Origin: Helicobacteraceae bacterium
GTDB taxonomy: Bacteria > Campylobacterota > Campylobacteria > Campylobacterales > Sulfurimonadaceae
Length of the DNA: 34,751 nt
Direction of reading: 5' to 3'
Assembly (NCBI GenBank): GCA_015488775.1
Contig: WFNF01000001.1
Span: forward strand, 1-34,751
This document shows positions 1-34,751 of this stretch, in pieces. A program made the position numbers and the translations under genes. The notes under the pieces are model-generated. The model ran no database searches and had not been told where the DNA came from. It saw only the letters and a list, made by a program, of their open reading frames with translations. Position 1 is the first letter of the stretch; the number at the start of each line of letters is the position of its first letter.

Positions 1-405
1 CTCTAGTATCTCTTGGTATTCGTTAGTTGTGTTACAAAAGACTGCTTCAACATCTTTATATATGGAGCGAACTAAGTGTAGTAAAACAGTAGAGTCTTTA
101 CCACCACTAAAGGAGATATATACCTTGCCATCTTGCTTATTATAGAACTCTTTTATCTTTTTTTTGGCGTAGGTTATTTTAAAGTGTAGAGGCATAGAGT
201 TTTTTATACTAAGTGCTAGTTTTGAGGTTTTATTTCCACTTTGTACTTGAAGTTTTTTAAAGTAGTTGTATAAACCTTGTCTACTACCAAAGCCTATACG
301 CTTTAAGATAGAGCTAACACCTACACCCATGGCTCTTAGGGAGATTATTAGCTCTTTAAAAGGCTCATAAATCGAGATTGATGTGCTACCTTGTGGTCTT
401 GCCAA
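1..405 (-). CDS. PAPS-reductase/PP-loop ATPase-like protein with HTH-like N-terminus (3' end off window)
   Basis: About 135 residues are visible and the gene runs off the left edge. Residues around 99-105 read SFSGGKDST, the PP-loop (adenine nucleotide alpha-hydrolase) signature of the PAPS reductase superfamily, followed by VLLHLVRS and FCNTTNEYQE, as in sulfotransfer/PAPS reductase-like enzymes. The first 60 residues (around LRAMGVGVSSILKRIGFGS) look like a helix-turn-helix and are not part of classical CysH. I chose the TTG at 405-403 because AAAAGG lies just upstream and no in-frame ATG fits before the conserved part. It diverges from the HEPN-type gene at 559. Family members include assimilatory CysH, DndC-type DNA sulfur modification enzymes and many uncharacterised accessory proteins; the missing C-terminus prevents a choice. 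PP-loop identity is secure, function is not. Confidence 0.75.
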   Translation of the reverse strand, partial: MARPQGSTSISIYEPFKELIISLRAMGVGVSSILKRIGFGSRQGLYNYFKKLQVQSGNKTSKLALSIKNSMPLHFKITYAKKKIKEFYNKQDGKVYISFSGGKDSTVLLHLVRSIYKDVEAVFCNTTNEYQEILE

Positions 406-413
406 ATATTGCC

Positions 414-454
414 TTTTCAGTTAATATTGACAGTTTATCACATTTAACTGAAAA
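414..454. promoter_or_regulatory. Perfect 11-bp-arm inverted repeat in the divergent control region
   Basis: TTTTCAGTTAA (414-424) and TTAACTGAAAA (444-454) are exact reverse complements separated by 19 bases. A further CAGTTTA lies at 431-437 inside the spacer. The left arm touches the likely Shine-Dalgarno sequence of the leftward PP-loop gene. It may be an operator, perhaps for that gene's own HTH-like N-terminus, or an RNA hairpin in the leader that limits ribosome access. The repeat is directly visible; its role is inferred. Confidence 0.6.
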
Positions 455-496
455 TAGCAAAAATTTATATATAGGAAGTAAAATAAAGAATTACTC

Positions 497-505
497 TGAT
501 ACAAT
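497..505 (+). promoter_or_regulatory. Candidate extended -10 promoter for the HEPN-type gene
   Basis: TGATACAAT fits an extended -10 (TGn followed by TACAAT) and would give a leader of roughly 45 bases before the ATG at 559. There is no clear -35 box, which is usual for Campylobacterota sigma-70 promoters. Confidence 0.35.
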
Positions 506-558
506 AATAACCTCACAATTTCTCAAAATATTTTAAAAAATCTATACAAGGCATTAAT

Positions 559-1833
559 ATGGCAAATTTACAGCAAGCATTAGACAGTATAAGAGATAGA
601 ATTGAAAATGCACCAAAACCTAAGGTGAAACAAACGCCCAAACCTAAAGAGACCTCTCTTTTTTCAGATGAGGAGGCAAAAAAGTTAGAGAGGGAGATGT
701 TAGGACTTGATGTTATCTATAAAGAGCCTAATTTTAAAAAATCTTATAGTCCCACGCAAAATGAGCTCGTAGTTGAGGTTGAACAAAATACTCAAGTTCT
801 AACTCTTTTAACAAAAATACAAGTAAGTTTAGATGCTCTTGATAAAAAAATCGAGACACCTAAGATAAAAAAAGAGCCAAAGATATCTAACACAAAAGAG
901 GAAGCAATACCTTACGAGTTAGTAAAGATGATGATCTCTGAACTTGATGATATCAGCACAGCAAAGTACCAGTTACAAACAAAAAATGGGATAAAAGAGA
1001 TAGATTTAGAGCAATATTATGAGATTTCAAAGTTTATTACTATGTTGAAACATTATAAATACTCATTAACCATAGATAAAAATCTTGACTTTGAAGATAA
1101 AAACTTTAATCTTTATAAAGATAAGTTAAATCTTATATCTCAAAATCTACTTGCTAACTCATTTAGATTTTTTGAAAAAAGTAAAATTATAAGTGAAGTT
1201 ATAGACATAGGTAAAAAAATAAAATCAGACTTTAAACTAAGTAAAATAGCCATAAATGATGTAGAAGATATGTTAAGTCAAATTGACAAAGCAGTTAAAC
1301 AAGAGGAGTACAAAAAGCAGTACTTTTTCTCAAAACTTCTAAATGAAAAAGGTCTTATTTTAAACTCTATAACTATTATAAATGAGATGTTGGGTGAGTA
1401 TATTATAGAGTCATCTAAAAATTTATCGGCAGTTTCAAAAGATAGAATACAAAATTATATTGATCATATAAGTTTAAAAAGTAGTTCAAGAAAAGCGTAT
1501 TATAAGTTTCATAAATCTGTAAAAGATTTTTTTAGAACCAACTTTACTGATGAACAGAGTTTAGTTTCATTAGCATTTTTTCCACATAAAGATTCAGCAA
1601 ATGAAGAGATAAAAAACAAAATGCACAAACTATACAAAGCAAATAAGATGAATAAAAAAAATTACTTTATTGATTATAGCAATCTGATTGATAATGTTAG
1701 AATTATAAGAAACGATTTAGCACACGGCAATATTGGAAAAGTACATAAAGATATAGGTGTAACCATAGATGAGATTTTAACAGATTTCAACTACTTAGCT
1801 ATAGAGAAAGATTTTTTGAAAAAGCAAGTTTAG
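559..1833 (+). CDS. HEPN-motif protein of unknown function
   Basis: This 424-residue soluble protein has no signal peptide or membrane segment. It starts at an ATG preceded by AAGG eight bases upstream. The first 110 residues are charged and Lys/Pro-rich, with a probable coiled coil around 78-100. The C-terminal region (about 320-420) is helical and contains RNDLAHG at 384-390, matching the RX4-6H motif of HEPN domains, where Arg and His form the RNase active site in catalytic members. Many HEPN proteins are toxins, Abi effectors or CRISPR-associated RNases, though some are inactive scaffolds. It diverges from a PP-loop ATPase gene, so the two may share control. I do not recognise a named family for the full length; the HEPN assignment rests on the motif and its helical setting. 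Confidence 0.8.
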   Translation: MANLQQALDSIRDRIENAPKPKVKQTPKPKETSLFSDEEAKKLEREMLGLDVIYKEPNFKKSYSPTQNELVVEVEQNTQVLTLLTKIQVSLDALDKKIETPKIKKEPKISNTKEEAIPYELVKMMISELDDISTAKYQLQTKNGIKEIDLEQYYEISKFITMLKHYKYSLTIDKNLDFEDKNFNLYKDKLNLISQNLLANSFRFFEKSKIISEVIDIGKKIKSDFKLSKIAINDVEDMLSQIDKAVKQEEYKKQYFFSKLLNEKGLILNSITIINEMLGEYIIESSKNLSAVSKDRIQNYIDHISLKSSSRKAYYKFHKSVKDFFRTNFTDEQSLVSLAFFPHKDSANEEIKNKMHKLYKANKMNKKNYFIDYSNLIDNVRIIRNDLAHGNIGKVHKDIGVTIDEILTDFNYLAIEKDFLKKQV

Positions 1834-1843
1834 AAATAGATAT

Positions 1844-1876
1844 TAGTAGGGTTTATAAAAAAGACAATCCCTACTA
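1844..1876. terminator. Hairpin between convergent genes
   Basis: TAGTAGGG (1844-1851) pairs with CCCTACTA (1869-1876) across a 17-base AT-rich loop, followed on the + strand by a T-rich but interrupted tail. It sits between two convergent genes and overlaps the stop codon of the leftward one. It is a weak terminator candidate. Confidence 0.4.
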
Positions 1877-2095
1877 GATATAATTTAATTTTCTAGATCT
1901 TCTTAATACTTTGCCAAACCTAACAAAAGCATTATATACATAGTGAGCTAGTACTAAGTAAACACCTAAAAGTATATATAGATTCCAGCTTAACAATACA
2001 TACAACAAATAAGCAAAAATCAAAAATGCAATAAGTTCTAATGTTAAAAATATATAAGCACTATTTGGATTATTTTTTCTTCTGTTTTTGTTCAT
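1874..2095 (-). CDS. Small two-helix membrane protein
   Basis: This 73-residue protein has a basic, Asn-rich start (MNKNRRKNNPN), two hydrophobic segments at about 13-35 and 37-55 with almost no turn between them, and a basic tail (RFGKVLRRSRK). The charge distribution predicts a hairpin in the inner membrane with both ends in the cytoplasm. AAGGAAAG lies 7-10 bases before the ATG, a good ribosome binding site, which supports a real gene despite its size. It is a single-gene unit with its own promoter and palindrome upstream. I do not recognise a family and assign no function. Confidence 0.7.
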   Translation of the reverse strand: MNKNRRKNNPNSAYIFLTLELIAFLIFAYLLYVLLSWNLYILLGVYLVLAHYVYNAFVRFGKVLRRSRKLNYI

Positions 2096-2122
2096 TTTAG
2101 GCTTTCCTTAATTTGGGTTAAA

Positions 2123-2154
2123 AGTATAACATTAAAAAATGACATTAAATGTCA
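2123..2154 (-). promoter_or_regulatory. Promoter with overlapping palindrome for the small membrane protein
   Basis: Read leftward, TATACT at 2128-2123 is a -10 candidate. A palindrome, TGACAT-N3-ATGTCA at 2140-2154, covers the spacer and -35 region, a position expected for an operator. No specific regulator is identified. Confidence 0.4.
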
Positions 2155-2258
2155 CAATTGTATTTAGGAGTGTATAAAAACATATTTTTTTGTTAATGCT
2201 TATAGTAAGATTTAATTAATTTATTAGGTGATTAAAGTTTAGAGTTCTGAAAAAAGGT

Positions 2259-4679
2259 CTAAAAACCATTTTTAAGAATCAGTGTTATCTTATCAGCGCA
2301 AAGTGGTTTTGAATAAAAATAGCCTTGAATAAGATGGCATCCATTGTTTACCAAAAAGTCTCTTTGCTCTTTCGTTTCAATACCCTCAGCAATCACATCT
2401 AATTTTAAACTTTTTGAAAGTGCTATAACTGCAATGGCAATAGCTTTGTCCTCTTCATCTGATGGCAAGTTTTGAACAAATGATTGATCAATTTTAAGTT
2501 TTGTAATTGGTAAACGTTTTAAGTAAGAAAGTGAAGAGTAACCAGTTCCAAAGTCATCAATAGCCAAATTTATACCTAAATCATATATCTCTTGCAGTAC
2601 CTTTATAGCTTGTTTTGGATTTTGCATGATTTCACTTTCAGTAACTTCAAGTTCAAGATTGGTACGATTACATTTATTGTGTTCTATACGAGTTTGAAGT
2701 GTTTTTATAAAATCTTTATCTCGTAGCTGTTGAACTGTTAAGTTTAGAGATAACACACCTGGTTCATAACCTTGAGAATACCATTTTTTAAACTGAGTCA
2801 TCGCTTTTTGCATAACAATTTGGTCAATTTGTTTGATCAGACCTGTACTTTCAGCTAAAGGTATAAAATCAGCAGGAGCAAGAAATCCTCGTGTAGGATG
2901 TTGCCACCTGACAAGACCCTCCATCCCTTTGATTGTGTTATCTGACCCATCTACTTGAGGTTGATAATATACTACAAACTCATCATTTTCAATCGCTTTT
3001 CGTAAGTCAGCCTCCATAAGAATGCGTTCTAATGAACGGCGTGTCATCTCAGTATTGTAAAATTGGAAATTATTTCGACCCTCTTTTTTGGCTTTATACA
3101 TAGCCGAATCTGCAAATTTTATTATATCTTCAATACTCTCTCCATCTCTAGGAAAAAGACTAATCCCAATACTACAAGAAACATACATCATATGTCCACC
3201 AAGATTAAATGGCTGAGATAAGGCATCTAAAATTTTCCTTGCTGAAGTGGAGGCAGATTGTTCATGTTCTAGTCCCTCAACTATAACAGTAAACTCATCT
3301 CCTCCAAGTCGTGATAAACTATCTTCATCCCTAATCACCGAATGTAAACGTTTACTTACCTCTTTTAATACTTCATCACCTATGTTATGCCCTAGTGAAT
3401 CGTTTATCTCTTTAAAATGATCTAAATCTATAAAAAGCAGTGCTAAAACTGTCTTATTTCTTTTAGATTTTTTCATTGCTTGCTTCAACCTATCGCTAAA
3501 AAGAACACGATTTGCAAGTCCAGTTAAGGCATCATGATGCGCTTGATATTGTAGGAGTTCTTGTTGCTTTTCTATATGACGTTGTACCTGTTTTGAATCA
3601 GTAACATTTCGTATAACTTCCATTTTACTGATGCTTCCATCCAAGTTTTTTATAGAAGTTGCTACTATATCAAAAGACTGCCCATCAGGAGTAGTTGGTT
3701 CATAAATAACTTTTTTATTTTCAAATATAACATCAGAAAGTTTACAGTAAGGGCAAGGGCTATCTAGTCCAGCTACAGCTGAATAACAAGTCTTATTTGT
3801 TTGATTACCAAACCAACTTATCATAGTGTTATTCATATAACGAACACTAAAGTCTTCGTTTACTATAAAAATACCAATATCAATTTTATCAATTACATCC
3901 ATATATTGTTGTAAATTGTAATTGGTCTCTTCAAGTTCTTTTTGTGCTTTGAGTCGAATACTGATATCTTTAAAATAGCCTATCATTCCTATTGGTTTTC
4001 CATCAAAACTTTTTAACAAAGAGCCTGTTAAACCAGTAGTAATAATAGAACCATCTTTTTTTCTAAGTTTTCTTTCCGAATAAAAAACACCTTTTTCTAT
4101 AAGAAGTTGAAGGTTTTTTTTACGTTTTTCTATATCTTCTTTTAGGTAAACCATCTCTGTTGACTTACCCAATACATCTTCCTTACTGTAGCCCAAGATT
4201 CTTTGTGCACCTTGATTCCAACTAGTAAAATTACCCTCAAGATCAATAGTGATAATTCCATCTTGTAGTTGCTCTATAATCTGTGCTTTTTTGAAGTTTT
4301 GTACCTCAAGTGTTTTTCTAGTACTCATATCTACAAGAGTCCAAAGCACCTCTTCTTGGTTTTGCATAAGGTCACCTGAGATATGTCCCCAAAAACAACT
4401 GCCATCTTTTCGTCTAAACTGATAGTCCAACTGTACAGGCACACCTCTAAGTACAGACTCAAACGCTTGTTTTCCAAATTGCATAAAACTTTCATCTGTA
4501 CAGTGAAAAATACGAGCAGTATCTTTTTCTATCTCCTCTTTTGTATATCCAAAAAGTTCACAGATTTTCTCATTCACAAAAAGGTTGTTACGAACATCAT
4601 CTACAACAAGTATCCCTATATGTGGGCTATTAAGAAGTTGATCTGTCCATGTATTTTTAAAATTACTTAAATCATTCAT
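2259..4679 (-). CDS. PAS-PAS-PAS-GGDEF-EAL c-di-GMP signalling protein
   Basis: This is a cytoplasmic protein of about 806 residues without membrane segments. Three PAS domains lie at roughly 10-120, 130-250 and 265-365. GGDEF at 459-463 is intact, and RDED nine residues before it is a properly spaced RxxD inhibitory site, so diguanylate cyclase activity with product feedback is plausible. The EAL domain carries EGL (587-589) instead of EAL but keeps the catalytic Glu, and also DDFGTGYSS, KIDQSF and AEGIET, so phosphodiesterase activity is plausible too. The third PAS has three cysteines (C298, C309, C312). The ATG at 4679 was chosen; an in-frame TTG eight codons upstream (4703) is possible, and neither has a strong ribosome binding site. 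The signal sensed is unknown. Confidence 0.93.
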   Translation of the reverse strand: MNDLSNFKNTWTDQLLNSPHIGILVVDDVRNNLFVNEKICELFGYTKEEIEKDTARIFHCTDESFMQFGKQAFESVLRGVPVQLDYQFRRKDGSCFWGHISGDLMQNQEEVLWTLVDMSTRKTLEVQNFKKAQIIEQLQDGIITIDLEGNFTSWNQGAQRILGYSKEDVLGKSTEMVYLKEDIEKRKKNLQLLIEKGVFYSERKLRKKDGSIITTGLTGSLLKSFDGKPIGMIGYFKDISIRLKAQKELEETNYNLQQYMDVIDKIDIGIFIVNEDFSVRYMNNTMISWFGNQTNKTCYSAVAGLDSPCPYCKLSDVIFENKKVIYEPTTPDGQSFDIVATSIKNLDGSISKMEVIRNVTDSKQVQRHIEKQQELLQYQAHHDALTGLANRVLFSDRLKQAMKKSKRNKTVLALLFIDLDHFKEINDSLGHNIGDEVLKEVSKRLHSVIRDEDSLSRLGGDEFTVIVEGLEHEQSASTSARKILDALSQPFNLGGHMMYVSCSIGISLFPRDGESIEDIIKFADSAMYKAKKEGRNNFQFYNTEMTRRSLERILMEADLRKAIENDEFVVYYQPQVDGSDNTIKGMEGLVRWQHPTRGFLAPADFIPLAESTGLIKQIDQIVMQKAMTQFKKWYSQGYEPGVLSLNLTVQQLRDKDFIKTLQTRIEHNKCNRTNLELEVTESEIMQNPKQAIKVLQEIYDLGINLAIDDFGTGYSSLSYLKRLPITKLKIDQSFVQNLPSDEEDKAIAIAVIALSKSLKLDVIAEGIETKEQRDFLVNNGCHLIQGYFYSKPLCADKITLILKNGF

Positions 4680-4756
4680 GTTATAAGTATATGATAAGTT
4701 CAATTAAATAAGTATGAACTTATTCAACTATGTGTGATAGCTACATAATTATTTTA

Positions 4757-4765
4757 TGATATACT
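4757..4765 (+). promoter_or_regulatory. Extended -10 promoter of the amide-hydrolase operon
   Basis: TGATATACT is an extended -10 box about 30 bases before the ATG at 4797. No clear -35 box is seen. Confidence 0.45.
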
Positions 4766-4796
4766 TTTTGACATAAATATATAGGGTTTTATAATA

Positions 4797-6512
4797 ATGA
4801 AAAATATAATTTTTGTACTACTTACTACACTTGGTATCATTGGATGCTCGGTGACTAAACCTCAAGATGAGAAGCAAGTACCACAAGAAACTATTTACTT
4901 TGGTGGTGATATTTTGACTATGGATGGCGCTACACCAAGCTATGTTGAAGCTGTGGTAGTCAAAGATGGAAAAATCATTTATGTTGGTACAAAAGCTGGT
5001 GTACCTAGTAATCACTTAAGTAAAACTATAGAGGTAGATTTAAAGGGTAAAACTATGTTGCCTGGATTTGTTGAACCTCATGTACATCCATCTATAGCTG
5101 CTATTATACTTGGTGGAGATATTATTGCTCCTCACGATTGGGATGTACCAGATGGTCTTAAAAAAGGTGTTGAGGGGCATGATGCTTATATACAAAGAGT
5201 TAAAGAGAGTGTTGCTAAATATGCAAAAGTTGATGATGTTCTTTTTATCTGGGGTTATCATCAACTTTGGCATGGAGATTTAAACAAAGAGATACTAAAC
5301 AAAATTTCTCCTACTAAACCTGTTGCAGTTATTCATCGCTCATTTCATGAGGTTTTTTTAAATGATGCAGCTATAAAACTGATGAATATAAAAGAGAAAG
5401 ACTATAAGGGTAATCCACAAGTTGAGTGGAAAAGGGGTCACTTTTTTGAGGGTGGTTGGCTAGCACTTGTTCCACGCATTGCTCCATATCTTTTAAATCC
5501 TACTCGTTACAAAAAGGGTCTAAGCGATATGAGCAAACTTATAAGGAAAAATGGTGTAACTACTGTTGCTGAACAAGGTTTTCCTGAGTCAAATTTTAAG
5601 ATGGAGTATGCAATGCTTCAAGCTGAAATGGCAAAGAACCCTCCTTATGATGTTTATAATGTTCTAAATGGAACCCAACTTTATAATGCTAATGGCAAAT
5701 CAAATGAAAAAGCTTATGAGTGGATGCAAACAGCTTCTAAGTACGACACTCAAAACATCAAGATGATTAAAAAAGAGGTGAAACTCTATGCTGATGGTGC
5801 TATCTACTCCCTTGCTATGCAGATGAAAGATGGCTATAGTGATGGCTTTAAAGGGCAATGGATGACACCACTTAAACTTTTTAAAGAGCAGATGAATTTT
5901 TATTGGGATAAGGGTTATAAGATTCATATTCATGCTAATGGGGATTTGGGGATTCAAAGATGTATAGATATAACTCGTGAGATGATGAAACGCAACCCTA
6001 GAAAAAACCATAGACTTACACTTCATCATATGGGTTACTTTACAGCTTCACAAGCTGATCAGATGAAAGAGTTAGGTATAGAGGGTTCACTAAACCCTTA
6101 CTACCTATGGGCATTAACAGATAAATACTCAAAATATGGCTTAGGTAAAAAAAGAGCACAAAACATGGTTGCTATGAAATTACTAAAAGATAGAGATATC
6201 CCTTTTTCACTTCACTCAGATTTTGGTATGGCACCATTAGAGCCACTTACCCTTGCTTGGACTGCGGTTAATCGTATGACAAGTGATGGAAATTTTGTCT
6301 CCCAAGATCAAAAGATAGATCCATACACTGCCATAAAAGGTATAACTATAAATGCAGCAAGAACACTTAATCTTGAAGATGAGATAGGTTCAATAAAAGT
6401 TGGTAAAAGAGCAAACTTTACACTTCTTGAAGAGAATCCACTTAAGGTAAAACCTATGCATATAAAAGATATAAAAGTTGTAGATGTTGTTTACAATGCA
6501 AAACTAAATTAA
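4797..6512 (+). CDS. Lipoprotein amidohydrolase (YtcJ-like, amidohydrolase 3 family)
   Basis: This 571-residue protein is predicted to hydrolyse an unidentified amide or cyclic C-N substrate outside the cytoplasm. Residues 1-17 form a lipoprotein signal (hydrophobic run ending IIGC, with Cys17 lipidated), and what follows is a polar linker. The metal-dependent TIM-barrel hydrolase then shows the family landmarks: PHVHP near residue 98 for the metal-binding HxH, VKLYADGAI, HIHANGD, LHHMGYF, LHSDFGMAP, and a C-terminal beta region GSIKVGKRANFTLLEENPL. Most YtcJ-like enzymes are cytoplasmic, so the lipobox is notable. The next gene starts eight bases after its stop, so the two secreted hydrolases form an operon. 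The family is secure; the substrate cannot be read from sequence. Confidence 0.92.
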   Translation: MKNIIFVLLTTLGIIGCSVTKPQDEKQVPQETIYFGGDILTMDGATPSYVEAVVVKDGKIIYVGTKAGVPSNHLSKTIEVDLKGKTMLPGFVEPHVHPSIAAIILGGDIIAPHDWDVPDGLKKGVEGHDAYIQRVKESVAKYAKVDDVLFIWGYHQLWHGDLNKEILNKISPTKPVAVIHRSFHEVFLNDAAIKLMNIKEKDYKGNPQVEWKRGHFFEGGWLALVPRIAPYLLNPTRYKKGLSDMSKLIRKNGVTTVAEQGFPESNFKMEYAMLQAEMAKNPPYDVYNVLNGTQLYNANGKSNEKAYEWMQTASKYDTQNIKMIKKEVKLYADGAIYSLAMQMKDGYSDGFKGQWMTPLKLFKEQMNFYWDKGYKIHIHANGDLGIQRCIDITREMMKRNPRKNHRLTLHHMGYFTASQADQMKELGIEGSLNPYYLWALTDKYSKYGLGKKRAQNMVAMKLLKDRDIPFSLHSDFGMAPLEPLTLAWTAVNRMTSDGNFVSQDQKIDPYTAIKGITINAARTLNLEDEIGSIKVGKRANFTLLEENPLKVKPMHIKDIKVVDVVYNAKLN

Positions 6513-6520
6513 GGACAAAA

Positions 6521-7618
6521 ATGTTAAATATAAAAAAAAGTTTATTAAGTTTAGCTACTGTAGTAGCTATGGCATCATTGGGTTTTACAAGCGTGGATGC
6601 TTGTACAGGTATAACTTTAACATCTAAAGATGGAAGTGTTGTGCATGCTAGAACCTTAGAGTTTGAAGTAGATATGGGCTCAAATGTTTTAGTTGTTCCT
6701 CGTGGTTATAAACGCCAAGGTGCAACTCCAGATGGTGTAAATGGTAAAAAATGGGTATCTAAGTACGCTTCCATAGGTGCAAATGGTGCAGGCGTTCCTT
6801 GGATTTTTGATGGGCTTAATGAAAAAGGTTTAGCTATGGGGCTTTTTTACCATCCAACTACTGCAAAATATATGTCTTATAAAAAAAGTGATGCAAAAAA
6901 CACTTTAGCAGTTTGGGAACTTGGCTCATACATACTTGAAAACTTTGCAACAACTAAAGAGGTAAAAGAAAATATAAAAGATCTTGTAGTACCTGAAATC
7001 ATTTTTGAGGCTTGGGGTTTTTCTCCACCAGTACACTTTATAGTTACTGATGCAAGTGGGAAAAGTATAACTATAGAGTATCTTAATGGAAAACTTAATG
7101 TTTTTGATAACCCTTTAGGTGTTTTAACAAACTCTCCATCATTTGATTGGCATATGACAAACCTTAGAAACTATCCAAACCTAGGTGCAGTTCAACCTAA
7201 GACTAGAAGTGTTGGTGGTGTTGAGCTAAAACCTTTTGGTTTAGGTGCTGGTTTAGTTGGACTTCCAGGTGATTTTACTCCACCATCTCGTTTTATAAGA
7301 GCGGTTGCCTTTTCAAAATCAAACATCCCTACAGCTAACGGTAGAGAAAGTGTAATTCAAGCTTTCCACATACTCAACAACTTTGACATCCCTAAAGGTT
7401 CAGCAAGAGAAGCACACAAAGACAAACATGGAAATATCATTGCAGACTTTACAACATGGACAAGTGCAAGTGATTTAAAAGCTAAAAAGTTTTACTTCCG
7501 CACCTTTAACAACTCACAAATAAGAATGGTAGATTTAAACAAGATGGATCTAAACGCTAAAAAGATACTTACTATACCAATGGCTAGCGAAGAAGTTATA
7601 AAAGAGTTAAGACCTTAA
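6521..7618 (+). CDS. Secreted choloylglycine-type Ntn amide hydrolase (penicillin V acylase family)
   Basis: This 365-residue protein has a cleavable signal peptide (1-27, ending VDA). Cleavage would expose Cys28 as the N-terminal nucleophile, as required in Ntn hydrolases. Arg44 lies at the spacing of Arg18 in bile salt hydrolases, and RTLEF carries Glu47 where Gram-positive enzymes have Asp21, a feature of the Gram-negative branch. LTNSPSFDWH supplies the conserved Asn, and GLPGDFTPPSRF the late conserved Arg. Some Gram-negative members hydrolyse penicillin V and acyl-homoserine lactones; that is family knowledge and is not shown here. AAGGA lies six bases before the ATG, and the gene directly follows the lipoprotein amidohydrolase. 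It probably acts in the periplasm on an N-acylated amide. Confidence 0.93.
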   Translation: MLNIKKSLLSLATVVAMASLGFTSVDACTGITLTSKDGSVVHARTLEFEVDMGSNVLVVPRGYKRQGATPDGVNGKKWVSKYASIGANGAGVPWIFDGLNEKGLAMGLFYHPTTAKYMSYKKSDAKNTLAVWELGSYILENFATTKEVKENIKDLVVPEIIFEAWGFSPPVHFIVTDASGKSITIEYLNGKLNVFDNPLGVLTNSPSFDWHMTNLRNYPNLGAVQPKTRSVGGVELKPFGLGAGLVGLPGDFTPPSRFIRAVAFSKSNIPTANGRESVIQAFHILNNFDIPKGSAREAHKDKHGNIIADFTTWTSASDLKAKKFYFRTFNNSQIRMVDLNKMDLNAKKILTIPMASEEVIKELRP

Positions 7619-7654
7619 GTATAAATATAGCTGAAGTAAATAAACTTAAGTATG

Positions 7655-7695
7655 CGTTACCAATGTGAACATTGGTAACGAGAGAACTTTTTTTT
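7655..7695 (+). terminator. Intrinsic terminator of the amide-hydrolase operon
   Basis: CGTTACCAATGT pairs perfectly with ACATTGGTAACG (7655-7680, two-base centre), followed after seven bases by eight T residues (7688-7695). It lies downstream of the rightward operon and just before the stop of a convergent gene. The gap between stem and T tract is longer than ideal. Confidence 0.65.
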
Positions 7696-7707
7696 AACAT
7701 TTCACTA

Positions 7708-8115
7708 TCAATCTAAAAGATCTTTGACATATTTATCTGCGTCATCTCTTATGACATCTTTTACGGGGACACTTTTTCCATTTTCATTTACACTAACAAA
7801 GGTGAAAACTGCGTTTGTTACCTCGTACTCTTGACGAGATACTTTGCATTTGACTTGAACACTTACATCGACTTTTATTGAAGTTCTTCCTATGTCTATA
7901 ATCTGTGTGTATATGGTAACAATATCACCGTTTCTTATTGGTTTTAAAAAGTGTAAATCACTCACACTAACTGTTACCGCAGGAGATATAATAATATCTT
8001 CAACTGCTATAGATGCTGCTTTATCCATTTTTGCCATTATCCACCCACCAAAAACTGTTCCAGAATGGTTTAGGTCTGTTGGGTAGGCTCTACCCCTTAA
8101 TGCTATAGTTTTCAT
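7708..8115 (-). CDS. Acyl-CoA thioesterase, hotdog fold (YciA-like)
   Basis: This 135-residue protein is close in length to E. coli YciA (about 132). It is predicted to hydrolyse acyl-CoA thioesters to free acid and CoA in the cytoplasm. The hotdog signature is clear: NHSGTVFGGWIMAKMDKAAS at about 16-35 contains the GG-W and catalytic Asp region on the long helix, followed by VTVSVSDLHFLKPIRNGDIV and a final strand NAVFTFVSV. Its ATG overlaps the stop of the upstream flavoprotein gene (TAATG), so the two are probably translationally coupled. This is the last gene of a three-gene leftward operon. The chain length of the substrate is unknown. Confidence 0.9.
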   Translation of the reverse strand: MKTIALRGRAYPTDLNHSGTVFGGWIMAKMDKAASIAVEDIIISPAVTVSVSDLHFLKPIRNGDIVTIYTQIIDIGRTSIKVDVSVQVKCKVSRQEYEVTNAVFTFVSVNENGKSVPVKDVIRDDADKYVKDLLD

Positions 8116-9866
8116 TATGCTATTGCCTCACTAAAGTACTGATCAACATCCATGTATGTTTTACCTGTGTGATCTTTAAATATTAAATTCTTTTTGCCTA
8201 GGTTTTCAAGTTTATCTACTCCCATAATGGCCAATAAATTACGAATACCAGATAAAAGTTGAGCATGATAAGACGAAACATTTTGAGCTTTTTTCTCAAC
8301 TAAAAATGAAGCCCTTTTTGATCTATCTTGAGTTGCAAGACCTACAGGACAAGCTCTACCATGTGCACCTGAACACTCTCTAGCTCTTATACAACCAGCG
8401 CTCATCATAAAAGCCCTTGCTATTGCCACATAATCAGCCCCAAGAGCAAAAAGAACTATGGCATCATCTGGAGTTAAAACCTTTTCACTAGCTATGATTT
8501 TAACCTTATCTCTTACGCCAAGTTTAACAAGAGTGCTATCAGCAAGAAACAAAGCTTTTGCTATAGTCATACCTACAGTCATCATCATCTCTAAAGGTGC
8601 CGCACCACTTCCACCCTCACCACCATCTATAGTTATAAAATCTGGATAAGAGTTTAAACCTCCATCTATACGCTCTTTAATGAGATTGGCATACTCATCA
8701 AAACCATCTTGTGATGATATAACCATCTTTACACCAACTGGTTTGTCACTTAAATTTTTCAATCTTCCAATAAAATCAAACAACTCATCAAGTGTGTGAG
8801 CAAAAGGGAATTGGTTTGGTGAAAAAAGATCTTTATGAGCTTCAACTCCTCTATAGTAAGCTATAGCTTCACTAACTTTGGATGCTAAAAGTTTACCACC
8901 AGTTTGTTTTGCTCCTTGTGCCATTTTAATCTCTGTCATTTTTGCAAACTTCATACTTTTTTGGTATCTTTGCTCATCAAAAGTTCCATCTTTATGGCGA
9001 ACACCATACAAACCACTTCCCATTTGAAATATAATATCTGGTATATCTTCAGGAACTTCATCTGGAAAAGCATCAAGTGGAGCACTCCAATCAACTCTAT
9101 AACAAACAAGTAACTCTTTATCAAACAAAAAACTTTCGGCATCCCCTCTTTGTAAAACCATATGTCTATAAACTCTCTCACTATGAGCTTGGTTTAAAAC
9201 AAACTTTAAAACTCTATAAACAGTTTTTGCAAAAAAAGTGCCCTCATAAACTTCCATATAGTTTTTATTTTTAGAGCAATACTTATGGGTGTATAAAAAG
9301 TTAGAAGTTAAACTCCCCTCACCTGTATTTATTGGAAACTTACCTAAAAATGCCCCCTTACTAAAAGAGCGTGTACCCTCTGGAGATATAGCACCATCAC
9401 TCATAGCACTACGACCAAAAACTGAGTTAGTCTTAAAAGGTTTTTTTGAATTTTCTCCAAAAACTACACTAAAATCATCACTAACATCTGTAGTGTTTAA
9501 AACACAGTTTGCATTTTTTATGCTAAGTCTTGCAGATTTTTGTGGTTGAGATGGGGAGAAAGATGCATAAACAGATTTTCGCTCAGCTGCATCATAAACC
9601 CATTTTACCTTATCAAACGACTCATAAAACTTTTCATCCCCAAAATATTGACGCATAGGATCTCTAAGAGCATAAAAAAAGTAACGCATACGCCCTATTA
9701 AAGGGTAGTTAATAAGTAGTTGATTTTCACGCTGTATAAAACGATCATAGATAAGTATCATTATAGATAAAACAACAAAAAGAACTAAAAAAGCTTGAAG
9801 TAAAAAGTTTACCATTGGAAAGTTATACTCCCCAATATGTTTAGAAAAATCAAGTAAGGCTTCCAT
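8115..9866 (-). CDS. Membrane-anchored glutamate-synthase-like FMN protein
   Basis: This 583-residue protein matches the FMN-binding glutamate synthase family: the GltB synthase domain alone, without the amidotransferase or the NADPH subunit. One membrane segment lies at about 20-40 (LLQAFLVLFVVLSIMILIYDR). The rest follows the family pattern: an RMRYFFYALRDPMRQYFGD entry, TIDGGEGGSGAAPLEMM for FMN/substrate binding, then a cysteine cluster C492, C498, C506 ending in CPVGLATQD, which in glutamate synthases holds a [3Fe-4S] cluster. The reaction of these stand-alone, membrane-tethered members is not established. It lies 11 bases after a DoxX-like gene and overlaps the thioesterase gene by one base, so the three are co-transcribed. 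Confidence 0.9.
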   Translation of the reverse strand: MEALLDFSKHIGEYNFPMVNFLLQAFLVLFVVLSIMILIYDRFIQRENQLLINYPLIGRMRYFFYALRDPMRQYFGDEKFYESFDKVKWVYDAAERKSVYASFSPSQPQKSARLSIKNANCVLNTTDVSDDFSVVFGENSKKPFKTNSVFGRSAMSDGAISPEGTRSFSKGAFLGKFPINTGEGSLTSNFLYTHKYCSKNKNYMEVYEGTFFAKTVYRVLKFVLNQAHSERVYRHMVLQRGDAESFLFDKELLVCYRVDWSAPLDAFPDEVPEDIPDIIFQMGSGLYGVRHKDGTFDEQRYQKSMKFAKMTEIKMAQGAKQTGGKLLASKVSEAIAYYRGVEAHKDLFSPNQFPFAHTLDELFDFIGRLKNLSDKPVGVKMVISSQDGFDEYANLIKERIDGGLNSYPDFITIDGGEGGSGAAPLEMMMTVGMTIAKALFLADSTLVKLGVRDKVKIIASEKVLTPDDAIVLFALGADYVAIARAFMMSAGCIRARECSGAHGRACPVGLATQDRSKRASFLVEKKAQNVSSYHAQLLSGIRNLLAIMGVDKLENLGKKNLIFKDHTGKTYMDVDQYFSEAIA

Positions 9867-9877
9867 AACTTAAGCCT

Positions 9878-10318
9878 CTAACTTTTTTTGTCAAAAAGAT
9901 AATAATCTATAGAAAATTTACCAGCTCCATGCGCTATAAATATCAATAAAAACAACATATAGTAAAGTGGTATCTCAAAGCCATTGTTTCCAGCACTAAA
10001 ACCATTAGAAAGATGTACAGTTACAATAGCAACTATCATCACAACTATAAGTGGTATAGAGATAAATCTTGTTAAAAAACCCAAAACAAGAAAAACAACA
10101 CCTACTATCTCGGTAGTTGCTGACATATAAGCATTTAACAAAGGAAAAGGGATCCCCATAGATCCAAACCAAGTTGCAACTGAGTTAATATCACCCCACT
10201 TCATCATAGCTGGTTCATAAAACCCATAAGCTACCACAAGACGAGCTAAAAGTAAAGATATAGAGTGAGTATATTCACTAAGACTAGAAAACTCTTTATA
10301 CGATTTAATCAAATTCAT
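9878..10318 (-). CDS. DoxX-family four-helix membrane protein
   Basis: This protein of about 146 residues has four hydrophobic segments and the DoxX landmarks LLARLVVAYGFYEPAMMKW in the first helix, then WFGSMGIPFP and TTEIVGVVFLVLGFLTRF. DoxX-family proteins are small inner-membrane proteins, some linked to thiosulfate:quinone oxidoreductase or redox-stress complexes; most have no proven role. The start was moved to the ATG at 10318 because AAGGAG (10330-10325) lies six bases upstream; an ATG nine codons earlier would place that ribosome binding site inside the gene. It is the first gene of the operon with the glutamate-synthase-like and thioesterase genes and has a Crp/Fnr-type palindrome upstream. 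Confidence 0.88.
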   Translation of the reverse strand: MNLIKSYKEFSSLSEYTHSISLLLARLVVAYGFYEPAMMKWGDINSVATWFGSMGIPFPLLNAYMSATTEIVGVVFLVLGFLTRFISIPLIVVMIVAIVTVHLSNGFSAGNNGFEIPLYYMLFLLIFIAHGAGKFSIDYYLFDKKS

Positions 10319-10343
10319 AAGATACTCCTTAAAGTATATAAAC

Positions 10344-10386
10344 ATTATTACACATTTATTATACTTTGTCTGTGATATGTATCACA
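10344..10386 (-). promoter_or_regulatory. Crp/Fnr-type palindrome and candidate -10 for the DoxX operon
   Basis: TGTGATATGTATCACA (10371-10386) is a perfect 16-bp palindrome of TGTGA-N6-TCACA form, the E. coli CRP consensus layout. Leftward, AATAAT at 10349-10344 would put the site near -41.5, an activating position. A better hexamer, TATAAT at 10363-10358, would instead place the site between -10 and -35, a repressing position. The site is visible; the regulator and sign are inferred. Confidence 0.6.
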
Positions 10387-10553
10387 TCAAAAAAGTAAAT
10401 TAATTTATCAAAAAGTGCTTGTTATAAAATTTAAAATAAAATTATTTGTTATAAATCTATGGTAAGAACAACGATTAATTAAATATTTAATATATTTAAA
10501 AGCATAAAGCTTATTTACCACCTTATGCCATTAAGTTTATATCCAAAATTAGC

Positions 10554-10559
10554 TATAAT
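10554..10559 (+). promoter_or_regulatory. Candidate -10 of hrpB
   Basis: TATAAT about 27 bases before the hrpB ATG. No convincing -35 box and no strong ribosome binding site are seen. Confidence 0.4.
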
Positions 10560-10585
10560 TTATAAAAATAAAAAGTCCATAAACA

Positions 10586-13048
10586 ATGCAAAAACTCCCA
10601 ATAGAAGATGTTCTTCAAGATATAATCAACACTTTTAAAACTTCCAATAGACTTATACTTCAAGCTCCTCCTGGTGCTGGTAAAACCTCTTTAGTTCCTC
10701 TTGCTTTAGCCAAAGCCTTTGATCAGAAGATTATAATGCTTGAGCCTAGACGTTTGGCTGCTAGAAGTAGTGCTTTAAGGATGGCAGAACTTTTAAACAC
10801 TAAGATTGGTGATGAAGTTGGGTACATAGTTAAAGGGGAGTCTAAAGTATCTAAAAATACAAAAATAGTGGTTGTAACTGAGGGTATCTTGACAAGGATG
10901 CTTCAAAGAGATGCTTCACTTGATGAGTATGACATAGTGATTTTTGATGAGTTTCATGAGAGAAGTTTACATGCAGATCTTTCCCTTGCTTTAACATTGG
11001 AGTCACAAGAGCTTCTTAGAGATGATTTAAAAATCTTAGTTATGTCTGCTACACTTAACTCAGACGCACTTACAAAAATGCTTGGAGCTAAACTTATAAA
11101 AAGTCTTGGTAGAAGTTTTGATGTTGAAGAGATTTTTTTACCTAAGCAAACTAGCCAACCTACACTTAAAGAGTTAGCTAGATATATTAACAAACTTATT
11201 TTAGAGATTATTAAAAGTAATACCTCTAGTATCTTGGTGTTTTTACCAGGGGCTAAAGAGATAAAAAACTTAGAGAAACTTTTAAAAGTATCTATAAAAG
11301 ATGAGAAGATAAACATACTTCCTCTTTATGGTTCACTAGATAAAAAAGAGCAACAAAGAGTTATAGAGCCAAGTGAAAAAGGTGAGAGAAAGATAGTTAT
11401 AGCAACAAATATAGCCCAAACCTCGCTAACCATAGATGGCATAGGTGTAGTTATAGACTCAGGGCTTCAAAAAATCTCACTCTACAACTCAAACTCTAAG
11501 ATGAGTTCACTCCATACCCTTTTTATATCTCAAGATGATGCTACACAAAGAGCAGGTCGTGCGGGAAGACTTTTTAATGGTAAGGTTTATAAACTTTGGC
11601 ACAAACATAAAGAGCTAGTTAAACATCCACAAGCACAAATTTTACGAGATGACTTAAGTAGTTTTGTTTTAGAGTTGGCATCTTGGGGAGTTAGCGAAAC
11701 TAAAGAGTTAAACTTTTTAGATCATCCACCAAAAAGCCTAATCAACTCAAGCCAAGAGCTTTTAAAAGAGCTAGAACTTTTAGATACAAAGAACCTCATC
11801 ACAACACATGGTAAAAATGTTTTAGAGCTTGGAGTCCATCCTAGACTCTCACATATGGTTATAAAATCTTCTGAGTTAGGATTAACTCATCAAGCCTCAC
11901 TACTAGCTACTTTGCTAAGTGAAAAAGATGTTTTTAATGGCTCATCAAGATACGATTCAGATATAAGTCTAAGAGTTGAGTATCTTCATAACAATCTTAA
12001 CTCACACAAAGAGCATCTCAAAACATACAATGAGTTTAGAAAAAAACTTCCAACATTCGCTAAAAACTTAGATATCTCACTAAACGGTGTATTACTAGCT
12101 TTTGCCTACCCAGATCGCATAGCTAAACTAAGAGATAAAAACAAAACTAAGTACCTTTTAGCATCAGGTAAAGGTGCTGTTTTAAACTTTGAAGATAGTT
12201 TGTATAATGAAAGTTATTTAGTTATTGCCTCTCTTGATGGACTAAATAAAGATGCAAAAATCCACCTTTCATCATCCATAAGTTCTGATCAGATATATAG
12301 ATACTTTTATTATCTTATAAAAGAGGAAAAAGAGTTAAAATTTAATCTTGAAACTCAAAAAGCTGAAGCAAAAGTGTTAAAAAAACTAGGCTCAATTATC
12401 TTAGATGAAAAAAAGCTTCATAACTTAGATGAAGAGGATATACACACAACTCTTTTAGACTATATACAAACACAAAGCATAGATATTTTTAACTTTAGTA
12501 AAGAGTGTAAAGCTCTTATAGATAGAGTTAACTTTTATAACTACCATACAAAAGAGTCTAAGCTTCCAAACTTTGAAAGTAAATTTTTACTTGAAAACTT
12601 AGACCTATGGTTAAAACCTCATCTAATGGGTGTAAAAAGCATAAAATCTATACAAAAACTAGATTTTAAAACCATACTTTTAAGTCAACTCTCATGGAAG
12701 CAACAAGAGCTTTTAAACAAAGAGATTCCACAAAAACTAAAAGTTCCAAGTGGCTCAAATATTTTTATAAACTACTCAAACCCACAAACCCCTACCCTAA
12801 GTGTAAAACTACAAGAGCTTTTTGGCTTGTATGAAACACCAAAACTTCTAAACAACACCATACCACTAAGCATAGACCTACTTTCACCTGCTTTAAGGTC
12901 TATGCAGATAACTAAAGATTTAAAATCTTTTTGGGATAACACCTATGATGAAGTTAGAAAAGAGTTAAACTCAAAGTACAAAAGGCATTACTGGCCACTT
13001 GATCCAAAAGAGGCTATAGCAACATCAAAAACCAAAAAAAACATGTAA
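10586..13048 (+). CDS. hrpB: ATP-dependent helicase HrpB
   Basis: This 820-residue protein matches HrpB in length and order. Walker A GAGKT is at 30-34, the DEAH-box position reads DEFHERS from 121, motif III is SATL, and motif VI QRAGRAGR is at 321-328, followed by the winged-helix/ratchet region (HPRLSHM) and the HrpB-specific C-terminus ending in HYWPLDPKEA. DEFH at motif II instead of DEAH is normal in this family. HrpB is a putative RNA helicase of the DEAH/RHA group with no firmly assigned substrate in most bacteria. It stands alone, diverging from the DoxX operon. The identification is confident; the start is the only one compatible with the conserved N-terminus. Confidence 0.95.
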   Translation: MQKLPIEDVLQDIINTFKTSNRLILQAPPGAGKTSLVPLALAKAFDQKIIMLEPRRLAARSSALRMAELLNTKIGDEVGYIVKGESKVSKNTKIVVVTEGILTRMLQRDASLDEYDIVIFDEFHERSLHADLSLALTLESQELLRDDLKILVMSATLNSDALTKMLGAKLIKSLGRSFDVEEIFLPKQTSQPTLKELARYINKLILEIIKSNTSSILVFLPGAKEIKNLEKLLKVSIKDEKINILPLYGSLDKKEQQRVIEPSEKGERKIVIATNIAQTSLTIDGIGVVIDSGLQKISLYNSNSKMSSLHTLFISQDDATQRAGRAGRLFNGKVYKLWHKHKELVKHPQAQILRDDLSSFVLELASWGVSETKELNFLDHPPKSLINSSQELLKELELLDTKNLITTHGKNVLELGVHPRLSHMVIKSSELGLTHQASLLATLLSEKDVFNGSSRYDSDISLRVEYLHNNLNSHKEHLKTYNEFRKKLPTFAKNLDISLNGVLLAFAYPDRIAKLRDKNKTKYLLASGKGAVLNFEDSLYNESYLVIASLDGLNKDAKIHLSSSISSDQIYRYFYYLIKEEKELKFNLETQKAEAKVLKKLGSIILDEKKLHNLDEEDIHTTLLDYIQTQSIDIFNFSKECKALIDRVNFYNYHTKESKLPNFESKFLLENLDLWLKPHLMGVKSIKSIQKLDFKTILLSQLSWKQQELLNKEIPQKLKVPSGSNIFINYSNPQTPTLSVKLQELFGLYETPKLLNNTIPLSIDLLSPALRSMQITKDLKSFWDNTYDEVRKELNSKYKRHYWPLDPKEAIATSKTKKNM

Positions 13049-13054
13049 TTTTGG

Positions 13055-13114
13055 TTAAGACTCTTGTATATCTTTTAATGCCTTATCATCAGAGATAAGT
13101 CTTGAATAGCGAAT
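13055..13114 (-). pseudogene. Remnant of an EAL-gene 3' end
   Basis: Read leftward, this stretch encodes YSRLISDDKALKDIQES then TAA. It matches the last codons of the EAL gene that ends at 13753 (YSRPIPYYVALKYIQDF then TAA). The DNA aligns without gaps from the stop codon for about 55 bases at roughly three-quarters identity by eye, then similarity stops abruptly. No start, PAS, GGDEF or catalytic EAL segment remains. It and the intact gene end flank a toxin-antitoxin pair. It may be the debris of a tandem EAL paralogue, or the original gene end displaced when the pair was inserted. Confidence 0.65.
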
Positions 13115-13184
13115 CGCTCTCAAAATTAAAATTATTATACTTCTCAGTATGAGAAAATATTAATTCCTCGTTTTTGTTAATTTT

Positions 13185-13445
13185 TTAGTCGTAGTGTGTC
13201 CACATTCTGTGAATCTTGATGATTTTTTCATCTTCGAATATTTCATAAACTAACCTATGTTGTTTATTTATTCTTCTACTAACTAAGCCTTTCATATCGG
13301 CTTTTAAAAATTCATAACTTGGAGGGAATTTTAGAGGGTTGATTTTTATAATGTCTAGTAATTTTAAGGCTTTAGGTTTTAACCCACTTGCCCCTAGTTT
13401 TTTAGCATCTTTTTGTGCTTGTGACATGTATATAAGTTCATACAT
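13185..13445 (-). CDS. Txe/YoeB-family toxin (mRNA endonuclease)
   Basis: This 86-residue RelE-fold toxin keeps the YoeB active-site pattern: Glu45, Arg64 (in RRINKQHRLVYEI) and the C-terminal His84-Tyr85, corresponding to E46, R65, H83 and Y84 of E. coli YoeB. YoeB-type toxins cut mRNA in the ribosomal A site. The ATG at 13445 overlaps the antitoxin stop (TAATG), indicating translational coupling; a TTG two codons earlier is less likely. The antitoxin gene precedes it, the usual order. It is probably active, since all catalytic positions are present. The partner is not a typical YefM. Confidence 0.93.
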   Translation of the reverse strand: MYELIYMSQAQKDAKKLGASGLKPKALKLLDIIKINPLKFPPSYEFLKADMKGLVSRRINKQHRLVYEIFEDEKIIKIHRMWTHYD

Positions 13446-13663
13446 TACCAATCAAGCTTATCTTCGGTTACACCATTTTCAATAGATTCTGCTCTTGAAG
13501 CTTTTAGGCTTTCTTCCATACCATCAATACTTCTTAGATATTCATCATCACTAACAAATTTTGATTGTTCTAAAATAGTTATTTCATTTTTTGAAAAGTG
13601 CTTTAGTAGCCAAAAAAACTTATCATAGATACCATCTGAAATACTTAATGTTACTGTTTGCAT
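13445..13663 (-). CDS. Antitoxin of the YoeB-type pair
   Basis: This 72-residue acidic protein lies directly before and overlaps the YoeB-like toxin gene. It begins with a short beta-strand-like stretch (MQTVTLSISDGIYDKFFWLL), followed by FSKNEITIL and an acidic helical tail that probably wraps the toxin. It does not look like the Phd/YefM fold normally paired with YoeB; I assign the role from position and size. AAAGGGA lies 6-8 bases before the ATG. An inverted repeat over the promoter suggests autoregulation by the toxin-antitoxin complex. Confidence 0.88.
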   Translation of the reverse strand: MQTVTLSISDGIYDKFFWLLKHFSKNEITILEQSKFVSDDEYLRSIDGMEESLKASRAESIENGVTEDKLDW

Positions 13664-13681
13664 AAAATTCCCTTTTCATAT

Positions 13682-13712
13682 TATTCTATTAGTATTATAA
13701 CATAATGGAATA
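13682..13712 (-). promoter_or_regulatory. Operator-promoter of the toxin-antitoxin pair
   Basis: TATTCTATTA (13682-13691) and TAATGGAATA (13703-13712) form an inverted repeat with 9 of 10 matches. The 11-base spacer contains the leftward -10 box TATAAT (13699-13694). A bound repressor would block the promoter, as expected for toxin-antitoxin autoregulation. Confidence 0.55.
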
Positions 13713-13752
13713 AGCTATTTAACAAGATATAAGTGTTAATATTTTTGTAAAC

Positions 13753-15987
13753 TTAAAAATCTTGTATGTATTTCAATGCCACATAATAAGGTATAGGTCT
13801 TGAGTATAGATAACCTTGTATAACATCACAACCATTATCTAGTAAAAACTCTTTTTGATCTTGCGTTTCAACACCCTCTGCAAGTAAGGAAAGTTTTAAA
13901 CTTTTAGCTAGGGCAATTATAGCTATAATTATAGCTCTGTCATTTTCATCATCACCTATATCTCTAACAAAAGACTGATCAATCTTTAGTTTACTTATAG
14001 GTAAAAGTTTTAAGTAAGATAAAGAGGAGTAGCCTGTACCAAAGTCATCTACAGCTATAGATACACCCAAAGCATTTATCTCTTTTAACTTCTCTATAGA
14101 ATCTTCTGGATTTTTCATAACACCACTCTCAGTTACCTCTAACTCTAAGTAGTTGTTTATCTGAGGATATTTTTCCAAACACTCTTTTATATCATCTAAC
14201 AGTGTTTTAGACTCTAAGTATTTTACTGAAAGGTTTATAGATAAAGTTCCATCAAACATATTCTCTTTTTTCCATTTACAAACCTGCTCTACTGCGTTAA
14301 ACATCATCCATCTATCTAAATCAATTATAAGACCAGTATCTTCAGCAGTTTGTATAAATTTTGATGGGTAAATAAGCCCCATTCTTGGGTGACTCCACCT
14401 AATCAAAGCTTCAAAACCAGATATCTTATGTTTGAGTGCATCAACTTGTGGTTGAAAGTAAACTATAAACTCATTGTTTTTTATAGCTTGTCTAATACTA
14501 GCTTCCATAACAACTCTTTTAAAAGCTTTTTGAGTCATTTCAGCACTATAAAACTGATAATTATCTCTACCCTCTTCTTTAGCTTTATACATAGCTGCAT
14601 CTGCGTACTTAAGTAAGCTAGTAACTTTAGTGTTGTCATTAGGATATAAACTTATGCCTATACTACTAGAAACATAAAGTTCATGCTGATTTATGATTAT
14701 AGGTTTTTTAAGTGTTAAAAGTATATTTTCAGCTAATGTTATAGCATCTTTATTATCTTTTAAATCTTCCATGATTATAGTAAACTCATCTCCACCTAAA
14801 CGTGAGAGTGTATCGCTAGCTCTTAAGTGTTCTCTTAATCTAGTTGATACAGTTTGCAAAACTTTATCTCCAATATCATGTCCTAAAGAGTCGTTTATCT
14901 CTTTAAAATGATCTAAATCTATAAAAAATAGAGCGATAATAGTTTTATTTCTTGAGGCTTTTTTAATGGCTTGTTCAAGTCTATCATTAAATAAAAGACG
15001 GTTTGGCAACTTAGTTAAAGGGTCATGATGAGCCTCATAATCCAATCTACTCTTTTGATTAAGTAACTGTTGCTTAGCTATAATTCTTTGAGTTATATCT
15101 TGAGCGTAACCTATTAGACCTATTACAGCACCATTAATATCACTAAGTGTTGATAAAGACAAATCTATATAAATCAAGTCACTATTTTTTCTTAAAATTT
15201 TAGAGTTAACATGATCTATACTTTTTGTTTGAAGAATTTTCAACATTCTGTTTATAAAGTTATAATCATCTTTAAAATATAGTTTTTTTACATTTTCACC
15301 AATCATCTCACTTTGTGTATAACCCAATAACTTAGTTGCTGCAACGTTCCATGTTAATATATTTCCTTCTAAATCTGTAGAGACGATAGCATCATGAACT
15401 TGATCTAAGATTTGTACATGTTGTATAAGTTGTAACTCACTATTTTTTTTATCATCTATATCTTTTAAGTTAGCATAAAATAGTTGTTTATCATCAATAC
15501 ATATACTAGTTAAGACTATCTCACACCAAAAAAACTTACCATCAGCTTTTATATGTATCCATTCAAAAGTAATAGTTTTTTTATGTAAAGCTTTTTGTTT
15601 TAAAGATATAGCTTTTTTTCTACTACTTTGTTTATCATCTTGATACTCAGGTGAAAGCTCATCAAAATTCATACTAAGAAGTTCTTGCTTAGACTCATAC
15701 CCAAATATATCTACTAAACTTTTATTGCAATCTAAAAGATCTCCACTTTTAGTATCTATAATCAAAACACCATCTGATGAGTTTTCAAACACAGCGTCAA
15801 AAAGCTCTTGCTGTATATTTAAGTCCTTGTTATGGCGTCTAAGGGTTAAATGTCTATAAACAAAAACAGATAGAACAATACATATAAAAACTAGCAACTG
15901 ATATTCCCATTTTAACTCTAAACCAATACTTACATCAGCATACAAATAGAAACTAAAAAAAATAAAAAAACTTAAAAATACTTTCAT
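13753..15987 (-). CDS. Membrane-anchored PAS-PAS-GGDEF-EAL c-di-GMP protein
   Basis: This 744-residue protein begins with a hydrophobic signal-like segment (1-17), a very short periplasmic stretch, and a second membrane helix at about 30-46. Two PAS domains follow at roughly 58-180 and 185-305. GGDEF at 398-402 is intact, with RASD at the correct distance for the inhibitory site. The EAL motif at 526-528 is intact, with ELEVTES, DDFGTGYSS, KIDQSF and AEGVET, so both cyclase and phosphodiesterase activities are possible. Its GGDEF-EAL half closely resembles that of the protein at 2259-4679, suggesting paralogy. A remnant of a related 3' end lies about 640 bases downstream, beyond a toxin-antitoxin pair. 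Confidence 0.93.
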   Translation of the reverse strand: MKVFLSFFIFFSFYLYADVSIGLELKWEYQLLVFICIVLSVFVYRHLTLRRHNKDLNIQQELFDAVFENSSDGVLIIDTKSGDLLDCNKSLVDIFGYESKQELLSMNFDELSPEYQDDKQSSRKKAISLKQKALHKKTITFEWIHIKADGKFFWCEIVLTSICIDDKQLFYANLKDIDDKKNSELQLIQHVQILDQVHDAIVSTDLEGNILTWNVAATKLLGYTQSEMIGENVKKLYFKDDYNFINRMLKILQTKSIDHVNSKILRKNSDLIYIDLSLSTLSDINGAVIGLIGYAQDITQRIIAKQQLLNQKSRLDYEAHHDPLTKLPNRLLFNDRLEQAIKKASRNKTIIALFFIDLDHFKEINDSLGHDIGDKVLQTVSTRLREHLRASDTLSRLGGDEFTIIMEDLKDNKDAITLAENILLTLKKPIIINQHELYVSSSIGISLYPNDNTKVTSLLKYADAAMYKAKEEGRDNYQFYSAEMTQKAFKRVVMEASIRQAIKNNEFIVYFQPQVDALKHKISGFEALIRWSHPRMGLIYPSKFIQTAEDTGLIIDLDRWMMFNAVEQVCKWKKENMFDGTLSINLSVKYLESKTLLDDIKECLEKYPQINNYLELEVTESGVMKNPEDSIEKLKEINALGVSIAVDDFGTGYSSLSYLKLLPISKLKIDQSFVRDIGDDENDRAIIIAIIALAKSLKLSLLAEGVETQDQKEFLLDNGCDVIQGYLYSRPIPYYVALKYIQDF

Positions 15988-16123
15988 AAGTGAAATTATA
16001 CACTCAAATATAAAAAAGAAGCTAATATATAAAATAAATCATCTAATTTGATAACTTTGTGATACTAACTTTAGTATATAATTAAGTATATGCTAAAATT
16101 ACAAAAAAATTAAAGATATTTGT

Positions 16124-17410
16124 ATGAAAAAAGCTGAATTACTCTCACCTGCTGGGAACTTAGAAAAACTAAAAATTGCTATAGATTATGGGGCTGACGC
16201 TGTTTATGGTGGGGTTTCACACTTTTCACTTCGCATAAGAAGTGGTAAAGAGTTTGATATGGATAGTTTTAAAGAGGGGATTGAGTATGCTCATGCAAGG
16301 GGTAAAAAAGTTTATGCTACTATAAATGGTTTCCCTTTTAACTCTCAACTTAAACTTTTAAAAGAACATATCTTAAAAATGGCAGAGCTTAAGCCTGATG
16401 CTTTTATAGTTGCAACACCTGGTGTTCTTAAACTAGCTCATGAGTTAGCTCCACACATACCTAAACATATATCTACCCAAGCAAATGTTATGAACTACCT
16501 TGATGCACAAATCTACTACGATATGGGTGCTAGGAGGATTATCGCTGCTAGGGAGATATCTTTAAAAGACTTAGTTGGTATAAAAAAAGAGATCCCAGAT
16601 CTTGAGATAGAGGTTTTTGTTCATGGCTCTATGTGTTTTGCATATAGTGGAAGATGTCTTATATCTACACTTCAAAGTGGGCGTGTACCAAATCGTGGTT
16701 CATGTGCTAATGATTGTAGATTTGAGTATGAGATATATGCAGCTAATCCTGAAACAGGAACACTCTTTAGACTTGAAGAGGAGACTGGTATAGGCACTTA
16801 CATCATGAACTCTAAAGATTTAAACCTTGCATCACATATAAAAGAGATTTTAGACTCTGGGGCTATTGACTCTTTAAAGATTGAGGGTCGTACTAAAACT
16901 GAGTATTACGCTGCTACAACTGCTAACGCTTATAGACATGCTATAGATGACTATTATGATGATAAATTTGATGAAAATCTATACCAAAGAGAGCTTAACA
17001 CCATGCAAAACAGAGGTTTTACAGATGCCTACCTCATAAATAGACCTTATGAAAAACATGATACACAAAGCTTAGATTTTTCTATGCAGATGGGAACTCA
17101 TCAAGTTAGTGGTATAGTAGTTGATGATGGTGAATTTTTTATGTGTAAGTACAAAACTTTTCCAAATGATGTTTTAGAGATAATGCACCCTTTTGATCAA
17201 GAGATAATTGAGTGCTCAAACGAAATAGGTGATATATTTATAAAAGATAATCGTGCATATTTGAGATTAAAAAAGATTATGACTCAAAAAGGAAAAGAGA
17301 TGGATAGCGTTCATTCAGGAAATACAAACCCTATAAAACTACCATCAACACTTCCACCTAGAAGTTTTCTAAGAGTAGATGCAAATGGGATAGATCAATC
17401 TGGTAAGTAA
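16124..17410 (+). CDS. U32 peptidase-family protein (TrhP/YegQ-like, probable tRNA hydroxylation factor)
   Basis: This 428-residue protein starts with KAELLSPAGNLEKLKIAIDYGADAVYGG, the U32 N-terminal signature, and later has ISTQANVMN and the LKIEGRTKTEYY core. Four cysteines, C171, C178, C194 and C198, sit in the family cluster (GSMCFAYSGRCL and RGSCANDC); in UbiU/UbiV and related proteins such cysteines bind a [4Fe-4S] cluster. E. coli TrhP (YegQ) hydroxylates tRNA uridine-34 using prephenate-derived chemistry, and the length and C-terminal domain (ending in PLRSFLR-like sequence) fit that branch. Older annotations call it a collagenase-like protease. It is a single-gene unit convergent with the outer-membrane protein, three bases apart. 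Confidence 0.9.
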   Translation: MKKAELLSPAGNLEKLKIAIDYGADAVYGGVSHFSLRIRSGKEFDMDSFKEGIEYAHARGKKVYATINGFPFNSQLKLLKEHILKMAELKPDAFIVATPGVLKLAHELAPHIPKHISTQANVMNYLDAQIYYDMGARRIIAAREISLKDLVGIKKEIPDLEIEVFVHGSMCFAYSGRCLISTLQSGRVPNRGSCANDCRFEYEIYAANPETGTLFRLEEETGIGTYIMNSKDLNLASHIKEILDSGAIDSLKIEGRTKTEYYAATTANAYRHAIDDYYDDKFDENLYQRELNTMQNRGFTDAYLINRPYEKHDTQSLDFSMQMGTHQVSGIVVDDGEFFMCKYKTFPNDVLEIMHPFDQEIIECSNEIGDIFIKDNRAYLRLKKIMTQKGKEMDSVHSGNTNPIKLPSTLPPRSFLRVDANGIDQSGK

Positions 17411-17413
17411 AAT

Positions 17414-18109
17414 TTAGTAGAAAAAATCATCCTCTGTCTCTGGCATAAGTTCAGGGTCACTAGATTGTATTGTACGCTTCACCTCTTGAAGTTTAAACTC
17501 ATCATCATAATATTTTGCGCCACCAAGGAAAAAGTTTATTCCAGCGTATAGATTTATGGTATTGTTATATTTAATAGATTGTGGCATATCATAAGTATTA
17601 TCAGAATATGTTCTAAAAACATAATCTGCACCAAAATTCATATCAAAATAATCAAACACTAAGTAAGAACAACCAACTCCAACAGCAGCTTTAAAGTCTG
17701 TGTTAGAGAAATCATCATCACGGTTAGTTGGAGTAGAAAAAGATGGAAAAGTATATGTAATTGCACCTAAACCAAATTTTAGGTATGGATACATATTTTC
17801 AACAGAAGTTACAAAAGCTAATCTCATGTTTATATCTATAGTCTCATCTAAAGTAGTGTTATCTCTGATAACTGTTGCTTTGTAAGATGGTTTATATGTG
17901 ATATCAAAACTGATAGCATCAATATAACCATACCCAAAAGTTAAACCTGCATTAGAAGTATCAGAACTACCACCAATAGTATTTACAATTTGATAATTAT
18001 TATATATACTTTCAGTGTAGCTTAGTTCAGATTTAGTATAGTTTGCACCAACATAAATGCCAGCATTTAGAGTGGATGTAAGTAGAATTATAGCTAGGCT
18101 ACGTTTCAT
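17414..18109 (-). CDS. Outer-membrane beta-barrel protein
   Basis: This 231-residue protein has a signal peptide (1-16, LLTSTLNA) and then alternating hydrophobic/polar strands with aromatic girdles: GIYVGANYTKSELSY, NAGLTFGYGYIDAISFDITY, YPYLKFGLGAITYTF, AVGVGCSYLVFDYFDMNFGADYVF. This pattern fits an eight-stranded OmpA/OmpW-like barrel in the outer membrane. The C-terminal 30 residues are polar and acidic (after GGAKYY), which is unusual for a barrel ending in a C-terminal strand. It lies downstream of and codirectional with the repeat-containing periplasmic protein, separated by two hairpins. The function is not identified. Confidence 0.8.
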   Translation of the reverse strand: MKRSLAIILLTSTLNAGIYVGANYTKSELSYTESIYNNYQIVNTIGGSSDTSNAGLTFGYGYIDAISFDITYKPSYKATVIRDNTTLDETIDINMRLAFVTSVENMYPYLKFGLGAITYTFPSFSTPTNRDDDFSNTDFKAAVGVGCSYLVFDYFDMNFGADYVFRTYSDNTYDMPQSIKYNNTINLYAGINFFLGGAKYYDDEFKLQEVKRTIQSSDPELMPETEDDFFY

Positions 18110-18147
18110 TTTTTTCCTTTGAAAAGTTTAGTGAGTTAGGGTTTAAG

Positions 18148-18204
18148 CCAAATTATGCTTTGCATAATTTGGGTTTAAGGGAATCTCTTGCATAAAGCAA
18201 GAGA
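18148..18204. repeat. Two tandem perfect hairpins between codirectional genes
   Basis: CCAAATTATGC-TTT-GCATAATTTGG (18148-18172) and TCTCTTGC-ATAAA-GCAAGAGA (18184-18204) are perfect stems of 11 and 8 bp, separated by 11 bases and flanked by GTTTAAG direct repeats (18141 and 18173). Neither has a clear T tract on the leftward strand, so they look like transcript processing or stability elements as much as terminators. Confidence 0.6.
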
Positions 18205-18222
18205 TAAATTTAAGAAGATGTT

Positions 18223-19023
18223 TTATTCACCAGTAGTGAAAATTTTAGTTTTTACATACTCTCTTTCTTCTCCACGTTTTTTCTCTTTGTCACTAATCAT
18301 TATAGAGATATCTGGTAATGTAGCTTGCATCCATTTTATAAAACCTTTTTTGTTATTATCACCGTAGTAACTAGACTTATAATAGTAATAAAAAGGGATT
18401 GCTCTATCTTTAGTGTAAGAGTTATTTATAGTTATCTCACGAATTTTCCATGGTTTTTCTGCAACAACAAAAGTTGAAGTTATATTTTTCATCATTGGTT
18501 TAATATATAATGTTTTACCATTCATACCAGCTGGTAACTCTATCATACCAGTTATCTTTACACTATAAGTTCCATGATCTTGTGGTGCAGAATCTAGTTT
18601 TTTAACTATCACATTCCATGCCAAACCATTTGCTCTGCTTGTACGAAAGATGAAATCTTGTAAAAAAGTTGGATCAGCTGGAGTAGATATATCTATAAAT
18701 AGTTTGTTATAGTTTCTACCATTTACAGCTTGTTGTGGCTGTTTTTTCTCTACAGGTCTATCTCTATAAACAACTTTTTCAACTGGTCTGTCTTTATAAA
18801 CAATTTTCTCTTTAACAACAACTTTTTCGACTGGTCTATCTTTATAAACAACTTTCTCTTTTACTATAACCTTAGGCTCTGTTTTTTTGTTACAATCCTC
18901 AAACTCACAATCAAGACCTTTTAATGATTGTTGAGATTGGAACTGTTGCCATTGAGCACTTTGATCAGCTTGCAAACTTAGAGTAAGAACTGTAGCTATT
19001 AGTAGTGTTTTTGATAATTTCAT
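18223..19023 (-). CDS. Periplasmic protein with VYKDRPVEK repeats
   Basis: This 266-residue exported protein has a cleavable signal peptide (about 1-19, ending LQA), a Gln-rich stretch, two cysteines (CEFEDC) that could form a disulfide, then a low-complexity segment at about 50-92 built from repeated VYKDRPVEK units joined by VVVKEK. A folded C-terminal domain of about 165 residues follows (from YNKLFIDISTPADP). The repeated part is probably an extended, basic-acidic spacer, as in envelope-spanning linkers. GGAG precedes the ATG by five bases. The C-terminal domain is not one I recognise. Co-orientation with an outer-membrane barrel suggests a shared envelope role. Confidence 0.8.
   Translation of the reverse strand: MKLSKTLLIATVLTLSLQADQSAQWQQFQSQQSLKGLDCEFEDCNKKTEPKVIVKEKVVYKDRPVEKVVVKEKIVYKDRPVEKVVYRDRPVEKKQPQQAVNGRNYNKLFIDISTPADPTFLQDFIFRTSRANGLAWNVIVKKLDSAPQDHGTYSVKITGMIELPAGMNGKTLYIKPMMKNITSTFVVAEKPWKIREITINNSYTKDRAIPFYYYYKSSYYGDNNKKGFIKWMQATLPDISIMISDKEKKRGEEREYVKTKIFTTGE
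18748..18870 (-). repeat. Coding tandem repeat (VYKDRPVEK units)
   Basis: Within the periplasmic protein gene, three copies of a VY(K/R)DRPVEK-encoding unit alternate with two VxVKEK units. The DNA copies are similar but diverged, so this is an ageing tandem array rather than a recent slippage tract. Confidence 0.65.
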
Positions 19024-19105
19024 TTGAACTCCATTTTTTTATTGACACAATTATATCTTAGCAACGTTATTTTAAACGTTACTATTTTTATTTAATACAC
19101 TTTTA

Positions 19106-19144
19106 TGAGCAAAGCTCAAAAAAGCGGCATGGACATAAATGTCC
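19106..19144. repeat. Two short hairpins in the intergenic region before purE
   Basis: TGAGC-AAA-GCTCA (19106-19118) and GGACAT-AA-ATGTCC (19131-19144) lie between divergent genes. Neither is followed by a T tract in a useful direction. No gene was found in the 241-base gap between the periplasmic protein and purE; apart from these hairpins and the purE promoter I see nothing in it. Confidence 0.4.
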
Positions 19145-19230
19145 CTACAACCCCCTAAAACTTCAAAAATATGATTTTTTTGAGAGAAAACATCTTTTTA
19201 AAACTAAACTCACAAAGATAGATAAACCTA

Positions 19231-19239
19231 TGTTATAAT
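19231..19239 (+). promoter_or_regulatory. Extended -10 promoter of purE
   Basis: TGTTATAAT: TGn followed by a perfect TATAAT, 25 bases before the purE ATG. Confidence 0.55.
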
Positions 19240-19264
19240 TTCAAAAATATTTTAAGGTGTGTTT

Positions 19265-19759
19265 ATGAAATTTGTATCTATAGTTATAGGTTCTAAAAGT
19301 GATTATGAAGTTATGAAATCGTGTGCAGACACACTAGAAGCATTTAATGTTAGTTATGAGTTGATCATATCTAGTGCTCATAGATCTCCTGAGAGAACTA
19401 AAGAGTACATAATAAGTGCAGAGGAAAAAGGTGCTCAAGTGTTTATAGCTGCTGCTGGTATGGCTGCTCACTTAGCTGGTGTTTTATCTTCTAAGACTGT
19501 TAAACCTATTATTGGTGTTCCAATGTCTGCTTCTGCTTTAAGTGGTATAGATGCACTTCTTTCAACTGTTCAGATGCCAGCTGGTATGCCAGTTGCTACT
19601 GTTGCTATTGGAAAAGCTGGAGCTATTAACTCTGCTTATCTTGCAATGCAGATACTAGCTTTAAGTAATGATGAGCTTACTATTAAGCTTAAAGAGGATC
19701 GTATTGCAAAAGCTAAAAAAGTTGAAATGGACTCTTTAGAGATTGAAACTAAACTTTAG
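19265..19759 (+). CDS. purE: N5-carboxyaminoimidazole ribonucleotide mutase PurE
   Basis: This 164-residue class I PurE converts N5-CAIR to CAIR in cytoplasmic purine synthesis. It shows the family signatures VIGSKSDYEVMK, SSAHRSPERT (catalytic His), AAAGMAAHLAGVLSSKT, IGVPMSAS and the QMPAGMPVATVAIG loop. The length is normal. The ATG at 19265 is used because AAGG lies seven bases upstream; the GTG two codons earlier would sit almost on that site. The next gene starts 49 bases after the stop and is probably co-transcribed. Confidence 0.97.
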   Translation: MKFVSIVIGSKSDYEVMKSCADTLEAFNVSYELIISSAHRSPERTKEYIISAEEKGAQVFIAAAGMAAHLAGVLSSKTVKPIIGVPMSASALSGIDALLSTVQMPAGMPVATVAIGKAGAINSAYLAMQILALSNDELTIKLKEDRIAKAKKVEMDSLEIETKL

Positions 19760-19808
19760 GCACATTTATTGCTTATTATCATAAAGAAAACTTATTAAGG
19801 AGTTTACT

Positions 19809-20279
19809 ATGGTTGAAAATTGGATGGATTTACAAGAGTATTCAGAACTAACACGATTAGATGTTTCATCAATTGATGATTTAATTTCAAGAGAAAAGCT
19901 TGAAACTAAAGTTGTAAATGGGGTAACACTTGTAAACCCATCAACAAATATTAATGCCATAGCTCCTCTTGAGATGCAAGAGTTAAAAAATGTAGATTCT
20001 ATAACTGTTGCTCCACAATTTGTTGAAAAAACTATTGGTACTATTATAAATCTTCATGAAAAAGTCTTAGTTGCAAAAGATGAAACGATAGAGTCAGTTA
20101 AAAGTGAAAATATGTTTTTAAAAGAGGCATTATCGTCTTTACAAGAACTTTACGAAGAGGATAGAAACACCATTGAAACTTTTACTGAACAACTTAGACT
20201 TTCCCAAGAGGAAGTTGAGTTTTTACGCCGTAAATATAAACTTATGTGGGGTAAAGTAGTAGAAGAATACTCAAAATAA
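19809..20279 (+). CDS. DUF3972-like coiled-coil protein with MerR-type HTH start
   Basis: This 156-residue soluble protein begins with NWMDLQEYSELTRLDVSSIDDLI, which resembles the short HTH of MerR/excisionase-like proteins (a recognition helix then KVVNGVTLVNPS as wing). The second half (about 85-150) is a long charged coiled coil (IESVKSENMFLKEALSSL then QLRLSQEEVEFLRRKYKLMWGKVV). I believe this is the DUF3972 type found next to purE in Campylobacterota, from memory of that neighbourhood. AAGGAG lies eight bases before the ATG. It could be a DNA-binding or structural protein; no function is established. Confidence 0.8.
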   Translation: MVENWMDLQEYSELTRLDVSSIDDLISREKLETKVVNGVTLVNPSTNINAIAPLEMQELKNVDSITVAPQFVEKTIGTIINLHEKVLVAKDETIESVKSENMFLKEALSSLQELYEEDRNTIETFTEQLRLSQEEVEFLRRKYKLMWGKVVEEYSK

Positions 20280-20303
20280 ATGACCCTTTTTAAGAGTCAT
20301 TTT
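20279..20303 (+). terminator. Terminator after the purE operon
   Basis: AATGAC pairs with GTCATT around an inner CTT/AAG pairing and a TTT loop (20279-20301), with a short T run at the right edge (TTTT ending 20303). It overlaps the stop codon of the coiled-coil gene. Confidence 0.55.
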
Positions 20304-20435
20304 CCCACACATTAACTTTAAAAACATCTATTTTCTACATTTTTAAACATTAAAAATCAATATTATCCTTTTATATCTACACTAATTATCAAACTTAACT
20401 AAAATCAGTTTTTTATACACCAATAAGATTAAAAA

Positions 20436-20444
20436 TGTGATAAT
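20436..20444 (+). promoter_or_regulatory. Extended -10 promoter of the TonB receptor operon
   Basis: TGTGATAAT (TGn plus GATAAT) gives a leader of about 20 bases before the ATG at 20471. A TATAAT at 20452-20457 is too close to the start to serve well. Confidence 0.4.
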
Positions 20445-20470
20445 ATAACTATATAATACATAGGATGTTA

Positions 20471-22315
20471 ATGAAATTTTTATTTATGCTATCACTACTA
20501 TCATCATTGTTACTTTCAAACGAAGATTTAAGTTTAGAGGAAGATTTTTTACAAAGTTTAGATGAAGTGAGTGAAATTGCTACCAAAACTAAACTAAATA
20601 TTGATGACTCACCATCTTTTGTAAGTGTACTTACACAAGAAAAACTACAAAAACTTGGGATAGATAATGTTTATGAAGCATTAGCACAAGTTCCAGGGGT
20701 ACAACTAAAAAGAGAGAGAAGTGGAGTACCAGTTGTAGTTTTTAGAGGAGTAGAACAAAAGGGGGAAGTTAAACTTATGGTAGATGGGGTTACTATAAAT
20801 AACTCTTATCGTGGATCTATATACTACTACCTTGATTTTCCAATAGAGTTAGTTGAACGCATAGAAGTTATACGTGGAGCAGGATCTGTGTTGTATGGAA
20901 GTGGCGCTATAAGTGGCGTTATAAACATCATCACAACAAGTTCAAGTAAAAATGATACAAATAAACTTTTTATATCAGGTGGAACTTACAATAACTATAA
21001 GGGTGGAGCGGTACTTTCTGCAAATATTGAAGATGTAAAAATCGCACTTGATGCTTACTATCAAGATAAAAGAGTAGATATTGATTCAACAGATAGAGAC
21101 TTAAAGGACTACTCTGCTGGAGTTAAAATCAACAATGAAAATTTTGCACTATTAGCAAGAGTTAAACGCTCAATCTCAGGAAATGCTTATGGAGTGTTAG
21201 GTGTTCGTGACACTAGTAAAACAAACTATAGCAATGCTAATGACTCGTTTTTTACTCAACTAGCATTTAAAAACAAGCTTGGTAAAGAAAACAACATAGA
21301 AGTACTAGCGGGATTTAATCAATACTCACAAGATATAGAATCAAAACACCCATCTTCTTCTACAGTAAATCTTTCCTACCTTGAAAACTCATACTATGCG
21401 CAAAGTGATTTTAAATCATCTTTTTTAGAAAATAATGAGTTACTACTAGGAGTTAGACTTGAAAAATCTGATGTAAAAAACATTTCACAAACACTAAATA
21501 GTGTGAATATAACTCCATTAGTTGATAAGAACTCATCAAGAGATTCTATCTCTGCATATCTAAATGACACCTATACACTTTATGATGATTTTGATATCTC
21601 TTTTGGGATTAGGTACGATATGTATTCAGATGTTGGAGATGCAGTTTCACCAACTATGGGTTTGATATATAGAGTAAATAAAAAACTTAAGCTAAAAGCC
21701 TTATATACTCATGCTTTTCGCGCACCATCATGGGTAGAGTTAACATCTAATCCTGTGCTTGAGGCGGAAAGTTCAATATCTAGTGAATTAGGCTTAGTGT
21801 ACAAATATAATCAAAACAACACCTTACGCACAAACTTTTATAAAACTAAACTTGAAAATATGATTACACAATCAATATCTAGAAAATATATTCAAACAGA
21901 AAAATCTGCTTTTATTGGTGGTGAATTAGAATACCACTACACTCCAACTAATCAGCTAGAACTTGACCTTTTAGCTTCATATGTAGATGCAAAAGACAGT
22001 AGTGGTAATAATATAGCTGACATAGCAAATGTACTAACATCAGCATCTGCTATATATGAGTTTGACTTTGGCTTAAATATTGGAGTTTTATATAAATATG
22101 TCTCAAGTATAAAACGCTTATCTAACGACACAAGAGAAGATTTAAAAGCAAGCAATATTGTTGATACAAGCCTAACTTATCTTTTAAATGATATAACTGC
22201 TTCATTAATTTTTAAAGATCTGTTTGATCAAGGTACATACTATGCTCTACCTGTAAAAAATGACTTTTATGATGGTGGTTTTAATGCTATGGCAAAAGTA
22301 AGTTGGAACTTTTAG
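20471..22315 (+). CDS. TonB-dependent outer-membrane receptor
   Basis: This protein of about 614 residues has a signal peptide (cleaved near LLLSNED), a plug domain with the usual landmarks (DSPSFVSVLTQEKL, ALAQVPGVQL, VVFRGVEQKG, LMVDGV, VERIEVIRGAGSVLYGSGAISGVINII), and a 22-strand-type barrel ending in SWNF, a classical C-terminal aromatic. It is on the short side for the family and lacks an N-terminal signalling domain, so it is a transporter- or sensor-type receptor such as the CirA/BtuB group. The ATG at 20471 follows TAGGA by five bases; the earlier ATG at 20465 overlaps that site. It is the first gene of a tight operon with a periplasmic protein and a c-di-GMP enzyme. The ligand is unknown. 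Confidence 0.93.
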   Translation: MKFLFMLSLLSSLLLSNEDLSLEEDFLQSLDEVSEIATKTKLNIDDSPSFVSVLTQEKLQKLGIDNVYEALAQVPGVQLKRERSGVPVVVFRGVEQKGEVKLMVDGVTINNSYRGSIYYYLDFPIELVERIEVIRGAGSVLYGSGAISGVINIITTSSSKNDTNKLFISGGTYNNYKGGAVLSANIEDVKIALDAYYQDKRVDIDSTDRDLKDYSAGVKINNENFALLARVKRSISGNAYGVLGVRDTSKTNYSNANDSFFTQLAFKNKLGKENNIEVLAGFNQYSQDIESKHPSSSTVNLSYLENSYYAQSDFKSSFLENNELLLGVRLEKSDVKNISQTLNSVNITPLVDKNSSRDSISAYLNDTYTLYDDFDISFGIRYDMYSDVGDAVSPTMGLIYRVNKKLKLKALYTHAFRAPSWVELTSNPVLEAESSISSELGLVYKYNQNNTLRTNFYKTKLENMITQSISRKYIQTEKSAFIGGELEYHYTPTNQLELDLLASYVDAKDSSGNNIADIANVLTSASAIYEFDFGLNIGVLYKYVSSIKRLSNDTREDLKASNIVDTSLTYLLNDITASLIFKDLFDQGTYYALPVKNDFYDGGFNAMAKVSWNF

Positions 22316-22316
22316 T

Positions 22317-22916
22317 ATGAAAAAATTAATTTTGATTTTAATTTTCAGTGTTTCAAGTTTTGCACTAAGCATTGACAACTCTTTGCTAAAAGTTCATGCT
22401 ACATTAGTTCCTAAACTTTATCTTATGGACTATAAATTCAAGGAAAAGATAGCTAACAACACTATAAAAATAAATATTTTTTATACAAGTAATGAATATC
22501 TAAAGGCTAAAGAGTTAAAAAGTTTAATGACACATCGTTATAAAAACGGTCTTAAAGGTTATAAACTTGATGTAAAACTTGTAAAATACAGCGCATTAAA
22601 TAAACCTAAAGCAAATATTTACTATCTTTTCCCATCTGTTACAAAAGATATAAAAAATGTAGTCCAAGAAGCTAAACTATACAATGCCCTAACATTTTCA
22701 TATCAAAATGAGGCATTAAAATATGGAGTTATGATCTCTTTGAATATATCAAAAAAGCTAAAACCATTACTTAATCTTAAAGCTATACAAATAAATAATA
22801 TTGTATTTAGGCCTGTTCTTATAGATATCTCTGCAATATATAATAAAGATTTTGGTTCAAATTTAAAATATCTAAATATAAAAAATTTACTAATTAGTAA
22901 TGTATATAAAGTATAA
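22317..22916 (+). CDS. Small periplasmic protein, YfiR-like by position
   Basis: This 199-residue protein has a signal peptide (about 1-18, FSVSSFALS) and a lysine-rich mature part with alternating strands and helices (IKINIFYTSNEYLKAKELK, ANIYYLFPS, ALTFSYQNEALKYGVMISL). It starts one base after the receptor stop and ends two bases before the c-di-GMP gene. In the YfiBNR system a periplasmic YfiR (DUF4154) inhibits the membrane cyclase YfiN, and its size, NIYYLFPS-like strand order and place here fit that role. The similarity is too weak by eye to claim the family. I infer that it modulates the downstream enzyme's periplasmic domain. Confidence 0.8.
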   Translation: MKKLILILIFSVSSFALSIDNSLLKVHATLVPKLYLMDYKFKEKIANNTIKINIFYTSNEYLKAKELKSLMTHRYKNGLKGYKLDVKLVKYSALNKPKANIYYLFPSVTKDIKNVVQEAKLYNALTFSYQNEALKYGVMISLNISKKLKPLLNLKAIQINNIVFRPVLIDISAIYNKDFGSNLKYLNIKNLLISNVYKV

Positions 22917-22918
22917 TC

Positions 22919-25297
22919 ATGTTAAATTTTAATTCTATCGCCATTAAAACAAGTGCCTATATAGCACTATTTACTATAGCTTTTATTTTATTTATTATAT
23001 TTGTTGTAAAAAACCTTTTTACTGATTCTTATATAAATTTAGAAAGAGACAAGGTAGCTATAATTGCGCAAAACATATCTTCACCCTTAGCTTTAAATAT
23101 TAGCTATGGCTTCACACAAGCAATTAGTGAAATATCTAATAAAGCACTTACAAATAAAAATGTTTTACTTATAAAAATTAATAATTATGAAGACAATACA
23201 GTAAAAACTTTTACTAATCATGATAAAAATCTTAACGAGTATATAAAAGAGCATGAGATACTTCATAGTAACAAACTACTTGATCCTACAACTTCAAAAG
23301 ATATTGGTGAGCTTACTATTGTTTACTCAAATCAAACATATTTAAAATATATGAGAATTTTTAATGTGTGGTTTTTTTGGGGTGTGGTTGGCTTTGCTAT
23401 TTCACTTTTTTCATTGAGTCTATTTTTATATAAATCACTTAAAAGGCTTTCAATACTTGATGATGCATTGAAAAGTTTTAACCCTGAAAATCCAGCTATA
23501 TTAAAATTGGACATAGACACTAATGATGAGATAAGTTCTATCTCCAAATCTGCAAATATTATGATAGACAATATTATTGAGTATATCAATAACTATAAAG
23601 AGGTAACATCTGAACTTATATTAAGTCATGGACATCTTAAAGATGCACAAAGAATGGCAAGGGTTGGTAGTTTAGATTACACTATAGATACAGATACATT
23701 GATTTTGAGTGATGAGTATTATCGCATACTAGGGATTAATTTACATACTAAATTTACATGGATAGATTTTTTAAAATTTATAGACAAAACTGATTATCTT
23801 AGAGTCTCAAAAGAGATTCAAATGGCTATCTCTAATCGTTCAACCTTTAATATAAAGTATGCTTTAGCCTTAAAAAACAACAAACAAATTTTTATTCAAA
23901 CAAGTGGTAAAGTAAGACATAAAAAAGATGGAACTACAAAATTAACTGCCATTAGCATGGATATTACAAAAGATATTAAAAATAAACAAACTATAGAGAA
24001 ACTAGCTTATTTTGATTCACTTACAGGCCTAGCAAATAGAGCTCAACTAAAAAGTAAAATGGCACACTTTTTAAACTTAGCAAAAGTTGAAAAAGACAAA
24101 ATGGCAGTTATATTTCTTGACCTTGATCATTTCAAACTCATAAACGACACATTAGGACACAGTGTAGGAGATGAATTACTTAAATATATAGCTTCTACTT
24201 TGAAAGCGCAAATTGGTGAAGATGATATATTATCCAGATTAGGTGGAGATGAATTTGTTATATTTATACCATCAATACAGAGTGTAAAAGATATTAAAAA
24301 TCTTGCATCAAAAATACAAAAATCTCTTGAGCATAAACATACTATAGGGACACATCAACTCTACATAACATCAAGCATAGGTTTAGCAGTGTATCCAGAA
24401 CATGGAACTACTTCTGATGAGTTAATACGTAACGCAGATACTGCAATGTATGAAGCAAAAAATGATGGTCGTAACAAATATAAATTTTACTCAAAAGCTA
24501 TGGGTACTGTAGTAGATAAACAACTAAATATGGAACAAGATTTAGCTAATGCAATAAAAAATAAAAAAGAGATTGAGGTGTTTTATCAAGCTAAAATAGA
24601 TACTTTTTCAAAAGAGATAATAGGTGCAGAAGCCTTAGTAAGATGGAATCATCCAAAAAATGGGCTTATCTTTCCTGATGAATTTATATTTATGGCAGAG
24701 AGTACTGGTCTTATGGTCGACTTAGGAAACATCATAACAGAACAATCAATATCTACTTTAAAAGAGATAAATGAACTTAAACTCAATAAATTCAAACTTG
24801 CTATAAACTTATCTGCAAGACAGTTTCAAGATATATCCTTAATCCCATTTGTAGAAAGTATTTTACGCAAATACAAAATCTTACCTGAGCAAGTTGAGTT
24901 TGAGATTACTGAGAGTATATCTATGAGCAATATGCAAAACACTTTAAGAATTTTAACTAAACTAAGAGAGATAGGCATCTCAATAGCAATAGATGATTTT
25001 GGGACAGGACACTCCTCATTAGCTTATCTAAAAAGATTTCCGATAAATACACTAAAAATTGATAAATCTTTTGTAATGGATATAGTTGATGATGAAGATG
25101 ACAGAGTAATTACACAAACTATTATATCTATGGCTCACTCATTAGGGCTAAATACAGTAGCTGAGGGTGTTGAAACTAAAGAGCATGTTGAGATGTTAAA
25201 TGAGATGGGTTGTGACATACTACAAGGCTACTTTTACTCTAAACCTATAAGTAAAGATAAGTTTGTAGAGTTCATAAAAGAATACAAACCAAGTTAG
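22919..25297 (+). CDS. CHASE8-like/HAMP/PAS/GGDEF/EAL c-di-GMP protein
   Basis: This 792-residue inner-membrane sensor has a first membrane helix at about 13-31, a periplasmic domain (32-145) resembling CHASE8 of YfiN (KVAIIAQNISSPLALN, then a DIGELTIVYS strand), a second helix at about 148-170, a HAMP-like linker (to about 235), and PAS (240-350). GGDEF is at 442-446, but the RxxD inhibitory site is replaced by GEDD, so feedback inhibition is probably lost. EAL is at 571-573, with EFEITES, DDFGTGHSSLAYL, KIDKSF and AEGVET, so phosphodiesterase function is plausible. The output sign cannot be read. It is the last gene of the receptor operon. Confidence 0.93.
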   Translation: MLNFNSIAIKTSAYIALFTIAFILFIIFVVKNLFTDSYINLERDKVAIIAQNISSPLALNISYGFTQAISEISNKALTNKNVLLIKINNYEDNTVKTFTNHDKNLNEYIKEHEILHSNKLLDPTTSKDIGELTIVYSNQTYLKYMRIFNVWFFWGVVGFAISLFSLSLFLYKSLKRLSILDDALKSFNPENPAILKLDIDTNDEISSISKSANIMIDNIIEYINNYKEVTSELILSHGHLKDAQRMARVGSLDYTIDTDTLILSDEYYRILGINLHTKFTWIDFLKFIDKTDYLRVSKEIQMAISNRSTFNIKYALALKNNKQIFIQTSGKVRHKKDGTTKLTAISMDITKDIKNKQTIEKLAYFDSLTGLANRAQLKSKMAHFLNLAKVEKDKMAVIFLDLDHFKLINDTLGHSVGDELLKYIASTLKAQIGEDDILSRLGGDEFVIFIPSIQSVKDIKNLASKIQKSLEHKHTIGTHQLYITSSIGLAVYPEHGTTSDELIRNADTAMYEAKNDGRNKYKFYSKAMGTVVDKQLNMEQDLANAIKNKKEIEVFYQAKIDTFSKEIIGAEALVRWNHPKNGLIFPDEFIFMAESTGLMVDLGNIITEQSISTLKEINELKLNKFKLAINLSARQFQDISLIPFVESILRKYKILPEQVEFEITESISMSNMQNTLRILTKLREIGISIAIDDFGTGHSSLAYLKRFPINTLKIDKSFVMDIVDDEDDRVITQTIISMAHSLGLNTVAEGVETKEHVEMLNEMGCDILQGYFYSKPISKDKFVEFIKEYKPS

Positions 25298-25298
25298 A

Positions 25299-25304
25299 TA
25301 TAAT
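25299..25304 (+). promoter_or_regulatory. Possible internal -10 for the DUF89 gene
   Basis: TATAAT right after the stop of the c-di-GMP gene and 20 bases before the DUF89 start. It may allow separate transcription, but read-through from the operon is also likely. Confidence 0.3.
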
Positions 25305-25323
25305 ACAATAAACGGATTATATT

Positions 25324-26181
25324 TTGAACATTACAAAAGAGTGTGTAGAGTGCATCATCAACCAAAGTGCTCGTGTTGCTTCACACATAACAAAAGATGA
25401 AAAACTCACCTCAGAACTTATCTCAAACACTAAAAAACTTTCAAAAGATTTTGATTTTCAAAGTTCCCCTCCTGTAGTTGCTAAGAGAGTTTATGAAGAG
25501 TTAGCTCTTATAGCAAAAAAAACTGACTTGTACGATGAAGTAAAAAAACAATCTACTCTAAAAGCCTTAGAGTTACTTCCAAAACTAGTAGATATTATAA
25601 ACTCAACTGATCAAAGAGTTAAAGCATCTCTTAGAGTTGCAGTAGCTGGAAATGTTATAGATTTAGCAAGTGAAGTTGAGTTTGATGTTGAAGAGGAAGT
25701 TTCAAAAATAGCAAGTGTAAGCTTTGCAAAAGATGATTTTGACACTCTAATAGAAAAAATAGAAAAAGCCTCTACCCTACTTTACATAGGAGATAACGTT
25801 GGTGAGCATATCTTTGACTTTTTAGCTATAAAAACCCTAAAACAGACCTACCCAAAACTAAAAATTTACTTTATGGTTAGAGGGACTTACATCATAAACG
25901 ATGTCACTTTAGAAAACACAAAAGATTTAGAGTTCGAAAAATATTGTGAGATTATAGACTCAAAAGTTCCAACTCCTGGTTTTGTTTATAGCCTTGCATC
26001 CAAAGAATCAAAAGAGATTTTTGACACATCTGATGTTGTAATAACTAAGGGGATGGGAAATTATGAATGTTTAACACCAACACACAGAAAAAACCTAGCC
26101 TACCTACTAAAAGTGAAGTGTAATGTAGTAGCTGCACACATAAACTTGAAGCTTGGTGACTTAGTTTGTAAATTTATTTAA
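25324..26181 (+). CDS. DUF89 (ARMT1-like) metal-dependent phosphatase family protein
   Basis: This 285-residue protein shows the DUF89 layout: CVECIINQS at the start (CxxC), a helical N-terminal domain, then YIGDNVGEHIFD, FMVRGTYIINDVT, and VVITKGMGNYECL, the acidic/Asn metal-binding and phosphate-handling motifs. Characterised DUF89 proteins are Mn/Co/Ni-dependent phosphatases that remove damaged sugar phosphates; the CxxC-bearing prokaryotic branch is less studied. The start is a TTG (25324-25326), since no ATG lies near the conserved N-terminus. It ends with a four-base overlap with the convergent kinase gene. Confidence 0.88.
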   Translation: MNITKECVECIINQSARVASHITKDEKLTSELISNTKKLSKDFDFQSSPPVVAKRVYEELALIAKKTDLYDEVKKQSTLKALELLPKLVDIINSTDQRVKASLRVAVAGNVIDLASEVEFDVEEEVSKIASVSFAKDDFDTLIEKIEKASTLLYIGDNVGEHIFDFLAIKTLKQTYPKLKIYFMVRGTYIINDVTLENTKDLEFEKYCEIIDSKVPTPGFVYSLASKESKEIFDTSDVVITKGMGNYECLTPTHRKNLAYLLKVKCNVVAAHINLKLGDLVCKFI

Positions 26182-28838
26182 ATATGTATCTTTTCATACT
26201 CATTTTTTAACATCTTATAAGCTTTATCATAATCATAATCTACATCTTTAGATGCGGATTTCATCTCTATATCTTTTGCAATATTGACTATGTTAACTAT
26301 GCGAAAGTTTGCGGATGAACCTTTTATGGTGTGGGCAACTTTTGTAATAATATCATAATCTTTTTTTAGTATAGATTCTTTCAAATCTATCATAGTTTCA
26401 TCCATCTTCTTTTTATAAGTGTTTAACAACATAATAATTTGATCATAATCTAACATCAACTCTTTTTGAAGAAGACTAACATCCACTCCAGATATTTTTG
26501 TTATATTTACATCTGTATCCATATTTTTCAACTTAGGCTTGATATCTGTAGTTTCTAAATATATATCAAAAACTTTTTCCAGCTCGTTTGTGATGATAGG
26601 CTTACCTAAAAATGAATCATATGCCTCAAAGATGTTAGAACCTGAGTTTTGCATAACATTAGCACTTAAAGCAACTATAGGTGTATGTAGAAGTCTTTGC
26701 TCACTCTCATACGCTAAGATTTGTGTTGTTGCTTCTCTACCATTCATTACAGGCATCTGTTCATCCATCAAAATCAAGTTATATCTATTTTTCTTAAACA
26801 TATCTAAAGCTTGTAAACCATTGTGAGCTAAAGCACATTCTAAACCGTATCTTTCTAAAAGCATAACTATAAGCTCTTGGTTTGCTACATTATCTTCAAC
26901 TACTAAAATTTTTCCTTTATAGTATTTTCTAGCAGGAGTATCAAAAACTTTTGCATCAGTTTCTGGCTTTATATTTAATGCTTCTAAAAGAGTATGATAT
27001 ATTTTAGAACAGTAAAGTGGAAATACTAAAGAGGTTATATTTTCAACTAAATCAAATTTATCATCAATTTTATCCATAATAGCTATTGATGGAACCTCTT
27101 GTTGTTTTATCTTTTTTAATGTTTCATCATCAACATCATCTATAAAAAATAGTAAATCGTAATCATTGTCATCTATGTGATCTACATCTTTTAGATAAAG
27201 ATGCATAGCCGAAAAGTAACGTTTTAATGAGTCCATTTTATCATTATTTTTAGACTTACAATAAGCAGCAAATTCAAGATTAGAAAAAAGTTGTAACTCA
27301 AACATTTTGATTGCTTCACTTGAACTTGATGTAACTGGTAAAATAAGAGTAAAAGTACTTCCTATACCTAAAGTAGATTCTACTTGTATCTCACCACCCA
27401 TATTTTCAGCCAGATATTTACATATAGAAAGGCCTAAACCTGTGCCATCAGCAGTATAAAGAGAGTTCTCCTCAACTTGAGAAAAAGCATTAAAAATTCT
27501 ATCTAAATCTTTTTTTGAGATACCAGAGCCATTATCTTTTACACTTATATATAAAATGTCGTTTTTATAAGTTGCCTCAACATTTATTTTTCCATACTCA
27601 TTTGTAAATTTGATTGCATTACTTAAAAAATTTGAGATTATTTGATTTATTCTTAACGGATCAGAATATATTTCATAAGCTATTTGTGGATCTATAAATG
27701 AGTCAATAGATATAGATTTAGAGTTTGCACTAGCTACAAAAAGTTCTAGTGTATGTGAAAACTCATCATGAAGATTAAAAAGTTTCATATCTATATTGAA
27801 CTCACCAGAACGCAGTTTTGAAAAATCTAAAATATCATTAATTATACTTAAAAGGTTTTCACCAGAGTTATGGATAATATTTAGATATTTTTTTTGATTT
27901 TTTGTTGTAACCTCATCTTGCAATAATGAAACAAAACCTAAAATTGCATTTAATGGAGTTCTAATCTCATGAGACATATTTGAAAAAAAGTACTCTTTAG
28001 CAACTGAGGCATCATTTACTTCTCTATTTGAATCTATTAGCTTAGTTACCTCATAACCAATTGCTATATACTCTGTAGTGTTGTCTAGTGGGTCAATGAT
28101 AGGAACTATAGTACTATCTATAAAAAAATGTGTTCCATCTTTTTTTCTATTTTTAATAGTGCCTCTAAAAACTTTTTTATCTTTTAGTGTATTCCAAAGA
28201 TCATCATAAAAAGCCTTACCCATATCTTCATGTCTAAGTATGTTGTGTGGTTTGCCAATAAGCTCACCCTTAGTATAACCACATAATTTACAGAGGTTAT
28301 CATTAGCATAAGTAACAATACCATCTAAGTCAGTTTTGGAAACAATTGCACTAGCATCAATAGCTTTTTTATACTCATTTAACACTTTAACATTTTTAGC
28401 TAACTCTTGCTCTTTTTCAAAAATACTTTGAGTATATTGATCAAGAACAGATGAGAAGTTTGCATCAAATATATAGTTTATCTCATTAAAAAACTCTTGA
28501 GAATCTATATTTACCTCAAAAGTAAAATCTAACATAGCTTTTTTAAAATGTGTACATATCAAAAAAAGCTCATTTGCTCTAAAATCTCTATCTTTTAAAA
28601 ATGCTAAAAACTTCATCATAACAGGGCAATCACCAAGCGCAGTTTTACCATCCACAACATTTAAAAAATAATCAAATACATTTGTACCATACATAGATAA
28701 AAATAGGTCATTCTTTACTTCATGCTTACTTAGTACATCTTTTACATTTTTATATCTAATCCAAGATTTTAAAATATCACTTTTTGATTCTTTAAAAATC
28801 TCTAAATTAGCATAAAAAATTGGCACATCGTCTTTCAT
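26178..28838 (-). CDS. Hybrid sensor histidine kinase with REC and Hpt domains
   Basis: This 886-residue cytoplasmic phosphorelay kinase starts with an all-helical sensor domain (1-150; conserved-looking GDCPVMMKFLAFLKDRDF and LICTHFKKAMLDF) with no name I know. Next come an Aer-like PAS (about 160-270, LRHEDMGKAFYDDLW), HisKA with phospho-acceptor His290 in SHEIRTPLNA, HATPase (NAIKFT, DNGSGIS, GTGLGLSI), a degenerate receiver-like segment (about 500-610), a true receiver with Asp692 in LMDEQMP, and an Hpt domain with His836 in AHTIKGSSANF. Phosphate can thus move His-Asp-His and on to an external regulator. No partner regulator is encoded nearby. It is a single gene, convergent with DUF89. 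Confidence 0.94.
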   Translation of the reverse strand: MKDDVPIFYANLEIFKESKSDILKSWIRYKNVKDVLSKHEVKNDLFLSMYGTNVFDYFLNVVDGKTALGDCPVMMKFLAFLKDRDFRANELFLICTHFKKAMLDFTFEVNIDSQEFFNEINYIFDANFSSVLDQYTQSIFEKEQELAKNVKVLNEYKKAIDASAIVSKTDLDGIVTYANDNLCKLCGYTKGELIGKPHNILRHEDMGKAFYDDLWNTLKDKKVFRGTIKNRKKDGTHFFIDSTIVPIIDPLDNTTEYIAIGYEVTKLIDSNREVNDASVAKEYFFSNMSHEIRTPLNAILGFVSLLQDEVTTKNQKKYLNIIHNSGENLLSIINDILDFSKLRSGEFNIDMKLFNLHDEFSHTLELFVASANSKSISIDSFIDPQIAYEIYSDPLRINQIISNFLSNAIKFTNEYGKINVEATYKNDILYISVKDNGSGISKKDLDRIFNAFSQVEENSLYTADGTGLGLSICKYLAENMGGEIQVESTLGIGSTFTLILPVTSSSSEAIKMFELQLFSNLEFAAYCKSKNNDKMDSLKRYFSAMHLYLKDVDHIDDNDYDLLFFIDDVDDETLKKIKQQEVPSIAIMDKIDDKFDLVENITSLVFPLYCSKIYHTLLEALNIKPETDAKVFDTPARKYYKGKILVVEDNVANQELIVMLLERYGLECALAHNGLQALDMFKKNRYNLILMDEQMPVMNGREATTQILAYESEQRLLHTPIVALSANVMQNSGSNIFEAYDSFLGKPIITNELEKVFDIYLETTDIKPKLKNMDTDVNITKISGVDVSLLQKELMLDYDQIIMLLNTYKKKMDETMIDLKESILKKDYDIITKVAHTIKGSSANFRIVNIVNIAKDIEMKSASKDVDYDYDKAYKMLKNEYEKIHI

Positions 28839-28910
28839 AAAAACGCCTTTAACTTAATGAAGTGTGCTTATTATAACTTTATTTTATAAAAATTTTGTTA
28901 TTTTGTGAGA

Positions 28911-28933
28911 GAAGATGATCTTTAATCATCTTC
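28911..28933. terminator. Hairpin after the SQR/small-protein operon
   Basis: GAAGATGAT (28911-28919) pairs perfectly with ATCATCTTC (28925-28933) around a five-base loop. It lies three bases beyond the stop of the 54-residue gene. The leftward strand lacks a clear T tract after it, so termination efficiency is uncertain. Confidence 0.5.
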
Positions 28934-28936
28934 ATT

Positions 28937-29101
28937 TTAGTGAGATTTTGAAACAACCTTAAGCATTTTTAGATTTAACGCTATAAATCTAAAAAACTGC
29001 CAAATTTTACATGTTCTAAAAAATTTAGTCATACCAGTTGGTATTGGTGGATAATAACCTTGTTTATATGCTCTTTTATTTATTATTTTTTTCTCTTCCA
29101 T
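28937..29101 (-). CDS. 54-residue basic protein following the SQR-like gene
   Basis: This short reading frame has a strong ribosome binding site (AAGGAA, nine bases before the ATG), starts 22 bases after the SQR-like stop and ends just before a hairpin. The product starts MEEKKIINKRAYKQGYYPPIP, continues TGMTKFFRTCKIWQFFRF, and ends in a basic KMLKVVSKSH tail. It is rich in Lys, Arg and aromatics, with one Cys and an amphipathic, membrane-surface-like middle helix. The YYPPIPTG segment looks like an ordered binding motif. It may help anchor or assemble the flavoprotein at the membrane. I assign no family. The evidence is context and translation signals. Confidence 0.7.
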   Translation of the reverse strand: MEEKKIINKRAYKQGYYPPIPTGMTKFFRTCKIWQFFRFIALNLKMLKVVSKSH

Positions 29102-29123
29102 TTTAAAATTCCTTTTTTATAAT

Positions 29124-30584
29124 CTATTCTGGGATTAAAGTCCAACCTGTTTTAAGTTTTGCTTTGTATAAAAACATATGGTGTAAAACATGTTTTATCC
29201 AATGTCCAGCAAGCCCAACTTCACCAAAAGTAAGATCAGTATCACGCCCATACTCAGGATACTTTTCAAAATCAGGTACTACAGGGTAAACGGTCATAGC
29301 TGCTGCACTTCCATTAAAAAAGCCCATTCCAGTTGAAGCAACACAAGCTGCACCAATATTTGCCATTGAAGCTGTATGTAAAGGTGTATTTTCACCCCTT
29401 ACAATCAAATCTCTAATACTTTTTGCTATTGCTTTTCCTATCATCCCACTTGGCATACCAGTTCTTGGTGGAGTTGGATTGATAGGTGTACCTTTTGGTG
29501 AACTCATAGGTTTAGAGATAAGATGTGGTGGTGCAAAAGCTATACCTGCTGCAAACATATTTTTATATAATGGGTTTTGATAAGTTTCTGGCCAATCAGA
29601 TGCTCTGTATTCCTCATAAGCTTTAGGTGTATAATCTGCATCAACTTTCATAAAACCATTTGGTGCAAATATTTTATCTGTAATCTCATCCCCATGTTTA
29701 TCGTAAGCTTTTAGGCCAACTCCTCCAAATGGTGGTATCAACATAGAAAAATCAAAATCTACACTATCTTCATTTCCATCTAATTGCTCGTAAAATATAT
29801 TTCCCTCTTCAATTTTACTAACATGAGCACCAGTAATCCAAGAGATACCACGCTCTGCCATAATAGATTCTGTAAACACTTTTCCATTAGTTATGTAACC
29901 ACCACGTTTAAGGTGCATTCCACCCATACCAAAGTCACCAAGTTCATACTCATTAGAAATCCACACTAAGTCTGCCATATCTCTAACACCGTTCTCTTTT
30001 AAAACATGTTCAATATTAAAAATATACTCAAATGCAGCACCTTGACATGTACACATACCATGACCCGTACCTACTACAAATTTCTGACGCTCGCCATTTT
30101 TCATTTTTTCTATGGACTCATTTAGTTTTACATTTGCCTCCTGGGCATGAGAGTAAGTACATACAGAACTAGTAAACCCATTTTCAGGCCCAAGTCCATC
30201 AGTCATATGAAAGTTAAGCTTTGGACCAGTTGCATTGATCAGATAATCATACTCAACATCTTCACTTTGTCCCGCTTTATCTTGTCCTGTATATTCTATT
30301 TTTACAAATCCACTTTCTGTATCTATAGAACCCTCAGGGTATATAGATAAAGCTTTAGCTTGTTTAAACTTAACATTTATCTTTTTATAAACGCTCTCAA
30401 GTCCAAATATAACTTCACTAGCATCCATTTTTCCAACACCAACCCAAATATTTGATGGAATCCAATTCCACTGTGAGTTTGGTGTTACAACTATAATCTC
30501 ATGCTTTTTACCCAGCCATTCACCTAAAAAAGATGCGGCAGTATGTCCTGAAACACCTGCTCCCAAAATTACAACTCTTGCCAT
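29124..30584 (-). CDS. Sulfide:quinone oxidoreductase-like flavoprotein
   Basis: This 486-residue FAD protein starts with ARVVILGAGVSGHTAASFLG (dinucleotide-binding GxGxxG) and continues with NWIPSNIWVGVGKM, DYLINATGPKL, and a late FAAGIAFAPP segment, as in SQR/flavocytochrome c sulfide dehydrogenases. Cysteines at 142, 178, 180 and 414 are candidates for the redox pair that takes sulfide sulfur; CTC at 178-180 is unusual. The C-terminal region (HHMFLYKAKLKTGWTLIPE) is amphipathic and could bind the membrane, where quinone is reduced. The start at 30584 is set by GGAGG five bases upstream; the upstream 12 codons are not expected to be translated. The SQR subtype was not determined. A role in sulfide oxidation is likely. 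Confidence 0.85.
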   Translation of the reverse strand: MARVVILGAGVSGHTAASFLGEWLGKKHEIIVVTPNSQWNWIPSNIWVGVGKMDASEVIFGLESVYKKINVKFKQAKALSIYPEGSIDTESGFVKIEYTGQDKAGQSEDVEYDYLINATGPKLNFHMTDGLGPENGFTSSVCTYSHAQEANVKLNESIEKMKNGERQKFVVGTGHGMCTCQGAAFEYIFNIEHVLKENGVRDMADLVWISNEYELGDFGMGGMHLKRGGYITNGKVFTESIMAERGISWITGAHVSKIEEGNIFYEQLDGNEDSVDFDFSMLIPPFGGVGLKAYDKHGDEITDKIFAPNGFMKVDADYTPKAYEEYRASDWPETYQNPLYKNMFAAGIAFAPPHLISKPMSSPKGTPINPTPPRTGMPSGMIGKAIAKSIRDLIVRGENTPLHTASMANIGAACVASTGMGFFNGSAAAMTVYPVVPDFEKYPEYGRDTDLTFGEVGLAGHWIKHVLHHMFLYKAKLKTGWTLIPE

Positions 30585-30688
30585 TTTAGCCTCCAAAATT
30601 TTAATATCTCTTCTAATCATCTAAGTATATCACATTATAATGTTAAATAATCATATTCCTATCACTAAACTCATATTGATGTTAAAAA

Positions 30689-33277
30689 TCATTTAACTAA
30701 AATGCTATTTACAGTTTCATAAAGATTTGAAGATATATTTTCCATATCAATAATTTTTTCTATCTGCTCTTTCATAAGTTTTTGTTGATGTGACTCTAAA
30801 CGCTTTAATATTTTAAAACTAGATGCCAATCCTGATGCTATCATAGGATTTATACTATCTAGTTCAATAATGATTTGAGCTATATAAGCATATGAATCTC
30901 CATCTTTATCATGAAAATATTCAAAGTTTTTACTATAAACACCATAAAGTGATCTTACAAGGTTTGGAACTTTTATATCAAAAACCTCATCTTTACTTAA
31001 ACTCTGAACTCTTTGTAAAACACCATCTCTACTTGAACTTGCAAGAACTGAAAAGTATTTATTCATAGTTAAAGTGTCATCTTTATATAAATCATAAAAG
31101 TTTTGCAATCTTTGTTTAGATGATTTTTCAAAATAATTTTCTAAAAGGTCAAGTGCTACTATTTTATCACTCATAGTCAAACTCTCATCATATTGCTTGC
31201 AAACTAGTAGATCAATACTCTCTTTTTTTACTCTAGCAAGATAAGATAAAATTGTGTTTTTATATGATCTTTGTGAGATAGAATCAAAATCTATACTAGT
31301 GTTTTTAGGTAGGTTATACTTTTTATATTCACTAACAAAGTGTGATTCCATTCTAAGTGCAATGGCATTTTTAATCTCCATTAAACTTTTCACTATCAAA
31401 CTTGGTTCTATAACATTTACATAAGATAAAATCGTATCTATATTTATAAACTCTAAAAGTCTAGCTTTTAAAGCTAAGTCATCCATCTCTTTTATAGCTA
31501 TATATTCATAAGTATCTAAAAAATCTTGATCAACAACTGCACTCTTCATATATTTTAAAACTACATCTATTTGTAACTCATTCATAGCTTCAAAAAGTGT
31601 AAACCCATCATCTTCTACACTAAGAACTTTTTTATAATCTTGCTCTTCATCTGTTATAATTATAGGAGCAGTAAAATCTCTATTGAAAGTTATAAGATCA
31701 AAATCATCTCCAACCACTAGTTCAAACACCTCTACACCTTTACTAACTATAATCATATTTTTGTCTATATATCGTTGATCAGAAGATGATCTAAGTTTTA
31801 ACTCTATCCTTTTACCTTTTGTATCAAACAAAGCTACACTTAGTGGGTAATACATAGCTTTTTGTTTATTGCCATCTACATCATCATCTATATGTTGAGT
31901 AAGGGTTAGTTTTAATACTCCATCATTTAACTCTCTTTGTATCTTTAAACGTGGAGTTCTTGATTGTGAATACCAAAGTTCAAACTGTTTATCTATATAA
32001 CCAGCCGTTCTTAAAGAGTATAGATAATCATCAGTTCTAACAGCTTGAGAGTCATAGTTTGCAAAATAATAATCCATACCTTTCCTAAAAGCCTCTTTTC
32101 CTAAAAGAGTATGCATCATCCTTATAACTTCTGCACCTTTTTCGTAAACAGTTGCAGTGTAAAAGTTGTTAATCTCGATATATTTATCTGTTTTTATAGG
32201 GTGAGCAGTTGGACCAGCATCTTCTAAAAACTGTCTGCTTCTTAAAGCTTTAACATCATCAATACGTTGTATAACCTTAGAGTTCATATCTGCACTAAAA
32301 CTTTGATCTCTAAAAACTGTTAAACCCTCTTTTAAAGTAAGTTCAAACCAATCTTTACAAGTTATACGATTACCCGTATAGTTATGAAAATACTCATGTG
32401 CTATAACACTCTCAATCCCCAAAAAGTTTTGATCAGTTGCTACCTCAAGTGATGCTAATACATAATGGGAGTTAAATATATTTAAACCCTTGTTTTCCAT
32501 TGCACCCATATTGAAACTATCTACTGCAACAATGTTATAATAATCCAAATCATAAGCCAATCCAAAAGTATCTTCATCCCATTTCATAGCATTTTTAAGT
32601 GAAGTCATTGCGTGAGATGTTTTTAAAGCGTTACCTTTATCTACATATATGTTTAAAGATACATTTTTATTTTTCATAGTTTTGAAGCTATCGCTAACAA
32701 CATCAAAGTCACCAGCAACAAGAGCAAAAAGGTAAGATGGCTTTAAAAATGGGTCATCCCATATAGCAAAATGTCTGTTTTCATCAACATCACCTTTCTC
32801 TTTCAAGTTACCATTAGAAAGTAATTGTGGAAATTTTTTGTCTGCTATAACCTTAGTAGTAAAATGAGCCATGTTGTCACTTCTATCTATAAATGGTGTT
32901 ATGCGTCTAAAACCCTCTGGTTCATTTTGAGTACAATATATCTCTCCAGACTTGTAAAGTCCCTCTAGTGCAGTGTTTTTGTGTGGATATATTTTTGATA
33001 TAGTCCTTAATTTAAACTCATCTTTGTCAGCTAAAAAGTTTAATTTATTGTTAGAAATATCAAAATCTTTTATCTCATTGCCATTTATATTTATAGAGAT
33101 AATCTCTATATTTTCACAGTCTAATTCCAGTATTTTAATACTTTTATCAACTCTTTCTACACTCATACTAGAGATAACTTGTGTAAATTTGTCAAAGATA
33201 TCAAACTCCAACTCAACTTTTGTTATTTTATATGGATGTGGTGTATAATCTTTTAAATATATAGTTTTCTTAGTCAT
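30689..33277 (-). CDS. pepN: Aminopeptidase N (M1 metallopeptidase)
   Basis: This 862-residue cytoplasmic M1 aminopeptidase, the usual length of bacterial PepN (about 870), removes N-terminal residues from peptides. GAMEN exopeptidase motif is at 258-262; the zinc site HEYFH is at 294-298 with the third ligand Glu317 exactly 18 residues on (HEXXH-X18-E), and the family's NYTGNRITCKDWFELTLKEG follows. The catalytic Tyr lies in the FYTATVYEKGAEVIRM segment. The C-terminal helical domain is complete. It diverges from the EAL-HDOD gene; its own ribosome binding site (AGG) is weak. Confidence 0.96.
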   Translation of the reverse strand: MTKKTIYLKDYTPHPYKITKVELEFDIFDKFTQVISSMSVERVDKSIKILELDCENIEIISININGNEIKDFDISNNKLNFLADKDEFKLRTISKIYPHKNTALEGLYKSGEIYCTQNEPEGFRRITPFIDRSDNMAHFTTKVIADKKFPQLLSNGNLKEKGDVDENRHFAIWDDPFLKPSYLFALVAGDFDVVSDSFKTMKNKNVSLNIYVDKGNALKTSHAMTSLKNAMKWDEDTFGLAYDLDYYNIVAVDSFNMGAMENKGLNIFNSHYVLASLEVATDQNFLGIESVIAHEYFHNYTGNRITCKDWFELTLKEGLTVFRDQSFSADMNSKVIQRIDDVKALRSRQFLEDAGPTAHPIKTDKYIEINNFYTATVYEKGAEVIRMMHTLLGKEAFRKGMDYYFANYDSQAVRTDDYLYSLRTAGYIDKQFELWYSQSRTPRLKIQRELNDGVLKLTLTQHIDDDVDGNKQKAMYYPLSVALFDTKGKRIELKLRSSSDQRYIDKNMIIVSKGVEVFELVVGDDFDLITFNRDFTAPIIITDEEQDYKKVLSVEDDGFTLFEAMNELQIDVVLKYMKSAVVDQDFLDTYEYIAIKEMDDLALKARLLEFINIDTILSYVNVIEPSLIVKSLMEIKNAIALRMESHFVSEYKKYNLPKNTSIDFDSISQRSYKNTILSYLARVKKESIDLLVCKQYDESLTMSDKIVALDLLENYFEKSSKQRLQNFYDLYKDDTLTMNKYFSVLASSSRDGVLQRVQSLSKDEVFDIKVPNLVRSLYGVYSKNFEYFHDKDGDSYAYIAQIIIELDSINPMIASGLASSFKILKRLESHQQKLMKEQIEKIIDMENISSNLYETVNSILVK

Positions 33278-33346
33278 TTTATTTAACCTAATTGTTTTTT
33301 AGTAGATTACTAAAATTTATATATAATTTTGCTTTTATTAAACAAT

Positions 33347-33355
33347 TGATATACT
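33347..33355 (+). promoter_or_regulatory. Extended -10 promoter of the EAL-HDOD gene
   Basis: TGATATACT, about 47 bases before the ATG at 33402; it is identical to the extended -10 box at 4757-4765. AAAGAG precedes the ATG as ribosome binding site. Confidence 0.45.
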
Positions 33356-33401
33356 ATTAGAATATATTATTAAAAATTATTTTTGCACAACAAAGAGATT
33401 T

Positions 33402-34619
33402 ATGAACTTTAAACTTAAAATGGCTAGACAGCCTATACTTGATATAAACAAAGATATTTACGCTTATGAGCTTTTTTATAGAGATGAAGATGATAGTTGC
33501 ATCTTTGATGATGCAAGATATGCAACATCTAGTGTTTTGGCTAATGCCCTAAACCAAGTTGGACTTTTTGGAAGTGTTGGAGATTCAAAAGCTTTTATAA
33601 ACATAACTGCTAATGTTCTGCTAACTGACATTATCTACTCCTTACCAAACGATAAATTTGTATTTGAACTTCCTGCTGACTTTATTGTTACAAATAAAGA
33701 AAAAGATGCCTTGCAAGAGTTTACAAAAAAAGGTTATAAATTTGCTTTAGACAATGCCATCTTTAGTGATGAGTACTACAATAGAATAAAAGATATTTTA
33801 AAATATATTACATATGTTAAAATAGATACAAGCATGACTGACATTGAACTTTTAGAGGAAAAGATACATCTTTATAGTGATCAAAAACTTATAGCACAAA
33901 AAGTTGAAATACCTGAGATATATGATGCCTACTTAGAGTTTGGATTTGAGTACTTTCAAGGCTACTTTTTTTCAAAGCCTAGAACTATAATGCAAAACCG
34001 ATTAGAATCAAAATATATAAGTGTAATAAATATCTTTAACATGTTACAGCATAGTGAAAATTTAGATGAAGTTTGTGATGAGTTTGAAAAAAACTCTGAA
34101 TTATCTTTACAACTTTTACAATACATAAACTCAACAAAACTAGTACAATCAGATGAATTAAACTCTCTAAGAGAGATAATCAAAAAAGTTGGAAAAGATA
34201 AACTTTTGCAATGGATTTTACTTGTAATATATTCAAAACCAGTTCAAACTCCAAACAATACTAAAAATCCTATGTCAACTCTTGTAAACCAAAGAATATA
34301 TTTTATGGTTGGCTTGATCAAAAAAATAAAAAACCTAAATCTAAAAATGTATGAAGAAAAAGTAAGATATATAGGACTTCTCTCACTTTTAGAGAGTGTT
34401 TTTGACGTACCAAAAGCTTACTATTTAGATAAGTTTGATGTAGATGATGAGATAAGAGATGCTCTCTTAGCACAAGCAGGAGACTTGGGACGTGTTTATG
34501 CAATAGCACTAAGTTTAGAAAAACATGAGTACTCTACAGCACAGGTTTTACTACGTCATTTTCACCTAAATGTTGATGACATAGAAGATATTGTTGATTT
34601 AAGTGCGAAGATAAGTTAA
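33402..34619 (+). CDS. EAL-HDOD (YuxH-like) signalling protein
   Basis: This 405-residue cytoplasmic protein joins a degenerate EAL domain (about 1-195) to an HDOD domain (about 200-400). The EAL half starts MARQPILDINKDIYAYELFYR, has ELF where EAL belongs, lacks the DDFGTG metal-binding motif (it reads ALDNAIFSDEYY), and ends with FEYFQGYFFSKP. It is therefore very unlikely to degrade c-di-GMP; such proteins can bind the nucleotide or partners instead. The HDOD half (NSELSLQLLQYINSTKL onward) is the HD-related non-catalytic output domain. It is a single gene, convergent with uvrB. Confidence 0.92.
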   Translation: MNFKLKMARQPILDINKDIYAYELFYRDEDDSCIFDDARYATSSVLANALNQVGLFGSVGDSKAFINITANVLLTDIIYSLPNDKFVFELPADFIVTNKEKDALQEFTKKGYKFALDNAIFSDEYYNRIKDILKYITYVKIDTSMTDIELLEEKIHLYSDQKLIAQKVEIPEIYDAYLEFGFEYFQGYFFSKPRTIMQNRLESKYISVINIFNMLQHSENLDEVCDEFEKNSELSLQLLQYINSTKLVQSDELNSLREIIKKVGKDKLLQWILLVIYSKPVQTPNNTKNPMSTLVNQRIYFMVGLIKKIKNLNLKMYEEKVRYIGLLSLLESVFDVPKAYYLDKFDVDDEIRDALLAQAGDLGRVYAIALSLEKHEYSTAQVLLRHFHLNVDDIEDIVDLSAKIS

Positions 34620-34656
34620 AGTAAAAATATGAAGTAAAAATATAAAATGAAAGCTT

Positions 34657-34751
34657 TTAAAGTTTTTTTAGTTTCTCTATCTCATCTCTCAAACGAGCTG
34701 CCTCTTCAAACTCAAGCTTGGTCGCCGCCGCTTCTATCTTTATTTGAACGA
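34657..34751 (-). CDS. uvrB: UvrB C-terminus (5' part off window)
   Basis: Only the last 31 codons are visible. They read KLEFEEAARLRDEIEKLKKL and then stop, the C-terminal UVR motif that in UvrB contacts UvrC during nucleotide excision repair. A UVR motif at the very end of the protein is typical of UvrB, whereas UvrC and McsA-type proteins carry it internally. The convergent EAL-HDOD gene ends 37 bases away. Confidence 0.85.
   Translation of the reverse strand, partial: VQIKIEAAATKLEFEEAARLRDEIEKLKKL

Follow-up and report, generated by a model that had tools for sequence, protein, structure and literature searches.

In P. aeruginosa, the periplasmic protein YfiR links the outer-membrane protein YfiB to the inner-membrane protein YfiN (PMC4655355). 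Two conserved cysteine pairs have been described in YfiR, and its likeness to substrate-binding proteins has already been noted (PMC4655355). A redox switch is known for both YfiR and HmsC (PMC4655355, PMC8846402). The YfiBNR system (TpbB/DgcN) of P. aeruginosa and E. coli combines an OmpA-like outer-membrane lipoprotein, YfiB, with a periplasmic YfiR fold and an inner-membrane cyclase of the architecture CHASE8-HAMP-GGDEF. In the HmsCDE system of Yersinia pestis, which presumably does not include a TonB receptor, a periplasmic regulator of the YfiR/HmsC family with redox-sensing cysteines acts on a membrane diguanylate cyclase. The FecA-FecR-FecI system is of a different kind, in that a TonB receptor carries an outside signal across two membranes. 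Many c-di-GMP enzymes and hybrid kinases carry periplasmic sensors of unknown input.

Here, we describe a three-gene locus from a Helicobacteraceae bacterium, located in a window of 34,751 nucleotides, which is the whole stretch of DNA that was analyzed. The genes and their features are as follows:

20465-22315 (or from the ATG at 20471), + strand: gene for a TonB-dependent receptor (TBDR) of 616 amino acids, with a signal peptide at residues ~1-18, a Plug domain at 47-152 and a barrel at 163-572 (Pfam)
20558-20614, + strand: pre-plug element of the receptor, LDEVSEIATKTKLNIDDSP, which faces the periplasm and is common to receptors of the same kind in YfiR clusters
22317-22916, + strand: YfiR-like gene, 199 amino acids with a signal peptide; exported periplasmic protein without cysteines and with an extra C-terminal tail of low confidence, assigned by DUF4154 and fold
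22919-25297, + strand: PAS-GGDEF-EAL gene for an inner-membrane c-di-GMP enzyme of 792 amino acids
23012-23356, + strand: periplasmic CHASE8-like/PDC sensor of the enzyme, residues 32-146, between two membrane helices and followed by a HAMP-like linker
23705-23935, + strand: weak PAS domain, residues 263-339 (PAS_3, 22.8 bits, below cut-off)
24005-24478, + strand: GGDEF domain, residues 363-520 (Pfam, 1e-49), with an intact GGDEF motif
24536-25246, + strand: EAL domain, residues 540-776 (Pfam, 3.1e-72)

The open reading frame coordinates agree with the spacing given in the preliminary description: one base separates the receptor gene from the YfiR-like gene, and two bases separate the latter from the PAS-GGDEF-EAL gene. 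An ARMT1-like phosphatase gene (25324-26181) starts 26 bases downstream of the PAS-GGDEF-EAL gene; no sign that it is kept with the trio in relatives was noticed, as judged from an overall impression rather than gene by gene.

The first protein contains both a Plug domain (8.9e-25, 87.7 bits) and a TonB beta-barrel (3.2e-28, 100.2 bits), whereas the Pfam search found no STN signalling domain. Approximately 30 residues separate the signal peptide from the plug. The best NCBIfam matches were of the BtuB/heme type, all of them far below cut-off, and the closest solved structure was the colicin I receptor. The protein may be a nutrient receptor.

The second protein matched DUF4154 with 24.4 bits, just below the cut-off of 24.9 bits, and 31 of the 53 members of its family matched the same profile (E<=0.01). 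The fold confirmed the proposed structural resemblance to YfiR. An AlphaFold model built from the alignment of the 53 relatives (pLDDT 89.5, pTM 0.84) was compared with the PDB using Foldseek, and the top matches included solved YfiR (4yna_C, TM-score on the target 0.79, E 1.3e-5) and YfiB-YfiR complex structures. Single-domain and two-domain substrate-binding proteins ranked beside the YfiR structures (3lkv, 3lft). The fold comparison was needed, as the sequence profile gave no relevant match in the PDB. The identity to solved YfiR is only 10-12%. Based on the model, we conclude that the predicted structure is a YfiR fold. No cysteine is present among the 199 residues, so that both conserved cysteine pairs of YfiR/HmsC are absent and the redox switch of these proteins cannot work in the window protein.

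The third protein carries the c-di-GMP domains. By inspection of the sequence, the catalytic motifs of both domains look intact, with EALVR, NLSARQF, EITES, DDFGTG, KIDKSF and AEGVET all present in the EAL domain. The RxxD inhibitory site of the GGDEF domain is missing, as had been claimed, the position being occupied by GEDD (KAQIGEDDILSRLGGDEF). The periplasmic part had been described as CHASE8-like. Pfam CHASE8 (PF17152) gave no match to the protein, nor did the sensor profile retrieve a relevant match in the PDB by sequence, but the description holds in part, at the level of profile-profile similarity: hhalign of the sensor family against Pfam-positive CHASE8 relatives gave P 2.6e-7 when restricted to the periplasmic part, and E 2e-17 when the membrane helices and HAMP were included. 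HAMP itself was matched by Pfam in 7 of 28 members of the sensor family. In the sensor model, a long helix extends from the first membrane-spanning segment, and a four-stranded sheet and the second membrane helix complete the structure. The fold is of the PDC/Cache type and is similar to that of periplasmic domains in sensor kinases and in a LapD orthologue. Many Pfam-positive CHASE8 proteins in the surveyed genomes adjoin a YfiR or TBDR gene, so that one slot is filled by both sensor kinds.

The locus thus follows the topological logic of YfiBNR, with an outer-membrane protein, a periplasmic YfiR fold and an inner-membrane c-di-GMP enzyme with a CHASE8-like periplasmic domain. As suggested earlier, a TonB receptor with Plug and barrel domains takes the outer-membrane slot, which in YfiBNR is filled by YfiB. 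No OmpA-like domain was matched by Pfam in the nine neighboring proteins scanned. The window enzyme has PAS and EAL domains in addition to GGDEF, lacks the inhibitory site, and is related to CHASE8 by profile-profile comparison only. Because YfiB and the cysteine pairs are absent, we consider the trio to be a variant rather than a member of YfiBNR. It differs from HmsCDE in its cysteine-free YfiR, and from FecA-FecR-FecI in that it has no STN domain, FecR or sigma factor, the partner of the receptor being YfiR. The Caulobacter HmrABCX pathway was also weighed as a precedent but set aside, since its HmrB is a putative phosphotransferase and its HmrC is located in the inner membrane.

To survey the gene order we searched 100 relatives among the Campylobacterota with the YfiR protein alone, a query that is blind to receptors, and obtained matches in 42 genomes. 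A TBDR gene was present in the cluster for 54 of the 58 YfiR genes, a count that is partly non-independent since some loci are near-duplicates. Almost all of these clusters also encode a membrane sensor, with GGDEF-EAL, GGDEF, histidine kinase or PP2C as its output. The distance was at most 400 bp for 49 of the 58 (42 on the same strand, 7 divergent); in four clusters the TBDR gene was located one gene further away with a kinase in between, and in one it was truncated at a contig end. The YfiR genes with no TBDR nearby were those of L039 (at a contig end), L060, L071 (first copy) and L087. The order and sizes of the window genes were kept in the Sulfurimonas/Helicobacteraceae relatives L207, L212, L216, L224, L232, L234 and L241. 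The gene adjoining YfiR encoded a GGDEF-EAL protein in 19 cases, a GGDEF protein in 15 and a histidine kinase in 14, counts to which the same near-duplication applies; the other ten cases included contig ends, a divergent GGDEF-EAL gene and an intervening receptor. PP2C was a further output type beside YfiR. The outputs are thus interchangeable, and since histidine kinases and PP2C phosphatases receive input from the same receptor-YfiR pair, the pair represents a general input module that is not specific to c-di-GMP. Distances among TBDR, YfiR and sensor were correlated (Mantel, r 0.90-0.91), as were those to the GGDEF output (r 0.89), which is weak evidence because shared ancestry was not removed.

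The genome that contains the window encodes five Plug proteins and two DUF4154 proteins according to family searches, and both DUF4154 genes adjoin a gene for a Plug protein, two of the five in all. In the second of these clusters, on contig C145 (L003), four genes follow closely on one another: a YfiR gene (DUF4154, 99.5 bits) and genes for a TonB receptor, a CHASE8-HAMP-SpoIIE phosphatase and a DUF6272 protein. Thus, one genome combines the same receptor-YfiR input with two different outputs. The SpoIIE/PP2C gene followed by the SiaB-like DUF6272 gene may correspond to the SiaA-SiaB pair of SiaABCD, but here it is preceded by YfiR and a TonB receptor, and neither SiaC nor SiaD was identified beside the cluster.

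A wider scan of genome contigs, which used the N-terminus of the receptor as query and is therefore biased towards receptors, recovered the trio in MAGs related to Magnetococcales and in Desulfobacterota, in beta- and gammaproteobacteria (Pseudomonadota), and in Nitrospirota, Acidobacteriota, Verrucomicrobiota and Planctomycetota. The outputs in these trios were mostly hybrid kinases. Two further draws were made by DUF4154 alone and counted from the gene orders without the two centre genomes. A TBDR gene was located within 1.5 kb of all nine new YfiR genes in Nitrospirota. Of the 21 YfiR genes drawn class-wide around Denitromonas, 13 had a TBDR gene within this distance, and some of the others were at contig ends. 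This conservation of gene order, both among relatives and across phyla, rules out a chance neighborhood of unrelated genes, the probability of which we regard as practically nil; the three genes form a unit. Elsewhere in bacteria, single proteins combine YfiR with a histidine kinase (L298), a hybrid kinase (HK-RR; L295) or GGDEF (L300), and these fusions argue for a direct action of YfiR on such outputs.

The pre-plug element of the receptors occupies the place of the canonical TonB box in transport receptors. In the alignment of window-type receptors it reads ATKTKLNxD, with the core ATKTKLN and an invariant Asn. None of the 33 receptors sampled from outside YfiR clusters contained it, and in that sample it was confined to cluster receptors; the association with YfiR clusters (Fisher p 5e-6) is descriptive, since the regular expression was composed after the sequences had been inspected. 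In the scan of genome contigs, 25 of 37 TKTKLN receptors had a YfiR gene within 2.6 kb, and many of the others were at contig ends. YfiR also occurs with a second type of receptor, in which the pre-plug element differs (SELKAEVGSRSG). The element may be just a variant TonB box, and the candidates for its partner are TonB, YfiR or both.

We favor the interpretation, with some confidence, that the trio is one signalling unit in which the TBDR acts through YfiR and the sensor on the GGDEF-EAL domains. As a functional unit, the relay proposed in the preliminary description is well supported by the conservation and the YfiR fold. An external ligand would bind to the TBDR, whose periplasm-facing pre-plug segment would then alter its hold on the YfiR-like protein; the latter would bind to or leave the CHASE8-like sensor of the inner-membrane enzyme, and this binding or release would switch the GGDEF-EAL output and hence the turnover of c-di-GMP. 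Occupancy of the receptor may in this way set the c-di-GMP level. The physical contact between receptor and YfiR, the direction of control, the net activity of the enzyme and the ligand are elements of the relay that we infer.

The main rival, which we consider possible but distinctly less probable, is that the receptor is an ordinary transporter and that the YfiR-like protein binds the imported ligand in the periplasm, the complex then acting on the sensor in the manner of LuxP on LuxQ, with no contact between receptor and YfiR. The absence of a FecA-type signalling domain from the receptor is consistent with this, as is the resemblance of the YfiR-like protein to part of a substrate-binding protein, its model matching 3lkv and 3lft as well as YfiR. 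Moreover, in Brocadia, Nitrospirae and Elusimicrobia an ABC_sub_bind substrate-binding protein fills the middle slot, in the orders TBDR-X-HK or TBDR-X-GGDEF-EAL. However, the sequence comparison of YfiR with the ABC_sub_bind proteins was not significant (hhalign, P 0.0022, probability 13%); we therefore do not claim homology, and the likeness is structural only, consisting of the slot and a similar fold. YfiR is also too small for a two-lobed clamp, and the special pre-plug element of the cluster receptors would be left unexplained. It is improbable that the genes share nothing but their expression, with the YfiR-sensor pair responding to redox or envelope stress and the receptor not being an input. 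Some YfiR-sensor pairs do occur with no receptor nearby, and YfiBNR and HmsCD respond to redox conditions in the periplasm or to the state of the envelope (PMC4655355, PMC8846402). Against this, disulfide sensing is excluded for the cysteine-free window YfiR, and the pairing with the receptor persists across phyla with varied outputs and gene orders; some of the receptors are divergent, and in some clusters a kinase separates the receptor from YfiR.

No description of the TBDR-YfiR-sensor arrangement was found in the literature searched, the scope of which excluded preprints and most subscription journals, and the trio looks like an unrecognized route by which a surface receptor signals into the cell. 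If the TonB receptor feeds YfiR, the inputs of a whole sensor class could be identified via the receptor ligand. The relay would represent a second general signalling mode of TonB receptors, and YfiB-type systems would be one special case within a wider family of YfiR adaptors.

In 12 of the clusters from relatives, a gene for a GNAT-type protein overlaps or touches the start of the receptor gene; no such synthase-like gene was found in the genome of the window. Because this gene, for an acyltransferase resembling autoinducer synthases and FeeM, touches the receptor gene, the ligand in this subset might be self-made. A broader scheme, rather doubtful as a whole, is that window-type TBDRs are dedicated signal receptors that act through a YfiR or substrate-binding adaptor on four outputs, the synthase-linked subset, with a self-made N-acyl compound as its ligand, constituting a quorum-sensing relay into c-di-GMP. 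This would be a class of trans-envelope signalling by TonB receptors distinct from FecA-FecR-sigma, and the subset allows a direct test of self-signalling. Acetyltransf_5 was above the Pfam cut-off in all six GNAT-type proteins tested and Autoind_synth in one of the six, FeeM was weak, and the match to TIGR03694 was below cut-off. The motifs DxYD, G.PT and ExSRI were kept in nearly all copies. A search with the GNAT-type protein alone identified 14 credible copies in the 100 relatives, 12 of which adjoin a TBDR gene, while the remaining two are located near GGDEF or EAL genes.

The genome carrying the window has a second YfiR cluster (locus L003, contig C145), which runs from YfiR through a TonB receptor, a CHASE8-HAMP-SpoIIE phosphatase and a DUF6272 (SiaB-like) protein to an ATPase-type kinase. 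The membrane protein encoded beside this cluster had no Pfam match; judged by eye, it resembles a proton-channel (MotA/ExbB-type) subunit.

L003 4728-9650, second YfiR cluster
L003 115-2067, 650-aa membrane protein

At five loci elsewhere, the YfiR slot, which lies between the TonB receptor and the kinase or GGDEF-EAL gene, was occupied by an ABC_sub_bind-type substrate-binding protein, and single polypeptides combining the YfiR domain with an output domain were found at L295, L298 and L300.

ABC_sub_bind-type protein in the YfiR slot:
L222 7905-8855
L239 7884-8894
L240 2701-3648
L255 7934-8908
L263 2910-3866
YfiR fusions:
L295 3622-6384, with hybrid kinase
L298 2709-4613, with kinase
L300 3279-4880, with GGDEF

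At L340, YfiR is adjoined by a 379-aa reading frame that did not match the receptor profile and is possibly a different outer-membrane barrel filling the receptor slot. Its start includes ADLSLQDLLRLEI, as do the signalling-type receptors.

The gene for an Autoinducer-synthase/FeeM-like acyltransferase lies directly upstream of the TonB-dependent receptor gene, overlapping or touching it, in 12 related clusters (L034, L043, L045, L046, L050, L054, L056, L058, L059, L062, L064 and L066). Across 100 relatives, 12 of its 14 copies adjoin such a receptor.

Downstream of the window operon, by 26 bp, lies an ARMT1-like phosphatase gene, which overlaps a convergent gene by 4 bp.

Window 25324-26181, ARMT1-like phosphatase
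Window 26178-28838, convergent PAS hybrid histidine kinase
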